Part shown: positions 1-64,000 of the stretch, in pieces
Numbering within the stretch: position 1 is the stretch's first letter
Layout: the number at the start of each line of letters is the position of its first letter
Source: Gemmatimonadota bacterium
GTDB lineage: Bacteria; Gemmatimonadota; Gemmatimonadetes; Longimicrobiales; Gaopeijiaceae
NCBI GenBank assembly: GCA_022827345.1
Contig: JAJDTB010000006.1
Location: 1-64,000 of the forward strand
Direction of reading: 5' to 3'
DNA length: 64,000 nt
Position numbers and translations under genes: made by a program
The notes under the pieces: generated by a model
What the model was told of the DNA's origin: nothing
What the model saw: only the letters and a program-made list of their open reading frames with translations
The model's database searches: none

Positions 1-912
1 CGCCGCGTCCAGCGCGGCGACGGCTCCCGAGGCGGTGCAGCACTCGTAGGCGGGGTCGCCGGAGACGACGACCTCCCACGACGAGATGGGGACGAAGAGG
101 CGACCGTCGTGCAGCGCCGGGCTCCCGGTGGTGTTCGAGGTGGAGTGCCACCCGACGTGGTACTTCCAGAGCAGCTCGCCGGTGGCCGCGTCGAGTGCGT
201 AGGCGTTGGTGCGGAAATCGACGAAAAACGCCGCCGTCCGCCCCTCCGGCCCCTCTCCCGCCACCACCGCCCCCCGCACGGCCGCGTCGGCCTCGAAGCT
301 CCAGCGCACGCACCCGGTGGCGGCGTCGAGGGCCAGCACCTCGCCGAAGGGTCCGCCCACGAGCACGGCGTCGCCGATCACGGTGGGCTTGGTGCGCGCC
401 TCGGCCGCGTCCGGAAAGGCGAAGGCCCACTTCAGCGCCAGCTTCGGCACGTCGGCGGCGCTCAGCCCCGCCATCTCCGCCGTCTGGAACCCGGTGGCCT
501 GAAGGTTGCCGCCCCATCCCATCGACGAGACGGCGTCGAGATCCGGCTCCGGCAACCCCCGATTCGCGCAGAACGCCGACTCGGGCAGCATCTCGCGCGC
601 GTATTGGCGCCCGGTCAGGTACTCGGCCAGCCGGATGCGCTGCTCCGGCGTGAGATCGGCGCCCTCCGCCTGCATCACCCCGTCCTCGAGCGAAGCCACG
701 ATCGCGCGCGGCGACAGCTCCCTGAGCATCATGACCCCGGGCGTGCGGTCCTCACCGGCGGCGGTGTGGCAGGTCGCGCAGGCGTCCGCGAAGAGCGCGG
801 CCTCGGCTTCGCTGTCCGGCTGCTCCCGCTCCTGGGCACCGGCGGGAAGCCAGCCGGCCCAGGCGGCCAGGCTCATCGCGGCCCCCATCGTGAACGATCC
901 GGACATTCTCAT
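1..912 (-). CDS. PQQ-dependent quinoprotein dehydrogenase with N-terminal cytochrome c (partial)
   Basis: The frame is open from an ATG at 912 to the window edge, so the C-terminus is missing (304 codons seen). The product begins with a signal peptide ending near GAQ (about residue 27). A cytochrome c heme site follows, Cys45-Ala-Thr-Cys48-His49, then a quinoprotein beta-propeller with blades such as residues reading LALDAATGCVRW. This order, heme domain first, and the MGWGG..LQATGFQ stretch resemble polyvinyl-alcohol-dehydrogenase-like PQQ enzymes, which oxidise alcohols in the periplasm and pass electrons to the heme. AAAGG lies about 8 nt upstream of the ATG. It diverges from the amidohydrolase at 1029. 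The substrate cannot be told from sequence. Confidence 0.8.
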   Translation of the reverse strand, partial: MRMSGSFTMGAAMSLAAWAGWLPAGAQEREQPDSEAEAALFADACATCHTAAGEDRTPGVMMLRELSPRAIVASLEDGVMQAEGADLTPEQRIRLAEYLTGRQYAREMLPESAFCANRGLPEPDLDAVSSMGWGGNLQATGFQTAEMAGLSAADVPKLALKWAFAFPDAAEARTKPTVIGDAVLVGGPFGEVLALDAATGCVRWSFEADAAVRGAVVAGEGPEGRTAAFFVDFRTNAYALDAATGELLWKYHVGWHSTSNTTGSPALHDGRLFVPISSWEVVVSGDPAYECCTASGAVAALDAA

Positions 913-1028
913 GCAGCGCACCTTTCGCGGACTCCACGCGACCCGGCGACTTGCTCGCGCCCCCGTTCCGGGCGCAACCTTGGCCACCGCGTCCTTTCCC
1001 CCGAAACATCGCAGCCGGGGTCAAACCC

Positions 1029-2765
1029 ATGAGAAGATCCACTCCCCTCCTCCTTGCCGCCACCCTCGCCTGCGGCACCCCCACCCCCGACGCTCCCGCC
1101 GATCTCATCCTCGCTGGCGGCCCCGTCATCACCCTCGACGCCGACAGCCGCGTCGCCGAAGCGGTCGCCATCCGCGGCCCCCACGTCGTCGCCGTCGGCA
1201 CCGCCGCCGACATCGACGCTCTCGCCGGTCCCGCAACCCGCCGCGTCGACCTCGCCGGCCGCGCCGTCACGCCCGGCCTGATGGACGCGCACGTCCACTT
1301 CGCCAGCGGCGGCGTCAGCATGCTCTACACCCTCGACCTCAGCTACCCCAACGTCGAGAGCATTGCCGACGTCCAGGCAGCGGTCGCCGAACAGGCCGGC
1401 CGCCTGGGCGACGGCGAGTGGGTGCGGGGCAGGGGCTGGGACGAGGGCAAGCTGGCCGAACTCCGCTACATCCTGGCCTCCGATCTCGACGCCGTCGTCG
1501 CCGACCGGCCCGTCTGGCTCTCCCACACGATGGGCCACTACGGCGCGGCCAACTCCCTCGCGCTCGAAATGGCCGGCATCACCGCCGATACCCCCGACCC
1601 GCCCGGCGGCACCATCGACCGCGACGCCGACGGCCAGCCCACCGGCGTCCTCAAGGAGTCGGCCCAGGGGCTGGTGTCGCGGCTGATTCCCGGCCTCGGA
1701 CCCGACGAGCAGCGGGCCGGCATCCACGCCCTCGCCGACGCCTTCAACGCGGAGTGCATGACCGGCGGCAAGGATCCGGGCATTGGCCAGCGCACCTGGG
1801 AGGCATACCAGGATGTGCAGGAAGCAGGGGATTTGAGCGTGAGGATCTTCGCGCTGTGGCGCGCCCGCGACGGATCCGTCGATGAGGTCCAGGCCTGGGC
1901 GGAAGAGCTCGCCGCCTTCACGCGGCCCTACGAGTCGACCGGCGACGACCACCTCATCTCGGGCGGCGTCAAGCTCTACATCGACGGCAGCGGGGGCGCG
2001 CGCACCGCCTGGCTCCACGAAGACTGGAACCGCGATCACACGGGGATTGACACCGGCAACCGCGGCTATCCCACCATGGACCCCGACGAACTGCGCCGCC
2101 GCTTCCGCGCCTATCACGACGCCGGCCTGCACGTCAGCATCCACTCCATCGGCGACCGCGCCATCGACTGGACGATGGACAGCTTCGTCGAGGCGCTCGA
2201 GGCGACGCCCACCCGCGGCCTCCGCCACGGCATCATCCATTCCAACATCCCCTCCGACCGCGCGCTCGACCTCATGGCCGAGCTGCAGCGCGACTGGGAG
2301 GCCGGCTACCCCGAGCCGTCGCCCACCTTCACCTGGTGGATCGGCGACACCTACGCAGGCAACTTCGGCCCCGAGCGGGCGCTGCGGCTCAACCCGTTCC
2401 GGTCATACCAGGAGCGGGGCATGATCTGGGCGAGCGGCTCCGACTTCTCCGTCACCCCCTTCCCGGCGCGGTACGGCGTCTGGTCCTCGGTGGCCCGCCA
2501 GCCCCTGCTGGGCGTCTACGGGGAGCAGCCCTACGGCACCGACGAGTCCGTGGATGCGGAGACCGCCCTGCGCTCCTTCACCACCTGGGTCGCCCACCAG
2601 ATGTTCCTGGAGGACAAGGTGGGGACGATCGAGCCGGGCATGTACGCCGACCTGGCCGTGTGGGACCGGAATCCGCTCGCGGTGGAGACCCCCGCGCTCC
2701 GCGACATGGCCTGCGAGATGACCGTGTTCAACGGGGATGTGGTGTACGAGCGCGAGGCCGGCTGA
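1029..2765 (+). CDS. Amidohydrolase family lipoprotein (YtcJ-like)
   Basis: The product has 578 residues. The ATG at 1029 places a lipoprotein signal peptide at the N-terminus (lipobox ATLAC, lipidated Cys near residue 15), which favours it over the upstream in-frame start at 951. The fold is a metal-dependent amidohydrolase of the YtcJ/amidohydrolase_3 type. The first metal motif HVHF follows MDA near residue 80, a long TIM-barrel insert follows, and the C-terminus has the usual GTIEPGMYADLAVWDRNP beta-sandwich signature. Such enzymes hydrolyse amide or cyclic C-N bonds; the substrate is unknown. A compound hairpin at 2838-2882 follows the gene. Two other secreted amidohydrolases are in this window (34339-35769 and 37114-38496). 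Confidence 0.85.
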   Translation: MRRSTPLLLAATLACGTPTPDAPADLILAGGPVITLDADSRVAEAVAIRGPHVVAVGTAADIDALAGPATRRVDLAGRAVTPGLMDAHVHFASGGVSMLYTLDLSYPNVESIADVQAAVAEQAGRLGDGEWVRGRGWDEGKLAELRYILASDLDAVVADRPVWLSHTMGHYGAANSLALEMAGITADTPDPPGGTIDRDADGQPTGVLKESAQGLVSRLIPGLGPDEQRAGIHALADAFNAECMTGGKDPGIGQRTWEAYQDVQEAGDLSVRIFALWRARDGSVDEVQAWAEELAAFTRPYESTGDDHLISGGVKLYIDGSGGARTAWLHEDWNRDHTGIDTGNRGYPTMDPDELRRRFRAYHDAGLHVSIHSIGDRAIDWTMDSFVEALEATPTRGLRHGIIHSNIPSDRALDLMAELQRDWEAGYPEPSPTFTWWIGDTYAGNFGPERALRLNPFRSYQERGMIWASGSDFSVTPFPARYGVWSSVARQPLLGVYGEQPYGTDESVDAETALRSFTTWVAHQMFLEDKVGTIEPGMYADLAVWDRNPLAVETPALRDMACEMTVFNGDVVYEREAG

Positions 2766-2837
2766 TCCGTGTTCCGGATGATGCGGGACTCCACGCGAGC
2801 GCGCTGAGCCCGCTGGCCGGACCCGTCTGTCAACGCA

Positions 2838-2882
2838 AAGCCCCCGCAGATACAGGGTGGGACCCTGGACCTGCGGGGGCTT
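2838..2882. terminator. Compound hairpin, likely bidirectional terminator
   Basis: A perfect 12-bp stem (2838-2849 with 2871-2882, arm AAGCCCCCGCAG) encloses a second 6-bp stem (CAGGGT/ACCCTG, loop GGG). It lies 72 nt after the + strand amidohydrolase and about 65 nt after the - strand micro-ORF at 2948-3010, so it could end transcription from both sides. The T tracts on both sides are poor, so this is inferred from position and stability only. Confidence 0.6.
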
Positions 2883-2947
2883 GCTTCAACCTGCCGCAAC
2901 CCGGCGCGAAGACCGCTTACGGCGCGAAGGTTTGGATCGTGTTCGGC

Positions 2948-3010
2948 TTAGTTGCCGAAGCGGCGATCGCTTGCCCTTGCCGGGTTGGGCTGGGTACTGG
3001 GACTAGACAA
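2948..3010 (-). CDS. Candidate 20-residue micro-ORF with a near-ideal ribosome binding site
   Basis: A TTG start at 3010 lies 7 nt after AGGAGG. The surrounding sequence (3013-3025, minus strand AAAGGAGGTGATC) is a 13-nt perfect complement to the 3' tail of 16S rRNA. The ORF runs 20 codons to TAA and encodes a polar, Ser/Pro/Arg-rich peptide ending RRFGN, with no membrane segment or recognised family. A weak promoter-like pair lies upstream and a strong hairpin lies downstream, so this could be an independent small gene or the tail of the M50 transcript. Coding function is inferred from the ribosome binding site alone. Confidence 0.4.
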   Translation of the reverse strand: MSSPSTQPNPARASDRRFGN

Positions 3011-3121
3011 GAGATCACCTCCTTTTTTTGGGTTGGACATCGGGCGGGACACCAAGTCCAGCTCGAAACCGTCCGCCACTCATGGCTTCCGGGTATGGAC
3101 CCGCATGAGGGTCGACTCCAA

Positions 3122-3149
3122 TGTATACAGGACGGGGTGTGCGGAGCAA
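3122..3149 (-). promoter_or_regulatory. Weak sigma70-like promoter for the micro-ORF
   Basis: On the minus strand TTGCTC (3149-3144) is followed after 16 nt by TATACA (3127-3122), about 110 nt upstream of the micro-ORF start. The -35 match is partial. The rest of 2766-3205, a 440-nt stretch with no long gene, shows nothing else recognisable. Confidence 0.25.
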
Positions 3150-3205
3150 GACGTTTGTTTACGGGGTCCGGGACGACGGGTCGCGGGCCCTCGTTGACGT
3201 CCCCC

Positions 3206-3892
3206 TCAAGCCGCCTTGTACGCCCTCCGGAACGCCAGCGCGCTCACCACCACTGCCACCGCGATCCAGATCACCCCCCAGGTCATCGTCGGCACCCCCG
3301 TCAGATCCGCCAGCATGGCCGCGTCGGATTCGAGGTGGGGCCGGTCGAGCACGTCGCTCTTGATGTCGAGGATCGCGTACAGGCAGCTCGTCAGCCCCAG
3401 CGCCGTCAGCAGCACCCGGCTGACTCCGGCGCCGAGCTTGCGGCCCGCGATCATGAGCACCGCGCCGAACGCCAGGCCGAAGGCGAGGCCGAAGCCGTTG
3501 CGTACATAGAGCGCCGTGAGGACGACCACCAGCAGGCCCACCACAAAGACCAGCGCCTGATTGGGAATGCGGCGCACCCCCGTGGCCGCGAGGAGCACCA
3601 CGCCCCACAGCAGGCTCCCCAGATAGCCGGCCGACAGCGTGATGAACGCGTTGCCGCCCCCGCAGTAGCACGCTCCGCCCTGGTAGGGATCGAGGACGAT
3701 GCGCTCGATCGTGCCGCCCGTGGCGAGCGACGCGATCCCGTGGCTGATCTCGTGGAGCATGACCACGAAGATCTTCAGCGGATAGATGGCGGGCGTGTTC
3801 CAGAGGAGCCACAGCGCGACGAAATAGAGAGAGAACCCCGCGAGGAAGGTGAGCTTCCGCTTCGCGGTGGATGCTTGCATGTCTTCAGCCAT
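3206..3892 (-). CDS. M50-family membrane metallopeptidase-like protein
   Basis: The product has 228 residues and about six hydrophobic segments. The HExxH zinc motif His47-Glu-Ile-Ser-His51 lies in an early membrane segment (VMLHEISHGIA), as in M50B-like site-2-protease relatives. A Cys-rich CYCGGGN loop follows near residue 74. The family cleaves or processes substrates within the membrane, but many short M50B-like members have no known target. The short MAEDMQAS leader is polar and lacks a signal peptide. The gene stands alone, transcribed away from the TlpA-like gene at 4041. The 3' flank contains the micro-ORF at 2948. Confidence 0.75.
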   Translation of the reverse strand: MAEDMQASTAKRKLTFLAGFSLYFVALWLLWNTPAIYPLKIFVVMLHEISHGIASLATGGTIERIVLDPYQGGACYCGGGNAFITLSAGYLGSLLWGVVLLAATGVRRIPNQALVFVVGLLVVVLTALYVRNGFGLAFGLAFGAVLMIAGRKLGAGVSRVLLTALGLTSCLYAILDIKSDVLDRPHLESDAAMLADLTGVPTMTWGVIWIAVAVVVSALAFRRAYKAA

Positions 3893-4040
3893 GGATTGGC
3901 TCCGTGTCCAGAGATCGAGTCACTGGAATATGATACGCGTGCGGAGTGCCGAGGGTTGCGCCCGACCTTCATTATTGGCGGACGCGTCGTGCTTGGGTAG
4001 CTTGGTCACCGTGTCCCGCCGTCATTCTGGAGGATGCCCC

Positions 4041-4565
4041 GTGAAGAAAAGCACCGCACTCCCGGCCCTGTTGCTCTGCGCGCTCGCCTGTGAAGTGCCG
4101 GATGTTCGCGTGCCGGAGGTGGGAGGGGCTGCGCCGCCGTTCACGGCCGTGACGATGGACGGGGAAGAGGTGGCGGCCGCGGACCTGCGGGGCACGCCGT
4201 ACATGCTCAACATCTGGGCGACGTGGTGCGCGCCCTGCCGGCAGGAGATGCCCGAGCTGCAGGAACTCCACGACACCTATGCGGAGCAGGGCTTCCGGGT
4301 GGTCGGCGTGAGCGTGGACGACCGCGGGGCCACCGACCAGATCCAGGCGTTCATCGAGGAGATCGACATCTCGTTCCCGATCTACCACGACCCCACCTGG
4401 GAGATCATGGAGTCGTACCTGCTGCTCGGCCTGCCGGGGAGCTTCCTGATCGACTCCGAGGGCGTGATCGCGCGCAAGTGGACCGGGCCCTTCCGGCCGA
4501 TGGAAGAGGATGTGCAGCGCGACGTGCGTGCGCTGTTGTCCGGCGAGTCGGCTGCACAGCCCTGA
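4041..4565 (+). CDS. TlpA-family thiol:disulfide oxidoreductase, lipoprotein
   Basis: The product has 174 residues. The GTG at 4041 is chosen because GGAGG (4029-4033) sits 7 nt upstream and because it gives a clean lipoprotein signal (CALAC). The mature part is a TlpA/ResA-type thioredoxin fold with active site Cys63-Ala-Pro-Cys66 in WATWCAPCRQEM and the cis-Pro region LLGLPGSFLIDSEG. The family reduces disulfides of periplasmic proteins, often apocytochromes or copper proteins, using electrons from CcdA/DsbD. A CcdA homologue is present far away at 62263. The next gene, a permease, starts 63 nt later and may be co-transcribed. Confidence 0.88.
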   Translation: MKKSTALPALLLCALACEVPDVRVPEVGGAAPPFTAVTMDGEEVAAADLRGTPYMLNIWATWCAPCRQEMPELQELHDTYAEQGFRVVGVSVDDRGATDQIQAFIEEIDISFPIYHDPTWEIMESYLLLGLPGSFLIDSEGVIARKWTGPFRPMEEDVQRDVRALLSGESAAQP

Positions 4566-4628
4566 CGTTCCATTCGCCGCGCCGGTTGCCATCGCCGATG
4601 CTGACTCCCGTCGGGACTGCGCCATCCC

Positions 4629-6869
4629 GTGAAGCCTGAGCCGCCAGGGTCGCATCCCTCCGGGGGGGAGGATGAGCCGCAGGTCGTCGTAGCCGGGCTG
4701 AGCCGCGACCTGGGACTGGTCTCCGCGCTGGCGATCGGGACCGGCACCATGATCGCCGCCGGGATCTTCACGCTGTCGGGGCTGGCGGTGGGATACGTGG
4801 GTAGCGCGGCCATCGTGTCCTTCCTGCTGGCGGCGCTCGTCGCGGCCTTCACCGCGCTCACCTACTGCGAGTTCACCTCGATCTACCCCTTCTCGGGCGA
4901 AGGCTACCTCTACGCGCGCAAGACCTTCCCGCCGCTGCTGGCCTACCTGGTCGGCTGGTGCATCCTGCTGGGCTATGCGTCTTCATGCGCGTTCTACATC
5001 GCGAGTCTCTCGACCTACTTCAACGAGTTCGTCTGGCACGCGCCCGTGGCTGCACTCCCGGGGCTCGTGTTCCTGGCCGCGCTCACGCTCCTGAACATCA
5101 AGGGGACGAAGGAGAGCGGGACCTTCCAGGTCGTTGTCACGGTCGCCAAGATCGCGCTCCTGGTGTGGTTCATCGCGGGGGGGCTGGGCGGCTTCGACAC
5201 CGCCGCCATCACCGAGCGCTTCAGCAACGACCTCCCGATGATCGCGTCCACCGCCGCGCTCGTCTTCATCACCTTCTTCGGGTTCTCGGCGATCGCGGCG
5301 TCGGCCGGCGAGGTCATCAACCCCACCAGGACGATCCCGCGCGCGATCTTCATCTCGATGCTGGTGGTCACGGTGCTTTACGCGCTGGTGGTGCTGGTCG
5401 TGGTGGTGGCCGACCTGACCGAGTACACCGAGGCCGCGATGGGCGTGGCCGCGCGGGCCTTCCTGGGACCGATCGGGGGCGCGGTGATCGTGGGCGGCGC
5501 CATCTTCTCGATGATCTCCGCCTCGAACGCGTCGATCCTGGCCGGATCGCGGGTGGCGCTGTCGATGAGCCACCGGCGCCACCTGCCGCGCTTCTTCGGC
5601 CGCATCAGCGCGGGCACGCATACGCCCTTCGTGGCGGTGCTGGCGGCGGGCGCCTCCATCGGCATCTTCGCGCTGCTCCTGCCGCTCGAGGACCTCGCGC
5701 ACTTCGCGAACCTGGTCCTCCTCCTGGCGCTCTGCTTCGTCAACGCGGCGCTGATCGTCCACCGCCGCCGCTTCCCCGACATCGAGCGCCCCTTCCGGGT
5801 GCCGCTGGTGCCGCTCCTGCCGGCGCTGGGGATCGCGGCCAACATCTACCTCGTCCTGCAGATCCCGATGCAGGGGCACATCCAGCCGGTGCTCTTCGCG
5901 ATCCTCGCGCTTCTCATCGGGCTGTTCTGGTACGCCGCCTGGCGCGGCACCCGCTTCGAGGTCCCCGACGCGGCCGGCCCCGAATCGAGAATCGTGGCGC
6001 TGCGCGCCTCTCCGCGCACCGCGCCCTTCCGCATCCTGCTCCCGGTCTACAACCCCCACACGGCCGAGCCGATGTTGCGGATCGCCGCTACTCTGGCGCG
6101 GCACCAGGACGGCGAGATCACCCTGCTGCGCGTGGTGCAGGTCCCCGATCAGCTCCCGCCCGAGATGGCCCGCAAGGCGATCGAGGCCGAGGACGACATA
6201 CTGGAGCGCCTGGCCGCGCTGGAAGGCGAGCTGGACGTTCCCATCACCACCGAGGTGCGGGTGGGGCGCAACGTGGCCCGCGCGATCCTGGAAGCGCAGC
6301 GCGAGGACCGCTCCCACCTCATCGTGCTCGGGTGGAAGGGCTTCACCACCCAGACGCGGCAGATCCTTGGCGAGGTGACGGACGATGTCGTACGGCTCGC
6401 GCGGGCCGACATCATGCTGGTCCGGTTCGGGGCGGAGCGGGCGGTGCCGAGGCGCATCCTTGTGCCCACCGCGGGGAGCGTCCATGCGAGCAAGGCGGTG
6501 GGCTACGCGCTCGGCCTGGCGGAGGGGGGCGGGGGAACGCTGACGGTGGCCGGTGTGGTGCCCCTGAACGCGTCGAAGCGGAAGCGCGCCGCCAAGGAGA
6601 AGTGGCTGGCCGAGGAGCGCGCCGGGATGCCGGAGGATGCGGCGGTCCGGACGCGGATCCTGACCGGGTCCGGCGTGGTGGAGTCGATCGTGGCCGCGGC
6701 GGAGGAGTACGACGCGGTGATGGTGGGGGCCTCGGGGGACAGCTTTTCGAGCCGCATCGTGTTCGGGACGATCCCGGAGCGGGTCGCGCGCGAGGCTCCG
6801 GGGACGGTCATGGTGCTCAAGAGCCACGAACGGGTGAGGGCGTTCATGGGGAGGGTGGCGGCGGATTAG
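4629..6869 (+). CDS. APC-superfamily amino acid permease fused to tandem UspA domains
   Basis: The product has 746 residues with GTG as first codon. Residues about 20-440 form a 12-segment APC transporter, including the substrate-site helix GTGTMIAAGIFTLSG and the FFGFSAIA segment. The C-terminal 290 residues hold two universal stress protein domains (starting FRILLPVYN and RRILVPTAG), each with a Gly-rich nucleotide-site region (VLGWKGF, VGASGDS). Permease-Usp fusions are a known architecture thought to couple transport to nucleotide or stress sensing. The substrate is probably an amino acid or amine. The start is uncertain; no strong ribosome binding site precedes 4629. Confidence 0.88.
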   Translation: MKPEPPGSHPSGGEDEPQVVVAGLSRDLGLVSALAIGTGTMIAAGIFTLSGLAVGYVGSAAIVSFLLAALVAAFTALTYCEFTSIYPFSGEGYLYARKTFPPLLAYLVGWCILLGYASSCAFYIASLSTYFNEFVWHAPVAALPGLVFLAALTLLNIKGTKESGTFQVVVTVAKIALLVWFIAGGLGGFDTAAITERFSNDLPMIASTAALVFITFFGFSAIAASAGEVINPTRTIPRAIFISMLVVTVLYALVVLVVVVADLTEYTEAAMGVAARAFLGPIGGAVIVGGAIFSMISASNASILAGSRVALSMSHRRHLPRFFGRISAGTHTPFVAVLAAGASIGIFALLLPLEDLAHFANLVLLLALCFVNAALIVHRRRFPDIERPFRVPLVPLLPALGIAANIYLVLQIPMQGHIQPVLFAILALLIGLFWYAAWRGTRFEVPDAAGPESRIVALRASPRTAPFRILLPVYNPHTAEPMLRIAATLARHQDGEITLLRVVQVPDQLPPEMARKAIEAEDDILERLAALEGELDVPITTEVRVGRNVARAILEAQREDRSHLIVLGWKGFTTQTRQILGEVTDDVVRLARADIMLVRFGAERAVPRRILVPTAGSVHASKAVGYALGLAEGGGGTLTVAGVVPLNASKRKRAAKEKWLAEERAGMPEDAAVRTRILTGSGVVESIVAAAEEYDAVMVGASGDSFSSRIVFGTIPERVAREAPGTVMVLKSHERVRAFMGRVAAD

Positions 6870-6901
6870 CGTCGTGGCCCGGAATCCCACGCAGGCGCGA
6901 A

Positions 6902-6940
6902 TGTAAAGCAAACATTACATAATGTAATGATTAGTTTACA
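6902..6940. repeat. Tandem dyad element, copy A (two TGTAA-N8-TTACA units)
   Basis: Two 18-bp dyads, at 6902-6919 and 6923-6940, are separated by 3 bp, giving a 21-bp period. Both have perfect TGTAA and TTACA arms. The outer and inner arms also make a large nested palindrome (AATGTAAA at 6900 with TTTACATT at 6935). It is an AT-rich island in 70% GC sequence, between convergent genes, so it is not in a promoter. Four related copies are in the window. Confidence 0.8.
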
Positions 6941-6957
6941 TTGCGAGTAACGCCGCC

Positions 6958-8169
6958 CTATCCCCACACCTCCTCGAACAGCCGCATCCAGTTGCCGCCG
7001 AGGATCTTCGCGACGCGCTCCTCGCCGTGCCCGCGGGCCAGCAGGCCGTCCGCCACCATCTTCATCCGCATGGGGTCGTTGAAGTCCGGGACGAAGAGCA
7101 GCTCGTGTTCACGGGGCGCGCCAATGCCCAGACGCTGGCGCTCGTCGGCGAAACCCTTCAGCGTCGCGCGGTAGGCCTCGTCGTCGATGGTCGGCGTGAT
7201 CGAGTTGTCGGTGCCGATCCCGACGTGGTCCTCCCCGCACACGTTGACCGCGTGCTCGATGTGCCGGAGGAAATCGTCCGCGGTCGCGGGCCCTTCGGCG
7301 TTCAGGAAGGGCATCATGTAGATGCCGATCACGCCGCCCTTGTCGGCCATCGCGCGCAGCTCGGCGTCCTGCTTGCTGCGGGGGTGCTCGTAGACGGCCG
7401 CGCAGCCGGAATGGGTGATCGAGACCGGTCCGGGCGACTGCGCGATCGCCTCGGCGGTGGTGCGCTGGCCGCAGTGGGAGAGATCGACCAGGACGCCGGT
7501 GGCGGCCATGTGGGCGACGAGCTCGCGGCCGAAGTCGGTGAGCCCACCGTTGTCGGGTGACAGGCACCCCTGGCCCACCAGGTTGGGGAGGTTGTAGGTA
7601 AGCTGCACGATCGGCACGCCCATGCCCTGGAACTCGTCCATGCGGGCGAGGTCCGTCCCGAGCATGAAGGTGTCCTGAAAGCCCATGATCAGCGCCAGCT
7701 TGCCGGCGGCTTTCGCGGCCTCGATCTCGGCTGTGGTCGCGGCCATGGCCAGCACGTCGGGGTGCGCCTCGACCTCGCGCTGCCAGTAGGCGAGGTGCTC
7801 GAGCGTGGCGGCGTACGCCGCGTCGGGATCGTCCCCGCCCCCGCTGACCGTGACGTTCACGGCGGTGATGCCCGAGGCGGCCGCGTTGGCCACCATCTCG
7901 CCGGTGAGGGGCTGCCCGATCCGGTCCGGCACGTTGAAGGGGCCGGGGCTCGCCAGCGCGTCGATGACGATGGCGTCGTCGTAGCCCGCCCAGCCCGATC
8001 CGCCGGCCATCGCGTCATCCGAGGGCGCGGCATCCGGGTCGCCGCCGGACCGTTCGCCGCAGGCGGAGATGGCCAGCAAACCGGGCGCCGCGATCATCGT
8101 CTTCGCGAAGCGGCGGCGGGTGAGGGCACCGCGCGCGAGGGCATCCATGGAGTCGCGGGTCGTTGTCAC
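6958..8169 (-). CDS. Secreted M19 membrane dipeptidase (Tat lipoprotein)
   Basis: The product has 403 residues. The GTG at 8169 has AGGAG at the right distance (about 7 nt), better than the longer frame from 8208. The N-terminus has a twin-arginine motif (RRRFAKTMI) and a lipobox (AISAC), so export by Tat and lipid anchoring are likely. The body is a peptidase M19/renal dipeptidase fold with THSGCAAVYEHPRSK and HVGIGTDN metal-site regions. The family cleaves dipeptides, often including D-residues at the C-terminal side. The first metal motif is altered: mature residues read VIDALASPGP where active enzymes usually have DGHxD, so activity is not assured. Two further M19 proteins are at 15046 and 16029. 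Confidence 0.82.
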   Translation of the reverse strand: MTTTRDSMDALARGALTRRRFAKTMIAAPGLLAISACGERSGGDPDAAPSDDAMAGGSGWAGYDDAIVIDALASPGPFNVPDRIGQPLTGEMVANAAASGITAVNVTVSGGGDDPDAAYAATLEHLAYWQREVEAHPDVLAMAATTAEIEAAKAAGKLALIMGFQDTFMLGTDLARMDEFQGMGVPIVQLTYNLPNLVGQGCLSPDNGGLTDFGRELVAHMAATGVLVDLSHCGQRTTAEAIAQSPGPVSITHSGCAAVYEHPRSKQDAELRAMADKGGVIGIYMMPFLNAEGPATADDFLRHIEHAVNVCGEDHVGIGTDNSITPTIDDEAYRATLKGFADERQRLGIGAPREHELLFVPDFNDPMRMKMVADGLLARGHGEERVAKILGGNWMRLFEEVWG

Positions 8170-8209
8170 GGGGAGTCTCCTGTCGCGAATGTGAGAGTGG
8201 ACCCCCACA

Positions 8210-9844
8210 ATGGGGCGCCACCGGACCCGATTTCAATACGGAGCGGCAACCGCGTTGGACGACCAGCATCCCGAAGCCAGCCGCGCGCTCCCCCGCGCCT
8301 ACATGCTCGAACGGGCCATGCACATGCGCCCCTGGGACGTCATCGTCATCGGCGGCGGCTGCACCGGGCTCGCCACCGCCCTCGACGCCTCCGCCCGCGG
8401 ATACCGCACCCTCCTCGTCGAACGCGGGGATTTCACGAGCGGCACCTCCAGCCGCAGCACCAAGCTGATCCACGGCGGAGTCCGCTACCTGCGCTCGGGA
8501 CAGACCGGCCTCGTCTACCGGGGTCTCCGCGAACGCCATCGCCTCCGCAGAAACGCGCCGCACCTGGTCGACAGCCTGCCGCTGATCGTGCCGGCCTACC
8601 GCTGGTGGGAACGCCCGTGGTACGCCGCCGGCCTCAAGCTGTACGACGCACTCGCCGTCGGCCGCAGCCTGGGCAGGTCCCGCCTCCTGAGCCGCCGCGC
8701 CTGCTTCAACCACGTCTCCACCCTGCAGGGGATGGGACTCCGCGGCGGCGTCCTCTTCCACGACGGCCAGTTCGACGACGCGCGCCTCGGATGGGCCCTG
8801 ATCCGCACCGCCGCCAACCTCGGTTGCGTCGCCCTGAACTACGCGGAAGCGGTGGGCCTGGTCGAATCGCGGGGGAGCGTGAGGGGGGTGAGGGTGCGAG
8901 ATCTCGTCGGCGGCGCCGAGTGGGTCGCTCGCGGGGCCGTTGTGGTCAATGCGTCGGGCCCATTCGCCGACACGGTCTTGCGGATGGACGAGCCACGCGT
9001 CGCTTCCGCCGTGGTGCTGAGCCGCGGGGTGCACATCGTGGTGGGGCGCGCCTTCCTCCCCGGCCACACGGCCGTGCTGGTCCCTTCCACCGACGACGGC
9101 CGGGTGCTCTTCGCGATTCCCTGGCATGGCCACGTCCTGATCGGCACGACGGACGTGCGCGTGAGCGAGCCGTCGAGCGAGCCGGCGCCGAGCGACGCCG
9201 AGCTGGACTACCTGATCGACCATGCGTCGCGCTACCTGACCCGCCCCATCTCGCGCGGCGACATCCTCTCCGCGTGGGCCGGGCTGAGGGCGCTCGCGGC
9301 GGTCGGCACGGGTCAGAACACCGCGGCGCTCTCCCGCGACCACAGCGTGAGCGTGTCCCGGCGCGGTCTGGTGACAGTGACGGGCGGCAAGTGGACCACC
9401 TGCCGCAAGGTCGCGCAGGACGTGGTCACCGTCGCCGCCGGGGTGGGCAACCTGTCTCCCGCCCACTCGATCACGGCGCGGCTGCGGCTGCACGGCTACT
9501 CGACGCGGCGCCACGTGCGGTATCCGTGGAGGGTGTACGGGGCCGACGCCGATGCGATCCGCGCGATGGAAGCCGCCGACGAGCGCCTCTCGGCTCTCAT
9601 GCACCCGAGCTTGCCGTACCGGCTCAGCCAGGCCGCGTGGGCTGCGCGCAGCGAGATGGCCGTGCACGTAGAGGACGTGCTGGCGCGCCGCACCCGGGCG
9701 CTCTTCCTGAATGCGAAGGCGGCGTCGGAGGCCGCGCCCGGAGTGGCCGGTGTGATGGCGCGGGAGCTGGGCCGTGGCGAGGACTGGGTAGCCGGGCAGG
9801 TGCGGGCTTTCAGGGCGCTGGCGAAGCGCTACCTTCCGGCATGA
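8210..9844 (+). CDS. glpD: FAD-dependent glycerol-3-phosphate dehydrogenase
   Basis: The product has up to 544 residues, near the usual 500-550 for GlpD. The dinucleotide-binding motif VIVIGGGCTGLATALDA lies near residues 45-61, followed by the family signature GTSSRSTKLIHGGVRYL. FAD-contact regions (WAGLRALA, TVTGGKWTT) and the C-terminal helical domain are present. The enzyme oxidises sn-glycerol 3-phosphate to dihydroxyacetone phosphate and feeds electrons to quinone at the membrane. The true start may be a TTG near 8255 or the ATG at 8303, since the first 30 residues are not conserved-looking. Its stop overlaps the next gene by 4 nt (ATGA). Confidence 0.9.
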   Translation: MGRHRTRFQYGAATALDDQHPEASRALPRAYMLERAMHMRPWDVIVIGGGCTGLATALDASARGYRTLLVERGDFTSGTSSRSTKLIHGGVRYLRSGQTGLVYRGLRERHRLRRNAPHLVDSLPLIVPAYRWWERPWYAAGLKLYDALAVGRSLGRSRLLSRRACFNHVSTLQGMGLRGGVLFHDGQFDDARLGWALIRTAANLGCVALNYAEAVGLVESRGSVRGVRVRDLVGGAEWVARGAVVVNASGPFADTVLRMDEPRVASAVVLSRGVHIVVGRAFLPGHTAVLVPSTDDGRVLFAIPWHGHVLIGTTDVRVSEPSSEPAPSDAELDYLIDHASRYLTRPISRGDILSAWAGLRALAAVGTGQNTAALSRDHSVSVSRRGLVTVTGGKWTTCRKVAQDVVTVAAGVGNLSPAHSITARLRLHGYSTRRHVRYPWRVYGADADAIRAMEAADERLSALMHPSLPYRLSQAAWAARSEMAVHVEDVLARRTRALFLNAKAASEAAPGVAGVMARELGRGEDWVAGQVRAFRALAKRYLPA

Positions 9845-10557
9845 TGAAACGTCCCGGTTGGCGTCACGCGGCAAGCCTCGCTGGCGTTGCCATCCTGTCT
9901 TGCGGCCCCGGAGACCCGCCTGCTGCCGGCAATGACATGAGCGGAGCCGACGACGCCCCGCCGCGCGAAATCCTCCTCGACCCCGCGCACCCGGCCTGGG
10001 ACGAGCCCGCCCCCGACACCTTCGTGGCACGCTTCGAGACCAGCGCCGGCGACTTCGCGATCGAGGTGGTGCGCGCCTGGGCGCCGATCGGGGCCGACCG
10101 CTTCCACAACCTGGTGCGGCACGGCTACTACGACGATTCGCGCTTCCACCGCACTGTCCCGGGCTTCATCGTGCAGTGGGGGCTGGCGGGCGATCCGGAA
10201 GTCACGGCCGCGTGGATCGACCAGGCCATTCCCGACGATTCGGCCGTCGTGGCCAGCAACGTCAGGGGCGCCATCGCGTTCGCCTTCACCGAGCCGGACA
10301 CGCGCACCACCCAGGTCTACATCAACGCCGTCGACAACACCCGCCTCGACGCGCAGGGCTTCCCTCCGTTCGGCCGGGTGGTGGAGGGGATGGAGGTCGT
10401 CGACCGCATCTACTCGGGGTATGGCGAGGATTCCGGCGGCGGGGTGCGCCGCGGGGACCAGAGCGCGATCGTGGCAGGCGGCAACGCCTATCTCGACAGC
10501 GAGTTCCCCTTGCTCGACCGGCTCGTGCGCGCGACCATCGAGCCGCCCCAACCCTGA
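9841..10557 (+). CDS. Cyclophilin-type peptidyl-prolyl isomerase, lipoprotein
   Basis: The product has 238 residues and starts at the ATG overlapping the glpD stop. It has a lipobox (AILSC, Cys near residue 21), a linker of about 35 residues, then a cyclophilin domain with FHRTVPGFIVQWG and a TQVYINAVDN stretch matching the conserved FFI.. strand. Cyclophilins isomerise X-Pro bonds; this one would act on exported proteins at the cell envelope. The usual active-site Arg is present in the FHR motif. The DinB gene follows after 17 nt. Confidence 0.88.
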   Translation: MMKRPGWRHAASLAGVAILSCGPGDPPAAGNDMSGADDAPPREILLDPAHPAWDEPAPDTFVARFETSAGDFAIEVVRAWAPIGADRFHNLVRHGYYDDSRFHRTVPGFIVQWGLAGDPEVTAAWIDQAIPDDSAVVASNVRGAIAFAFTEPDTRTTQVYINAVDNTRLDAQGFPPFGRVVEGMEVVDRIYSGYGEDSGGGVRRGDQSAIVAGGNAYLDSEFPLLDRLVRATIEPPQP

Positions 10558-10574
10558 CCCCGGAGCAAAGACAC

Positions 10575-11099
10575 ATGCCCGACTCGCCCCGCAGGCCCGC
10601 GCAGGACGAATGCGCCGATTTCTACCAGCCGTACATCGCCGCGGTGGAGGGGCCGCTGCTTCCCTCGCTGACGGACGATGCCGACGCCTGGCGCGCGATG
10701 CTCACCGCCGTGCCGCCCGACCGGGAGGGCCACCGTTATGCGGAAGGCAAGTGGTCGATTCGCGAGGTGGTCGGCCATGTCATCGACGCCGAGCGGATGT
10801 TCAGCGTGCGCGCGATGGCGTTCGCCCGGGGGGATCGGTCGCACTTTCCTTCATTCGATGAAAACGCCTATGCAGCGGCCTCTGGAGCCGACCGGCGCTC
10901 GCTCGCCAGCCTGACCGACGAGTTGTCTGCCGTCCGCGCTTCGACGCTGGCGCTCCTGCACAGCTTCGAGAACGAGACCTGGGACCGGCAGGGGATGGCC
11001 AGCGGGTTCGAGTTTACGGTGAGGAGCCTGGCCTGGATCATTGCCGGGCACTCGCGGCATCACCGGAGGGTTGTGGCGGAGCGGTATCTGGGTGCGTAG
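10575..11099 (+). CDS. DinB family protein
   Basis: The product has 174 residues and reads as a four-helix DinB/YfiT-like bundle. The three metal-ligand His positions can be picked out: one in VVGHVIDAERMF, and two in the last helix, WIIAGHSRHHRRVV. The family includes metal-dependent thiol transferases and many members of unknown substrate. It is cytoplasmic with no signal peptide. It sits in a tight run glpD-ppi-dinB-propeller and overlaps the following gene by 8 nt. Confidence 0.82.
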   Translation: MPDSPRRPAQDECADFYQPYIAAVEGPLLPSLTDDADAWRAMLTAVPPDREGHRYAEGKWSIREVVGHVIDAERMFSVRAMAFARGDRSHFPSFDENAYAAASGADRRSLASLTDELSAVRASTLALLHSFENETWDRQGMASGFEFTVRSLAWIIAGHSRHHRRVVAERYLGA

Positions 11100-12336
11100 A
11101 GGGGCGGGCGCGGTGGGTTCGCTGCGTGTCCGCATCCTGGCAACTGCGGCGATCGGGGCGCTGGCCGGATGCGATGCCGGCGGCGACGGCCGGCCGCCGA
11201 CCGGCGGCGCCGTAGAGTTAGCCCGCCACACCAGGCTGGCCGACTACGAACGCCCTGTCTTCGCGGTGGAGCCGCTGATCGCCATCGGCGCTGAGAACGG
11301 CCCGCCCGAGTACCTCTTCGGCGACGTCGCCGGACTGGACGTCATGGCCGACGGAACCATCGCCGTGCTGGATGGCCACGCGGCCGAAGTCCGGACCTTT
11401 GCGCCCGACGGGTCGTTCATCCGCAGAATCGGGCGCAGGGGCGACGGGCCCGGCGAGCTCAGCGGCGAGGCTTCGCTGGCGCTTGTGGCGGTGGCGCCGG
11501 AGAGCTTTGTAGTTCCCGACATCATGGGCCAGTCCATCAATCGGTATTCGCTCGCGGGCGAGGTGATGGGGTCGCGGCGCTTCGACATTCAGCAGACGTA
11601 CATACCGGAGTGGCGCGCGGCGAGCGACGGGATGCCGGGCGTGCGGATTTCGTCAGGTGGTGGCGAGGTGGTGGCTCGTTATGACCTGCGGTCCGATGAG
11701 GAGTCGCCGGGGGACACGCTGGCCGTGCTCACGCGTCCGGTCGAGCCGGGAGAGCAGGACGGTCGGCCGCCGCTGTGGCAGGACCATCTCGTGTGGTCGT
11801 TCACGGAGCCCGACGTGGTCGTGGCGGGCGGGATGTTCTCGCCCGAATTCACCGTTCACGCAGGCGGAGCGCCGGTGCGGACGGTCTCGTGGGATCACGA
11901 GGAGCGGGCGCTGACCCCGGACGAGCAGGACGAGATCCTCAGGATTGTCATCCGGGGCATGGGGATGGACGACGCGGAGGTCCCGGAGGGCTTTGGCGAC
12001 CAGTTCCGGGTGCCGGACCGGTTGCCCGCCATGGCGGACATCGAGGCCGGTGACGACCTGGTGCTCGTGCAGCGGGTGCGACCGGTGGAGGCGATGGATC
12101 GCCGCGTGATCTACACCTTCAGGGCGGCCGGCTTCGGCGGGCGGTTCTGGGATGCATTCTCGCTCGGCGGCGAGTACCTTGGCGTCCTCGATATGGGTGC
12201 GCCGGCCGACGTCTACGACATCCGCGGCGACACGATCATCGGTGTCCGCGAAGACGACGCAGGTGTGCAGCAGGTTTTTCTGGCCCGGTTGCCCAGCGGG
12301 CTGCGGGCAGGTGCAACTCCAACCGAATCTCCCTGA
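11092..12336 (+). CDS. 6-bladed beta-propeller lipoprotein (family member 1)
   Basis: The product has about 414 residues from a GTG at 11092 that overlaps the DinB stop; GGAG lies about 10 nt upstream. The signal peptide ends in a lipobox (ALAGC). The propeller carries the blade motif IGRRGDGPGELSG near residue 110, shared with four other proteins in this window. The end reads FLARLPSG. Such proteins are common in Gemmatimonadota and are annotated only as 6-bladed beta-propeller; they probably bind ligand or act as surface scaffolds. The 16-nt gap to the next gene suggests co-transcription. Confidence 0.8.
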   Translation: MRRGAGAVGSLRVRILATAAIGALAGCDAGGDGRPPTGGAVELARHTRLADYERPVFAVEPLIAIGAENGPPEYLFGDVAGLDVMADGTIAVLDGHAAEVRTFAPDGSFIRRIGRRGDGPGELSGEASLALVAVAPESFVVPDIMGQSINRYSLAGEVMGSRRFDIQQTYIPEWRAASDGMPGVRISSGGGEVVARYDLRSDEESPGDTLAVLTRPVEPGEQDGRPPLWQDHLVWSFTEPDVVVAGGMFSPEFTVHAGGAPVRTVSWDHEERALTPDEQDEILRIVIRGMGMDDAEVPEGFGDQFRVPDRLPAMADIEAGDDLVLVQRVRPVEAMDRRVIYTFRAAGFGGRFWDAFSLGGEYLGVLDMGAPADVYDIRGDTIIGVREDDAGVQQVFLARLPSGLRAGATPTESP

Positions 12337-12352
12337 CGAACAGGCTGACCCG

Positions 12353-13321
12353 ATGAAATTCCGCGTAATCTCCCGAGCCGAGATCCTCTCGCTCATCACC
12401 ATGCATGACGCGATTGACGCGATGGCCCGCGGCTTCGGGCAGCTCTCCGCCGGCAAGGTCGAGATGCCCGTGCGGGTGGTACTGACGTCCGGCGCCGGAT
12501 TCTCCCTCTTCATGCCCGCCCGCATGGGTGCGTCCGGCGACCGGGGCGCCAAGATCGCGTCGCTCTTTCCCGGGAACCGCGACAGGGGACTGGCCACGAT
12601 CAACGGCGTGATCATGATGATCGACGACGAGACGGGGCTTCCGGCCGCGATCATGGACGCCGGCGAGCTGACGGCGATCCGGACTGCGGCCGCGGCGGGG
12701 CTGGCGGCGCGGTTGGTGAGCCGCGCGGATTGCCGGGTGCTCACCATATTCGGCGCGGGAGCGCAGGCCCCCTGGCAGATCGAGGCGATCCGGGCGGTGC
12801 GGCCGATCGAGGAGGTGCGGGTGGTGTCGAAGGGTGCAGATTCGGCGCGTCGGCTGGCAGGCTCGCTGGAAGGGGTCGAGGCGCGGGCGCTGTCCGACGC
12901 GGCCGAGGCGGTGGACGGCGCCGACGTCATCGTGGCCGTGACGACGTCGGAGACGCCCGTGTTCGACGGCTCCGGGCTTCCCGCCGGGACACACGTCAGC
13001 GGGAGCGGCAGCTTCCAGCCGCACACTCGCGAGGTGGGCGACGAGGTGGTGACGCGGGCGCGGGTGGTCGTCGAGGAGCGCGAGGCCGCGCTGGAGGAAG
13101 CCGGTGACCTGATCATCCCGATCGAGCAGGGGCTGGTGACCGCCGACGTGATCGACGCCGACCTGGGCGAGATCGTCAATGGCGAGGCAGCCGAGGGCAA
13201 CGCCGGACGCGAGCTGACCTTCTTCAAGTCGGTGGGCACGGCGGTCCAGGACGTGGCGATCGGGGCCGAGGTGTTGCGCCGCGCGGAGGAGGAGGGGGTG
13301 GGGCAGGTGGTGGGGCTGTAG
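12353..13321 (+). CDS. Ornithine cyclodeaminase / mu-crystallin family dehydrogenase
   Basis: The product has 322 residues, the normal family length. The NAD(P)-binding motif reads TIFGAGAQAPWQIEAI near residue 128. The N-terminal substrate domain includes GAKIASLFPGN, where Lys is the conserved substrate contact, and ATINGVIMMID. Family members interconvert amino and imino or keto acids (ornithine cyclodeaminase, alanine dehydrogenase, ketimine reductase); the exact substrate cannot be read off. Next to an M19/amidohydrolase cluster it may serve amino acid catabolism. Confidence 0.86.
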   Translation: MKFRVISRAEILSLITMHDAIDAMARGFGQLSAGKVEMPVRVVLTSGAGFSLFMPARMGASGDRGAKIASLFPGNRDRGLATINGVIMMIDDETGLPAAIMDAGELTAIRTAAAAGLAARLVSRADCRVLTIFGAGAQAPWQIEAIRAVRPIEEVRVVSKGADSARRLAGSLEGVEARALSDAAEAVDGADVIVAVTTSETPVFDGSGLPAGTHVSGSGSFQPHTREVGDEVVTRARVVVEEREAALEEAGDLIIPIEQGLVTADVIDADLGEIVNGEAAEGNAGRELTFFKSVGTAVQDVAIGAEVLRRAEEEGVGQVVGL

Positions 13322-13450
13322 CCGGAGCGCTGGCGTTCGTCGGGTCAACGGGTAAACGGACTTGGCGGTCCGGCGTATGAAACTGTGTGGCGGTTTACCT
13401 GCGCTGCCATTTGACTCGAGTAAGCCCCCCGCCGGGAGGGACGGACTGCC

Positions 13451-14704
13451 ATGCCGAAGCTGACGACGACAACCACGACAACGACGCAACCGCGATTCTA
13501 TCCGCCGCTGCTGCTATGCGCGCTGTTGGCAGCTTGCGGCGATGACGGGAACGGAATTGCCGACGGCGCCGCCGGAACCCTGGACGGCCCGGACGTCATC
13601 GTGACGGCCTTTACCGAAGAGGTGTTCACTGTCGGATCGATGACGGGCGACGCATGGGACACTTTCGGCAGCGTCCGCTCGGTGCACTTCGACGCCCTGG
13701 CCAACCTGCACGTCTTCGACAGCCAGGCCGATCAGATCCTTGTGGTCGGGCCGGACGGGTCGCTGATCCGTACGGTCGGCGGGCAGGGCGAAGGACCCGG
13801 AGAGTTCGGCAACGTCACGAGCGCGATCGTCGGGCGCGACGGCTCCTACACGGTGATGGGCTTCCTGACCATCGATCTGCTCACGCCCGACGGCGAGTTC
13901 GTGCGGCGCATCACCATGGACCCGATGACCACGGGATTGGCCATGGCTCGGATGGCGCTTCCCGACGGCCGCCTGGTTACCGGCCAGATCATGCGCTTCG
14001 GCGGCGACGAGGAGGAGGCCGAGGACGGGGGCCGACCCATCCACATCTTCCCACTCGACGGCAACGAGCCGGAACTCCTCTACACAGCCTGGGAGCTGCC
14101 CGATGACGGCGGGGGCGAAACCACGGCCGAATCGACGTCGGGTGGCATGGTCATGAATCTCGCGGCGGGCCGCGCCTTCGAACCCCGCCTCGACTACGAC
14201 CTACTGACCGACGGCCGGCTGGCCCTGATCGATTCAATCGGCTACCGAGTAAAGCTCATCGGACTCGACGGAAGCGTCACCGGAACCATCGAGCGGCCGA
14301 TCGCGCCGATTCCGGTCGACGATGCGATCATGGAGGCTGAACGCGAGCGCTATCGGGAAAGCCGGGCGGAGTTGGTTGAGAGCGGGGCGAGGAGCAACAT
14401 CCAGATCGAACGGGAGGGCGTGGAGGGGCGCACCTTCGCTGACGAGTTGCCGGTGCTGTTTGCCCTGGCGGTGGACTGGGAGGACCGGATCTGGTTGGAA
14501 CGCCGGGGTCCAACGGGCGCAAATGACGGCCCGATCGACATCGTGACGCCCGGCGGGGACTACATCGGCACCCTGCCACCCGACGGGCTCCGCACACCGG
14601 ACGCCTTCGGCCCAGACGGACTCTTGGCCTACATCGAGCGCGACGAGATGGACGTGCCGACCGTGCGTGTGATCAGGCTGGTTGCGCTGGAACCGGAAGG
14701 GTAG
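13451..14704 (+). CDS. 6-bladed beta-propeller lipoprotein (family member 2)
   Basis: The product has 417 residues. A run of eight Thr codons at the N-terminus precedes the signal peptide, whose lipobox is LLAAC. It shares with the other copies the blade motif VGGQGEGPGEFGN and the C-terminal stretch ERDEMDVPTVRVIRL. An acidic insert (GGDEEEAEDGG) and a Gly/Glu-rich loop lie on blade edges. GGGAGG lies 11 nt upstream of the ATG. Function unknown; extracytoplasmic binding or scaffold role inferred. Confidence 0.8.
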   Translation: MPKLTTTTTTTTQPRFYPPLLLCALLAACGDDGNGIADGAAGTLDGPDVIVTAFTEEVFTVGSMTGDAWDTFGSVRSVHFDALANLHVFDSQADQILVVGPDGSLIRTVGGQGEGPGEFGNVTSAIVGRDGSYTVMGFLTIDLLTPDGEFVRRITMDPMTTGLAMARMALPDGRLVTGQIMRFGGDEEEAEDGGRPIHIFPLDGNEPELLYTAWELPDDGGGETTAESTSGGMVMNLAAGRAFEPRLDYDLLTDGRLALIDSIGYRVKLIGLDGSVTGTIERPIAPIPVDDAIMEAERERYRESRAELVESGARSNIQIEREGVEGRTFADELPVLFALAVDWEDRIWLERRGPTGANDGPIDIVTPGGDYIGTLPPDGLRTPDAFGPDGLLAYIERDEMDVPTVRVIRLVALEPEG

Positions 14705-14722
14705 GGTGCGCACCGGGAGACC

Positions 14723-14739
14723 CATGACTTGTTGTCATG
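14723..14739 (+). terminator. Hairpin after beta-propeller gene
   Basis: CATGAC / GTCATG form a 6-bp stem with loop TTGTT, followed by TTT, 19 nt after the stop codon at 14704. It overlaps the first unit of repeat copy B. The stem is short for a terminator. Confidence 0.4.
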
Positions 14740-14771
14740 TTTGAATTACATAATGTAAAGTAAACATTACA
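14733..14771. repeat. Tandem dyad element, copy B
   Basis: Unit 1 is 14733-14750 (TGTCA, N8, TTACA) and unit 2 is 14754-14771 (perfect TGTAA, N8, TTACA). The 3-bp gap and 21-bp period match copy A, and the central 13-mer TTACATAATGTAA is identical to copy A. It lies just after a gene and just before a broken higA. Confidence 0.78.
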
Positions 14772-14805
14772 CTATCGAACTGATTCTCCATCAGCGACCT
14801 GTCGT

Positions 14806-15036
14806 TTGACAGACGATGGAGTCACTCTCACCTTCACCTATGGCCATGAAGAACCCCCGCACCCGGGCGGGATCGTGAGACGCCAATGTCTCGAGCCTCT
14901 GGGACTGTCGGTGACAAGGGCCGCCACGGGCCTCGGGGTGACTCGGCAGGCGTTGTCGGAACTGCTCCACGGTCACACCGGAAAGTCCGTCGAGATGTCG
15001 ATTCGACGTTCCAAGGCCTTCGGATCGGGTGGATAG
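14806..15036 (+). pseudogene. higA: Decayed higA-type antitoxin gene
   Basis: The reading frame contains [30 protein letters not shown] and [11 protein letters not shown], clear HigA/VapI-family XRE helix-turn-helix sequence. The expected start ATGGCCATGAAGAAC at 14840 is in a different frame: a run of five C at 14853-14857 is one base short of joining MAMKNP to PHPG. The 3' end also stops early at FGSGG, before the usual SPE.W helix. No higB toxin was found upstream in the 101 nt to 14705. This is a dead or non-native antitoxin; frameshift sequencing error cannot be excluded for the first lesion but not for both. Confidence 0.75.
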
Positions 15037-15045
15037 CGCATAAGG

Positions 15046-16032
15046 ATGAGCCACCCCTTCGACCCAGCCCTCCTCGCCGAAGCGCGAGCGCTCCAGGACG
15101 ACATCCTCGTCGTCAACGGCCTCGACGCCTCGCTGCTGAACGAGGAAGTCGTCCGCACTCTCAAGGCCGGCGGCGTGCACATGAACATGTCAACGCTCCC
15201 GGACCTCTCGCTCTCGTCGCCCTTCCACCAGTTCATGCTGGATCACGCGGACGACCTCGTGCCGGTAACCACGGTCGCAGGCATCCACGCGGCTCGCGCG
15301 GCCGGGAAGGTCGCGGTCGGCTACTGCTGGCAGTGGGTCGACGTTGACGAGGATCTGTCGCAGCTGGCCGGGTACCACCGCATCGGACTGCGCAGTTCGG
15401 GGCTCGTGTACAACGTGGGCAACTACATCGGGTCAGGGTGCGTCGACCCCAACCCCGGGCCGTTGAGCCACTACGGAATCCAGGTTGTCGAGGCGCTCCA
15501 GGAGTTGCGGATCGTGGTGGACATCGGCGGCCACTGCAGCGAAGCCACCTCGTACGATGTGCTGGAGGTGGCGGAGGGACCGGTGGTGTGCTCCCACACC
15601 AACCCCCTTGCCCTGCGCGACAACCCCCGGTGCATGACCGACGGGCTGATGAGGGCGATCGCGGACACCGGCGGCGTGATCGGGATCGCCGCCTTCAACT
15701 TCTTCGTGGTGCGCGAAGGGCAGGCGACGCTGGAGGAATTCCTGCGCCAACTCGATCACATGATCGATGTGGCGGGCGTGGACCACGTCGGAATCGGCCT
15801 GGACCAGATCATCGGCCGCAACGACAGGGGACCCGTGAATCCCGTGACGCTGCCCCCCGAGGCGTATCCGCAGCGCTACGAGGACTGGATCTACGTGGAA
15901 GGCCTGCACGATTTCACGGGGGTGCCGCTGATCACGGCCGGACTGCTCGAACGCGGGTACGCTCCCGAGGACATCGAGAAGATCATGGGCGCGAACTGGC
16001 TGCGCGTGTGGGCAGAGGTGTGGGGCGATTGA
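15046..16032 (+). CDS. M19 family dipeptidase, cytoplasmic form
   Basis: The product has 328 residues and no signal peptide. The M19 landmarks are GHCSEATSYDV, SHTNPLALRDNPR and HVGIGLDQIIG. The first metal-site segment is VVNGLDASL, where canonical members have DGHND, so one ligand set appears replaced. The end ANWLRVWAEVWGD is the usual M19 C-terminus (GGN..R). It overlaps the next M19 gene by 4 nt, so the two are one operon. AAGG precedes the ATG. Confidence 0.8.
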   Translation: MSHPFDPALLAEARALQDDILVVNGLDASLLNEEVVRTLKAGGVHMNMSTLPDLSLSSPFHQFMLDHADDLVPVTTVAGIHAARAAGKVAVGYCWQWVDVDEDLSQLAGYHRIGLRSSGLVYNVGNYIGSGCVDPNPGPLSHYGIQVVEALQELRIVVDIGGHCSEATSYDVLEVAEGPVVCSHTNPLALRDNPRCMTDGLMRAIADTGGVIGIAAFNFFVVREGQATLEEFLRQLDHMIDVAGVDHVGIGLDQIIGRNDRGPVNPVTLPPEAYPQRYEDWIYVEGLHDFTGVPLITAGLLERGYAPEDIEKIMGANWLRVWAEVWGD

Positions 16033-17192
16033 GTGGCCGGACGATCCCCCGCCGTGACTTCGTCGCGGGCTCCGTGACGGCGCCTTTGGCCCTTGGCGCG
16101 CTCGGGTGTTCGCCAAACGACGAAGCAGCGGTGCAGGAAAGCGAGCCCCAGGCCCTCGACTCAGCCGTAGTCGTCGGCCCCGTCCCCCTCGCCTCCCCGA
16201 TCCGCGGACTCCAGGCCGAGCGAATGCGCCTGGCCGCCGAGCGGCGCGCAGGTATCCCCGCACGCGTCGCGTCGTGGGGTGAGGAGCTCGAGCACGTACG
16301 CTCCCAGGTCCGCGCCGCCAGGGACGCAGGCGTCAACGCCTTCATGGTCCCGGTGGTGTCGGGCGAGCACGAGCCCGCAGCGTCCGAGAACCTGCGGCGG
16401 TTCCATGAGGCGGTCGCCGCGCTGCGCGACGAGGTGGTCGCTGTCCTCAATCTCGACGGGCTGGTTTCGGCGGTGGTGACCGGCCGCGTGGGCCTGATTC
16501 CCTGGTTCCAGGGCGCCAAGATGATCGAGGCCGATCTTGCCCTCTTCGCCGCCTATCGTGCCTCGGGCGCCGGCATCATGGCTCCCACCCACCTCTGGAA
16601 GATGCCCTACGGCGACGGTGCCTTCGAGCGATCCGACCAGGGCCTCACCGCGACCGGCCGTCTGGCGATCCGCGCGATGAACCGCGAGCGCATCGTGATC
16701 GACCTCTCCGGGATGGGCCCCCGCTCCTGCCTCGATGCCATGGAAGAAAGCGAGCACCCGGTCATCTTCAGCCACTCGAACGCGCGCGCGGTCCACGACC
16801 ACCCGATGAACCTGGGGGACGAGCACCTGCGCGCCTGCGCCGAACTTGGCGGTGTGGTCGGCGTGAGCGCGTTCCCCACCTGCGTCTCCGCCGGCGACAA
16901 TCCGACGGCCGACGACGTGCTGCGCCACCTGGATCACATCGTGGAAGTGGCCGGGATCGACCATGTGGCCCTCGGCCTGGACTTCACCGACCTGCCCCGC
17001 AAGCGCTTCCCATCGGACCCGGTTCCCGATCCTCCCTACCGTTTTCCAGAGGGGTTTTCAGGGTTCGAGGACCTGCCGCGGCTGCGTGATCGGCTAGCCG
17101 AACGGGGCTACGGCGAGGACGACCGGGGGAAGATTCTCGGGGGCAACATGGTGCGGGTCCTGCGCGGGGTGTGGGGGGATGGCGCGGGGTGA
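16029..17192 (+). CDS. M19 family dipeptidase with Tat/lipoprotein signal
   Basis: The product has 387 residues from a TTG at 16029 that overlaps the previous stop (TTGA). No better start exists before the signal: the N-terminus has a twin-arginine motif (PRRDFVAG) and lipobox (GALGC). M19 landmarks are FSHSNARAVHDHPMN and HVALGLDFTD, and the end GGNMVRVLRGVWG. Paired with the cytoplasmic M19 upstream, it suggests dipeptide processing on both sides of the membrane. It overlaps the following hydrolase by 4 nt (GTGA). Confidence 0.8.
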   Translation: MSGRTIPRRDFVAGSVTAPLALGALGCSPNDEAAVQESEPQALDSAVVVGPVPLASPIRGLQAERMRLAAERRAGIPARVASWGEELEHVRSQVRAARDAGVNAFMVPVVSGEHEPAASENLRRFHEAVAALRDEVVAVLNLDGLVSAVVTGRVGLIPWFQGAKMIEADLALFAAYRASGAGIMAPTHLWKMPYGDGAFERSDQGLTATGRLAIRAMNRERIVIDLSGMGPRSCLDAMEESEHPVIFSHSNARAVHDHPMNLGDEHLRACAELGGVVGVSAFPTCVSAGDNPTADDVLRHLDHIVEVAGIDHVALGLDFTDLPRKRFPSDPVPDPPYRFPEGFSGFEDLPRLRDRLAERGYGEDDRGKILGGNMVRVLRGVWGDGAG

Positions 17193-19093
17193 GGCGGCGA
17201 GGCCGAGTGGGGCGGGCGGTGCGCGCGGTCGTCAGTGCCGTGTTGCTCTGCGCCCTGTGCACCCTTCCCGGGCCGATTTCGTCCCAGTCGGCGGCGGGAT
17301 CGGCGCCGCAGGAGACCGCGTCGCCCTCCTCCCCCTCATACGACGTCAACTGGGCCATGAACGTGCCCGTCCCGATGCGCGACGGGGTGCGCCTCGCGAC
17401 GGACCTCTACCTGCCGGACGCTGAGGGCCGGTTTCCGGTTGTGCTCGTGCGCACGCCGTACGGGACCGAGACCGCGCCGTTCTCGGATATGGGCGCGTGG
17501 TACGCGAGCCGCGGCTACGTCTTCGCCGCCCAGGACACGCGGGGGAAGTACGATTCCGAGGGCGACTGGTATGGGCGGAGGAGTGAGCGCGACGATACCG
17601 ACGACACCATCACCTGGCTCGGGACGCGGCCGTGGTCGAGCGGCAGCGTGGGGATGGTCGGCTCGTCATACGGCGGCCTTGTCCAGTGGATGGTGGCGCC
17701 GGCCGGGAATCCCTACCTGAAGGCGCTGATCCCGGATGTCGCCCCCGTCACGCTCGGCCGCACGCCGGAGGCCTACCGCCGGCTGGCCGTCTATGCCCGG
17801 GGGAATAGCGCGCCGTCCGAGCTGTCGTGGCTGGTCACCACCGACGGGCGCGTGAACCAGAACGGGAGCGCGTACGACTGGACTGAGCTGTTTGGCCACC
17901 TGCCGCTCGCGGAGCTGCCGTCGCGGATGGGCCGTGACATCCCGATCTGGGAGAAGCTGATCCGCAACGAGGTCGGGCTCTGGGAGGAGTACCTGGAGTC
18001 GGCCGCGCGGAATCAGTGGCGCGAGCCGATTGTGGATTGGCCCGATCATCGCGAGCTGTACCGCGCGGTCGACGTGCCGATCCTGCAGCGGACGGGCTGG
18101 TTCGACGGATCCACGGACCACGCGTTCTACAACCGGGCCCAGGTTGTCGAGCACAGCGAAAGCGAGCTTGCGCGGGCGCAGCAGCATCTACTGATCGGGC
18201 CCTGGCCGCATGCCTACCCGGGATCGTCCGCCATCGGCTCGCTGGACTTCGGCGAGGCCTCCGTTCTGGACCTTCAGGCGCTCCGACTGCGGTGGTTCGA
18301 CCGCTGGTTGAAGGGTGTGGACAACGGCGTCGATCGCGATCCGCCGCTGCGCCTCTTCCTGATGGGGCGCAACGAGTGGCGCGAGGCCTGGGAGTGGCCG
18401 CTGCCCGGGACGGAGTTCACCAAGTTCTACCTGCACTCGGGTGGTGGGGCCAACTCTAACCGGGGCGATGGGGTGCTCAGCCGTGAGGCGCCCGGGGACG
18501 AGCCGCCCGACCGCTATCGGTACGATCCCGGTGATCCGACGCCGGCGATTACTGGTGGCGAGAACGCGGAGATGGCGGGGGATGGGCCGGTGGACATCGG
18601 GTTTATCGAGGGGCGGGCGGATGTGTTGACTTACACGACCGCGCCACTCGAGGAGGAGGTCGAGATTACGGGGCCGGTGTCGGCGACGCTGTATGTGGCG
18701 TCATCAGCGCCCGAGACCGAGTTCATTGTGCGGCTGGTTGATGTGCATCCGGACGGGGCGGCCTACCCGGTGTGGTACACCTACGCAAACGCGTTCGGGA
18801 CGCGGGGGATCGAGCCGGCGGGGCGGACGGAGGGGGGGCATCGCGTTTGGCAGCTGGATTTCGAGCTGCCGCCGACGAGCCAGGCGTTTCTGCGTGGGCA
18901 TCGGATCCGGGTGCAGATCGCCAGTGCGGCGTTTCCGCTATTTCGGCATCTGAACACGGATGGTGACCCGGCATGGGAGACCGAGTGGCAGGTGGCGGAG
19001 CAGACGGTGTTTCATGATGGGGGGAGGGCGTCGCATGTGGTGTTGCCGGTGAGGCCGACGGGATACTACAGGGGCGCCGAACAGCGTCACTGA
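17189..19093 (+). CDS. CocE/NonD family serine hydrolase (X-Pro dipeptidyl-peptidase type)
   Basis: The product has 634 residues from a GTG overlapping the previous gene. A signal peptide is followed by the CocE/NonD alpha/beta-hydrolase domain: PMRDGVRLATDLYLP, RTPYGTE, the nucleophile elbow GSSYGG (Ser near residue 168) and the Asp/His regions WFDGS and GPWPH. The C-terminal jelly-roll (X-Pro C domain) spans about residues 415-630. Members hydrolyse X-Pro peptides, cocaine-like esters or glutaryl amides. With two M19 dipeptidases in the same operon, a peptide-degradation role is the best guess. Confidence 0.88.
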   Translation: MRRRGRVGRAVRAVVSAVLLCALCTLPGPISSQSAAGSAPQETASPSSPSYDVNWAMNVPVPMRDGVRLATDLYLPDAEGRFPVVLVRTPYGTETAPFSDMGAWYASRGYVFAAQDTRGKYDSEGDWYGRRSERDDTDDTITWLGTRPWSSGSVGMVGSSYGGLVQWMVAPAGNPYLKALIPDVAPVTLGRTPEAYRRLAVYARGNSAPSELSWLVTTDGRVNQNGSAYDWTELFGHLPLAELPSRMGRDIPIWEKLIRNEVGLWEEYLESAARNQWREPIVDWPDHRELYRAVDVPILQRTGWFDGSTDHAFYNRAQVVEHSESELARAQQHLLIGPWPHAYPGSSAIGSLDFGEASVLDLQALRLRWFDRWLKGVDNGVDRDPPLRLFLMGRNEWREAWEWPLPGTEFTKFYLHSGGGANSNRGDGVLSREAPGDEPPDRYRYDPGDPTPAITGGENAEMAGDGPVDIGFIEGRADVLTYTTAPLEEEVEITGPVSATLYVASSAPETEFIVRLVDVHPDGAAYPVWYTYANAFGTRGIEPAGRTEGGHRVWQLDFELPPTSQAFLRGHRIRVQIASAAFPLFRHLNTDGDPAWETEWQVAEQTVFHDGGRASHVVLPVRPTGYYRGAEQRH

Positions 19094-19187
19094 CCGCTCT
19101 ACTGGAGGGCACTCAAGGGCGCTCGACACCACGCGAGATGCAGGTATCGAGCCGGGCCCCAATATCGGGAAGTGCCTGAGCAGAGCG

Positions 19188-20075
19188 CTAGTTGGAGCCT
19201 GTGGCGTCGATCGCTTTCTTCAGGAGAGCCTCGAGCTGCGGCTCTCTGTCAGGGTTTACATGACTAATCCAGGCGACTCGAGATGCTAGTCGATTCAGTT
19301 CCTCCGATGTCGGTCTCATCCTCCCACGCTCAATGTGACGCAAATAGAAGCGCACGTCGTCGGAGTAGCGTTCAGATACGTTCGGCTTGGCATTGACAAC
19401 CGCGCCCAGCACCATGTGTCGATCGCCAGGACCGAATAGCCCACCCTTCTGGTTGAGTTTCCACCTTTCTTCGTCAGCGTACCGCGCGATAACCTGCTGA
19501 AAGCGTCGAATACGACTCCCGCCACTGATTACCAGGTCGTCCACGTAACGGGAGTACACGAGTCCTTCGGCTTTGGCCAAGCCCGCGATTCGGCGATCGA
19601 GGGGAAACAGTACGATATCGCCCAAGGCCACACTCGTGGGTGCACCCTGAGGGAGTTCATTGTTGACCGTCAGCAGTGAGGATAGGAGTTCTGCATGTTG
19701 GAGCCCGAGTCGTGTTAGTCCTGCGGAAACCCGCGATCGAGTTACGCTCGGAAAGAAGTTGCGGATATCCAAACTTAGGAGGAATGGATGCCGTTGGTGC
19801 CGCCGCATCATCCACACAGCACCTTTACCCCGGACACATGCGGCCGCCTTGTGAGCAGCCCCCAGCGGATCCAGGAGCTTGCGCAGCAGGCATCGCTGCA
19901 CACCCTTCAACTCTCGGTTCGGTATCGTGAGTACCCGCTTTTTCCCGTTCTTGCCGCAGTGGGTCCGCCGCAGGTAGTGAGCTGCGGGACAACTTGCCAG
20001 CATGTGGAGCCTGCTTTCGGTCGTCCCGGTCATTTGAGCCAATCCGGGTATCGTCACCCTTCGCAAGCGGCTCAT
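19188..20075 (-). CDS. Retron-type reverse transcriptase
   Basis: The product has 295 residues, typical for retron RTs and too short for group II intron proteins, which also carry maturase domains. Motifs in order: LDIRNFFPSV (102-111, first catalytic Asp), NNELPQGAPTS (138-148), the catalytic box Tyr177-Val-Asp-Asp180, and VLGAVVNAKPNV (222-233), which corresponds to the retron VTG motif with Leu for Thr. The NAxxH position is also divergent (MMRRH, 89-93). RTs of this class prime on their own ncRNA to make branched msDNA. It overlaps the XRE gene by 4 nt and lies downstream of a candidate msr-msd. GC is visibly lower than in flanking genes, suggesting transfer. Confidence 0.9.
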   Translation of the reverse strand: MSRLRRVTIPGLAQMTGTTESRLHMLASCPAAHYLRRTHCGKNGKKRVLTIPNRELKGVQRCLLRKLLDPLGAAHKAAACVRGKGAVWMMRRHQRHPFLLSLDIRNFFPSVTRSRVSAGLTRLGLQHAELLSSLLTVNNELPQGAPTSVALGDIVLFPLDRRIAGLAKAEGLVYSRYVDDLVISGGSRIRRFQQVIARYADEERWKLNQKGGLFGPGDRHMVLGAVVNAKPNVSERYSDDVRFYLRHIERGRMRPTSEELNRLASRVAWISHVNPDREPQLEALLKKAIDATGSN

Positions 20076-20395
20076 TCAGAGAGTCCCTTGCCGAGTGGGA
20101 GCTTGAGTTGGGCCGCCGTAGCCAGATTCACGAGTGACTCAACAGTACTCCGATATTCGCCTTTGTCCGCATCGGGCATATCGGCCCAAAGCGCAAGGGC
20201 CAGCAATAGCCCTGGCGGAACTTCTAGGTGCGTCGCCAACTGGCGGAGAAGTCGCACCGAAGGATCGCGCCGGCCACTCTCGAGATGTGACACATAACTT
20301 GGATCGACTTCGAGTAGATGAGCGAGCTCCCTTTGCGAAAGCCCGCTGGCCCCACGGAGTCTCTTGAGAGCCGTACCAAGCGTTAACTGTTGCAT
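20072..20395 (-). CDS. XRE-family helix-turn-helix protein of the retron operon
   Basis: The product has 107 residues. An XRE/Cro-type HTH spans about residues 5-65 (ALKRLRGASGLSQRELAHLL then DPSYVSHLESGRRDPSVRLL). The C-terminal 40 residues are helical and unassigned. The ATG at 20395 is fixed by TAA and TAG in frame just upstream. Its stop overlaps the RT start (ATGA), so the two are translationally coupled. Some published retrons carry a small XRE-type accessory protein that acts as effector or regulator; that role is inferred here. Confidence 0.88.
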   Translation of the reverse strand: MQQLTLGTALKRLRGASGLSQRELAHLLEVDPSYVSHLESGRRDPSVRLLRQLATHLEVPPGLLLALALWADMPDADKGEYRSTVESLVNLATAAQLKLPLGKGLSE

Positions 20396-20693
20396 TGTCT
20401 ATGTTTACCGTCCATTGGACGAAGTGTGAGTACTTTTGTGAGTCGGCCAGGATCTCGATCAGCTCTAGCGAGAGTCGAACTACGACTCGCCAGACGGCGC
20501 TCCCGAGATGGGAGACTTGTTTGCCAGCCGGGGGGGGATCCAGCGCCCCGATAAGCGTATGCAACTCATCGAGGTGCCCCACGACCCTGGCCAACTCAGG
20601 CGAGCGCGTGTCGGAACCGGCACTTAACGCATGTAACTGAGACTCGATGAGCACACACAGTTCCATAGCGCGCTGCTGCGTCTTGGGGTCCAT
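20139..20693 (-). CDS. Hypothetical first gene of the retron operon, 3' end doubtful
   Basis: The start is convincing: AAAGGAGG lies 6 nt before the ATG at 20693. The first 99 residues (MDPKTQQRAMEL..., helical, including LARVVGHLDELHTLIGAL) are protein-like and unique to this frame. From 20395 the frame runs another 257 nt over the XRE gene and becomes Arg/Ser-rich, typical of an out-of-frame read. The XRE frame has TAA and TAG immediately before its ATG, so a one-base shift would end this ORF cleanly there. The real product is therefore probably about 100 residues. No family recognised. Confidence 0.5.
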   Translation of the reverse strand: MDPKTQQRAMELCVLIESQLHALSAGSDTRSPELARVVGHLDELHTLIGALDPPPAGKQVSHLGSAVWRVVVRLSLELIEILADSQKYSHFVQWTVNIDNATVNAWYGSQETPWGQRAFAKGARSSTRSRSKLCVTSREWPARSFGATSPPVGDAPRSSARAIAGPCALGRYARCGQRRISEYC

Positions 20694-20755
20694 GCCTTCC
20701 TCCTTTCTAATCTGAGGTGAACGTTGCCGGACGTGCCACCGTTTGACACGCCTGT

Positions 20756-20778
20756 GACGTGGTTACCCCAACCACGTC
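20756..20778 (-). other. 9-bp hairpin between ncRNA and retron operon
   Basis: GACGTGGTT (20756-20764) pairs perfectly with AACCACGTC (20770-20778) around loop ACCCC. It sits just past the a2 arm, 60 nt before the first ORF. It could mark the ncRNA 3' end or attenuate read-through. No T tract follows. Confidence 0.45.
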
Positions 20779-20789
20779 GATGGGTAAAC

Positions 20790-20943
20790 TCACAAAAGCA
20801 AAATCTGGATAAAGCAGGCTCGCTGATTCTCCGTCACGGCACCGCAGAGGACGGCTCAACGAGAAAGCCGCGTGACTGTCGTCAAAACGACATGCGGCTG
20901 TGGTCACCTCACCCCACGACCGCGTGTCCTGGTGCTTTTGTGA
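20790..20943 (-). ncRNA. Candidate retron msr-msd ncRNA
   Basis: On the minus strand the region starts with TCACAAAAGCA (20943-20933) and ends with its exact complement TGCTTTTGTGA (20800-20790), an 11-bp perfect inverted repeat like the a1/a2 pair of retrons. Inside are three stems: CACG/CGTG with a 4-nt loop (20915-20926), a nested hairpin with AGCCGC/GCGGCT outside and TGTCGT/ACGACA inside (20866-20899), and CCGTC/GACGG (20831-20854). An AGC trinucleotide, the context of the branching guanosine in known retrons, lies at the inner edge of a1. It is upstream of the RT operon on the same strand, no ORF is evident, and the length (154 nt) fits. Confidence 0.65.
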
Positions 20944-21479
20944 CCATCATCTCGCGGCTGTCGGGGCCCTTCAGGCCATCATTGACCTAGGCTCCCAGCT
21001 TCTCGCGCTCCGAACCCCTTAGGTCCACTACGCTTCTCCGGCGCAACCTCACTTGAACGGATGTCACGGTTGGCCTGCGGTTCACAGTCCGCCGGACGGC
21101 TTCCCCCGAGTCCCCGTTCTCCGTGCCCTTTCGTCCCCGTCTATCTGGGGAGGGCATTCCCATAACTTGCGGTGGCATTGTCCCGCGGCTCGCTTCGGCC
21201 GCGATTCCCCAAGACCCATTCGTGTCAAAGAGCTCCTCGGGGCGACCAACCGTCCCCGGGTACGACTAACGGTCGCACCCAGGCGCCCGTTTGTCAAGTA
21301 ACTTGTACTGTGAGACACGGGCTACCTGACAGTCATGGCGGATTGCGAGCTCTGGAGGCACTGCTTGCGACGTCACGAGTGGTGGCCTAGTCCGTGGTCG
21401 AGCGGGCAAATCGGGCGACGTTCGGTTCCCCCCTCGACATCACGCCGTTACATCGAAACGAAGACCATGGCTGGGAATC
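20944..21479. other. Intergenic stretch upstream of the retron, no gene assigned
   Basis: About 540 nt with no convincing gene. Short minus-strand frames (20987-21178, 21082-21318) lack a ribosome binding site and family features. A CGCGGC/GCCGCG hairpin lies near 21184-21202. The promoter of the retron ncRNA should be here but no clear -35/-10 pair was found. Composition is closer to the island than to the flanking chromosome. Confidence 0.4.
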
Positions 21480-21755
21480 TCAGGTTCCAGTGGTGCCACG
21501 GCTCCAGGAAGCGCGCATCGCGGCGAGGTGCTCTTCCCAGTCCGGCTCGGTGCTGCGTCCCATCTTCACATCGCGATCCGCGAAAAACCGCCACACGTCA
21601 TCCTCCGCGCGAAACGGTTCGTTGCCTGGACCGCGATCTAGGCGGTCGGCGGCGGCAGCGCGAAGCCACGCGCTCATACTCAGGCCGGCGCGGCGTGCGG
21701 CGGCGGCGTAGCGAGTGTGGTCCAGCTCCGAGACCACCAAGTAGATTCGCGGCAT
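21480..21755 (-). CDS. Antitoxin-like protein, probable ribbon-helix-helix, without partner
   Basis: The product has 91 residues from the ATG at 21755, with GGAG 8 nt upstream. The N-terminal 40 residues (PRIYLVVSELDHTRYAAAAR then AGLSMSAWLR) look like a strand followed by two helices, as in RHH/CopG-type antitoxins. The C-terminus (DVWRFFADRDVKMGRSTEPDW) resembles the toxin-binding tails of VapB-like proteins. The toxin gene normally follows directly; here only a six-codon ORF (MVFVSM) follows before a stop, and no PIN domain is found to 21300. It is likely an orphan antitoxin. Confidence 0.6.
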   Translation of the reverse strand: MPRIYLVVSELDHTRYAAAARRAGLSMSAWLRAAAADRLDRGPGNEPFRAEDDVWRFFADRDVKMGRSTEPDWEEHLAAMRASWSRGTTGT

Positions 21756-21937
21756 GGACTGCTCCGGGGGAAGGGGATGCGACACGATCAGTCCACCACA
21801 AGCATACGCTCAGCACGTCGTTTCTGAAATCGCGCCGTTCCGATGCTAGGCAATGATCCGGGCATTGCCACGTCTCCGACTCCATTACGACTGGCATTAA
21901 TGTTGTAGATATTTGCTATATTATACATATTAGATGC

Positions 21938-22576
21938 ATGAAACTCTCCGAACTTCTCCAAATCGTCGAAGACGAGCCCGTCTTCGAGACCGGGTTGCTG
22001 ATGGCGGGGCGAGGCCATGAGCCGGGTCTTCCCGCGCAGTTGAGCCGGTGGTCCGCGTCGAGGAAGCTGTTTCGGCTGCGTCGCGGCCTGTATGCGCTGG
22101 CGCCGCCATACCGTAAGGTCATCCCTCATCCGTTTCTCATCGCCAACCGGCTGATGCCCGGATCCTACGTCAGCGGGCTCTCGGCGCTGGCGTACGCCGA
22201 TGCCATTCCGGAGTTCGTAGCCGAAGTGACCAGCTGTGGGCCGGGACGTCCCCAGATTCGTGAGACGCCGCTCGGGCGGTTTTCCTATCGATATCTCAAA
22301 CCGCAGCTGCGGGGCGGTTATCGGCTGGTCGAGCTGGGCGGTGGCCAGACGGCGTTTGTGGCGTCGCCGGAGAAGGCGCTCCTCGACCTGGTCCACCTTC
22401 AGCCGGGCGGAGACGATCCAGCCTGGATCGACGGGCTGCGGCTGAACCTGGACGCTCTTTCCGCCCGGGATCTGGTACGACTCGCGACCGCCACGGGCAG
22501 CCCCAAGTTGCAGCGCGCTGCCGCTCATCTGGACCGCCTGGCAAGCGACCCGGCCCTGGCCTACGAGCCGCTATGA
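21938..22576 (+). CDS. abiEi: Type IV toxin-antitoxin AbiEi-family antitoxin
   Basis: The product has 212 residues. The N-terminal winged-helix (LLQIVEDEPVFETGLLMAG, then RLRRGLYAL) and the following AbiEi core (YVSGLSALAYADAIPE, SPEKALLDLVHL) are diagnostic. AbiEi represses its own operon and counteracts AbiEii. The upstream 40 nt are extremely AT-rich (TATATTATACATA), unlike the rest of the window, and no Shine-Dalgarno precedes the ATG, so the transcript may be leaderless. It overlaps abiEii by 4 nt. Confidence 0.88.
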   Translation: MKLSELLQIVEDEPVFETGLLMAGRGHEPGLPAQLSRWSASRKLFRLRRGLYALAPPYRKVIPHPFLIANRLMPGSYVSGLSALAYADAIPEFVAEVTSCGPGRPQIRETPLGRFSYRYLKPQLRGGYRLVELGGGQTAFVASPEKALLDLVHLQPGGDDPAWIDGLRLNLDALSARDLVRLATATGSPKLQRAAAHLDRLASDPALAYEPL

Positions 22577-23379
22577 AGGACCACCTGCGCTCCTTGGTGC
22601 GCGGCCAGGATCCCCTGGTCGGCCGCAACGTCGTTCGGGAGTACCTCCAGGCGCGGATTCTCGAGGGCCTGCAGCGGGCCGGGGCGATGGCGCCGCTCGC
22701 ATTCCAGGGAGGCACCGCCCTCCGGTTCCTGTACGGTTTGCGCAGATACTCCGAGGATCTCGATTTCGCGCTCGAGGGGCCGCGCGAACTCTACGACCTG
22801 CGTGGCTGGATGCGGGCGATCGTGCGGCAGCTCCGGCGGGAGGGCTACGAGGCTGCGGGCTCGGTCCGCGACCGAGGCACCGTCCATGGCGGTTGGGTTC
22901 GTGTTCGAGGGGTGCTCTACGAGACCGGGCTGTCGCCGCATCGGGATGAGACGCTGGGCGTGAAAGTCGACGTGGACACCAATCCGCCTGCGGGTGCCGT
23001 CACCGAAACACGACTGGTCCGAAGGCATGTGTCGGTGAGGCTGCATCATCATGACCGCGCGTCACTTCTGGCGGGCAAGCTGCACGCGGTCATGTGCCGG
23101 CCGTGGGCCAAGGGCAGGGATATCTACGACCTCGCCTGGTATCTGAGCGACCCGACCTGGCCGGCACCGAACCTGAAGTTGCTCAACGCGGCGGTCAGAC
23201 AGACCGATGCGGAGGCCGCGCCACTTGATGCGGGCACCTGGCGTGGCGTTGTGGCGGAACGTGTGGAGGGGCTGCCATGGGACGCGGTCGTTGCCGATGT
23301 GCGCCCGTTCCTGGAGCGGGACGAAGAGATGGTGGGGAAGGGGGATGTATTGAGGTTGCTGGAGGCACGAGACCGATAG
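22573..23379 (+). CDS. abiEii: AbiEii/AbiGii-family nucleotidyltransferase toxin
   Basis: The product has 268 residues. The nucleotidyltransferase motif is intact: Gly46-Gly-Thr-Ala-Leu-Arg51, then Ser60-Glu-Asp62-Leu-Asp64-Phe. The later motifs LLAGKLHAVMCRPWAKGRDIYDL carry the conserved Lys and Asp. AbiEii toxins transfer nucleotides (in characterised cases to tRNA acceptor ends) and give abortive phage defence. The ATGA overlap with abiEi fits the usual operon. Both genes appear complete, so the system may be active. Confidence 0.9.
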   Translation: MKDHLRSLVRGQDPLVGRNVVREYLQARILEGLQRAGAMAPLAFQGGTALRFLYGLRRYSEDLDFALEGPRELYDLRGWMRAIVRQLRREGYEAAGSVRDRGTVHGGWVRVRGVLYETGLSPHRDETLGVKVDVDTNPPAGAVTETRLVRRHVSVRLHHHDRASLLAGKLHAVMCRPWAKGRDIYDLAWYLSDPTWPAPNLKLLNAAVRQTDAEAAPLDAGTWRGVVAERVEGLPWDAVVADVRPFLERDEEMVGKGDVLRLLEARDR

Positions 23380-23394
23380 GCCTTTGCCGGATTC

Positions 23395-24564
23395 CTACCG
23401 CACACCAGGCGGCAACCGCTTCACCACGACCGTCGGCACGTCCAGCTCATCCCTCTCCACGAAAGCGACCAGCCCGTCCCGACCGAACGCAGACGGCAGA
23501 TCAGTGGCGTCATCAGCGAAGCTGCCCAGATAGCGGCCATCGGCGGTGATCAGATCGATGGGCCCGTCACTATCCGGTTCGTCGCCCACGCGTCGGACCC
23601 AGATCGTGCCTTCCCAACTCGTTCGCAGGTCCCGCACGACCGGAATCGCGTGATGGAACTGCATTGACTCGAGTTCGGCGCGCCGACGGTCGACCCAGGC
23701 CCCGGAGGAGCCTTCCATTGCCTTCAACTCGCGCTCGAGGTATTCGGCTCTGTGTTGCCGCGTCACGGGTTCCGGCCGAAGCGGTCTGCTCAGTACGTGG
23801 GACAACCCGCCATCCGGTCCCAGGATGCTGATCCTGTAAGTGGACGAATCTGTGAATGCCATGGCGCCGTCGGGGAGTACGCCAACCTTGAACACGGGGG
23901 CGAAAGCCATACCTGCCGTCTCCGGCTGCCAACCCGCAGCCACCGTGTCGACCTCGGCTTGGTCGCTGCTCAACCCGTAGCGCATGACGTATCGGAAAGA
24001 CGGTCGGGCCAGTGGAGTCCAGTCGAGGTACTGCACCTCGCCGGTCGACACGACGGACATGCGCGCGGGGTCGGCCTGCAGCGCTGGAATCGAGATGAAA
24101 GTCGGTCCCTCCAGTGGGATCTGCCGATCGAACCCGCCGTCGGCACCGAACAGCACGAAGGCGCGCTTGCCCCCGTCGTAGACCGCGATGCGCCCATCGC
24201 TCCATACGCTGAAGGCCCACGCCTGTCCGCTCAACTCGCCCGGGCCTTCGCCCCTTCGGCCGAACTGACGCACCAGACCACCCTCAAGGTCTACGACGGT
24301 GATCTGCGCTGCCTGATCATCTAGGACATGGAGGTTGCCCACCCCGTCGAAGTCGACAGCCGCTACCGCTCCGAAGGTGTCCCAGCCACCTCCCACAACG
24401 GACCCGACCCGGTAGAGCTCCTTGAAGTCGGCGGACAGAAAGCGATCTTCGGCGGGCAATTCGACGACTTCCTGCGCATTTGCGACGGACGCGGTTGCCA
24501 GGCAGACAGCACAGGCGACCGCCGCGGCGAGGCCGGGTATCAGGTGACAGCGGTGCTTGTACAT
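23395..24564 (-). CDS. 6-bladed beta-propeller protein (family member 3)
   Basis: The product has 389 residues from the ATG at 24564 (MYKHRCHLIPG), chosen because it begins a normal signal peptide ending SVANAQ; the longer frame to 24699 runs into the methyltransferase. It has the blade motif FGRRGEGPGELSG and the C-terminal ERDELDVPTVVVKRLPPG shared with member 2, the closest relative here. It is soluble periplasmic rather than a lipoprotein. It is the last gene of a minus-strand run with the methyltransferase and BNR protein. Confidence 0.8.
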   Translation of the reverse strand: MYKHRCHLIPGLAAAVACAVCLATASVANAQEVVELPAEDRFLSADFKELYRVGSVVGGGWDTFGAVAAVDFDGVGNLHVLDDQAAQITVVDLEGGLVRQFGRRGEGPGELSGQAWAFSVWSDGRIAVYDGGKRAFVLFGADGGFDRQIPLEGPTFISIPALQADPARMSVVSTGEVQYLDWTPLARPSFRYVMRYGLSSDQAEVDTVAAGWQPETAGMAFAPVFKVGVLPDGAMAFTDSSTYRISILGPDGGLSHVLSRPLRPEPVTRQHRAEYLERELKAMEGSSGAWVDRRRAELESMQFHHAIPVVRDLRTSWEGTIWVRRVGDEPDSDGPIDLITADGRYLGSFADDATDLPSAFGRDGLVAFVERDELDVPTVVVKRLPPGVR

Positions 24565-24580
24565 CCGGTCGTCGACTACG

Positions 24581-25333
24581 TTAGTGGCTCCGGGGTTTGC
24601 GAGAGACAAAAAAGCTCCTGCCCGGAAACCTGGAAAGCTCTTCGCCAAAATCCTTTCCCCCGTCACAGGCCTTCGCGCCCACAAAGCCCACCGATCCAAG
24701 CGCCTTCAGAACCTCGTCTTCATCGTAGCACCTCTGTAGAAGCGTCACATCGGAACGCTCCCATCGGTCTTCCCTGCGAAAGAACATCGTGATCTCGGTC
24801 TTACCGATTCTCTCGTTCGGCAGGTGACTGCTTCTGGCAATGCAGGCATGGTCATCCTCGACATACCCGTGAGAGCTTCGCCATCTGGTCCGGTACCCTT
24901 CCTCCATGTTGAGGTCGAACACGAAAACCCCACCACCGATCAGAGCCCGGTAGACGTTCCTGAAAACGCTCGTGAGTTCATCCAGGTCCATGACATGGTT
25001 CAAGCTGTCGAAAGTCGAGAGAGCCGCGTGGAATTCGCCGTCGAAGGTGAAATCACGAGCATCGTCAACCCTGAAGGTTGCATCCGGGGCTTTCCTGCGC
25101 GCGATCGCGATCATCGACTCGGATCCGTCGATTCCGGTCAATCTGAAACCCTGTGCGGAAAGGGCGTGAGCCAGTTGCCCGGTACCGCAGCACAGATCGA
25201 GGATGCGGGCTCCTGGAGGGAGGTCATCCAAAACCAGTTCGTCCAGGACGGGCACTATGCGCGTGGCGAACGAGCCCCAGTGCTTGTTGTAGATCCACGC
25301 AAAGGGGTCATAGTCCGAGTAGTGGTCCGTCAC
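24581..25333 (-). CDS. Class I SAM-dependent methyltransferase
   Basis: The product has 250 residues from a GTG overlapping the BNR gene stop by 4 nt. SAM-binding motif I reads ILDLCCGTGQLAHALSA (residues about 43-59), followed by GIDGSESMIAIAR and the motif IV region AALSTFDSLNHV. The FDLNMEEGYRTRW stretch matches small-molecule methyltransferases of the Methyltransf_25 group. Substrate unknown. It is cytoplasmic between two secreted proteins in the same operon. Confidence 0.85.
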   Translation of the reverse strand: MTDHYSDYDPFAWIYNKHWGSFATRIVPVLDELVLDDLPPGARILDLCCGTGQLAHALSAQGFRLTGIDGSESMIAIARRKAPDATFRVDDARDFTFDGEFHAALSTFDSLNHVMDLDELTSVFRNVYRALIGGGVFVFDLNMEEGYRTRWRSSHGYVEDDHACIARSSHLPNERIGKTEITMFFRREDRWERSDVTLLQRCYDEDEVLKALGSVGFVGAKACDGGKDFGEELSRFPGRSFFVSRKPRSH

Positions 25334-28300
25334 GGGCTCACAGCGTCTGCCGCCTCCCCGCTCAGCACCCCCAGCATCTCGACGTAGAAGTCCCGGCGCG
25401 ACCGCTGGTCCTGGGTGAGCGGCGCGACGACGCCCTCGACCTCGCCCGAGAGGCGCCCGATGCGGCTCATCAGCTCGCCGAACTCGCGCTGCAGATCGCG
25501 CAGCTTGGTGGCGCGGGCGCCCGTGTCGTCGTCGGCGATGTCTTCCAGCGCATCCTCGATCGCGTTGAGTTCGCTCACGGCCCGGGCCGAGAGGTCGGCC
25601 AGTTCGAGCAGATCGCCCGTCCAGGCGGCGCGTGTGCCCGGCGTGACGTTCAGGCGCGGGTCCTCGCGCACGACGAACTGCTGCGTCGATTCGGTCCCCG
25701 CGGCAGACAGCCGCGCCGTGTACGTTCCCGGGACGACGAGCGGGCCACGGCGGGCACCACCCGGGCCTGGCCGCGCGGCATCGTCGCCACCGCCGACCTG
25801 GTGCCGCATGTCCCACACCACGCGGTTCATCCCCTGCCGCGTGCCGCCGCGGACCGTGGCCACATGGCCGCCGCCCGAGTCCTCGATGGCGATCTCGACC
25901 GTGCCGACCTCGGCGGCTGCGCCGAGCCAGTAGTCCAGGATCGCGCCGAGAGGGGGGTTCTCGCCCCGGTAGTACACATCTCCCGTGTGGGCCGAGCGAC
26001 CCGCGCGGCGTATCTGCACCGCCGGCTCGACGGTGAAGAGATGGGCGCTCTCCCCAACCACCTCTTCCGTCAGCTCCTGGAGCGCGTTGATCTGATCGAG
26101 GATCCAGATGCCGCGGCCGTGGGTCGCGAGCACGAGGTCGTTCTCGCGCGGATGGATGACGAGGTCGTTGAAGGGGAGGGTGGGCATGCCGCCGCGCAAC
26201 TCGGTCCAGTGCGCGCCGCCGTCCATGGTGTAGTAGAGGCCGATTTCGGCGCCCAGGAAGAGGACGGAGGGGTTGCGGAGGTCTTCGCGGACGGTCCGCA
26301 GGACGCGGTCGGCGGGAAGGTCGCTGGTGATCGAGACCCAGGTCTGGCCGTAGTCGTCGGAGCGGTAGAGGTAGTTGGCGTAGTCGTCGTTGCGGTAGTT
26401 GTTCCAGACGGCGTAGACGCGGGCCTCGTCGTGGCGGGAGGGCTCGATGCCGCTGACCCAGGCGCCGTTGGGGAGGCCGGGGAAGTCGGCGCGCGAGGAG
26501 GGCTCGTCGGAGTCGGATATGTCGCGGGCGGACAGGTCGGTCCAGGTCGCGCCGCCGTCGTGCGAGACGTGGAGGCGGCCGTCGTCGGTGCCGGCGTAGA
26601 TGAGGCCGCGCGCGAGCGGGCTTTCGGAGACGGCCGAGATGGTGGGGTAGTAGGGAATGCCGTCGTCGAGGGATGGGGTGTAGTCGTCGGGCATCTGCCC
26701 CATGATCGGGATGGTGCGCCGGTCGACGCCCGTGGTGAGATCGCCGAGCGCGGTCCAGGAGTCGCCGCGGTCCGTGGTCCTCCAGAGAATGTTGGTGCCG
26801 GCGTACAGCGTCGATGCGTCGTGCGGCGAGATGATGAAGGGGCCGTCCCAGTTGGCGGGCGCCATGGCGTTGCCGAGACGCTGCTGCTCGAAGGTGCCGA
26901 CCTCGCGCCAGGTCTCCCAGTTGCGGCGTCCTGCGATGTGTCCGACGGGGTCGCCGGGACGGATGGCGGTGCGCTCGCCGGTGCGCGTGTCGAAGCGCGA
27001 CAGGCCGAGGTACTGGGATTCGGTGTAGACGATGGTGTTGTTGGTGGTGTCGGCGAAGTTGATGAACCCGTCGCCGCCGCCGAGCCGGGTCCAGTCGCTG
27101 TTGACGATGCCGTTCTGGCGCCAGGTTTCGCTGGGCCCCATCCAGGAGCCGTTGTCCTGGAGCCCGCCGTAGACGTTGTAGGGGCGGGCCATGTCCACCG
27201 ACACGCGGTAGTACTGGCTGACCGGCAGGTCGGAGATGTAGAGCCAGTTGAGGCCGCGGTCGTAGGAGATGCCGAGGCCGCCGTCGTCCGCCTTCATGAC
27301 GTGGCGGGAGTCGGATGGGTTGACCCAGACGAGGCGGTCGTCGCCGTGGAGGCTCTGGGGCGGAACGGTGAAGGTCCGCCCGCCATCGTCCGAGAAGGAA
27401 TAGCTGTTGACCATGTAGATGCGCTGGTCGTCGCTCGGATCGACCGTGATCTGGCTGGCGTACATGGGGCGCGGGTTCCAGTCGCTCATCAGCTCCCACG
27501 TGTCGCCGCGGTCCTCGGAGCGGTAGATGCCGGCGCGCCGCTCGGTGTAGGCGGTGGAGGCGTTGTAGCGGTAGCCCTGCTCGACGGCCGCGTACACGAT
27601 GCGCGGGTCGCTGCGGTAGATGGAGATGCCGATGCGGCCGATCACGTCCTCGGGGAGGCCGCGGGTGATGCCGGGGCCGGTCAGCCGCTCCCAGGTGTCG
27701 CCGCCGTCCATGCTGCGGTGAAGCGCGCTGCCGGGGCCGCCGCCGTGGAAGCCCCAGGGGCGGCGCTGGCGCTGGTAGGTGGCGGCGTAGACGATGTTGG
27801 GCTGGTCGGGGTCGAGCGCGACGTCCACGACGCCGGTGAGTTCGTCGACCTGCAGGATGGGCTGCCAGGTGGTGCCGCCGTCGCTGCTGCGATAAAGGCC
27901 GCGCTCGTCGTTCGGGCCCCACAGGTGGCCCATCGCCGCGACATACACGAGGTCCGTGTCGTCGGGGTGAAGCGCAATTCGGCCGATGTGCTTGCTGTCG
28001 CGAAGTCCCATGTTGGTCCAGGTCTCGCCGCCGTCGGTGCTCTTGTAGACGCCGTCACCCCACGACGAACTCTGCCGGTTGGCGCGCTCGCCGGTGCCGA
28101 CCCAGACGATGGAGGTGTCGCGCTGGTGGAGCGCGATGGCGCCGACCGAATGGGTGCCCTCGTTCTCGAAGACGGGATCGAGCGTGATGCCGTTGTCGCT
28201 GGTCTTGTAGACGCCGCCGGTCGAGGATGCTACGTAGTACTTGAACACGTCGGACTCGGCGACGGCCAGGTCGACGATGCGGCCGCTCATGACGGCTGGG

Positions 28301-28440
28301 CCGATGTTGCGGGGGCGCAGGCCGTCGAGTTGGGCGGTGGTGACCTGGGCGTGAGCGAGTACGGGAAAGAAGGCCAGGGCGGATGCCGCGGCTGCACAGT
28401 GGATGGAGCAGCGGAGCCGTCGTGCGAGGAGATCGGTCAT
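25330..28440 (-). CDS. Large BNR/VPS10-type beta-propeller protein, secreted
   Basis: The product has 1036 residues with a signal peptide ending AHAQ. The body is a series of sialidase-type BNR repeats, marked by the recurring Asp-box: STDGGETW, SSDGGTTW, SMDGGDTW, SEDRGDTW, SDDGGRTF, TMDGGAHW and others through residue 700. This is the sortilin/VPS10-like family annotated as glycosyl hydrolase in many genomes, though catalytic residues are not evident. The C-terminal 300 residues hold a beta-sandwich then a helical segment. Its size, export and repeats suggest a surface scaffold or binding protein. Confidence 0.85.
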   Translation of the reverse strand: MTDLLARRLRCSIHCAAAASALAFFPVLAHAQVTTAQLDGLRPRNIGPAVMSGRIVDLAVAESDVFKYYVASSTGGVYKTSDNGITLDPVFENEGTHSVGAIALHQRDTSIVWVGTGERANRQSSSWGDGVYKSTDGGETWTNMGLRDSKHIGRIALHPDDTDLVYVAAMGHLWGPNDERGLYRSSDGGTTWQPILQVDELTGVVDVALDPDQPNIVYAATYQRQRRPWGFHGGGPGSALHRSMDGGDTWERLTGPGITRGLPEDVIGRIGISIYRSDPRIVYAAVEQGYRYNASTAYTERRAGIYRSEDRGDTWELMSDWNPRPMYASQITVDPSDDQRIYMVNSYSFSDDGGRTFTVPPQSLHGDDRLVWVNPSDSRHVMKADDGGLGISYDRGLNWLYISDLPVSQYYRVSVDMARPYNVYGGLQDNGSWMGPSETWRQNGIVNSDWTRLGGGDGFINFADTTNNTIVYTESQYLGLSRFDTRTGERTAIRPGDPVGHIAGRRNWETWREVGTFEQQRLGNAMAPANWDGPFIISPHDASTLYAGTNILWRTTDRGDSWTALGDLTTGVDRRTIPIMGQMPDDYTPSLDDGIPYYPTISAVSESPLARGLIYAGTDDGRLHVSHDGGATWTDLSARDISDSDEPSSRADFPGLPNGAWVSGIEPSRHDEARVYAVWNNYRNDDYANYLYRSDDYGQTWVSITSDLPADRVLRTVREDLRNPSVLFLGAEIGLYYTMDGGAHWTELRGGMPTLPFNDLVIHPRENDLVLATHGRGIWILDQINALQELTEEVVGESAHLFTVEPAVQIRRAGRSAHTGDVYYRGENPPLGAILDYWLGAAAEVGTVEIAIEDSGGGHVATVRGGTRQGMNRVVWDMRHQVGGGDDAARPGPGGARRGPLVVPGTYTARLSAAGTESTQQFVVREDPRLNVTPGTRAAWTGDLLELADLSARAVSELNAIEDALEDIADDDTGARATKLRDLQREFGELMSRIGRLSGEVEGVVAPLTQDQRSRRDFYVEMLGVLSGEAADAVSP

Positions 28441-28557
28441 CAGGATGTCTCGGAGGAGGGAACTGGCTTGGATGATGGTGGCATTGAAGATTGGTCGGAG
28501 GCAGGATCCACATCAACCGACAGGCTTGGGGTGGGGCGAAGCCATGTACCGGTTCAC

Positions 28558-29793
28558 ATGAAGGAACGGAAGACGACTCGCACGGCCCACGGGCACTGTC
28601 GTCTCCTGCTCCTGGTGTGTGCCGGAGCGTTGTCTGTCACGGAATGCACGGCCGAGGACGGATCCGATGGTGCCACCACCGGCCTGTCCGACGCGCTCGA
28701 GTTGTGGCAGCTGGATTCAGTGCCCCTGATCAGCATCGGCGACACCGAGGCGGACCCGCTTTACGACGTCGTCGGGATAGCGATTACGGCGGAACACGTC
28801 GTGATCGCGCAGGAGGGCACGGGCACGTTTCGCTTCTACGATCGATCGGGCACCCTCGACCACGTAGTCGGGGGAAGAGGCGAGGGCCCCGGGGAGTTCG
28901 GTGACCTCGACTGGATGCGGCGAAGCGGTGACCATCTCGTCGCGTATGATTGGCACGGCCGTGAGATCTCGAGATACAACCTGGATGGCCAGTGGTTGGG
29001 TTCCGCCGCGCTGTCCCCGCCCGAGGACTTTCCGTTCGTCCGGGCGGAGGGGGTGTTCCCGGACGGGTCACTACTGGTTCTCGCCCCCGATGTGAACTTT
29101 CGACCCACGGAACCCACCGTGGCGCGGAACCCTCAGACGCTGCTTCTGCACGAAGAAGACGGTGGATACGCTGGCCGTCTGTTCGAAACCATGGGCTCCG
29201 AGACCTGGTATGAACCGTTCGGCGTCGCCGGAACCCAACAGATGTCGCGCCTCTTCGGGCGGATCAGCGGCGTGGCGGTCATCGACTCGCTGTTCGTCGT
29301 GCTGGAAAACGACTCATACGACATCCCGGTATACGGTCCTGACGGCCTCGTCCGGGATACGCTTCGGCCGGCGGTCGTGCCGGACCCGACGCCGCTGACA
29401 CGAGCCGAAGCGGACCTGTCACGCCAATTCCTGCTCGATTCCTGGGACCTGGGTCCAGCACAGGCCGAAGTGGAGGACATGCTGACGGCCATGGGGTTTC
29501 CTGAACATCTACCCCCGTACGGCCGGTTGTCGCTGGGCTATCCGAATCACCCTCCGATGACGGTGGCGGACGGTCTGATATGGGCGCTCCGTTACGGAGG
29601 GCTTCCGCGCGAGGGTGCGGGTCCGGATGGCCCCGAGTGGTATGTGTTCCGTCCCGGGACGGGCCAGATCGCCACTCTTTCCTCGCCGGACGATGTTGTC
29701 CTCTACGACGTGCTGGGCGACCTGGCCGCGGTGCTGCGCCGCACGGAACTCGACGAGGAGATCGTGGAGTTGCGCCGGATCCCGGGGAGGTAG
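28558..29793 (+). CDS. 6-bladed beta-propeller lipoprotein-like protein (family member 4)
   Basis: The product has 411 residues. The signal region ends near SVTEC, a weak lipobox. The blade motif is VGGRGEGPGEFGD. The C-terminal segment is more divergent (DEEIVELRRIPGR) than in members 2, 3 and 5. The gene is divergent from the BNR operon. No ribosome binding site is visible at 28558, so the start could be slightly different. An outer-membrane-type protein follows 7 nt later and is probably co-expressed. Confidence 0.75.
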   Translation: MKERKTTRTAHGHCRLLLLVCAGALSVTECTAEDGSDGATTGLSDALELWQLDSVPLISIGDTEADPLYDVVGIAITAEHVVIAQEGTGTFRFYDRSGTLDHVVGGRGEGPGEFGDLDWMRRSGDHLVAYDWHGREISRYNLDGQWLGSAALSPPEDFPFVRAEGVFPDGSLLVLAPDVNFRPTEPTVARNPQTLLLHEEDGGYAGRLFETMGSETWYEPFGVAGTQQMSRLFGRISGVAVIDSLFVVLENDSYDIPVYGPDGLVRDTLRPAVVPDPTPLTRAEADLSRQFLLDSWDLGPAQAEVEDMLTAMGFPEHLPPYGRLSLGYPNHPPMTVADGLIWALRYGGLPREGAGPDGPEWYVFRPGTGQIATLSSPDDVVLYDVLGDLAAVLRRTELDEEIVELRRIPGR

Positions 29794-29800
29794 CGGAACA

Positions 29801-30496
29801 GTGCCCGTGAAATCTCTCACCCTGGTCGCGGCCGTCGCCCTTTCGCTGTCGGCCACGACTCAATCCGCCCATGCTCTTCAGCAGGGCGTCGCACTGGGCG
29901 CGCGCCTCGGCAGCCTTGGTATCGGCGCCGACATGACCATCGCCGTGAACGAAAACGTCGCATTCCGAGGCGGGGCCGGATTCCTCGGATTCGATGTCGA
30001 TCTCACGGGGATGTTCGGGCTCGCCTCCAACCGCACCGCTGAGCTGTCGTTGCCCACGATGATCTACACCCTCGGAGCGGAAGTTGCGTCCGGTCCACTT
30101 CACGGCGGCGCCGGCCTGCTGATCAGGTCCGGCGACCCCGTGCACGAAATCACCTACCAGCCCGGGGCCACGATCGATATCGGCGGCGGCTTCTACCAGC
30201 ACCCGGAAGTCCGTTCGCTGACCACCACCCTCATCTCCGGCTCGACCGCCCCCTACTTGCTGGTGGGATTCCGGTCGCGATCGGTGCGGGCTTTCGACTT
30301 CGTGCTGGATCTCGGCGCGGTCATGCACCTGAACCCCGAGTTCGACATGACCGCCACGGGCGATCCCGCAGTGCTGAACTCGCCCCGGTTCCGCGCCGAC
30401 CTGGAAACCGAAAGAGGGTGGACCGAGGACGACGCCGCGAGTTTCGTCAACTTCTGGCCGGTGGTCAGTCTGGGGGTGCGATACCGGGTGAGGTGA
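29801..30496 (+). CDS. Secreted outer-membrane-type beta-barrel protein, paralogue 1
   Basis: The product has 231 residues (GTG at 29801, with GGGAGG 10 nt upstream; GTG 29807 is an alternative). A signal peptide ending AHAL is followed by alternating beta-strands and a final aromatic strand (SLGVRYRVR), typical of small outer-membrane barrels. It is paralogous to the protein at 45977: both share YTLGA, ATIDIG.G.Y..PEV, LTTTL and LVGF in the same order. Function unknown. It is downstream of a beta-propeller gene. Confidence 0.7.
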   Translation: MPVKSLTLVAAVALSLSATTQSAHALQQGVALGARLGSLGIGADMTIAVNENVAFRGGAGFLGFDVDLTGMFGLASNRTAELSLPTMIYTLGAEVASGPLHGGAGLLIRSGDPVHEITYQPGATIDIGGGFYQHPEVRSLTTTLISGSTAPYLLVGFRSRSVRAFDFVLDLGAVMHLNPEFDMTATGDPAVLNSPRFRADLETERGWTEDDAASFVNFWPVVSLGVRYRVR

Positions 30497-30511
30497 AGGG
30501 GGGCTCCACAA

Positions 30512-31627
30512 CTACCCCTGCAGCCCCATCACCCCCCGCAGCGCCCCGAAAAACCGCGCGGCCTCGCGCACCTGCGCCACGCCCCTTCCCGCACCCCTGG
30601 AATGCGCCAGCAGACCCGTGATCGTCGCGGCCACATCCGCGCGCTTCCGCAGATAGCGCTCGAGCGCCAGCGTCTCCGTAAACGGGATCAGGTGGTCCTC
30701 GCGGCCGTGGATGAGCCGAATGGGGGGAAGAGGGCGGCCATCCAGAGCGCGGGAAAGCTCCAATTCGGGATGGGCCTTCCGTGCGGCCTCGACGAGAAGA
30801 GGGACGAGCTCCCTGGCGCGGCCCGGCCCCGGGTCCTGGGCCGCATTCGGGGCGAAGACCCGGAACAGCTCCCGGTTCGGCGCCGACACCGATTCGATCA
30901 CTTCGTCCTTGTAGGGATCGCTGCTCGGCTCCCATGACATGAACCCGTGGTCGCCGGCCATCGCGGCGAGCCGGCGCAGCGCCCGTGACACGTCCCGGGC
31001 GCCCTCGCACCCCGGAATGCGGTGCAGGTAGTTGGCCGCGATCACCCAGCGCCCGTAGGGATCGGGGCGCAGGTAGGTGGTGCGCTCCTCCCACTCGAAC
31101 TGGCCGGTGAGCGCGAAGCGGACGGTGTCGTCGAGGCTGTGATAGCCGCCGTAGCCGAAGACGCCCCGCGCGAGTCCTTCGGCGGCCAGCTCCGCGCCGG
31201 CGGCGATCGCCTGGGTGCAGCCGAAGGACAGGCCCATGAGCACGACCCCGCCGGGGCGCACATCGGGGTCGGCGCACAGGTGCTCGGCCGCGAGGCGAAG
31301 GGCGCGCCGGGCGGGAGCCGGGTCGAGATCGAGTGCGCGCCACTCGGGCACGTCCGGGACGATGACGTCGCCGCCGGCGCTGGCCACGGAGGCCGCGAGA
31401 CGGACGATGGCCTCGTGGTCGGCTCCCGGGCGGGTGGCGCCGTGCAGGACGACCCAGCCGGGAAGGGGGCGCCGCCGCGCCGCGGGGCGGTATCGCCGCG
31501 CCTGCAGGGCTTCTCCCGGGCCGCCGATCGTGATGTCCTCGGTGGAGACCCCCCGGATCGGCAATCCGGAAGCGCCGCGCGCCCAACCCTGCGCGTATCG
31601 CAGTGCATCGAAGGTGGGATTGGCCAT
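30512..31627 (-). CDS. Alpha/beta-hydrolase (dienelactone-hydrolase-like)
   Basis: The product has 371 residues from the ATG at 31627, which has GGAGG 9 nt upstream; the longer frame to 31699 overlaps the divergent gene. Landmarks of the alpha/beta-hydrolase fold are the oxyanion strand WVVLHGATRPG, the nucleophile elbow GLSFGC (Ser near residue 148), an acid in RLIHGREDHLIP and the His in AHSRG. The extra helical cap between strands is large. It is cytoplasmic. Substrate unknown. Confidence 0.8.
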   Translation of the reverse strand: MANPTFDALRYAQGWARGASGLPIRGVSTEDITIGGPGEALQARRYRPAARRRPLPGWVVLHGATRPGADHEAIVRLAASVASAGGDVIVPDVPEWRALDLDPAPARRALRLAAEHLCADPDVRPGGVVLMGLSFGCTQAIAAGAELAAEGLARGVFGYGGYHSLDDTVRFALTGQFEWEERTTYLRPDPYGRWVIAANYLHRIPGCEGARDVSRALRRLAAMAGDHGFMSWEPSSDPYKDEVIESVSAPNRELFRVFAPNAAQDPGPGRARELVPLLVEAARKAHPELELSRALDGRPLPPIRLIHGREDHLIPFTETLALERYLRKRADVAATITGLLAHSRGAGRGVAQVREAARFFGALRGVMGLQG

Positions 31628-31697
31628 TTTCGCGGTCCTCCGAGGGGCGGCGCCCAGCCGTCTTGCCAATCTAATGGGCCCCGGCGAGCGTGGAGGC

Positions 31698-33875
31698 ATG
31701 ACCGAAAACGTACCGACTCCACCCTGGAAGGCCGCCGCGTGCGCTAGCGCAGGCGTGTTTGCGCTCTACGCCCTGACGCTCGCGCCGACTACGGCCTGGT
31801 GGGACGCCAGCGAATACATTGCGACAGCCCACATCATGGGGATCCCGCACCCGCCGGGGAACCCGCTTTTCGTGGTGCTGGCCAAGGTCTGGTCGCTCCT
31901 GTTGGCGCCGCTGGGTCTGCCGATTGCCGTTCGGGTGAACCTGCTGGCCGCGGGGACGTCGGCGGGGGCGTCGTTCTTCTTCTACCTGATTGCGCACAGG
32001 ATCCTGTCGCGGCTGCGGATGAGCGAGCGGGCGGTGCTGATCGGGGCGGGCGCGGCGGTGCTGGTCGGGGCAACGGCGTTCACGGTGTGGAGCCAGAGCA
32101 ACGTGAACGAGAAGGTGTACACGATTTCGCTGCTGGTGGTGGCGGCGGTGAGCTGGATGGTGTTGCGCTGGCGCGATCTGCCCGCCGGCGACGTGCGTGG
32201 ACAGCGGCTGCTGGTTGCTGCGGTCTACCTGACTGCGCTCGGCGCGACGAATCATCTGATGTCGGTGCTGCCGGCGGGGGCGTTCCTGGTCTGCATCGCG
32301 GTCACGCGCGCCGGACAGCTTCTGCAGCCGGCTTTCCTTGGGCGGGCTTTTCTGGCCGTGGTGGTGGGACTGTCCTTCAACTTCATCCTCCCGCTGCGCG
32401 CCGCCGAGCGGCCCGTGATCAACGAAGCCGACCCACTCTGCGACGGATTCGTCGAGACGGCGGCCGCCATCTACACCAATGGGAAGACCGGATGCCCCGC
32501 GCTGGCCGCCTCGCTGCGCCGCGACCAGTACGCCAAGCCGCCGGTGACCGTGCGGATGGCACCGTTCGCGCACCAGCTTCACAACTTCTTCCAGTACTTC
32601 GACTGGCAGTGGTCGCGCGGGATGGACCCCGACGAGCCGGTGAGCCGGCGGCGGCTGCCCTTCACGCTGCTGTTCCTCGGCCTGGGGATCGCCGGTTTCG
32701 CGACGGCCTGGCAGCGGGACCGAAGTACCGGCGTGTACCTCGTCACGCTCATGCTGACGCTGTCGTTCGGGCTCGTGTACTACCTGAACTTCCGCTACGG
32801 CTACTCGCTCGCGCCCGAGATCACCGGGCCGCGCACCCACGAGGTCCGTGAGCGCGATTACTTCTTCCTGCTGGGGTTCTCGCTGTGGGGGGTGATGGCG
32901 GGGCTGGGGCTGGCCCGCCTGTGGCTCTGGCTGGGGAACCGCACCGGGAGCATGCGGGTTGCGTCGCCCGTGCTGGCGGTGGCCGCGATTCCGTTCGTCC
33001 TCAACCTGGGCTGGGCGAACCGGGCGGGGGATTACGCCGCGCGCGACTATGCGTACGACCTGCTGAACAGCGTGGAGCCGTACGCGGTCCTGTTCACCAA
33101 CGGCGACAACGACACCTTCCCGCTGTGGTATCTGCAGGAGGTCGAGGGGATCCGCCGGGACGTGACGGTCGTGGTGGGCCAGTACCTCTACACCGACTGG
33201 TACCCGAAGCAGATTCGCGAGCTCACGCAGCCGGATCGGCAGCGGCCGTACGTGGCGGTGGAGGGGTTGCCGTACGAGGATCGCGAACCCCCCGCGGGGC
33301 CGGTGCTGAGCCTGAACGACGACCAGCTCGCGCAGTTCGGCGACGGTCCGCTGCCGGACAGCTTCGGGGTGCCGATCGGGGGGATCTTCGTGCAGTATCC
33401 GCCGGGGATGTCGCTCGGCCGCGGGCACCGGGTCGCCCTGGCGATGATCCGCGACTCCGCCCCCGAGCGTCCCATCTACTTCGCGGGGACCGGCGGCGAG
33501 ATGGCGACGCTGGCCCTGAGCAGCTGGGGCGTGAGGGAGGGATTGGCGGCCCGGCTGCACGTGCGCGGCGTCGACGGGCCCCAGCCGTCCGGGTACCGCC
33601 GGGCGCCGCCCGAATTCGGGGGGGAGTGGTTCGACTATCCGCGCACCGTCGAGTTGCTCGACGAGGTCTACAGCTACCGGGGAATCCGGGAGCGCCGCAT
33701 CTGGCAGGACATGTCGACCGCGAGCATCCCGCTCCAGTACCACCTGACGGCGAACGCGATGGCGGCGATTGCGATCGGCGAGGGGGATGGTGCGGCCGCC
33801 GAACGCTATTCGGCGATGGCGCGGGACTTTCTGGCGGTGTATCAGGGTGGGGAAGGGGGGCGGCGGAGTCGGTAG
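31698..33875 (+). CDS. DUF2723 family membrane protein (GT117-like)
   Basis: The product has 725 residues. The N-terminal half has about ten membrane segments and the diagnostic DUF2723 loop WWDASEYIATAHIMGIPHPPG, which holds the putative acidic catalytic residue of GT-C glycosyltransferases. A soluble domain from about residue 450 includes FTNGDNDTFPLWYLQEVEG and GQYLYTDWYPKQI. Bacteroidetes relatives have been linked to protein O-glycosylation. The start is uncertain, since GGAGG is only 1 nt before this ATG; ATG 31674 is an alternative. Repeat copy C follows directly. Confidence 0.85.
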   Translation: MTENVPTPPWKAAACASAGVFALYALTLAPTTAWWDASEYIATAHIMGIPHPPGNPLFVVLAKVWSLLLAPLGLPIAVRVNLLAAGTSAGASFFFYLIAHRILSRLRMSERAVLIGAGAAVLVGATAFTVWSQSNVNEKVYTISLLVVAAVSWMVLRWRDLPAGDVRGQRLLVAAVYLTALGATNHLMSVLPAGAFLVCIAVTRAGQLLQPAFLGRAFLAVVVGLSFNFILPLRAAERPVINEADPLCDGFVETAAAIYTNGKTGCPALAASLRRDQYAKPPVTVRMAPFAHQLHNFFQYFDWQWSRGMDPDEPVSRRRLPFTLLFLGLGIAGFATAWQRDRSTGVYLVTLMLTLSFGLVYYLNFRYGYSLAPEITGPRTHEVRERDYFFLLGFSLWGVMAGLGLARLWLWLGNRTGSMRVASPVLAVAAIPFVLNLGWANRAGDYAARDYAYDLLNSVEPYAVLFTNGDNDTFPLWYLQEVEGIRRDVTVVVGQYLYTDWYPKQIRELTQPDRQRPYVAVEGLPYEDREPPAGPVLSLNDDQLAQFGDGPLPDSFGVPIGGIFVQYPPGMSLGRGHRVALAMIRDSAPERPIYFAGTGGEMATLALSSWGVREGLAARLHVRGVDGPQPSGYRRAPPEFGGEWFDYPRTVELLDEVYSYRGIRERRIWQDMSTASIPLQYHLTANAMAAIAIGEGDGAAAERYSAMARDFLAVYQGGEGGRRSR

Positions 33876-33877
33876 AA

Positions 33878-33916
33878 TGTAAGGTTTACATTACATTTTG
33901 TAAGGTTTGACTGTCA
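33878..33916. repeat. Tandem dyad element, copy C
   Basis: Unit 1 is 33878-33895 (TGTAA, N8, TTACA) and unit 2 is 33899-33916 (TGTAA, N8, degenerate TGTCA), again 3 bp apart with a 21-bp period. It begins 3 nt after the DUF2723 stop and its end overlaps the blaI-like stop codon, between convergent genes. Confidence 0.75.
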
Positions 33917-34342
33917 TTTTGCCGATGGATCTCGGGGGCTTATCCCGTCGTCCTCCTTCCGTCCGGCTCGATCCAGGATAGACCGCATCCGCTCGATCTC
34001 CGCTTCGCTGAACTCACGGTCCTCCACCAGCGTGGCAAGGAGCAGTTCCGCGGAGCCGTGGAAAATCTTGTTCACGATGCGGCTCAGCGCCCGCCCGCCC
34101 GCGCTCACCGACTCTACGAGTGGGAAGTAGCGGTAGGCGCGGCCCTCCTGCTCATGCCTCACGGCGCCCTTCTCCTCGAGGATCTGCAGGATCTTGAGCA
34201 CGGTCGTGTAGCCCACGTCGTCTCCCAGCGTCTCCCGCACCTCCGCCACGGTGCCGGATCCCTCCCGCCACAGGACGCTCATGATGTCGAGCTCCCGGTC
34301 GGTGAAGCCCCTGCCTTCGCGCCGGTCCTGCTGGCCGCTCAT
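33914..34342 (-). CDS. BlaI/MecI-family transcriptional repressor
   Basis: The product has 142 residues. A winged helix covers residues 14-80 (FTDRELDIMSVLWREGSGTV then YTTVLKILQILEEKGAV), followed by the dimerisation helices ending FSEAEIERMRSIL. BlaI repressors bind short dyads and are released when an M56 protease cleaves them. The gene is second in an operon behind an amidohydrolase (ATGA overlap), with a dyad upstream of the operon at 35804. The nearest M56 gene is 10 kb away at 44026 and carries matching dyads. Confidence 0.9.
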   Translation of the reverse strand: MSGQQDRREGRGFTDRELDIMSVLWREGSGTVAEVRETLGDDVGYTTVLKILQILEEKGAVRHEQEGRAYRYFPLVESVSAGGRALSRIVNKIFHGSAELLLATLVEDREFSEAEIERMRSILDRAGRKEDDGISPRDPSAK

Positions 34343-35769
34343 CGGGCGTCGCCCTCCTCTCCCACACCCGCCATCACTTCGCGCACGCGATCCCCGAAGC
34401 CGCGCGCCCGCTCCATCACCTCGTCCTCGTCGACGGTGAGGATCTCGCGGTCGCGCACCACGATGCGCCCGTTCACGAGCACGGTGGTGACGTCGCTGCC
34501 GCGCGCCGCGTACACCAGGTGCGAATAGACCCGGTACAGCGGCGTCAGCCCGGGCCGCCGCGTGTCGAGGAGAACGATGTCGGCGCGCTTCCCAGCCTCC
34601 AGCGACCCGATCTCGTCGTGCAGGTTGAGCACGCGCGCGCCGCCCATCGTCGCCATGCGGAAGACGGTCTCGGCCGGCAGCGCGGCCGGATCGCCCAGCA
34701 TGAACTTCTGCACCTTGGCCGCGGCATCCATCTCGTCGAACATGTCGAGGTCGTTGTTGCTTGCGGGGCCGTCGGTGCCGATCCCAACCGGGATACCGGC
34801 CGCGAGCGCTGCGGCGACCGGCGCCGCCCTCGGCACGCCCAGCTTCATGTTGCTCTGGGGATTGTGGGCGATTCCGGCGCCGCCGGCCGCCACGCGCGCC
34901 AGGTCCTCGTCGGACATGTAGATCGAGTGGGCCAGGACGGTCCCCGGGCGGAGCGCGCCGATCGATTCGAGTGCTTCGACGACCCCCATGCCGGTCTGTT
35001 CGCGGGCGGTGACGTCCTCCGATGGGTCCTCTACGGTGTGGATCTGGAAGGGTGCGTCGTATTGTTCGGCCAGGCGGAACGCGGCTTCGACGGCATCCAG
35101 CGGGGTCGTGTACAGCGCATGGGCGGCGACCGCGGGGACGACGGTGGGGTGACCCCGGTAGCGCTCCATGAACTCCGCCGCGTTCGCGAGCGACTCCTCC
35201 GGGCTGGCGAAGTCGGGCGTCGGGAAGCCGATGACGTGCGGGCCGGTGACCGAGCGGATGCCCGCGTCGATCGTGGCGCGCGCCATGTCGTCTCGGAAAT
35301 AGTACATGTCGGCGAAGGTGGTGGTCCCGCCCTTCAGCATCTCGACCGATGAGAGCAGGGTGCCCCAGTAGACGAAATCGGGTGCCACGAGGGCCGCTTC
35401 GGCAGGGAAGATGTAGTCGTTCAGCCAGGTCATCAGCGGGAGGTCGTCGGCGAGGCCGCGCAGAAGCGACATGGCGGCGTGGCCGTGCGTATTGACGAGG
35501 CCGGGGATGACCAGATGGCCGGTCGCGTCGATCAACCGCGTGCCCTCGGGGCGTGGCTCGCCCGGCGCGAGCACGGCGGCGATGCGGTCGCCCTCGACGA
35601 GCACCGCGCCGCCTTCGAGGACGGTTCCGGCTTGGTCCATTGCCACAACGGTGCCGCCATCGATGAGGATTGGGCCATCCTCTGCGGCTGGACCGCCCGG
35701 CAGAGCACAACCAACAAGCGCCAGGAGCGCGGGGATAAGGGAAACACGAAATCTTTCGTACATAACCAT
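34339..35769 (-). CDS. Amidohydrolase family lipoprotein (SAH/MTA deaminase-like)
   Basis: The product has 476 residues from the ATG at 35769. The lipoprotein signal ends LVGC. Metal-site motifs are NTHGHAAMSLLRG (first His pair, with the AM..RG typical of S-adenosylhomocysteine/methylthioadenosine deaminases and chlorohydrolases), QIHTVED, AHSIYMSDEDL and GTDGPASNNDLDMFDEM. The C-terminal signature IGSLEAGKRADIVLLD is present. Deamination of a purine-like compound outside the cytoplasm is plausible but unproved. It is first in an operon with the BlaI-type repressor. Confidence 0.86.
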   Translation of the reverse strand: MVMYERFRVSLIPALLALVGCALPGGPAAEDGPILIDGGTVVAMDQAGTVLEGGAVLVEGDRIAAVLAPGEPRPEGTRLIDATGHLVIPGLVNTHGHAAMSLLRGLADDLPLMTWLNDYIFPAEAALVAPDFVYWGTLLSSVEMLKGGTTTFADMYYFRDDMARATIDAGIRSVTGPHVIGFPTPDFASPEESLANAAEFMERYRGHPTVVPAVAAHALYTTPLDAVEAAFRLAEQYDAPFQIHTVEDPSEDVTAREQTGMGVVEALESIGALRPGTVLAHSIYMSDEDLARVAAGGAGIAHNPQSNMKLGVPRAAPVAAALAAGIPVGIGTDGPASNNDLDMFDEMDAAAKVQKFMLGDPAALPAETVFRMATMGGARVLNLHDEIGSLEAGKRADIVLLDTRRPGLTPLYRVYSHLVYAARGSDVTTVLVNGRIVVRDREILTVDEDEVMERARGFGDRVREVMAGVGEEGDAR

Positions 35770-35803
35770 GTGATACCTTAGCGGGAAGAATGGGATGCTG
35801 TCA

Positions 35804-35817
35804 ACGATAACCTTCGT
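35804..35817. promoter_or_regulatory. BlaI-type operator upstream of amidohydrolase-blaI operon
   Basis: ACGATAACCTTCGT, an ACGA/TCGT dyad, lies 35 nt upstream of the operon start. With flanks (35799-35820) it matches the site at 45746-45767, upstream of the M56 gene, in 20 of 22 positions. Binding by the BlaI protein is inferred. Confidence 0.65.
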
Positions 35818-36008
35818 AGCACTGGGTTTGCGCTTGGGTCGGCCCGCGTAACGGGTGACTGGATACCCTCGCCCATGAGGACTGCGGATCACGGCGAAGG
35901 TGCCGCGCGATGCGGCCGGGCGCAGGTTTGCGCGCAAGAAAAAGGAGGCTGGACCTTCGGGACTGCAAACCGGGATCGTGTGCTACATTGCTTTCCAGTG
36001 AAAGCCCG

Positions 36009-36026
36009 CTGCGGTTCCAACCGCAG
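36009..36026 (+). other. Hairpin in leader of the flavin-binding protein gene
   Basis: CTGCGGTT (36009-36016) pairs perfectly with AACCGCAG (36019-36026) across a 2-nt loop, 22 nt before the ATG at 36049. It may affect translation or be chance. The rest of 35818-36048 shows only a weak 50-codon frame that is not convincing. Confidence 0.3.
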
Positions 36027-36048
36027 GTTGCCATGAAGGCCGCGTATC

Positions 36049-36669
36049 ATGCCAAGAGAAACTAAGGTCGGCGCCACAAACGCCGGAAGGGACGATCCCC
36101 GCAGCGCGATCCGCCGTCGCGACCGCGGCAAGGACGACAAGTGGGCCGCCTCCTTCATGCGGCGCGCCGCCTACGGCTTCCTCGCAACGGTGGGGGAGGG
36201 CGGACAGCCGTTCCTGAATTCCAACCTGTTCGTCTACGACGATGCCGGCGGCCAGCGCCGCATCTACCTCCACACGCACCGCACGGGACGCACGCGCGAC
36301 AATCTGGGCGCTGCCGAAAAGGTCGCGTTCAGCGCGGTCGCCATGGGCCGTCTGCTGCCGGCCCCCGAGGCGCTGGAGTTCTCGGTCGAGTATGCGGGAG
36401 TCGTGGCCTTCGGCACCGGATGCGTCGTCGAGGACCGCGACGAGGCCCGCACCGCCCTGCAGATGCTTCTCGACAAGTACGCGCCCCACCTGCGCCCGGG
36501 GGTGGACTACCGCCCCACAACCGACGACGAACTGAGCCGCACCGCCGTCTACCGGATCGACATCGAGACCTGGAGCGGCAAGCAGAAGGAGGCCGCGGAG
36601 GAGTTTCCGGGCGCGTTTGCGCTGGAGGCCACGCCGGTGCCGTTTCCGGCACGTTCGCTTTCATTCTGA
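36049..36669 (+). CDS. Pyridoxamine 5'-phosphate oxidase family protein (NimA-like flavin-binding)
   Basis: The product has 206 residues. The split-barrel fold is indicated by YGFLATVGEGGQPFLNSNLFVYD, RIYLHTHRTGRTRDNL and KVAFSAVAMGRLLP, which resemble FMN-binding PNPOx-like proteins and nitroimidazole-resistance (Nim) relatives. Such proteins bind FMN, F420 or heme. A charged 30-residue N-terminal extension is unusual. It is monocistronic, with the broken hicBA pair downstream. Confidence 0.82.
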   Translation: MPRETKVGATNAGRDDPRSAIRRRDRGKDDKWAASFMRRAAYGFLATVGEGGQPFLNSNLFVYDDAGGQRRIYLHTHRTGRTRDNLGAAEKVAFSAVAMGRLLPAPEALEFSVEYAGVVAFGTGCVVEDRDEARTALQMLLDKYAPHLRPGVDYRPTTDDELSRTAVYRIDIETWSGKQKEAAEEFPGAFALEATPVPFPARSLSF

Positions 36670-36748
36670 TGATGGCCGTGGTATGGACTCGACGGGCGGA
36701 AAGTGGGACATTTGGGCTCACCAGATTGGCCGCGGAAGGAGTTGTTCC

Positions 36749-37030
36749 ATGAAGCTGACGGTCGTCATACATCAGGCAGAAGAAGGTGGCTATTGGGCTG
36801 AAGTACCCAGTATTCCCGGATGTGCGTCGCAGGGCGAGACCTACGAGGAACTGTTGGACAACATCCACGAAGCCATCGAGGGTTGCCTGGCGGTTGACGT
36901 GACCGACATCGACCTTTCCAAGGCAGACAGGGTTGTCACCACATCTATGCCAGGCAAGGGTCCGCCGTGCGAGTCTCGGTACCTGTTCATGGCAATACCG
37001 ATCCCAAGCGCGGTCTACAGCGTCACTTGA
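36749..37030 (+). CDS. hicB: HicB-type antitoxin with aberrant C-terminus
   Basis: Residues 1-63 are a standard HicB partial RNase H-like domain (MKLTVVIHQAEEGGYWAEVP, then ETYEELLDNIHEAIEGCLAV), ending DLSKADRVV. From residue 64 the frame reads TTSMPGKG..., which is out-of-frame hicA sequence, not HicB. So a deletion has removed the hicB 3' end and hicA 5' end and fused the remnants. AAGGAG lies 10 nt upstream of the ATG. A truncated antitoxin could still be made but has no toxin partner here. Confidence 0.8.
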   Translation: MKLTVVIHQAEEGGYWAEVPSIPGCASQGETYEELLDNIHEAIEGCLAVDVTDIDLSKADRVVTTSMPGKGPPCESRYLFMAIPIPSAVYSVT

Positions 37031-37065
37031 TGAAGATCGCTGGAGTTGACGACCGGCAACTATAG
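36931..37065 (+). pseudogene. hicA: hicA toxin remnant (C-terminal half only)
   Basis: In frame 1 the sequence reads GCHHIYARQGSAVRVSVPVH and continues GNTDPKRGLQRHLMKIAGV before TAG. This is the C-terminal half of HicA mRNA interferase, including the catalytic-His region (usually GSHHIY). The N-terminal half is absent and an in-frame stop lies upstream. It overlaps the hicB frame, which reads through the same DNA in another phase. Confidence 0.82.
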
Positions 37066-37113
37066 TCAGTCCGCTTGAGCCGGGGACCGCTCAGTGTTTC
37101 TTCCCCGCCCCCC

Positions 37114-38496
37114 TCACCCCGCGTTCTTCATCGCCAGCGCCTCCAGCCCGGCGTCGATCTCCTCCCGCGACACCCACCGCCCCCGCACCATCACCCCGAC
37201 CCGGTCGAACAGATTCGCGAGCTCATCGAGCGGGTTCGATCCGAGCAGGACCAGGTCCGCGCGCTGTCCCGGCGCAACCGTCCCGAAGTTCCCGTCCAGA
37301 CCCAGGTGGGAGGCGACGTACTCTCCGACCGTCACCGTTCCGCTCTTCAGGATCTCGTAGTTGGACATCCCGGCCTCGGACATCACGGCCAGTTCCCGGT
37401 GGAGCGCGAAGCCCGGCACGTTGAAGAGCTGCGGCGAGTCGGTCCCCATCAGGATTCCGGCTCCCGCGTCCGAGAGCGCCTTCAGGATCCGGTCGCGGAG
37501 CTCCAGGTACAGCGCGACCTCGTCCGCAGGTCCCCTGCCGCCGCCTTCCGCGCGCTGCCGCCAGCCATCGCGCGTCTCGGGCGACACGTAGCGCATCTCC
37601 GGCTGCTGGAGCATCGCGTCGGCGTCGGGCGCCCCGTAGAGGTTGCGCCACAGGTACTGGGTGGGGACCACGTAGACGTCGTGCTCGATCGTCATGGCGA
37701 TGATCTCTTCGAGCTTGGCCTGGTCGAAGCCGCGGGCCAGTCCCCCCAGGCTGATCGGGCCCGCGCTCACCTGCGCCTGCACGTCGTCGGAAGCGATGGC
37801 CTGGATGTAGCCGTCGAGGTGGTCGACGGTCGACATGCCGGTCTCGATCGCGTGCACCAGGCCGACATCGGCGGGGACGTGTCCCGAATAGGTCAGGCCT
37901 GCCGCCTGAGCCACTTCCACCATGTGGTCCCAGGCCTCGAGCGGCACCCCGGGGTGGATCTTCTGCAGGTCGTAGCCCGCCTCGACGTGCGCTCGGATCA
38001 ACCGCTCCGCGTCGGCCGGCGTCGGCGCCGAGCCACCGTTGATCGACGGCGCCCCCACGTAGAAGTTGGGGCCCAACACGTCCCCGGCCTCGATCTCGTC
38101 GGCCAGGGGGATCTGGTAGGCCGATCCCAGCATCCCGCGGATCGACGTGATCCCGTTGGCGACGTAGAGGAAGAGGATGTCCTCGACCTCTTCGCGCGGC
38201 GGGTCGTCCCCCGGCGGGACGTGCGCGTGCATCTCCGCGAGGCCTGGCATCAGGTACCGGCCCGATCCGTCGATCACGGTCGCGCCGCGCGGCACCTCCA
38301 CGTCGTCCGCCGCGCCCACCTCAACGATCACACCGTCGGCGATCACCACCGTCTGGTCGGCGACAACCGCATCGGAGGTCATCGGCAGCACGTTGACGTG
38401 GGTGAATGCGGTGAGTCCCGGAATCTGCGGCGCCGGTGTCTCGCAAGCCGTAAGCGCGGCGATCGCCGCCAGTGCCGCATGTCGCATGGTATTCAT
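37114..38496 (-). CDS. Amidohydrolase family lipoprotein
   Basis: The product has 460 residues from the ATG at 38496, with GGAGG 8 nt upstream. The lipobox is LTAC. Metal motifs are AEMHAHVPPG (HxH), the carbamylated-Lys region YDLQKIHPG, SGHVPADV, VDHLDGY and the Asp in LMGTDSPQLF. These match the imidazolonepropionase/prolidase-like amidohydrolase group. The C-terminal FGTVAPGQRADLVLLGSNP is typical. Substrate unknown. It diverges from the DUF418 gene with only about 24 nt between starts. Confidence 0.86.
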   Translation of the reverse strand: MNTMRHAALAAIAALTACETPAPQIPGLTAFTHVNVLPMTSDAVVADQTVVIADGVIVEVGAADDVEVPRGATVIDGSGRYLMPGLAEMHAHVPPGDDPPREEVEDILFLYVANGITSIRGMLGSAYQIPLADEIEAGDVLGPNFYVGAPSINGGSAPTPADAERLIRAHVEAGYDLQKIHPGVPLEAWDHMVEVAQAAGLTYSGHVPADVGLVHAIETGMSTVDHLDGYIQAIASDDVQAQVSAGPISLGGLARGFDQAKLEEIIAMTIEHDVYVVPTQYLWRNLYGAPDADAMLQQPEMRYVSPETRDGWRQRAEGGGRGPADEVALYLELRDRILKALSDAGAGILMGTDSPQLFNVPGFALHRELAVMSEAGMSNYEILKSGTVTVGEYVASHLGLDGNFGTVAPGQRADLVLLGSNPLDELANLFDRVGVMVRGRWVSREEIDAGLEALAMKNAG

Positions 38497-38520
38497 TCGT
38501 GTGGCCTCCGCTGGTGCGTG

Positions 38521-39882
38521 GTGGGGCGCAATCCGCCTTGTTTCCATGGTCACGCCGACTGCTCTTTCATCATATCGTGTCTACCCGCCACCCTTCAAAG
38601 CCGCGATCCCCCGTGCCGGCCCTCCAACCGGTCCGCCGGAGCACAGCCCCCGGAGCCGTCCATCACAGCCAACCACACGCCCGTCACCCGATCCGAACGC
38701 ATCGCGTCGATCGACGTGCTGCGCGGCATCGCCGTGCTCGGCATCCTCATCGTCAACATCGAGGGATTCGGACGCGTGCTCTCCGCCTACATGAATCCCA
38801 CCTCGGGCTCGGGCTTCTCCGGCCTCGACCAGTGGATCTGGGGCGCCGTCTACCTCTTCGCCGACACCAAGTTCATCTCGATCTTCTCGCTGCTCTTCGG
38901 CGCCGGCATCGCGATGATGAGCGACCGGGCGGCGAAGCGCGGCGTCTCGGGCACCGGACTCCACTATCGCCGACAATTCCTGCTCCTGCTGATCGGCCTC
39001 CTGCACGCCTACCTCATCTGGCACGGCGACATCCTCGTGTCGTATGCGCTCTGCGGCTTCATCCTGTACCCGCTGCGCAACCTGCCGGCGCGGTCGCTGC
39101 TGCTGATCGGCTCGGGTGCGGTGTTGTTCGTCGTTCCGCTTTGGGTCTTGATGGGATTGTCGATGCCGCACTGGCCGGAGGCGGAACGGCTGGCCCTGGA
39201 GGCGGAATGGGCGCCCCCGCCGGAGGTGCTCGAAGCGGAGATCGCGGCGTTCAGGGGCAGTTGGAGCGACCAGTTGCCGGTACGCGCACCCATCTCCTTC
39301 ATGCTCCAGACAAGCGCGTTTTTGGGCCTCTTCATCTGGCGCGCCGGCGGACTGATGCTCGTCGGCATGGGGCTCTACAGGCTCGGCATCCTGGCGGCGA
39401 AGCGCTCGGCCGCCTTCTACCGCCGCATGGCGGTGATCGGGATCGGGTGCGGGCTGCCCCTGTCGGCCGCCGGAATCGCCTACAAGCTGCACCACGATTT
39501 CGCCTGGGAGGAGGCGATGTTCCAGGGCACGCTCTTCAACTATGTGGGATCCATCGGCGTCTTCCTCGGGTATGTGGGACTGGTCATGCTGATGGTCCGG
39601 TCCGGCCGGCTCCCGCGCCTGCAGAGGCGCCTCGCCGCGGTCGGGCGAATGGCGCTGACCAACTACATCACCCAGAGTGTCCTCTGCGCCTTCATCTTCT
39701 ACGGGCACGGCCTGGCCCTCTTCGAACGCGTGAGCGCGCCGGGCCGGGTCGGGATCGTGATCGCGATCTGGACGCTGCAGCTGTTATGGTCCTCCTGGTG
39801 GCTGCAGCGCCACCGCTTCGGACCGCTGGAATGGATCTGGCGTTCGGCTTCGTATATGAAGCGTCAGCAGATCAGGGCATGA
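38521..39882 (+). CDS. DUF418 family membrane protein, start uncertain
   Basis: The DUF418 domain begins at RIASIDVLRGIAVLGILIVNI and shows about eight membrane segments, with FADTKFISIFSLLFGAGIAMM and the C-terminal GRMALTNYITQSVLCAFIFYG, both diagnostic. There is no ATG or TTG in frame close to the domain. The only candidates are GTG 38518/38521, which give a 65-residue unconserved leader, or GTG inside the first helix. Either a rare start codon is used or the 5' end is altered. Function of DUF418 is unknown; it is related to acyltransferase-like membrane proteins. Confidence 0.75.
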   Translation: MGRNPPCFHGHADCSFIISCLPATLQSRDPPCRPSNRSAGAQPPEPSITANHTPVTRSERIASIDVLRGIAVLGILIVNIEGFGRVLSAYMNPTSGSGFSGLDQWIWGAVYLFADTKFISIFSLLFGAGIAMMSDRAAKRGVSGTGLHYRRQFLLLLIGLLHAYLIWHGDILVSYALCGFILYPLRNLPARSLLLIGSGAVLFVVPLWVLMGLSMPHWPEAERLALEAEWAPPPEVLEAEIAAFRGSWSDQLPVRAPISFMLQTSAFLGLFIWRAGGLMLVGMGLYRLGILAAKRSAAFYRRMAVIGIGCGLPLSAAGIAYKLHHDFAWEEAMFQGTLFNYVGSIGVFLGYVGLVMLMVRSGRLPRLQRRLAAVGRMALTNYITQSVLCAFIFYGHGLALFERVSAPGRVGIVIAIWTLQLLWSSWWLQRHRFGPLEWIWRSASYMKRQQIRA

Positions 39883-39919
39883 GCCCGGCAAGCGCTCCCA
39901 ACCTCCCACCGAGCGAACG

Positions 39920-40828
39920 ATGACGGAATCACCGGAAAGGACACCCCTGGCGCCCCACGAAATGCTCCGCGTGATGGACGCGGCGCAGGTCATCCACGAG
40001 CGCCGCGCCGCCCTCGAGGAACACGAGGCCTTCGACCGCGAGGCCACGATCCGCGAGATCCAGGTCATGTACGAGGAGCTGGGCGACCTCGTGGACGCCG
40101 AGACGATCGAGAAGGCGCTCGACGAGTACCTGACCCAACGCTATGCATTCACCCCGGCGCCGGCCGGTCTGCGGCGCAACCTGGCCCTGCTCTACATCAG
40201 GCGCGGGTGGGTGGCGACGCGCGTGATCCTCCCCACGGCGGCGGCCGCGACCCTCGTCTGGGGCGGCTTCGCCTATGTGGAGGGGCGCGCGCAGCGAATA
40301 CAGGAACTTGAGGCGGCCGCCCTCGTCACCCTCGAAACCGATATCGACCGTCTGCGCGACGCCGTGCTCGCCGTGGCCGCCGAAGACCTCGTCCGCGAGC
40401 GCGCGGACGCGCTCGGCCAGGAGGCCACAGCGCAGATCGCCGCCCGAAACACCGACGCCCTCCGGACCACCGCGGCGAGGCTCGAGAACCTCCACGACCT
40501 CGTCGCCGCGGAGTATCGCCTGGAGGTCACCGGGGGCACCTGGCGAAGACACGACAGCAACCCGAACATCCGCAACCATTATCTGCTGGTGCGGGCGCTG
40601 GATGCCGACGGCAACGCGGTCACCGTCCCGATCCGCAATGAAGAGACCGGCGGCACCAGGCGCGTGAGCGAGTGGGGCGAGCGTGTCCCGCAGGAGGTCT
40701 ACGACCGCGTGGCCGCCGACAAGCAGGACAACGGCATCATCGACGACGAGCAGTTCGGCTTCAAGCCGCGAGGGTTCATCACCGCCGAGCGCCGCCATCC
40801 GGACGTCGGCCAGATCACGGAGTGGTAG
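39920..40828 (+). CDS. DUF6384-like single-pass membrane protein
   Basis: The product has 302 residues. The N-terminal 90 residues are helical and match my recollection of DUF6384 (MLRVMDAAQVIHERR, EIQVMYEELG, ALDEYLTQRYAFTPAPAGL). One membrane segment follows (VILPTAAAATLVWGGFAYV, about 100-118), then a coiled coil, then a C-terminal domain with YRLEVTGGTWRR..NPNIRNHYLLV. The next gene starts 2 nt after its stop, so the two act together. Function unknown. Confidence 0.7.
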   Translation: MTESPERTPLAPHEMLRVMDAAQVIHERRAALEEHEAFDREATIREIQVMYEELGDLVDAETIEKALDEYLTQRYAFTPAPAGLRRNLALLYIRRGWVATRVILPTAAAATLVWGGFAYVEGRAQRIQELEAAALVTLETDIDRLRDAVLAVAAEDLVRERADALGQEATAQIAARNTDALRTTAARLENLHDLVAAEYRLEVTGGTWRRHDSNPNIRNHYLLVRALDADGNAVTVPIRNEETGGTRRVSEWGERVPQEVYDRVAADKQDNGIIDDEQFGFKPRGFITAERRHPDVGQITEW

Positions 40829-40830
40829 CC

Positions 40831-42231
40831 ATGCACACAGGCGAAGACATCCATGACAGCATGATCTCGCGCATCCGCAAGGTCCGGCGCCAGCTGGATC
40901 GCGCGGAGCAGCGCATCGACGCCCTGCAGGGGCAATTGGCCGAGGCGGGCGAACGCCGGTGCGCCACGTTGCGCGCCTTGGCCGAGCTGCACCTGCCGGG
41001 GATGACCGAGGAGGCGATCGGGGGCACCCTCGCCGAGATGGAGGCCGACATCCGCGCCATCTTCGACGAGAAGAAGGACCGCCTGGCCGAGGTCGAGCGC
41101 CTCATTCCCGGGCAGCGGGGCGCGGTGGCCGAGGCCGAAGCGGCGCTCGCGACCGTCACCCGGTCCCTCAACGAGACCGGCAGGGAGCGCGCCCGCCTGG
41201 CCCACATCGTCTTCGAGGAACTCCAGGCCATGTCCCGCTGGCAGAGCCTCTTCGCGCAGGTCCAGCGCCTGGAGGCCCGGGTCGCCGCCTCCGAAAAACG
41301 CCACGAGGCCGCCCGGCGCGAACAGGCCGACAAGGTCCCCGCGTACGAGCGCGACCCCCTCTTCGCCTACCTCGCCCGCCGGGGGATCGGCACGGCGCAC
41401 GCTGCCGGAAACGCCATCACCCGGGGTCTCGACAGGTGGGTTGCAGGGGTGATGCAGTACGCCGATGCCCGCGCGAAGTACGACTTTCTCAAGGCCCTTC
41501 CCGACCATGCCGCGGCGGCGCTTGCGGAAGACCGCGCGGCCCTCGCGGCGGCCACACCACCCCTGACCCGGCTGGAGACCGAGGTCGTCGACCGCAACGG
41601 CCTGACCCCCGTGCTCGAGCGCGGCGAGCGGCTCTACGCCCAGCGCGAGGACGCACGGCGGGCCCTGCGCGAAGCCGAGACCACCCTGCGCGACCTCACG
41701 ACTGAGTTCGCGGCCCTCCACGACGAACGCGGATCGTACTACGAATCGGCCATCGACGGCATCGAAGCCTACCTCGACGGCCGCACGCCGGACGAACTCG
41801 CGGCGATGGCCCGCGCCAGCGGCGACCCGCGCGACGATCTCCTCGTGGCGGACCTCCACGCAATCGACGACGAGCTCGCCGGGCTGCGCGCCCACCTGGC
41901 CACCCGCAATGCCGAACGCGACCGCATCGCGGATCGTCTCGCCGGCCTCGAAGACCTTCGCGATCAGTTCGAGGCCGACGACTGGAACGGCCGCCGCTCA
42001 CGCTTCGACGACGGGCTCGACATCAACGCCCTCCTGCTCGGCTACCTCGCCGGCAGCCACTCCCATGGGCACGTGCACCGTGCCCTGGGCCGCAGCCAGC
42101 ACTTCGTGCCCATCGGCGACAGCTTCGGCGGGGGTGGGTTCTCGAGCGGCGGCGGCTTCGGCGGCGGCGGGTTCTCGAGCGGGGGCGGGTTCAGCGGCGG
42201 CGGCGGGTTTTCCACCGGGGGTGGGTTCTAG
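40831..42231 (+). CDS. Coiled-coil protein with Gly-Phe-rich tail
   Basis: The product has 466 residues, no signal peptide. Residues 10-400 are almost entirely long charged helices with heptad character, reminiscent of PspA/IM30-like or structural coiled coils but without a recognised domain. Residues about 430-466 are repeats of (S/G)GGGF, ending GGGF at the C-terminus. Such tails often drive self-association. It is translated directly after the DUF6384-like gene. No confident function. Confidence 0.7.
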   Translation: MHTGEDIHDSMISRIRKVRRQLDRAEQRIDALQGQLAEAGERRCATLRALAELHLPGMTEEAIGGTLAEMEADIRAIFDEKKDRLAEVERLIPGQRGAVAEAEAALATVTRSLNETGRERARLAHIVFEELQAMSRWQSLFAQVQRLEARVAASEKRHEAARREQADKVPAYERDPLFAYLARRGIGTAHAAGNAITRGLDRWVAGVMQYADARAKYDFLKALPDHAAAALAEDRAALAAATPPLTRLETEVVDRNGLTPVLERGERLYAQREDARRALREAETTLRDLTTEFAALHDERGSYYESAIDGIEAYLDGRTPDELAAMARASGDPRDDLLVADLHAIDDELAGLRAHLATRNAERDRIADRLAGLEDLRDQFEADDWNGRRSRFDDGLDINALLLGYLAGSHSHGHVHRALGRSQHFVPIGDSFGGGGFSSGGGFGGGGFSSGGGFSGGGGFSTGGGF

Positions 42232-42279
42232 GAGCGTGTCCCGGAAGCCCGGCCAATACTCGCGCACCACGGACCCGTA

Positions 42280-42861
42280 ATGCCTCCAACGCCCTTCTTC
42301 TCGTCGACCCGCGAACGCCGACTCTGGATCTGGACGGCGGTTGTCGTCGCGGCGATCTACTCCACCCTGGGTCTCGCGCGCACCATCGTCGACTACCTGG
42401 GCAACGACTTCGTCTCCGTTTGGCTCTTCCTGCTCGGTTGCGTCCTCGTCCTGGCCACCGTCATCACGCAGGGCCTGAAGGTGCGGCCCGGAGGCGCCGA
42501 GATTGCGGTCGCCCTGGGCGTTGCGGCCGCCTACCTGCTGATCATCGTGCGCATGTCCGTCCCGACCGAGCGCTCCCACCTGGTGGAGTACGGCGTGGTC
42601 GCCGTCTTCATCCACGAGGCGCTGACCGAGCGGGCCGGTCAGGGCCGCCGGGTCCCCGCTCCCGCCCTGCTTGCGATCGTGGCCGCGTCTCTGGTCGGCG
42701 TGGTCGACGAGGGGATCCAGAGGCTGATTCCCAGCCGCGTGTTCGACCCCGTCGACATCCTGTTCAACGTGCTGGCTGCGCTGATGGCCGTCACCGCCAG
42801 CGTGGCGCTGCGCTGGGCGCGGCGGCGGGGGACTTCGCTGCTGCGGGCTGATGTGAAGTGA
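42280..42861 (+). CDS. VanZ-like family membrane protein
   Basis: The product has 193 residues with about five membrane helices. The VanZ signature is present: RSHLVEYGVVAVFIHEAL followed by VDEGIQRLIPSRVFDPVDIL. The latter matches the conserved DE.xQ...RxFDxxDxxxN motif. VanZ raises teicoplanin resistance in enterococci, but most homologues have no assigned role. It lies 48 nt after the coiled-coil gene and is convergent with the propeller at 42869. Confidence 0.82.
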   Translation: MPPTPFFSSTRERRLWIWTAVVVAAIYSTLGLARTIVDYLGNDFVSVWLFLLGCVLVLATVITQGLKVRPGGAEIAVALGVAAAYLLIIVRMSVPTERSHLVEYGVVAVFIHEALTERAGQGRRVPAPALLAIVAASLVGVVDEGIQRLIPSRVFDPVDILFNVLAALMAVTASVALRWARRRGTSLLRADVK

Positions 42862-42868
42862 AGCGCCC

Positions 42869-44029
42869 TTACGGCAGTCGGTAGGCCATCACGCGAGGGA
42901 TGTCCAGCTCGTCGCTGGCTACGCCGATGATGCGGCCCCCGCGCACGGCGTGGACCTCGTATTCCGCGGGCAGCTCCACCGACATCAAATGGGTCCCGTC
43001 CACGGTGAAGGCCGCCCATTCCACGAATGAACGGTCAGCCGTGCGGATCCCCAGCCAGATGCGGTTTTCGTCGTCTACGACCAGGCCGGTTAGCGCGGGC
43101 CAGACGTACGGAGCTCCCTCACGAAGCGCGTCCCCGAGGACGCGGCTGATCTCGTCGACCGCCCGGTCGAGTTCGTCGCCGGTGACGCGGATGGGCGTTA
43201 CCGGGAAGTCAAAGCCGGATTCGACCTCGCCCTGCAGATCGATGATGCGTACGTCCAGGGCATCGGAACGGGCGTGAACGATTCGTTCTCCGGCAAAGAT
43301 CCTGACGAACGAGCGCCTGCCGAAGGGATGGGCGCCGACCGACACGAATCCCTCCCGGCGGAACACCAGAGACTCGTTGGCCGGATACTCGACGAGCACC
43401 TCGTCCACGATCCGACCTGATTCCTCCCGGACGTGACGCAGGACCTCGACCCTCGTGGCCCCTTCGTCGGACCCGTCGGCATTGTACGTTGTCGACGACC
43501 GAGCCAGGTAACCCCCGGACCCCGTGAACCTTCGTGTTTCGCTACTGCTTTCCCGAGTCCCCAGGGCATGGACGTAACCGGGCTCGCCGCTGCCGGGAGG
43601 GAACACGGTAATGCGCTGCAGTTGAGAGTCCCACACGAGAAGGCTGTCACCCGGCAGCACCTGGATGGCGGACGCGCTGGCAAACTCACCCGGGCCTTCG
43701 CCTCGCCTTCCGATCGTGCGTCCGTATGTGAGATCGGGGTCAAGTGCGATGATCCCGGCGTCCTGATAATCGAGAACGTACACACCGCCCCGAGAGTCGA
43801 CGGCGATCCCGTAGACCGAGGACAGAAAGACATCATCGCCGGAAGTCGCCTCCAGGACCGCTTCAACCCAGGGACCGGCGGCCCACGGGCGAGAGTCGGG
43901 CGACAGACCGACCGCATCGCGCTCGCCGGATCGGTCGGAGCCCACATCGCCCGCGCATGCGGTGGCAAGAGCGGCGACGGCGGCCATGACCACGCCAGGA
44001 CCCTGGCCTGGACGAACTCCCGTGCTCAT
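42869..44029 (-). CDS. 6-bladed beta-propeller lipoprotein (family member 5)
   Basis: The product has 386 residues from an ATG that overlaps the M56 stop by 4 nt, so it is translationally coupled to the sensor protease. The lipobox is ATAC. It carries IGRRGEGPGEFAS and the C-terminal SDELDIPRVMAYRLP. Being in the M56 operon, this copy should be controlled by the operators at 45705 and 45751, the only propeller here with an evident regulator. Confidence 0.8.
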   Translation of the reverse strand: MSTGVRPGQGPGVVMAAVAALATACAGDVGSDRSGERDAVGLSPDSRPWAAGPWVEAVLEATSGDDVFLSSVYGIAVDSRGGVYVLDYQDAGIIALDPDLTYGRTIGRRGEGPGEFASASAIQVLPGDSLLVWDSQLQRITVFPPGSGEPGYVHALGTRESSSETRRFTGSGGYLARSSTTYNADGSDEGATRVEVLRHVREESGRIVDEVLVEYPANESLVFRREGFVSVGAHPFGRRSFVRIFAGERIVHARSDALDVRIIDLQGEVESGFDFPVTPIRVTGDELDRAVDEISRVLGDALREGAPYVWPALTGLVVDDENRIWLGIRTADRSFVEWAAFTVDGTHLMSVELPAEYEVHAVRGGRIIGVASDELDIPRVMAYRLP

Positions 44030-45666
44030 CGCGTCTCCTCCGGCCTGGCCGTGTTGATGACCACCCTCGGCGGAATCCCGTAGTAGCCGCCGCTGACGAA
44101 GTTCAGTGTGTCCATCATTGTCAGCAGCGTCCTCAACCCGCCCTCTACGTATCTGCCGTCGACCTGGGCCCGGGGATTGCGGGCCGCAACGTCGGCTCTG
44201 AGGGTTATTGCGGGCAATGAGTCGATGCCCTGGATGCGGACACGTCCATCCGGCCCGGTTGCTCTTTCCAGTATGCGTTCCGCTTCCTGCCATTCGGCTT
44301 TGGTGTCCCGCCAATCGTGTTCGGCCACTCTCCAGCGGGCTGTCCATCGCTGCCAGACACGGCCGAGCGACCGTCCCGCCGATCCCCTGGTCGAGATCAG
44401 AACGGTTCCCCCCGAGGCTCGCACCCCATATTTCTCAATGGCGTTGGGACTGCTATCGAAGCCGACCGAGCCGAAATCGAGCGTGTCCACCATTGAGACG
44501 AACGACTCCAGGCCACCCTCGACAATCCGGCCGTCCAGTAGCACCACCGGGTCCCTCGCAACCGAGGCCGGGGCCAGACTGAGATAGGGCGATCGGTTGC
44601 GACCTCGAATCAGAATGCGCCCATCCTCTTCGTCGAATGCCCGCCTGACCGCTGCGTTGCCCTTCTGTTCCCGGTCTGAAGCTGGCTGCTGCTGGGGTGC
44701 CGCCGTACGCGCCGCCAGCACCCCTTCAATGGCGGGAGCGATACTGGTCGGCGCCGGCATGTCGCACGCCGTCGCCACGGAAGCGAGGGCGAGACCGCCG
44801 AGCAGAATCGACATGGGTCTGCCGATCCTCCCGGTTTCCCGGCTCATGGTTCTCAGCCTTCGTTCCAGCACGCTTTCCGAAGTGGCCATGCCGAGGGCGA
44901 AGAGACCTCCGCCCTGACGTGCCGCACCGATACCGAGGAGCAGGTTGCCGTACTCACTGGCTGGCACGCCCGAGGCGATCACCCTCCGGTCGCAGTCGAT
45001 CTCCACGGCGGCTCCGAGCCGTCTGCACATCCACCAGATGGCGGGACTCCAGGGGAAAACCACGGCGACCAGGGCGGCGTAGAGAAGGGCAAGATGGTCT
45101 CCCGCCCGCGCGTGCTCGCGTTCGTGCTTCACCACCGTGGCACCGACGGCCTCGCCGAGCCGCAGTACCCACCGGGGAATAACGATGGCGGGTCGGGCGA
45201 TCCCCACCAGGGCGGGGCCAAAGCGCCGGGAGACGTACACGCGTTCGTCGCCAATACGGCACTTGTCCCAGCGCCGCCGGGCCCGAAGCGAGAGCATCAG
45301 CACGGTTGCGAGTGCGGTGAATACCAGCAGCGACGCGAGAGCCCATACGAACAGGGGTGTGGCGGAAGCGGACGAGGCACGCCGGCCAGGTTGGACTTGA
45401 TCCGTATCGGTCAGGCGATCGTTAGACGGTTCCTTCGCGGCACCGACGACAGAACCGGTCTCGGGATTGCCGGTGGCGCCCATCGGCGGCCCCTCGCCCC
45501 TCTCCGGGGGGCTGGCCGTCAACGGGACCACGACCGCCAGCGTCAACGCACCCAGCCAAACAAAGCGCCGGGGAACATCTGCTCTCTCGCAGAGCCGCTC
45601 CAGCGCCAGCCCGCCTGCCGCGAGGAGGGCCGCGACGGCTGCCGCGTAGATCATCCACATTGCCAT
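44026..45666 (-). CDS. M56 family (BlaR1-like) membrane metalloprotease with duplicated C-terminal domain
   Basis: The product has 546 residues. Membrane helices flank a cytoplasmic gluzincin domain with zinc motif His181-Glu-Arg-Glu-His185 and the downstream Glu region AAVEIDCDRRV. In BlaR1 systems this domain cleaves BlaI. Instead of a penicillin sensor, the extracytoplasmic part holds two copies of a TonB-plug-like segment (LLDGRIVEGGLESFVSMVDT and VDGRYVEGGLRTLLTMMDT). GGAGG lies 5 nt before the ATG. No blaI gene is adjacent; the only one seen is at 33914. Confidence 0.86.
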   Translation of the reverse strand: MAMWMIYAAAVAALLAAGGLALERLCERADVPRRFVWLGALTLAVVVPLTASPPERGEGPPMGATGNPETGSVVGAAKEPSNDRLTDTDQVQPGRRASSASATPLFVWALASLLVFTALATVLMLSLRARRRWDKCRIGDERVYVSRRFGPALVGIARPAIVIPRWVLRLGEAVGATVVKHEREHARAGDHLALLYAALVAVVFPWSPAIWWMCRRLGAAVEIDCDRRVIASGVPASEYGNLLLGIGAARQGGGLFALGMATSESVLERRLRTMSRETGRIGRPMSILLGGLALASVATACDMPAPTSIAPAIEGVLAARTAAPQQQPASDREQKGNAAVRRAFDEEDGRILIRGRNRSPYLSLAPASVARDPVVLLDGRIVEGGLESFVSMVDTLDFGSVGFDSSPNAIEKYGVRASGGTVLISTRGSAGRSLGRVWQRWTARWRVAEHDWRDTKAEWQEAERILERATGPDGRVRIQGIDSLPAITLRADVAARNPRAQVDGRYVEGGLRTLLTMMDTLNFVSGGYYGIPPRVVINTARPEETR

Positions 45667-45704
45667 CGGTTCCTCCCATCTCTTCGATTGCGTTGGGCCA
45701 TGTC

Positions 45705-45718
45705 ACGAAGATCTTCGT
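45705..45718. promoter_or_regulatory. BlaI-type operator 1 upstream of M56 operon
   Basis: ACGAAGATCTTCGT is a perfect 14-bp palindrome 39 nt upstream of the M56 start. It shares the ACGA...TCTTCGT core with the site at 45751. Confidence 0.65.
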
Positions 45719-45750
45719 AATTACAGTACCAAGGCTCGCCCCCTTTGTCA

Positions 45751-45764
45751 ACGACAATCTTCGT
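45751..45764. promoter_or_regulatory. BlaI-type operator 2 upstream of M56 operon
   Basis: ACGACAATCTTCGT lies 46 bp from operator 1 (start to start). With flanking TGTCA and AGC it matches the blaI-operon site at 35799-35820 except for two bases. The remaining part of the 310-nt gap 45667-45976 holds the 5' region of the divergent outer-membrane-type gene and nothing else I recognise. Confidence 0.65.
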
Positions 45765-45976
45765 AGCTCGCTGGCGACGACCCGTCCGCGGGGTCCGCTT
45801 CCCGACCCTTTTGACAACCTCCGGGGTGGCAGGGATGCACGCTTTCGTACAGACTCAATGTGGATTACAGCCACAAAGTTCGCGACGCGGCACACCGCAA
45901 AGCGCGCCAACCTCGCGCGGCGCGCGCCGCCCTCCGGTCGCTCGGGTGTCCGTCGCCCAGCACGGGAGGTCGCCCC

Positions 45977-46708
45977 ATGACACGAAGGATCCTGTTCCTC
46001 GCCGCAGTTCTCGCCGCCGCCATCACCTCGACCGCCACTGCCCAGAGCGTCTGGATCGGCGGTCGCGCCGGCACCTTCGGAGCCGGTCTCGATGTCTCGG
46101 TCGCCGCCAACGACTGGTTCATCCTGCGGGCCGGGACGGGGGGACACGGCACCTACGCCGACCTCACCTCGGTATCCGGACTGGCGGAGAACCGCACCGG
46201 AATTCTGACCTTCCCGAACAGGATCTACACCCTCGGCGCCGACATCGAGGTGGGCAACTTCCGCATCGGCGGCGGGATGCTGTACAAGGACCAGGATCCC
46301 TACTACGCGATCAAGCTCGGCGACGGCGCGACGATCGACATCGGCGAGGGGACCTATACCGAACCCGAGGTGACCCGGCTCACCACGACCCTGCATTCCG
46401 AGCCCTGGGCGCCCTACGTGCTGGTCGGGTTCGGACAGCACACTTCGAGCGGGCTTGGCCTGTTCCTGGACGCCGGGGTGACCTTCCTCGATCAGCCACG
46501 GCTGTCGATGTCGGCGCGTGGCGATGCGTCGGTACTCCGCTCGCGCCAGTTCCGCGACGACCTGCGGGCCGAACAGAGAGACGTCCGTGACGATGTCGGG
46601 GATCTGGTCAGATTCTGGCCGATCCTCAACCTCGGCGTCCGCTACGGGATCGGCGGGCGCGACCGCGACGACCGGCGCGACCGGGAGCGACGCCGTGGCA
46701 GACGCTAG
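45977..46708 (+). CDS. Secreted outer-membrane-type beta-barrel protein, paralogue 2
   Basis: The product has 243 residues with a signal peptide ending ATAQ. It is the paralogue of 29801-30496, sharing NRIYTLGADI, GATIDIGEGTY, EPEVTRLTTTL and APYVLVGFG in the same order. It ends in a highly basic tail (RDRDDRRDRERRRGRR) that the other copy lacks. GGGAGG is 9 nt before the ATG. It is divergent from the M56 operon and may respond to the same operators. Confidence 0.72.
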   Translation: MTRRILFLAAVLAAAITSTATAQSVWIGGRAGTFGAGLDVSVAANDWFILRAGTGGHGTYADLTSVSGLAENRTGILTFPNRIYTLGADIEVGNFRIGGGMLYKDQDPYYAIKLGDGATIDIGEGTYTEPEVTRLTTTLHSEPWAPYVLVGFGQHTSSGLGLFLDAGVTFLDQPRLSMSARGDASVLRSRQFRDDLRAEQRDVRDDVGDLVRFWPILNLGVRYGIGGRDRDDRRDRERRRGRR

Positions 46709-47846
46709 AACCGGCACTCCGCTCACTCGCGAGGAGTCCGCGCGCTACGCCCGCCATCTCGTCCTTCCCGAGGTGGGCAGCGAGGGGCAGGAGCGCCTGA
46801 AGGCCGCGCGCGTGCTGCTCGTGGGCGCCGGGGGGCTGGGCTCTCCCGCCGCGCTCTACCTGGCCGCGGCCGGCGTCGGGACGGTCGGCATCGTGGACCC
46901 GGACGTGGTGGACGTCACGAATCTGCAGCGGCAGATCCTGCACGGGACGGGTGGCTTGGGCAGTCCCAAGGTTGCGTCAGCGCAGGCGCGCCTTGCCGAT
47001 GTCAACCCACATGTGAGGATCGAGACCGGGCAGGTGAGCCTCACCTCTGAAAACGCCCTTCAGATCGTCTCCAGCTTCGATGTCGTCGTCGACGGGAGCG
47101 ACAACTTTCCCACGCGGTACCTGGTCAACGACGCGTGCGTCTTCACCGGCACGCCGAACGTCTACGGCTCCGTGTACCGCTGGGAGGGCCAGCTGTCGGT
47201 CTTTGCGGCGGGCGAGGGGCCGTGCTATCGCTGCCTCTTCCGCGAGCCGCCGCCGCCCGGGCTGATCCCCAACTGCGCGGAGGCGGGCGTGTTCGGCGCG
47301 CTCCCCGGCGTGATCGGGGCGGCCCAGGCGATGGAGACGATCAAGCTGATTGTCGGGGTGGGCGAGCCGCTGGTCGGGCGGCTGCAGATTTTCGATGCGC
47401 TGAGCTATCGCTGGCGCGAGCTCGAAATCCGCCGCGACCCGGAGTGTCCGGTTTGCGGAGACAGTCCGACCCAGACCGGGCTCATCGACTACGAGGCGTT
47501 CTGCGGAGTGGCGCCCGGTGAGTCCGTGGCCGGTGTGGAGGTCGGGCGGGTGGAGCCGGGGGAGCTGACGGACTTCCTCGCGCGCGAATCGCGGCCCTTC
47601 CTGCTCGACGTGCGTGAGCCGATGGAGTGGAGCGCGATGAATCTTGCGCATCTGGGAGCCGTGCACGTGCCCATGGGACAGGTGCGCGACCGGCTGGAGG
47701 AGATTCCGGCCGACCGGCCCGTCGTGGTGTATTGCCACAGCGGGGTGCGCAGCCTCGAGGTGGCGAAGCTGCTGGCCGCCCACGGCTACGACGACGTGCG
47801 CAACCTGGAGCGGGGGATTGTGGGGGTGGTGGAGCTGGAGACGTAA
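46695..47846 (+). CDS. moeB: MoeB/ThiF-type sulfur-carrier adenylyltransferase with rhodanese domain
   Basis: The product has 383 residues from a GTG overlapping the previous gene by 14 nt, with GGGAG 7 nt upstream. The E1-like domain has the nucleotide motif GAGGLGSP (44-51), the Arg of NLQRQILH, and two zinc CxxC pairs (CYRC and CPVC). The rhodanese domain at the C-terminus has the active-site loop VVYCHSGVRS. Enzymes of this build adenylate ThiS/MoaD-like carriers and load sulfur for thiamine, molybdopterin or cysteine synthesis; which pathway is unclear since no carrier gene is adjacent. Confidence 0.9.
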   Translation: MADARTGTPLTREESARYARHLVLPEVGSEGQERLKAARVLLVGAGGLGSPAALYLAAAGVGTVGIVDPDVVDVTNLQRQILHGTGGLGSPKVASAQARLADVNPHVRIETGQVSLTSENALQIVSSFDVVVDGSDNFPTRYLVNDACVFTGTPNVYGSVYRWEGQLSVFAAGEGPCYRCLFREPPPPGLIPNCAEAGVFGALPGVIGAAQAMETIKLIVGVGEPLVGRLQIFDALSYRWRELEIRRDPECPVCGDSPTQTGLIDYEAFCGVAPGESVAGVEVGRVEPGELTDFLARESRPFLLDVREPMEWSAMNLAHLGAVHVPMGQVRDRLEEIPADRPVVVYCHSGVRSLEVAKLLAAHGYDDVRNLERGIVGVVELET

Positions 47847-47880
47847 TGTAGACACGACATTATGTGATGTAGACATTACA
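47847..47880. repeat. Tandem dyad element, copy D (degenerate)
   Basis: Unit 1 is 47847-47864 (TGTAG, N8, TTATG). Unit 2 starts exactly 21 bp later at 47868 but is shortened (TGTAG, N3, TTACA). It begins right at the end of the moeB-like gene. Confidence 0.6.
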
Positions 47881-47943
47881 GTGCGGACAGGAAGGGAAGC
47901 TGACTCGATGTTATTGACTGCAGCTTCCGACAAAATCGACTAT

Positions 47944-47985
47944 ATTGTTGTATATCGGTCTCTCTGGAGTCCAATATGCAACAAT
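47944..47985 (+). promoter_or_regulatory. RBS- and start-codon-sequestering hairpin of the DUF4143 gene
   Basis: ATTGTTGTATAT (47944-47955) can pair with ATATGCAACAAT (47974-47985) over 12 bp with one G-U. The right arm contains the ATG at 47976 and the 18-nt loop contains the GGAG ribosome binding site. This would limit translation and could respond to temperature or a ligand. Confidence 0.5.
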
Positions 47986-49190
47986 TAATGCGACGTACCG
48001 ATCTCTTGAGGTCAGTGAAGACCTGCCTCGCCGAGTCGCCGGTTGTCGCAATACTGGGAGCCAGGCAGGTAGGAAAGACCACGTTGGCCTGGCAGGTGGC
48101 AGGTGATTGGCCGGGCCCGTCCGTTCACTTCGATCTCGAGGTCGCCAACGAACGACAGGCCCTGTCGCTGGCCCCGGCCAGAGTGCTCGGCGGTGCCGAG
48201 GGCCTCGTGGTGCTCGACGAGGTTCAGCGAATGCCGAATCTGTTCGAGGAACTGCGGCCCATCTGTGATCATCCCGACCGAAAGTCCGTCTTTCTTCTCC
48301 TGGGCAGCGCGTCGCTCGACGTTGTCAAGGGCGTATCCGAGACACTCGCCGGAAGGATTCTGTTCGTCGATATGGGAGGCTTCTCGCTGGCCGAGGTGGG
48401 TGTCGGCAACCAGGACCGACTCTGGATGCGTGGCGGATTCCCGCGCGCCTATCTGGCGCGATCCACACCGGCCTGGAAACGATGGATGCAGTCGTTTACG
48501 CGCACCTTCGTGGAGCGGGATGTACCGGCCATTCGTGAGGGAGTGTCGACCGAATCAGTGGGGCGGTTCTGGAGGATGCTGGCCCACGTTCACGGTCAGA
48601 CGTGGAATGCATCCGAATTGGCGCGCTCGATGGACGCCAGCCCGCGCACCGTCACCCGGTACCGGGATCTGCTGGCTGGCGCATTCATGATAAGGGTCCT
48701 GCCTCCGTGGTTTGAGAACCTGGGAAAGCGCCTGGTGAAGTCTCCCAAGGTCTATCTGCGGGACAGCGGCATGCTGCACCACCTGCTGGGACTGGACAAG
48801 ATGGGCGAGTTGGCGGTCCATCCACGCTACGGTGCGAGTTGGGAAGGATTCGCGCTGGAGCAGGTGCTTCTGGCCCACGGAGCGCACGAGGCCTACTTCT
48901 ATGCGACTCAGCGAGGCGCCGAACTGGACCTGCTGCTGCTGCGAAGGGGTCGGCGCTGGGGCTTCGAGTTCAAGTGCACGGACGCGCCCCGCACGACCAG
49001 ATCGATGCATGTAACCATGCAGGACCTGGGGCTGGAGCACCTTTGGGTCGTCTACCCGGGTGACCATGAATACCGGCTCACCGAGCGGATCACGGCGCTG
49101 CCGCTGGCCAGGGTCGGAGAAACAACCCTCGCGCCCTCCCGAGATCGCGACTCGCTTCCGAGGACGGGATTGCACACGGGCGGTGAATAG
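47976..49190 (+). CDS. AAA-family ATPase with DUF4143 domain
   Basis: The product has 404 residues. Walker A is GARQVGKT (28-35) and Walker B is VVLDEVQRMP (Asp81-Glu82). The C-terminal DUF4143 nuclease-like half includes WEGFALEQVL, AYFYATQRGAELDLLL and WGFEFKCTDA, the latter two resembling the D...ExK of restriction-like folds. Family members are widespread, often horizontally acquired, and lack a clear function; some occur in defence or toxin contexts. The leader is AT-rich and holds a start-sequestering hairpin; repeat copy D is 95 nt upstream. Confidence 0.88.
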   Translation: MQQLMRRTDLLRSVKTCLAESPVVAILGARQVGKTTLAWQVAGDWPGPSVHFDLEVANERQALSLAPARVLGGAEGLVVLDEVQRMPNLFEELRPICDHPDRKSVFLLLGSASLDVVKGVSETLAGRILFVDMGGFSLAEVGVGNQDRLWMRGGFPRAYLARSTPAWKRWMQSFTRTFVERDVPAIREGVSTESVGRFWRMLAHVHGQTWNASELARSMDASPRTVTRYRDLLAGAFMIRVLPPWFENLGKRLVKSPKVYLRDSGMLHHLLGLDKMGELAVHPRYGASWEGFALEQVLLAHGAHEAYFYATQRGAELDLLLLRRGRRWGFEFKCTDAPRTTRSMHVTMQDLGLEHLWVVYPGDHEYRLTERITALPLARVGETTLAPSRDRDSLPRTGLHTGGE

Positions 49191-49281
49191 CGGACCCTGG
49201 AACATCGACCCGACCGCGGGGTAGGCTGACAGGAATCGTCCATGACCCGTTCCGAGGGAGACAGTCATTCGCGCGCCCATA

Positions 49282-50301
49282 GTGATTCGGACCATGCTGG
49301 TGGCACTGCTTGCCGGTGCCGTAGTCCCGCCGACATTCGCCTCGGCGCAGTCCATCCCACCCACCGCCGGGGGCGGCGAACGCGAGTTCACGACCATGTC
49401 GACCGTGTTCGGTGCGGGGCTCGGTATCGCGGTGCCCCTGGCCATGGGCGCGGAAGCCTCCAAGCGGCTCTATGGAGCCGGGATTCTGGTCGGGGCGCCG
49501 ATCGGATTCTTCGGGGCAAGGGCCATCGCACGATCGCGGCCGATTTCCCGGGGGCAGGCCGGGGCCATCTCGTGGGGCGGCTATTGGGGCGGGCTCCAGG
49601 GTTACCTGCTGGCCACCGCAATGGATCCGGCGGAAGACGACCCGCTCAGGTCTGCCAGCACCGAGACCGCCGCGGCGGCAGTCATCGCGGGCAGCGCGGT
49701 CGGCCTGGCCGGGGGGCTTCTGGCCGCGCGCCGCGATGTCAGCTACCGTACCGCCAATGCCGCCGTGATGGGCAGTGTGTGGGGCAACTGGTTCGGCGCG
49801 GCCTCCTGGAGCCTGCTGGGTGAGGACCGGGGCTGGTCGAGAGCCGGCTTGCTGGCGCTGGTGGGGAATGCGGGCCTCGTGGGCGGCGCGTTTGTGGGCA
49901 ATCGTCTGCAACTCACCGAGTCCCAGTTGCGCTGGGTCAACGTTCCCGCGTTCGTCGGCGCTTTGGCAGGTGGGGGCTTCGAGCGCGTCACGCGTGGAGA
50001 CGGCGAGCCCGCAACCTTCCGCTATGCGCTGCCGGGCAGCGTACTCGGTCTGGCAGTGGGCGCCGTGCTCGCTCGCAAGTACGGCGCGGTGGATGAGGCG
50101 GCCTCCGGTGCCGAGTCGGATGGCGCAGCCGGCGCCGGCGCGAAGGAGTCTCTGCCGGGACCGGGTGCCCTGTTGAATCGGTCGGAAGGCTCGTGGTCCC
50201 TTTCGGCCCCGCTGCCCTCGCTGGCGCGGGAGCCCGTGTTGCGGCCGGACGGCCGGGATGCGCTGCTGTGGAAGATCCCGCTGTTGAGGGTGCGGTTTTG
50301 A
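49282..50301 (+). CDS. Secreted glycine/alanine-rich membrane protein, tandem paralogue 1
   Basis: The product has 339 residues from GTG, with a signal peptide ending SAQS. It consists of repeated small-residue hydrophobic segments (GAGLGIAVPLAMG, GAPIGFFGARA, GSAVGLAGGLLAARRDV), suggesting a compact helical or beta membrane domain. The end, SWSLSAPLP..AREPVLRPDG..., is shared almost word for word with the next gene. No family recognised. It sits after the DUF4143 gene but has normal GC. Confidence 0.65.
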   Translation: MIRTMLVALLAGAVVPPTFASAQSIPPTAGGGEREFTTMSTVFGAGLGIAVPLAMGAEASKRLYGAGILVGAPIGFFGARAIARSRPISRGQAGAISWGGYWGGLQGYLLATAMDPAEDDPLRSASTETAAAAVIAGSAVGLAGGLLAARRDVSYRTANAAVMGSVWGNWFGAASWSLLGEDRGWSRAGLLALVGNAGLVGGAFVGNRLQLTESQLRWVNVPAFVGALAGGGFERVTRGDGEPATFRYALPGSVLGLAVGAVLARKYGAVDEAASGAESDGAAGAGAKESLPGPGALLNRSEGSWSLSAPLPSLAREPVLRPDGRDALLWKIPLLRVRF

Positions 50302-50376
50302 TTGGATCTGCGACCTTGCGCGCCGCCGCCCGGGGTTGTTGATGACCGAAATCGTCGTGTTGGTGTAAGTTCCAGG

Positions 50377-51564
50377 ATGCGCCCATCGATTCTCGTCCGC
50401 GTGGCAATTGTGGCTGTCCTCGCCGCCGGTACCCTCGCGCCCCGGCCGGTTGCGGCTCAGGTGACCCCTGCCGACTCGGCCGCCGTGCTGCTCGCGGCTG
50501 CCGACGACTTCGACCGCCGCGGCGAGCAAGACGTGGCAGAGGCGCTCTATCGGCACATCGCCGACCGCTTCCCCGATACGGACGCCGCTGCAACCGCCCG
50601 CGCCCGCCTGGGCGAAGTCACCGTGGAGCAGTCCCGGGCCGGCGGCGAGACCGAACTCAAGGTCTGGTCAACGGTCTACGGAACGTGGCTCGGGATTGCG
50701 GTGCCGGGCGCGGCGGGAGCAGACGAATCGGAACCGTACGGCGTGGGTCTCCTGCTGGGGGCGCCGGCCGGGTTCTTCGGCGGCCGCGCCTTCGCGCAGT
50801 CGAGGCCCGTGTCGCTCGGTCAGGCGCGCGCCATTACGTGGGGCGGAACCTGGGGCATGATCCAGGGGCTGGGATGGGCCAACGCTCTGGACTTCGGGGG
50901 AGGCGAACGCATCATCGAAGGCGACATCGAGATCGACGAGGAGGCGAGCGCGGAAGCCATCCTAGCCTCGATGATCGTCGGCAGCGCGCTCGGCATCGGC
51001 GGCGGCATGCTGGCCGCCCGCCGGGAGATCTCGCCGGGCACGGCCACCACCGCCAATCTGGGCAGTCTGTGGGGGCTCTGGTTCGGGGCGGCGGGCTCGA
51101 TTCTGTTCGACCTCGACGAGGATCCGACGTGGGGCACCATGATGCTCACCGGCAATGCCGGACTCGTCGGGGGAGCCCTCGCCGGAAGCCGCTGGCCGCT
51201 CAGCCGATCGCGCTCGCGGCTGATCAGCATCGCCGGGCTCATCGGCGGCGTGGCCGGCGGCGGGATCATTCTCATCGCCCAGCCGGACGCCGACGAAACG
51301 GCGATTGCGATTCCGCTGACGACCTCCATAGCCGGCCTTGTCCTGGGCGCAGCGCTCACTTCCGGACACGACGCGGAGGAAGATGCCGCCACGGACGTAC
51401 AGGCGGCGGGGCACTTTGCACCCTCCGGCGCCCTACTGAGCCGGTCACAGGGTGCGTGGTCTCTCTCGGCCCCGCTGCCTTTGCCGGTGCGCGAACCCGC
51501 GCTCCGCCCCGACGGCCGGGACGCGCTGCGCTGGAAGGTACCATTGCTGAACGTTCGGTTCTGA
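50377..51564 (+). CDS. Secreted glycine/alanine-rich membrane protein, tandem paralogue 2
   Basis: The product has 395 residues with a signal peptide ending VAAQ. Residues 35-85 are an extra helical, TPR-like segment (FDRRGEQDVAEALYRHIADRFP) absent from paralogue 1. From there both align: TVYGTWLGIAVPG, GAPAGFFGGRAFAQSRPVS, GGGMLAARREIS, and the C-terminal LRPDGRDALRWKVPLL. Tandem duplication is the simplest origin. Function unknown. Confidence 0.68.
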   Translation: MRPSILVRVAIVAVLAAGTLAPRPVAAQVTPADSAAVLLAAADDFDRRGEQDVAEALYRHIADRFPDTDAAATARARLGEVTVEQSRAGGETELKVWSTVYGTWLGIAVPGAAGADESEPYGVGLLLGAPAGFFGGRAFAQSRPVSLGQARAITWGGTWGMIQGLGWANALDFGGGERIIEGDIEIDEEASAEAILASMIVGSALGIGGGMLAARREISPGTATTANLGSLWGLWFGAAGSILFDLDEDPTWGTMMLTGNAGLVGGALAGSRWPLSRSRSRLISIAGLIGGVAGGGIILIAQPDADETAIAIPLTTSIAGLVLGAALTSGHDAEEDAATDVQAAGHFAPSGALLSRSQGAWSLSAPLPLPVREPALRPDGRDALRWKVPLLNVRF

Positions 51565-51596
51565 GGCCGGCGCGCGACCTCGCGAATCGAGCGCCG

Positions 51597-53729
51597 CTAG
51601 AACCCCGCCAGCCCCACAATCCCCGCCAGCACGTCGTCCGCCTGGGGCAGGATCGCCTTCTCGAGCTGCGGCGAAAACGCCACCCAGGTGTCGAGCGCCG
51701 CAACCCGGCGCACCGGTCCGTCCAGCCATGGGAAGAGCTCGTCGGCGATCCGGGCGACCACCTCGGTGCCGATGCCCCAGGACAGCCCCTCCTCGTAGGC
51801 GACCAGCACCTTGTTGGTCTTCCGCACCGACTCGCCGATCGTGTCCATGTCGAGGGGCGACAGGCAGCGCAGGTCGATCACCTCGGTGCTGATCCCGTGG
51901 CGCTGCTCGGCCGTGCGCGCCGCGTCCATCGTGCGCTTCACCAGCGCGCCGCAGGTCACCACCGTCAGGTCACGCCCGGGGCGCACCACCTTCGCCTTGC
52001 CGAACGGCACCATGTAGTCGGGCCCTGGGTCCGCGCCCTTGTTGTGGACCTGGCGGTACAGGTGCTTGTGTTCGAGGAACATGACCGGGTCCTCGCAGCG
52101 GATCGCCGTGCGCAACAGCCCGTGCGCGTCCAGGGCATTCGACGGAAGCACCACCCTCAGCCCCGGCGTGTTCGCGAAGAGCGTCGCGCCGGTCTGGGAA
52201 TGGTACATCCCGCCCTTGATGTAGCCGCCGTAGGTCGTCCGCACGACGACGGGAGCGGACCAGTGCCCGGCCGAGCGGTAGTGCATGGTAGCGAGCTCGT
52301 TGCGGATCTGCATGAACGCCGGCCAGATGTAGTCGACGAACTGGATCTCGACCACGGGCTTCAGCCCCCGCACCGCCATCCCCAGCGCCCGGCCGACGAT
52401 GTTGGCTTCCGCGAGCGGGGCGTTGTACACGCGGTTGCTGCCGAACCGCGCCTGCAGGCCGTGCGTCACCTTGAAGACGCCGCCCTTGCCTTTCACCTCC
52501 TCCAGCGCCCCCTCGCGTGAGGCGTCGGCCACGTCCTGCCCGAAAACCACGATGCGCGGATCCCGCTCCATCTCGCTGCGGAGACAGCGGTTCAGCAGGT
52601 CGACCATGGTGAGCTGGCGGTCGTCCTGGAATGCGGGGCCGTCCTCGGTGTCGAAATCGGCGCTCGTCGGGTCGACGGTCTCGGAGTAGAGCCACCTGGT
52701 GGCGGAGTCCGGCGGTGGCTGGGGGTGCTCCAGCGCCTGGTCGGCGGCTGCCGCGACCGCCGCGGAGCAGTCGGCGTCCATCCGGTCGAGTTCGGCCGGG
52801 GTCGCGGTGCCGGTCTGGATCAGCAGCCGGCGCGCCCGGCGGATCGGATCTCGCCGGTCCTGGGCCGCGCGCTCGGCCGGGGTCCGGTACGCCGTCTCGT
52901 CATCCGAGCCCGAGTGCGAATAGGGCCGGGTGGTGTGCGCGTGCAGCAGCGCCGGCCCCTTCCGCTGACGGCACCAGTCCACCACCTCCCGCGCGGCACG
53001 GTGACTCTCCATGAGGTCGGTGCCGTCACACTCCACGATCTTCAGATCGGGAAAGCCCGTGAGCAGGCGCGAGACATTGCCGCCGGCCGTCTGCACCTCG
53101 ACGGGGACCGAGATCGCGTACTCGTTGTCCTCCACGACGAACAGAATCGGGAGCTTCAGGTTGCAGGCGGTGTTGAGGGCCTCCCAGAACTCGCCCTCGG
53201 AGGTGGCTCCGTCGCCGGTTGTGCAGACGATGATCTCGTCGTCCGCAAAAGTCCCGACATGCTTGCGCAGTTCGGGCGCATTGGCGGCGCGCAGGCCGGC
53301 CTCGGCGGTTCCGACCGCGTTCAGGAACTGGGTGCCGGTGGGCGACGAGGCGGCGACGATGTTGTACCGGATGTCGCCGAAGTGGGCAGGCATCTGCCGC
53401 CCGCCGCTCGCGGGATCGGCTTCGGCGCCCATTCCCTGAAGGAGCTGCTCCATCGGGGGCACGCCGAGCGCCAGGGCCAGCGCGCGGTCCCGGTAGTAGA
53501 GATAGAACCAGTCCGACCCCGGACGGAGGAGATCGGCCAGCGCGACCTGGACGGCCTCGTGCCCCGCCCCGGCGATCAGGAAGAAGACCTTGCCCTGTTT
53601 GTACAGCTTGGCTTCGCGGTCATCGATATGCCGCGCAGTGACCATCGTCCGGTACCAGCGCAGCAGCGTGGTCCGGTCAGGAAGGTCGCTTTCGAGGTCC
53701 GACCCGATCTCGTGTTCCAGTGTCGCCAT
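51597..53729 (-). CDS. Fused 2-oxoisovalerate dehydrogenase E1 (alpha-beta)
   Basis: The product has 710 residues. Residues 1-345 are E1 alpha, with the thiamine-diphosphate motif [15 protein letters not shown] and ..[10 protein letters not shown]. Residues 370-710 are E1 beta ([48 protein letters not shown]). Fusions of the two chains are known in several phyla. The enzyme decarboxylates branched-chain 2-oxo acids and passes the acyl group to an E2 lipoyl protein not present nearby. GTCGCCATGGCG around 53729 gives the ATG start. Confidence 0.92.
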
Positions 53730-53772
53730 GGCGTCCCGAACGGGGATAACGGAGCAATGTCATGCTCGGTGA

Positions 53773-55821
53773 CTATTCAGATTGGGCCCGTTTGAGCGCC
53801 CTGTCCAGAGCCGCGGAGGATGTCACCGGCTCCAGGCACGCCGACCCGAAGCAGACGAACGCTTCGCGCGCCCTGTCCAGGCGCCCCTCCATGGCCGGCA
53901 GCGCCGCCACGTCGGGGTTCCCCGGATCGCCCCCCGCGATGACGCGGTTGGGGTGCGGATGCCGGTGAGCCGTGTCGATCATACCCCCGATTTCGGCGCG
54001 AGTGCCCACCAGCGTGCATTCCAGGCGAGGCGTGACGTGGAGCAGGGCGGCGGTGAGCAGGCGGCCCACCGCGCTGGGGTAGCGCTCCATCGCGCCGCGC
54101 TCGCGGGTGAGGACCGCGTCCACGATCGCACCGTGCTCGCCCGACCCTGTCAGGGCGGCCGAACGGGCCAGCAGCTCCACCGCGAGCGAGTTCCCCGAGG
54201 GCGTGGCGTTGTCCATGATGTCGCGCGGGCGCACCAGGAGCGGCTCGGCGTCCTCGGCGGCGTCATGGAAGAGGCCGTCGGCGGGGGACCAGAACCGCTC
54301 GACCAACGCCCCCGCGGCCCAGGCCGCCTCGGAGAGCCAGCGCGCGTCGAGGGTGGCCTCGTACAGCGACAGGCAAGCGTTCCCGAGGGCGCCGTAGTCC
54401 TCGAGGAAGGCGTCGATGTGGACGCGGTCGGCGGCGGCGATGCGGTGCAGGGCGTCGCCGTCGCGCACGGTGCCGAGGAGGAAGTCCGCGGCCCGCTCGG
54501 CGGCGGCGGTGTAGTCGGGGCGGCCCAGCGCGGGGCCGGCCTCGGCGAGGGCGCGAATCGTCATCCCGTTCCACGAGGTGATGACCTTCTCGTCGCGGAG
54601 CGGCTCCGGGCGCGCGGCGCGCCGGTCCTTGAGGCGCGCAAGCCCACCGCGCAGCACGGCGTCGAGTTCGTCCCGCGACATGCCTTCCTGGCGCGCCACC
54701 GCGTCGAGGTCGTGCGGCAGGTGAAGGATGTTGCGCCCCTCGAAGTTGCCCGCCTCGCTCACATCGTAGACGCGGGACAGCAGGCGTGCCGTGTCGGTGT
54801 CGAGGACCTCGTCGACCTCGGCCGGCGTCCACAGGTAGAAGGTTCCCTCTTCGCCCTCCGAGTCGGCGTCCCGGGCCGAATGGAAGGCGCCGTCGGGCGA
54901 GGTCAGGTCCTCGAGCACGTAGTCGAGGGTCTCCTCCGCGACCGGGCCGAGGTGATCGGCCCCCAGCAGGTGCGCCCGGGTGAGCACCCGCGCCAGGAGC
55001 GCGTTGTCGTAGAGCATCTTCTCGAAGTGTGGGACCAGCCAGCGCGCATCGACCGAGTAGCGGTGGAACCCTCCGCCGGCGTGGTCGCGGATGCCCCCGG
55101 CCGCCATGCGGGTCAGCGTGTGCACCGCCATGGAGACCCCGTGCGAACCCGGGGCCCCGCTGCGGAGCAGAAAGTCCAGGAAGACGGGCTGGGGAAACTT
55201 GGGCGCGCCCCCGAAGCCTCCGTGGCGGGCATCGAAGGTGCGTCCCGCGGCTGTCACCGCGTGGTCGAAGAGCCGCTCGCCGGGCGGGCCGGCCTGGCCA
55301 CTGCCGGTGTGGCGCTGCGTCGCGCCGCGGGTCAGGACCTCCGTGAGCTGGGCGCCCGCGCGGGCCACCTCGCCTCGCCGGTTCGCGTACGCATTGGCGG
55401 CGGCCGCGAGCACCTGCTGGAAGGAGGGCATGCCGTGCCGGGGCTGCGGGGGGAAGTATGTGCCGCCGTAGTAGGGCACGCCCTCGGGCGTGAGAAACGC
55501 GGTCAGCGGCCAGCCGCCCTGTCCCGTGATCGCCTGCACCGCGCTCATGTAGATCGAGTCGATGTCCGGCCGCTCCTCGCGGTCGACCTTGATGTTCACG
55601 AACGACCGGTTCATGACCGCGGCGGTGGCCGCGTCCTCGAACGACTCCCGCTCCATCACATGGCACCAGTGGCATGCCGAGTACCCGATCGAGAGCAGGA
55701 TGGGACGGTCGTGCTCGCGCGCCGCCGCCAGCGCTTCGTCGCCCCACGGGTACCAGTCCACGGGATTGTGGGCGTGCTGGAGGAGGTAGGGGCTGGTTTC
55801 GGCGGCGAGGCGATTGGCCAT
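53773..55821 (-). CDS. Thioredoxin-domain protein of the DUF255/YyaL family
   Basis: The product has 682 residues, the family norm. The N-terminal DUF255 thioredoxin-like domain has the CxxC site [20 protein letters not shown] and [14 protein letters not shown]. The rest is an alpha/alpha-toroid ([41 protein letters not shown]) like N-acylglucosamine epimerases. Relatives include human SPATA20. Activity is unknown. It is divergent from the fic gene. Confidence 0.9.
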
Positions 55822-55852
55822 GGGGGGTTATGCAGTGAAGATTTGTTGCTGT

Positions 55853-55880
55853 ATCATAGAAATTGTGATCATTTTATGAT
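55853..55880. promoter_or_regulatory. AT-rich dyad in the fic promoter
   Basis: ATCATA (55853-55858) and TATGAT (55875-55880) form an inverted repeat in a short AT-rich stretch 40-65 nt upstream of the fic ATG. TATGAT could also serve as a -10 box. Autoregulation or an external repressor is possible. Confidence 0.4.
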
Positions 55881-55918
55881 GGTTGTGAACGAGATTCTCA
55901 ATCCAGGACCACTGTGAA

Positions 55919-57478
55919 ATGACAGCTACATCCCGTGAACGGTTCTGGCAGCGGATTCACCCGCCCCTTCCCGAACCCGGCAAGCTCGCAGGGTACTCGG
56001 CGCTGATCGACAGGTATGATCTCCAGGTTCCTGTGCCGTCCCGTGTTGCAGCCATCGCTGAAAGATACCACCCCTCGTCGACATCCGACTGGCAGATGCT
56101 CCCACCCGGTCACGCTCCGGAGGACACCCTGGGGGGACATCTCGAGTTCGCGCTCAAATGGGAAGGTGTGAGCCTCGCGGTCCTTGCCGCACTCTTCGCC
56201 GAAACCGATGGCCGCGAGATCGCAAGCATCGTGCTGGACAAGCCGACGGGTCGATACGCCCGCCGGATCTGGTTTCTCTACGAATGGCTGACGGGTGCGC
56301 AGCTGGAACTTCCTGACGCGGGGAAGGTCACCGCCGTGCTCGTGGTCGACCCGGAGCAGCAGTTCGCGGCGGGGCACGGACCGCTGTCACGTCGCCACCG
56401 GGTTCGCAACAACCTCCCCGGCACTCGGCGATTCTGCCCACTGGTGCACCGAACCCGGGAGCTGGAGCGTTGCGTTGCGATGGATCTGGCGGCGAAGACA
56501 CGCGCGGTGATCGGCCGCACGCATCCGGACATTGTGAGGCGAGCCGCCGCCTTCCTCCTACTCAAGGACAGCAGGGCGTCGTTCGGAATCGAGGGTGAAC
56601 GGCCTTCTCCCAACCGGGCGGTGCGCTGGGGCCAGGCGATCGCTCGCGCCGGCAGATCCGGCCTTTCCGTACCGAGCCTGGTGCGTCTGCAGGAAACGCT
56701 GATCGGCGACGCCAGGTTCGTGCGTCTCGGCCTCAGAACCGAGGGCGGCTGGATCGGCACACGGGACCGGTCGACACTGGAGCCGATCCCGGAACACATC
56801 AATGCCCGCCCGGATGATCTGCCCGATCTCCTGCGCGGCCTCGTGGAGTACTCGGAGCGCATCGAGTCATCCCCCCTGGATCCGGTCGCAGCGGCGGCGT
56901 GTCTGTCGTTCGGCTTCGTCTACATCCATCCCTTCGAGGACGGCAATGGGCGCATCCACCGTTGGCTGGTACATCACGCTCTGGCCCGGGCCGGGTTCAG
57001 TCCGCCGGGACTGGTCTTTCCGGTGAGTATCCCCATGCTGCGCCGGATCACCGACTACCATGAGGTCCTGAACGGCCATTCCGCGCGGCTTCTGCCGTTC
57101 ATACAGTGGCGGCCGACGGTGCGGGGAAACGTCGAAGTCCTCAACGAGGTCACGGACTGCTACCGCTTTTTCGATGCAACCCGGCACGCGGAGTTCCTGT
57201 ATCGCTGCGTGGAGGAGACGGTGAGCCGCGATCTGCCGCGGGAAGTGGATTACCTTGAGAGGTATGACGAGTTTTCGGCGGCGGTACAGGAGGCGATCGC
57301 GGACATGCCGGACAGGACCATAGACCTGCTGGCTCGTTTTCTGCGACAGAATGGCGGCACCCTCTCGCAGCGAGCCCGCCGCCGGGAGTTCAGCCTCCTC
57401 AACCCGGCGGAAGTGGCGCGGGCCGAAGCGCTCTACCGCCGCTGCTTTCCGGCCGACAGGCTCAGCCAGGTCGAATGA
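55919..57478 (+). CDS. Fic-domain AMP-transferase with inhibitory motif
   Basis: The product has 519 residues. The catalytic Fic loop His337-Pro-Phe-Glu-Asp-Gly-Asn-Gly-Arg345 is intact. An N-terminal-side inhibitory motif, Ser221-Phe-Gly-Ile-Glu225-Gly, fits the (S/T)xxxE(G/N) helix of class II Fic proteins, which hold themselves inactive. The first 180 residues are not recognised. A C-terminal winged-helix-like segment (460-510) follows. Fic enzymes AMPylate host or phage-relevant targets. ATGA overlap with the next gene. Confidence 0.92.
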   Translation: MTATSRERFWQRIHPPLPEPGKLAGYSALIDRYDLQVPVPSRVAAIAERYHPSSTSDWQMLPPGHAPEDTLGGHLEFALKWEGVSLAVLAALFAETDGREIASIVLDKPTGRYARRIWFLYEWLTGAQLELPDAGKVTAVLVVDPEQQFAAGHGPLSRRHRVRNNLPGTRRFCPLVHRTRELERCVAMDLAAKTRAVIGRTHPDIVRRAAAFLLLKDSRASFGIEGERPSPNRAVRWGQAIARAGRSGLSVPSLVRLQETLIGDARFVRLGLRTEGGWIGTRDRSTLEPIPEHINARPDDLPDLLRGLVEYSERIESSPLDPVAAAACLSFGFVYIHPFEDGNGRIHRWLVHHALARAGFSPPGLVFPVSIPMLRRITDYHEVLNGHSARLLPFIQWRPTVRGNVEVLNEVTDCYRFFDATRHAEFLYRCVEETVSRDLPREVDYLERYDEFSAAVQEAIADMPDRTIDLLARFLRQNGGTLSQRARRREFSLLNPAEVARAEALYRRCFPADRLSQVE

Positions 57479-58293
57479 TCCGCCCCTTCCTGCTCCTGGC
57501 GCTCAAGCGCCCCGCCCTCTGGCCCGCGATGCTCTCGGCCGCCTGGGCCTTCCGGCCGCGTGGCTGGTACCGCAGGCCGCCCTTCCTGCCGCTGCCGTCA
57601 CGGGCCTACATGCGGTGGCGCCTCGAGACGGCATACGGGGACGCCGACGCCGTGCCTCCCGAGGACGAACTCGCGCGCTTCATCACCTGGTCGGCGGAGA
57701 TGCGCCGACGCATGCGGGGGCAGCGCGCCGCTCCGCTGTGGGTGAAGGTGCTCGCCGCGGCTGCGCTCGCGGCGTTCGCGGTGTGGGTGAACGTGAGCGC
57801 GGTGCAGATCGCGGGCGTCCGGGAGGCGGCCGCGGCCGCGGGATACTGGGGACTGTTCGGCGCCTCGGTGGTGAGCGGCTTCAACCTGGTGGCGCCGGTG
57901 CCGGTGGCGTTCTTCTACCCGTTCCTGATCGACATCGGATTCGCGCCGCTTCCGACCCTGCTCACGATCGCCGCCGGGATGACCGGGGGCGACTTCCTCG
58001 GCTACCTGGTCGGCAACGCGACGCGCGACGCGCTGGGTCACCGTCTGCGCCGCGTCCGCGCCCGCCTGGAGGTGTGGCTGAACGCCCTGCGTGCGCGCCA
58101 CCGGCTGCTGCCGTACGGCCTGCTCTTCCTCTACGCCGCCTTCGCGCCGATCCCGAACGAACTCGTGGTGATCCCGATGGCGTTCATGCGGTGCTCGCTG
58201 GCGGGGGTGATGACCGCGGTGCTCTGCGGCAACGTGATCTTCAATTCGCTGATGGCGTCGGGCGTCACGTGGTTCGTGGGATGGTGGGCGTGA
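57475..58293 (+). CDS. DedA/VTT-like integral membrane protein
   Basis: The product has 272 residues. A polar N-terminal 85 residues precede four to five membrane segments. The loop GGDFLGYLVGNATRDALG and the later AAFAPIPNELVVIPMAF resemble the SNARE-associated/VTT domain (G..xGd..GY.iGr and PGxP..). DedA relatives act as lipid transporters. It overlaps both neighbours (fic and coaE), but function linkage to fic is probably accidental. Confidence 0.65.
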   Translation: MIRPFLLLALKRPALWPAMLSAAWAFRPRGWYRRPPFLPLPSRAYMRWRLETAYGDADAVPPEDELARFITWSAEMRRRMRGQRAAPLWVKVLAAAALAAFAVWVNVSAVQIAGVREAAAAAGYWGLFGASVVSGFNLVAPVPVAFFYPFLIDIGFAPLPTLLTIAAGMTGGDFLGYLVGNATRDALGHRLRRVRARLEVWLNALRARHRLLPYGLLFLYAAFAPIPNELVVIPMAFMRCSLAGVMTAVLCGNVIFNSLMASGVTWFVGWWA

Positions 58294-58892
58294 TCGTCGT
58301 GGGGCTCACCGGGAACCTGGCCGCGGGGAAGTCGGCGGTGGCCGGGCTGTGGCGGCGGGTCGGGGTGCCGGTGGTGTCGGCGGACGAGCTGGCGCGCGAG
58401 GCGGTGGCGCCGGGGTCGGACGGGCTGGCCAGGGTGGAGGCGCTGCTGGGGCCGGGGGTGGTGGGGGTGGACGGGTCGCTCGACCGCGCGGCCGTGCGGC
58501 GCATCGTCTTTCGGGACCGCGAGGCGCGGCGGGGGCTGGAGGCGATCGTGCACCCCGAGGTGAGGCGGCTGCGGGATGCATGGACGGGGGAGCGGCGCAG
58601 GGAGGGCGCCGAGGTGGTGGTGTGGGAGATACCGCTCCTCTTCGAGACGGGGATGGAGCGAGAGGTGGACGTGGTGGTGCTGGTGGATGCGCCGGAGGAG
58701 GTGAGGCGCCGGCGCGCGATCGAGACGCGCGGGCTGAGCGGTGAGGAGGTGGATGGGATGATGAGGGCGCAGATGGCGGTTGCCGGGAAGCGGGCCGGCG
58801 CGGATTTCGTGATCGACAACGGCGGGACGAGGGAGGAGCTGGCGTCCCGCGCGGCCGAGGTCCTCGCTCGGATCAGGCGGGGTGGGGGCTGA
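58290..58892 (+). CDS. coaE: Dephospho-CoA kinase
   Basis: The product has 200 residues from the GTG at 58290, giving MIVVGLTGNLAAGKS, exactly the usual CoaE N-terminus, and a GTGA overlap with the previous stop. P-loop is Gly8-Asn-Leu-Ala-Ala-Gly-Lys14-Ser15. DADE-type motif appears as SADELAREAV, and VVWEIPLLFETGM is the conserved CoA-binding strand. It phosphorylates dephospho-CoA in the last step of CoA synthesis. The DHH gene follows after 35 nt. Confidence 0.93.
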   Translation: MIVVGLTGNLAAGKSAVAGLWRRVGVPVVSADELAREAVAPGSDGLARVEALLGPGVVGVDGSLDRAAVRRIVFRDREARRGLEAIVHPEVRRLRDAWTGERRREGAEVVVWEIPLLFETGMEREVDVVVLVDAPEEVRRRRAIETRGLSGEEVDGMMRAQMAVAGKRAGADFVIDNGGTREELASRAAEVLARIRRGGG

Positions 58893-58927
58893 GGTGCGCG
58901 CTTCCACGGGAGCGGAGCGGGTCCGGC

Positions 58928-60001
58928 ATGCCGGGATCCCCGTCCGGATCGGGCCGGCGGGCGGCTGAAGTGGCGCGCGCGGCTCAGGTACCGACCGGCC
59001 CCGCCCGTGGCGAGCGGATCGACGCGATCGTCGAGGCGCTGCTGGCGGCCTCTCCGGTCGTGGTGACCATGCACGCCAACGCCGACGGCGACGCGGCGGG
59101 GTCGGCCGTCGCGATGGCCGCCTTCCTGGCGGAACACGGAGCCGACGCGCGGATCGCCAGCCCCACGCCCTTTTCCGAGAGCTTCTCATTCCTGTTGCCG
59201 GACCCGGAGATGGTCCTGCCAGCGAAGAGCGAGGAGGAGGCCGCCTGGTGCCGGCGCGCCGGCCTGGCGGTGGTTGTGGATACCTCCGACCCGCGCCGGA
59301 TCGGCCGCATCAACTCGATGATCCGGGGGCTGCCGACGGTCGTCGTCGATCATCATCCCCCCGGAGACCGCTTCATCGACGGCCTCGCGCTTGTCGATAC
59401 GGGTGCCGCCGCTGCTGGAGAGCTCGTCTTCGAACTGATCGAGCGCGCGGGCGGACCCTGGACGGAGGCGATCGTGCGGGCGCTGTACGTAGCGGTGCTG
59501 ACCGACACGGGGGGCTTCCGGTTCCAGAACACCACGCCGGACTGTCTGCGAACGGCGGCAAGGCTGGTCGAACTCGGTGCCGAGCCCGAGGCGCTCTACC
59601 GGGCCGTGTATTCGCGCTTCCGTCCGCGCCGCTTCGAGCTGCTGCAGGAGGCGCTGGCGACGCTGACGGTGCACCCCGGAGGCCGCGTCGCGTGGATGAC
59701 CGTGCCGAAGGAGGCATTCGACCGGGTCGGCGCCACGGTGGACGACCTCGAGGGCTTCGTCGACGTGCCGCGCGATGTGGAGGGGGTCGAGGTCGCGATC
59801 CTGTTCCGCACGACCAGCGACGGCCGGATCAAGGTGTCGCTGCGCGCGCTGGCACCCGCGCGGGTTCACGGGATCGCCAGGGCGCTCGGCGGCGGCGGTC
59901 ACCCCCAGGCGGCGGCGGCGGTGGTTTCCGGCAAGCTCGAAAGGGTGGTGGAGCGCGTGGTCGAGATGGTCGTCGCAGAGCTGCCGGCAGTCCGTGGATA
60001 A
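58928..60001 (+). CDS. DHH/DHHA1 phosphoesterase (NrnA-like)
   Basis: The product has 357 residues. DHH motifs are HANADGDAAGSA (50-61; canonical form HxNPDGDAxGS), VVVDTSD, VVVDHHPPGDRF and the fourth Asp in VLTDTGGFRF. The DHHA1 end motif is ALGGGGHPQAAAAVV. Family members (NrnA) degrade nanoRNA and hydrolyse pAp. N53 region AD replaces PD, a small change in the first motif. The leading 25 residues are unconserved, so translation may start later. Confidence 0.88.
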   Translation: MPGSPSGSGRRAAEVARAAQVPTGPARGERIDAIVEALLAASPVVVTMHANADGDAAGSAVAMAAFLAEHGADARIASPTPFSESFSFLLPDPEMVLPAKSEEEAAWCRRAGLAVVVDTSDPRRIGRINSMIRGLPTVVVDHHPPGDRFIDGLALVDTGAAAAGELVFELIERAGGPWTEAIVRALYVAVLTDTGGFRFQNTTPDCLRTAARLVELGAEPEALYRAVYSRFRPRRFELLQEALATLTVHPGGRVAWMTVPKEAFDRVGATVDDLEGFVDVPRDVEGVEVAILFRTTSDGRIKVSLRALAPARVHGIARALGGGGHPQAAAAVVSGKLERVVERVVEMVVAELPAVRG

Positions 60002-60080
60002 TCCCCGCGTCGCTACTGAGGACTTGTTTCACCGGCTGCCCCGGTAGGGCGGAGACGCCGAGAGATTCTATCTTTCGAGG

Positions 60081-60569
60081 ATGAATCCGAGGACCAACCC
60101 CCGAGTGGCCCCTGGGGCCCGCCAGACCGAAGTGGACTTCGACGACGGGCCCGGAGTCCCGGAAGCCCTGCCGCGCACTCTGCGGGAGGTCGGCGAGCGC
60201 CTGGGGCCCGAGGCGATCGACCGGCTGTGGATCTTTCCGCCGCTCATTCGCGGCCGCAGGGAGTGGGGGCTTGTCGCGGCCGGGTGTTTCGACGGCAGCG
60301 GGGCCCGCCGGCTCGTTACCGCCCGCTACGCCGCCCAGCGCACCGGCAAGGGCCTCTACCTCGAAACGCGAATGGTCGACCAGGGCGTGGCGCCGGCCGA
60401 CCGGCTGCCGCGTGTGATGGAGGGCGTCGTCAGGCGCGGGCCGGCGCCGCTGGGAAGCCCGAGGAACGTCGAGGTAGGTGGCGAATCCGGATCCTTCGAG
60501 GCATTCATGGAAGGATTCGCTGACGAGCTCTTCGAGGAGGCGGTGCTCGGTCCGCCACCCACGGAATGA
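60081..60569 (+). CDS. Hypothetical protein, 162 residues
   Basis: No family recognised. It is a cytoplasmic mixed alpha/beta protein with a central segment IDRLWIFPPLIRGRREWGLVA and a helical C-terminus (EAFMEGFADELFEEAVLG). No membrane or metal motif. It lies 29 nt upstream of the Fur-type gene on the same strand and could be co-transcribed. Codon use is like the chromosome. Confidence 0.6.
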   Translation: MNPRTNPRVAPGARQTEVDFDDGPGVPEALPRTLREVGERLGPEAIDRLWIFPPLIRGRREWGLVAAGCFDGSGARRLVTARYAAQRTGKGLYLETRMVDQGVAPADRLPRVMEGVVRRGPAPLGSPRNVEVGGESGSFEAFMEGFADELFEEAVLGPPPTE

Positions 60570-60598
60570 CGACCTGAACGCAAGACGAAGGAACGGTC

Positions 60599-61102
60599 AT
60601 GAAGTACGGACCAGCCGACATCGATCCCTACGTGGCGATCTTCGCGCGCTATCTGCGGGAGCAGGGGCTGCCGGTGACCCGCCAGCGGGCGGCGGTTGCC
60701 GAGGCGGTGTTCTCGTCGCCCAACCACCAGTCGGTGGAGGACATCGATGCGGAGCTCCGGGAGAATGGCGTGCGACTGGGCAAGGCCACGATCTACCGCA
60801 CGCTGGAACTGCTCGTGCGCAGCGGCCTGGTGGAGGAGCATGATTTCGGCGAGGGATTCAAGCGCTTCGAGCACCGCCTGTCCCGGAATCCCATACATCA
60901 TCACATGGTGTGCATGGACAGCGGCGTGGTGATCGAGTTCCGCAGCGAGGAAATCGCACGCATCGTCGAAGAGACGGCCGCCCGGCACGGCTTCCGCCCC
61001 GCGCACCACAAGCTGGTCATCTTCGGCCTGAGCCGTGCCAGCCAGGAAGCGGGAAGAGCCGTCAAGTATCGCGGCATTACCTGTCCCATCGAGACCGCCT
61101 GA
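60599..61102 (+). CDS. Fur-family transcriptional regulator
   Basis: The product has 167 residues. Winged helix: GLPVTRQRAAVAEAVFSSPN, then VRLGKATIYRTLELLVRSGLV. The dimerisation domain has the Fur metal site HHHMVCMDSGVVIEF. The second CxxC pair of zinc-structured Fur proteins is missing; only one Cys lies near the end (ITCPIE). The family senses iron, zinc, manganese or peroxide. AAGGA precedes the ATG. Its target is unknown; no Fur box was identified nearby. Confidence 0.88.
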   Translation: MKYGPADIDPYVAIFARYLREQGLPVTRQRAAVAEAVFSSPNHQSVEDIDAELRENGVRLGKATIYRTLELLVRSGLVEEHDFGEGFKRFEHRLSRNPIHHHMVCMDSGVVIEFRSEEIARIVEETAARHGFRPAHHKLVIFGLSRASQEAGRAVKYRGITCPIETA

Positions 61103-61117
61103 ACCGGCTTCCGCCCC

Positions 61118-62221
61118 ATGCCCAACCGCAGGGACCCCAACGCCGCCACCCGCGCGGGCCCGCGCACCATCCACCACCTGCCCCCCGGCCTGGAAGGGCT
61201 GCCGTGGGAGCTGCCGCGCGTTTTTCTCGGTCTGGACGGCCCGGCCGCGACCCCCGAAGGCGCCGCCACCTGGATCCTTCCGGTCCCCTACGAGGCCACC
61301 ACCTGCTGGGGCTCGGGCGCCCGCCGCGGCCCCCAGGCGATCATCGACGCGTCACGATACATCGAGCTCTTCGACCACGAACTCGGCCGCGACCCCTCCG
61401 AGGGCGGCGTCTACACCTTCCCCGCGCTGGAGCTTACCCGCGGCGACGCCGCCCGCGCCCTCGCCGAACTGCGAGGCGCCTGCGCTCGCGTGTTGGAAGC
61501 CGCCGCCGCCCGCCGCGTGATCATGATCGGCGGCGAGCACTCGGTGTCCTCGCCCGCGATCCTCGCACACGCCGATCGCGCGCCCGAGCGGCTCACCGTG
61601 CTGCAGTTCGACGCCCACCTCGACCTGCGCGAGACCCACGACGGGAGCCGCCATTCCCACGCCTGCGCCATGGCCCACGTGGTGGACGCGGTCGATCTGG
61701 TCACCGTCGGCGCGCGCGGCATCAGCGCCGAGGAGTGGGCGGCGGTCCAGGCCCGCGACAACGTCACGGTGATCACGGCCGAGGAGGTGGCGGGGCAGGC
61801 GCCGGCCCGCGGCCCGGAATCGGCAATCCCCAGGCAACCGGGCGGCGCCGAACCGGCGACCCGCGGACAACCGCCCGCCCGCCCAGGCCCCGCCCCCGAA
61901 CACACCTGGATCGACCGCGCCGTCGCCGCCCTCGGCCCGTCCGTCTACATCACCTTTGATGTCGACTTCTTCGACCCGTCGCTGGTTCCGTCCACGGGCA
62001 CCCCCGAGCCCGGCGGCGGCCACTGGTACCCCGCGCTGGCTCTTCTGCGCCGCGTCTTCGCCGAGCGACGGGTGGTCGGCGCCGATGTCGTCGAGCATGC
62101 GCCGATCCCCGGGATGAACGCGCCGGACTTCCTTGTTGCCAGGCTCATCTACAAGTTCATCGGGTATTGGAGCGAAACCCTTCATCCGTCGCCGGACCCG
62201 GTGACGAGGCCGTCAGGCTGA
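61118..62221 (+). CDS. speB: Agmatinase / arginase family (ureohydrolase) with insertion
   Basis: The product has 367 residues. Manganese ligands appear in IGGEHSV, QFDAHLDLRETHDGS and FDVDFFDPSLVPSTGTPEPGG. The last motif fits agmatinase-like proteins. An Ala/Pro/Gly-rich insert of about 45 residues (QAPARGPES...PAPEHT) interrupts the core after EEVAG, absent from typical members. The usual reaction is agmatine to putrescine and urea. It follows the Fur gene by 15 nt. Confidence 0.82.
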   Translation: MPNRRDPNAATRAGPRTIHHLPPGLEGLPWELPRVFLGLDGPAATPEGAATWILPVPYEATTCWGSGARRGPQAIIDASRYIELFDHELGRDPSEGGVYTFPALELTRGDAARALAELRGACARVLEAAAARRVIMIGGEHSVSSPAILAHADRAPERLTVLQFDAHLDLRETHDGSRHSHACAMAHVVDAVDLVTVGARGISAEEWAAVQARDNVTVITAEEVAGQAPARGPESAIPRQPGGAEPATRGQPPARPGPAPEHTWIDRAVAALGPSVYITFDVDFFDPSLVPSTGTPEPGGGHWYPALALLRRVFAERRVVGADVVEHAPIPGMNAPDFLVARLIYKFIGYWSETLHPSPDPVTRPSG

Positions 62222-62262
62222 GCGGGCGCCCCAGCGATGGCCAACGAGGACCCTGAATCCCC

Positions 62263-62991
62263 ATGAACGACTCCATCGGAATCACCATCGCCTTCAGCGC
62301 GGGCATCCTCTCGTTCCTGTCACCCTGCGTTCTGCCGCTGGTGCCGAGCTACCTGTCCTTCGTGACCGGGATGTCGCTCGAGGATCTGCAGGAGGGCTTC
62401 GACCGGCGCCGGGTGATGGTGCACTCGCTGCTCTTCGTGAGCGGCTTCACGCTGATCTTCGTGCTGCTCGGCGCGGGCGCGACCTTCATCGGCAGCTTCC
62501 TGCTGTACAACAGCGACTGGATCGCGCGGATCGGCGGCGTGATCATCATCCTGTTCGGGCTGCACCTGATGGGGGTCTTCCAGCTCCTGCCGCTGCTCAG
62601 CGAGAAGCGCGTCCACCTGGCGAACAAGCCTGCCGGGTACCTGGGCACGCTGGTGGTCGGGGTCGCGTTCGGCGCGGGTTGGACGCCGTGCATCGGGCCG
62701 GTCCTCGGTGCGATCCTGACGATGGCCGCATCGCAGCAGAATGTCGCCGTCGGGATGTGGCTGCTCTTCGTCTATTCGATGGGGCTGGCGATCCCGCTGC
62801 TGCTGGCCGCCTGGGCCATGGAGCGATTCCTGACCGCGTTCTCGCGCTTCCGGCGTTTCCTGCCAGCGGTGCAGAAGGTCGCGGGCGCGCTGCTGATCGT
62901 GCTCGGACTCCTGCTGGTGACGGGCTCGTTCACGGTGCTGGCGGCGTGGCTGAACCGGTACACGCCGGAGTTCCTGCTGGAGAGGCTGTAA
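62263..62991 (+). CDS. ccdA: CcdA-type cytochrome c biogenesis / thiol-transfer membrane protein
   Basis: The product has 242 residues with six membrane helices. The two redox cysteines are in LSFLSPCVLPLVPSYLSFVTG and GAGWTPCIGPVLGAIL, both diagnostic. CcdA passes electrons from cytoplasmic thioredoxin to extracytoplasmic TlpA/ResA-type proteins, for example the one at 4041, for apocytochrome reduction. The N-terminus matches known CcdA starts. A thioredoxin-like gene follows after 94 nt. Confidence 0.92.
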   Translation: MNDSIGITIAFSAGILSFLSPCVLPLVPSYLSFVTGMSLEDLQEGFDRRRVMVHSLLFVSGFTLIFVLLGAGATFIGSFLLYNSDWIARIGGVIIILFGLHLMGVFQLLPLLSEKRVHLANKPAGYLGTLVVGVAFGAGWTPCIGPVLGAILTMAASQQNVAVGMWLLFVYSMGLAIPLLLAAWAMERFLTAFSRFRRFLPAVQKVAGALLIVLGLLLVTGSFTVLAAWLNRYTPEFLLERL

Positions 62992-63085
62992 CCGGCCGTG
63001 GACGGAACCCGCGACGCGGATTTCATCCACAAGCTACTGGAGATCGACCAACGACCGGGCGAGTCCCGGCGAGGAGGATAGAGAG

Positions 63086-63667
63086 ATGGCGCTTGTAGCT
63101 TCCACCATGCTGGCGCTCGGGACCGAGGCACCGGAGTTCTCGCTGCCGGAGCCCGCGACGGGTGAGATGGTGTCGCTGTCGCGGTTCGACGGCGCGCGCG
63201 GGCTGCTCGTGGTGTTCCTGTCGAACCACTGCCCGTTCGTGAAGCACCTGGCGGACCACTTCGCGGGCCTCGCGGCCGAGTACCAGGCGCGGGGCGTGGC
63301 GGTCGTCGGGATCAACGCGAACGACGTGGCGAACTACCCCGAGGACAGCCCCGAGAAGATGACGGACGAGGTGGCGCGGCGCGGGTACACCTTCCCGTAT
63401 CTGTTCGACGAGTCGCAGGAGGTGGCGAAGGCGTACCGGGCGGCGTGCACGCCGGACTTCTTCCTGTTCGACGCGGGTCGGCGGCTGGTGTATCGGGGGC
63501 AGTACGATGGGAGCCGGCCGTCGCTGGATGTGCCGGTGACGGGGGAGGATCTGAGGGCGGCGCTGGAGGCCGTGTTGGGGGGTGGGGCGCCGGTGGAGGA
63601 GCAGGTGCCGAGTGTGGGGTGCAACATCAAGTGGCGGGCGGGGGAGGAGCCGGGGTGGTTCGGGTGA
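63086..63667 (+). CDS. Thioredoxin-family / AhpC-TSA-like protein
   Basis: The product has 193 residues with no signal peptide. The peroxiredoxin-like fold contains VFLSNHCPFVKH with Cys49; members of this group have CPxxKH in place of a CxxC. GYTFPYLFDESQEVAKAY and CTPDFFLFD are also typical. It probably acts as a one-Cys peroxidase or thiol carrier. GAGGA lies 7 nt before the ATG. Its stop abuts repeat copy E. Confidence 0.85.
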   Translation: MALVASTMLALGTEAPEFSLPEPATGEMVSLSRFDGARGLLVVFLSNHCPFVKHLADHFAGLAAEYQARGVAVVGINANDVANYPEDSPEKMTDEVARRGYTFPYLFDESQEVAKAYRAACTPDFFLFDAGRRLVYRGQYDGSRPSLDVPVTGEDLRAALEAVLGGGAPVEEQVPSVGCNIKWRAGEEPGWFG

Positions 63668-63737
63668 TGTAAAGCGGGCAGCCCAGCAGATACGATAATG
63701 TAATGTAAAGTAGACAAATTGTAAAGTACACTTTACA
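63668..63737. repeat. Tandem dyad element, copy E
   Basis: A degenerate unit starts at 63668. Two units lie at 63699-63716 (TGTAA, N8, AGACA) and 63720-63737 (TGTAA, N8, TTACA), 3 bp apart with the same 21-bp period. The last unit contains TGTAAAGT / ACTTTACA, an 8-bp perfect dyad with a 2-bp centre. It lies 1 nt after a stop codon and 37 nt before an Rpn-type gene. Confidence 0.75.
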
Positions 63738-63774
63738 GTACGCCGCATCCCGAGACATCAAGTCCCATCCAGCC

Positions 63775-64000
63775 ATGGATGTGCCCTGGCGAACTACGCC
63801 CGGTCTGGTCCGCTCACAAGCCGACCTTCTGTGGAAAGTGCACTTCAGGGGAAGCTCTCGCTATCTGATCCTGCCGATCGAATTCCAATCCGAAGACGAC
63901 CGGTACATGTCCGTGCGGATGCTCTACTACGTCGCGATCGCCTGTCACGGGCTCGCCGGGCTCGACGCCCGCCGGCGCCAACTCGCGCCTGGCGAAATGC
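63775..64000 (+). CDS. Rpn-family recombination-promoting nuclease-like gene (partial)
   Basis: Only 75 codons are in the window. The sequence ADLLWKVHFRG, then IEFQSEDDRYMSVRMLYY, is the PD-(D/E)xK core of Rpn/YhgA-like putative nucleases (Asp near residue 17, Glu-x-Gln at about 37-39). The usual 50-60 N-terminal residues (HDRxFKxLF region) are missing: the frame is closed by TAA at 63706. So it is N-terminally short at the repeat junction. The C-terminus is outside the window. Confidence 0.7.
   Translation, partial: MDVPWRTTPGLVRSQADLLWKVHFRGSSRYLILPIEFQSEDDRYMSVRMLYYVAIACHGLAGLDARRRQLAPGEM

Follow-up and report, generated by a model that had tools for sequence, protein, structure and literature searches.

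The closest described counterparts of the element analyzed here are the alphaproteobacterial mini-mRNAs rreB and rreR, reportedly characterized by Hahn et al. in 2017. These transcripts are said to be recognized by at least 16 nt of complementarity to the 3′ end of the 16S rRNA and to encode peptides of 14 aa (rreB) and 18 aa (rreR) from a non-AUG start codon. The rreB mRNA reportedly cosediments with the 30S subunit; its Shine-Dalgarno (SD) sequence and GTG codon are said to impede translation, and removal of the start codon to stabilize the RNA. A second counterpart, CC2171 ("caulobacter sRNA"; RF01867), is filed in Rfam as a noncoding sRNA. Its consensus contains GAAAGGAGGUGAUCCAGUGUCUCAU and reads as a GTG start codon with a perfect SD, followed by an in-frame stop after 22 codons; CC2171 may thus itself be an mRNA. 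Schrader et al. (2014; PMC4117421), in passages that do not name them, describe two earlier Caulobacter ncRNAs as translated.

Here, we examined a locus of this architecture in a genome of the Gemmatimonadota, within a 64,000-nucleotide stretch of DNA (the window). The original prediction had described a 13-nt perfect anti-SD match placed 7 nt ahead of a TTG that opens 20 codons, with a compound hairpin behind it. This observation is correct, and it understates the find. The host's own 16S rRNA ends in ...GGCTGGATCACCTCCTTTCT, and all 13 nt of AAAGGAGGTGATC are thus a perfect match to the anti-SD; on the minus strand, 7 nt separate GGAGG from TTG. The hairpin is likewise real, since a 306-nt region folds 5.2 standard deviations below its shuffles and its stems covary. 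SD, TTG, and micro-ORF appear to sit at the heart of an RNA gene that stands alone, with its own putative promoter and terminator (Table 1).

Table 1. Features of the element and its upstream neighbor, in window coordinates
Feature	Coordinates	Strand	Details
Peptidase_M50B-like gene (context, outside the element)	3206..3892	-	Pfam PF13398, E 7e-45
Promoter-like site	3122..3149	-	-35 TTGCTC 3149-3144, -10 TATACA 3127-3122, 16-nt spacer
Leader box GCCCGATGT	3037..3045	-	Its GCCC is a potential partner of the ORF's GGGC (frame nt ∼35-38)
Extended SD AAAGGAGGTGATC	3013..3025	-	13 of 13 nt complementary to the host's 16S rRNA 3′ tail
Micro-ORF MSSPSTQPNPARASDRRFGN	2948..3010	-	TTG start 3010-3008, 20 codons, TAA 2950-2948
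Stem 1	2897..2987	-	Arms 2987-2979 (inside ORF) and 2905-2897 (past stop)
Stem 2, within stem 1	2906..2970	-	5′ arm in ORF, 3′ arm past stop
Intrinsic terminator hairpin, then weak T tract	2838..2882	-	21-nt arms, 90% complementary; stem covaries in family

Searches by blastn with a 236-nt query recovered the element in 47 of the 58 genomes of the host's family, almost always once per genome; the loss of both peptide and ribosome binding site from close relatives, named in the original prediction as a refutation, is therefore not what these genomes reveal. We aligned 46 copies, leaving out one cut by a contig end (L047) and one weak unrelated match (L050). They share the leader box GCCCGATG, the SD, the TTG, the short frame, two stems, and the terminator. 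Their contiguous SD match to the 16S tail spans 9 to 16 nt, most commonly 14. Conservation does not end with GGAGG but continues across the GATC, which is complementary to the base of the tail (at alignment positions G39 to G45 and C48 it is complete, at A46 and T47 almost so). As the sequences share ancestry, counts over them do not represent independent events.

The consensus structure of this alignment is paired in 96.1% of its cells, with changes on both sides in 20 of 25 pairs. Cells with such changes numbered 137, versus 34 in column shuffles and 11 to 25 when the 3′ arms were slid by 1 to 3 columns. Both-side changes occur in 6 of the 8 pairs of stem 1 (98% of cells paired) and in 5 of the 8 of stem 2 (94%), and the 5′ arms of these two nonterminator stems are made of ORF codons ∼9 to 18. 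The leader GCCC and the ORF GGGC are paired in 99.5% of cells over the 46 sequences, with a single both-side change; being almost invariant, this contact is hardly probed by covariation. Among 32 distinct loci of other families, 22 carry both boxes, 7 neither, and 3 are discordant, which is suggestive, in a tally whose "neither" set comprises only about three lineages and from which one further locus was dropped as too short. Located between the arms of the stems, the two boxes could form a pseudoknot closing over the SD and start codon. Folding gave no signal for SD accessibility (mean unpaired, 0.29 versus 0.25 with shuffled flanks). The SD is thus predicted to be neither more open nor more closed than with shuffled flanks, which leaves its gating by structure unsupported by folding.

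RNAalifold returned no ORF stem (0 pairs) for the pooled alphaproteobacterial MSH-type copies (n = 46) and no pair between the frame and the sequence past the stop in Nitrospinota, and a fold shared across phyla is therefore not shown. ORF stems were found in the Rhodobacterales (13 sequences) and Bradyrhizobium (9 sequences) subgroups and in the Gemmatimonadota groups f4 and f5 (13 and 9 sequences). In the Rhodobacterales group (L137 and others), a CACCTCC ahead of the terminator is predicted to pair with the SD in the consensus fold of 13 sequences, as is a CACCTC inside the ORF in Bradyrhizobium (L103 and L111). RNAs of both types are thus predicted to carry their own anti-SD. Separately, the ORF region of L132 and L160 has a CCTCC complementary to the SD, and these two loci and L249 have GGAGGTC in a 3′ arm, such that two SD-like strands may compete for one partner.

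A covariance model (R1) covering only sequence downstream of the start codon, and hence neither SD nor start, was built from 38 sequences, with 8 of the 46 left out. It recovered 7 of 7 held-out family loci searched (all E < 1e-12) and, in register, 27 of 36 Gemmatimonadota loci from other families (E < 1e-3); three of these loci had been entered twice, and the distinct count is 24 of 33. The exact pattern GGAGGTGATC-N0-3-TTGTCT occurs in at least 112 of 298 Gemmatimonadota genomes (reversed control, 0), and is absent from 9 of 9 sampled genomes of family f3, in the same order, and from 6 of 6 of f9, outside the class. One genome (G250) has two matches with different spacers. A subgroup of five loci (L203 to L207) has an 11-codon frame, MSTESRVACGC/R (MSTESGVACGC in one); it has lost both boxes, the leader GCCC and the GGGC at its normal position within the ORF, and R1 finds none of the five in register.

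Loci of the same apparent design are present in Alphaproteobacteria, Nitrospinota, and Neomarinimicrobiota. Scanning of a genome collection (84,980 species, as stated) with AGGAGGTGATCNNKTGTCT yielded at least 120 matches, and the 80 loci listed are mostly from Alphaproteobacteria, with some from Gemmatimonadota and single ones from Nitrospinota and Neomarinimicrobiota. The pattern was then counted in 27 of 77 genomes of the phylum of the Nitrospinota record, in 4 of 120 of that of the Neomarinimicrobiota record, and in 15 of 190 of the alphaproteobacterial class sample, each with a reversed control of 0. Two of the 16 alphaproteobacterial matches look unrelated (one is a 56-codon gene, the other a 12-codon frame lacking the A-rich SD). 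Twenty of the 27 Nitrospinota loci were read; all of these have TTG frames of 14 to 15 codons (MSSHSIKGASG-like), and in most of them a terminator hairpin and T tract, judged by eye, come soon after the frame. The alphaproteobacterial scan returned 14-aa peptides in Bradyrhizobium (MSFTKRCHLAGIAR) and 18-aa peptides in Rhodobacterales-type loci, presumably in agreement with rreB and rreR. Over 79 mostly alphaproteobacterial loci, with Nitrospinota and Neomarinimicrobiota, R1 gave one in-register match, L117 (E 0.027), possibly the only alphaproteobacterial copy that it finds, which does not establish a shared ancestry with the RNA of Alphaproteobacteria. We found no earlier report on the element in Gemmatimonadota, Nitrospinota, or Neomarinimicrobiota in the open-licence PMC literature.

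In Rhodobacterales-type loci, a gene with a GPGGQNVNK motif lies just downstream of the mini-mRNA. It was seen in 10 of 96 loci of a mixed, mostly alphaproteobacterial set (L137, L120, L138, L091, L081, L242, L087, L121, L094, and L084; L242 and L087 are in the same genome), and we take it to encode an ArfB-type ribosome rescue factor. Another gene, presumably EamA-like, intervenes in L081 and L091.

What is kept throughout these sets is a short frame. The family copies were found regardless of any ORF; each of the 46 has the TTG and a frame that closes at 14 to 23 codons, after exactly 20 codons in 35 (stops are TAA in 21, TAG in 14, and TGA in 11). Copies that lost the stop at codon 21 by indel or substitution use another in-frame stop, resulting in 16, 17, 19, 14, or 23 codons. 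In the pattern-found sets, the pattern fixes the start and second codon but does not select ORF length. The first in-frame stop falls at codon 11 to 31 in 30 of 30 Gemmatimonadota loci (shuffled mean, 10.4), 20 of 20 from Nitrospinota (8.9), 13 of 16 of the alphaproteobacterial sample (5.6), and 4 of 4 from Neomarinimicrobiota (1.8). The same holds for 76 of the 80 genome-scan loci listed (28.9), a count that keeps two long frames (L104 and L110) and a locus adjoining tRNA genes (L131). The other two frames of the pattern-found sets lack this early-stop pattern.

Selection for the peptide was looked for at the codon level. Among the family copies, entropies at codon positions 1, 2, and 3 are 0.41, 0.62, and 0.50, i.e., position 2 is the most variable, with 4 of 46 rows with indels left out. 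Other frames outscored frame 0 for substitutions, as high a score was reached by 114 of 300 column permutations, and the home-made coding test used is of low power for frames of about 20 codons, in which folding constraint can also hide codon bias. Nitrospinota are the exception, with codon position 3 the most variable. In the family, ORF closure is thus kept where no codon signature was detected. Selection seems to act on short translation and not on the peptide, for whose sequence these comparisons reveal no role. Of the small protein gene proposed in the original prediction, the conserved short ORF stands (46 of 46 copies), whereas amino acid-level selection was not detected.

We put at about even chances the reading that the locus is a stand-alone small RNA gene that is also a minimal mRNA and acts as a ribosome-gated switch, with the peptide secondary. 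What is seen in the sequence is a maximal SD, a non-AUG start, a frame closed after about 11 to 26 codons, overlapping stems, and a terminator. The 16S 3′ tail would dock on the extended SD and hold a 30S subunit, and the weak UUG start would make entry slow. Upon successful initiation, the ribosome would traverse the stem-building stretch, open the stems, and stop near the apex of the fold; upon failed initiation, the RNA would stay folded, with or without a parked 30S subunit. The state of the RNA, and by analogy with the reported behavior of rreB also its stability, would report ribosome availability, and the RNA most likely acts in trans on 30S supply or serves to read it out. More tentatively, and with doubt prevailing, such RNAs might constitute a widespread, so far unrecognized ribosome-gated class across Gemmatimonadota, Alphaproteobacteria, Nitrospinota, and Neomarinimicrobiota. 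Through an SD matching the 16S tail and an obligatory short non-AUG ORF, their fold and fate would directly read free 30S subunits or initiation capacity, the ORF being a timer and the peptide irrelevant.

The first competing explanation is a genuine small-protein gene, whose product would be the 20-aa peptide MSSPSxLSSLARASDRRxGx, with the strong SD compensating for the weak UUG. The peptide is alike across the family, with start and stop kept everywhere. A Staphylococcus aureus study (PMC13009471) describes extended start-proximal SD pairing that exists on the ribosome and goes with weak start codons, a point that serves this explanation as well as the ribosome-gated switch. However, the family copies gave no codon position bias or frame-specific substitution score, the peptides of the other phyla are wholly different, and the stems largely explain the conservation of the ORF. 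NCBIfam has no match for the peptide either, although 20 aa are hard for any profile. We therefore regard a small-protein gene as unlikely.

Uniqueness of the SD bears on a second explanation, in which the RNA would engage the entire 16S tail as an anti-SD decoy and park or protect 30S subunits, the ORF being incidental. The 13-mer occurs in the 4.79-Mb genome at only two places, the micro-ORF and the antisense of the 16S 3′ end, and once in the window, where up to 2 mismatches give 2 matches versus 0.81 expected. The 11-mer AGGAGGTGATC occurs at 10 places genome-wide, i.e., the 16S antisense, the micro-ORF, and 8 others at which the arrangement of SD and short ORF is absent. One of these is followed 9 nt downstream by a GTG with a 6-codon frame, one has a GTG in a 290-codon open frame, and six lack a start codon close by; we read them as probably gene internal. 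This uniqueness and the conservation through GATC fit a 30S trap, but an incidental ORF would keep neither the TTG in every family copy nor a stop at codon 11 to 31 in the genome-scan and similar sets, and a single gene per genome might not suffice for ribosome titration. A pure trap is unlikely; the ribosome-sequestering RNA suggested in the original prediction would be compatible with these sequences.

The surroundings of the element bear on a third explanation, a transcription attenuator or leader peptide for a neighbor gene, or a terminated leader now acting in trans. Transcription is predicted to start near position 3115 from the promoter-like site. Over the 45 of 46 family loci with enough upstream DNA, a promoter consensus scan gave a mean best score of 7.5 out of 12 versus 6.7 for shuffled sequence, and the best -35 lies at -164 to -150 of the TTG in 24 loci (at -139 in the window), a modest support. 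A strict terminator scan (hairpin plus T tract) was positive in 35 of 46 family copies versus 3 of 46 shuffled ones, although it missed the window's own long hairpin, which is evident; on the antisense strand of the element it gave terminator-like matches in 12 of 46. The original prediction had pointed to M50 and amidohydrolase genes as neighbors. The former part holds, with an M50B-type protease gene preceding the element in the same orientation in 34 of 46 family loci; the latter does not, an amidohydrolase gene being within reach in 3 of 46 only, and a leader of this gene was rejected on that count. Its further suggestion of a translational leader finds no support, as a terminator follows and the next gene in the window, the amidohydrolase gene, is convergent. 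Stems that overlap an ORF and precede a terminator do resemble attenuators, and the ArfB-like gene follows 10 of the 96 loci of the mixed set. Against this, the element has its own promoter-like site, the following gene varies, and an M50 gene was near the element in 0 of 36 other-family Gemmatimonadota loci and 0 of 20 Nitrospinota loci. No constant downstream gene was found among the family loci, and hence none of the conserved, co-oriented kind expected of an attenuator, which we consider improbable. Finally, strong SDs do occur and random frames often close within 30 codons (see the shuffled means), but an ordinary strong ribosome site or chance is already refuted by family-wide conservation, covariation, and the controls, and retains next to no probability.

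Small ORFs are usually asked about their peptide, whereas the comparison made here points to the act of translation. Real surprise lies in the taxonomic breadth and in the hint that conservation may concern translation instead of the peptide. The gene is single copy in nearly all carrier genomes, and automatic annotation would miss its 20 codons. A single architecture brings the Rfam "noncoding" CC2171 and the orphan mRNAs rreB/rreR together with loci from three further phyla, and this system opens a test of whether a maximal SD senses or holds 30S subunits.

No Rfam family matches the element at gathering score. The tmRNA (RF00023), also an RNA with a short frame, was rejected because a separate tmRNA lies on another contig (157.8 bits), none reaches gathering in the window, and the element has an SD; the sRNA UpsM/mraZ leader was rejected because the downstream genes are not mraZ. 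The attenuator leader peptides trpL and peTrpL share a short ORF overlapping stems and a following terminator, but the window element differs from them in its maximal SD and in lacking a regulated downstream gene and a regulatory codon run. In CC2171, SD and short non-AUG frame likewise precede stems and terminator; matches to its model are full-length but weak (21.2 bits in the window and 39.8 bits at best elsewhere in Gemmatimonadota), and the gathering score of 75 bits is reached in 0 of 150 genomes of the phylum. The rreB/rreR mRNAs are likewise stand-alone mini-mRNAs with a near-complete complement to the 16S 3′ tail, a non-AUG start, and a terminator, and a stand-alone transcript with its own promoter and terminator is also what the window element looks like, judged by sequence only. 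They differ in belonging to another phylum, in starting with GTG instead of TTG, and in unrelated peptides and different stems. Their ORFs have about 14 to 18 codons, that of the window element 20. Their SD match is of 16 to 17 nt, versus 13 nt in the window; 16 nt are attained in 2 of 46 family copies, and at least 17 nt in 48 of the 68 loci from Alphaproteobacteria, as scored against the host's 16S tail. As the 16-nt mark and the CC2171 cutoff lie above the window's values and common descent is unproven, we do not file the element as a member of either group, but it appears to work like rreB/rreR and like CC2171 read as an mRNA.
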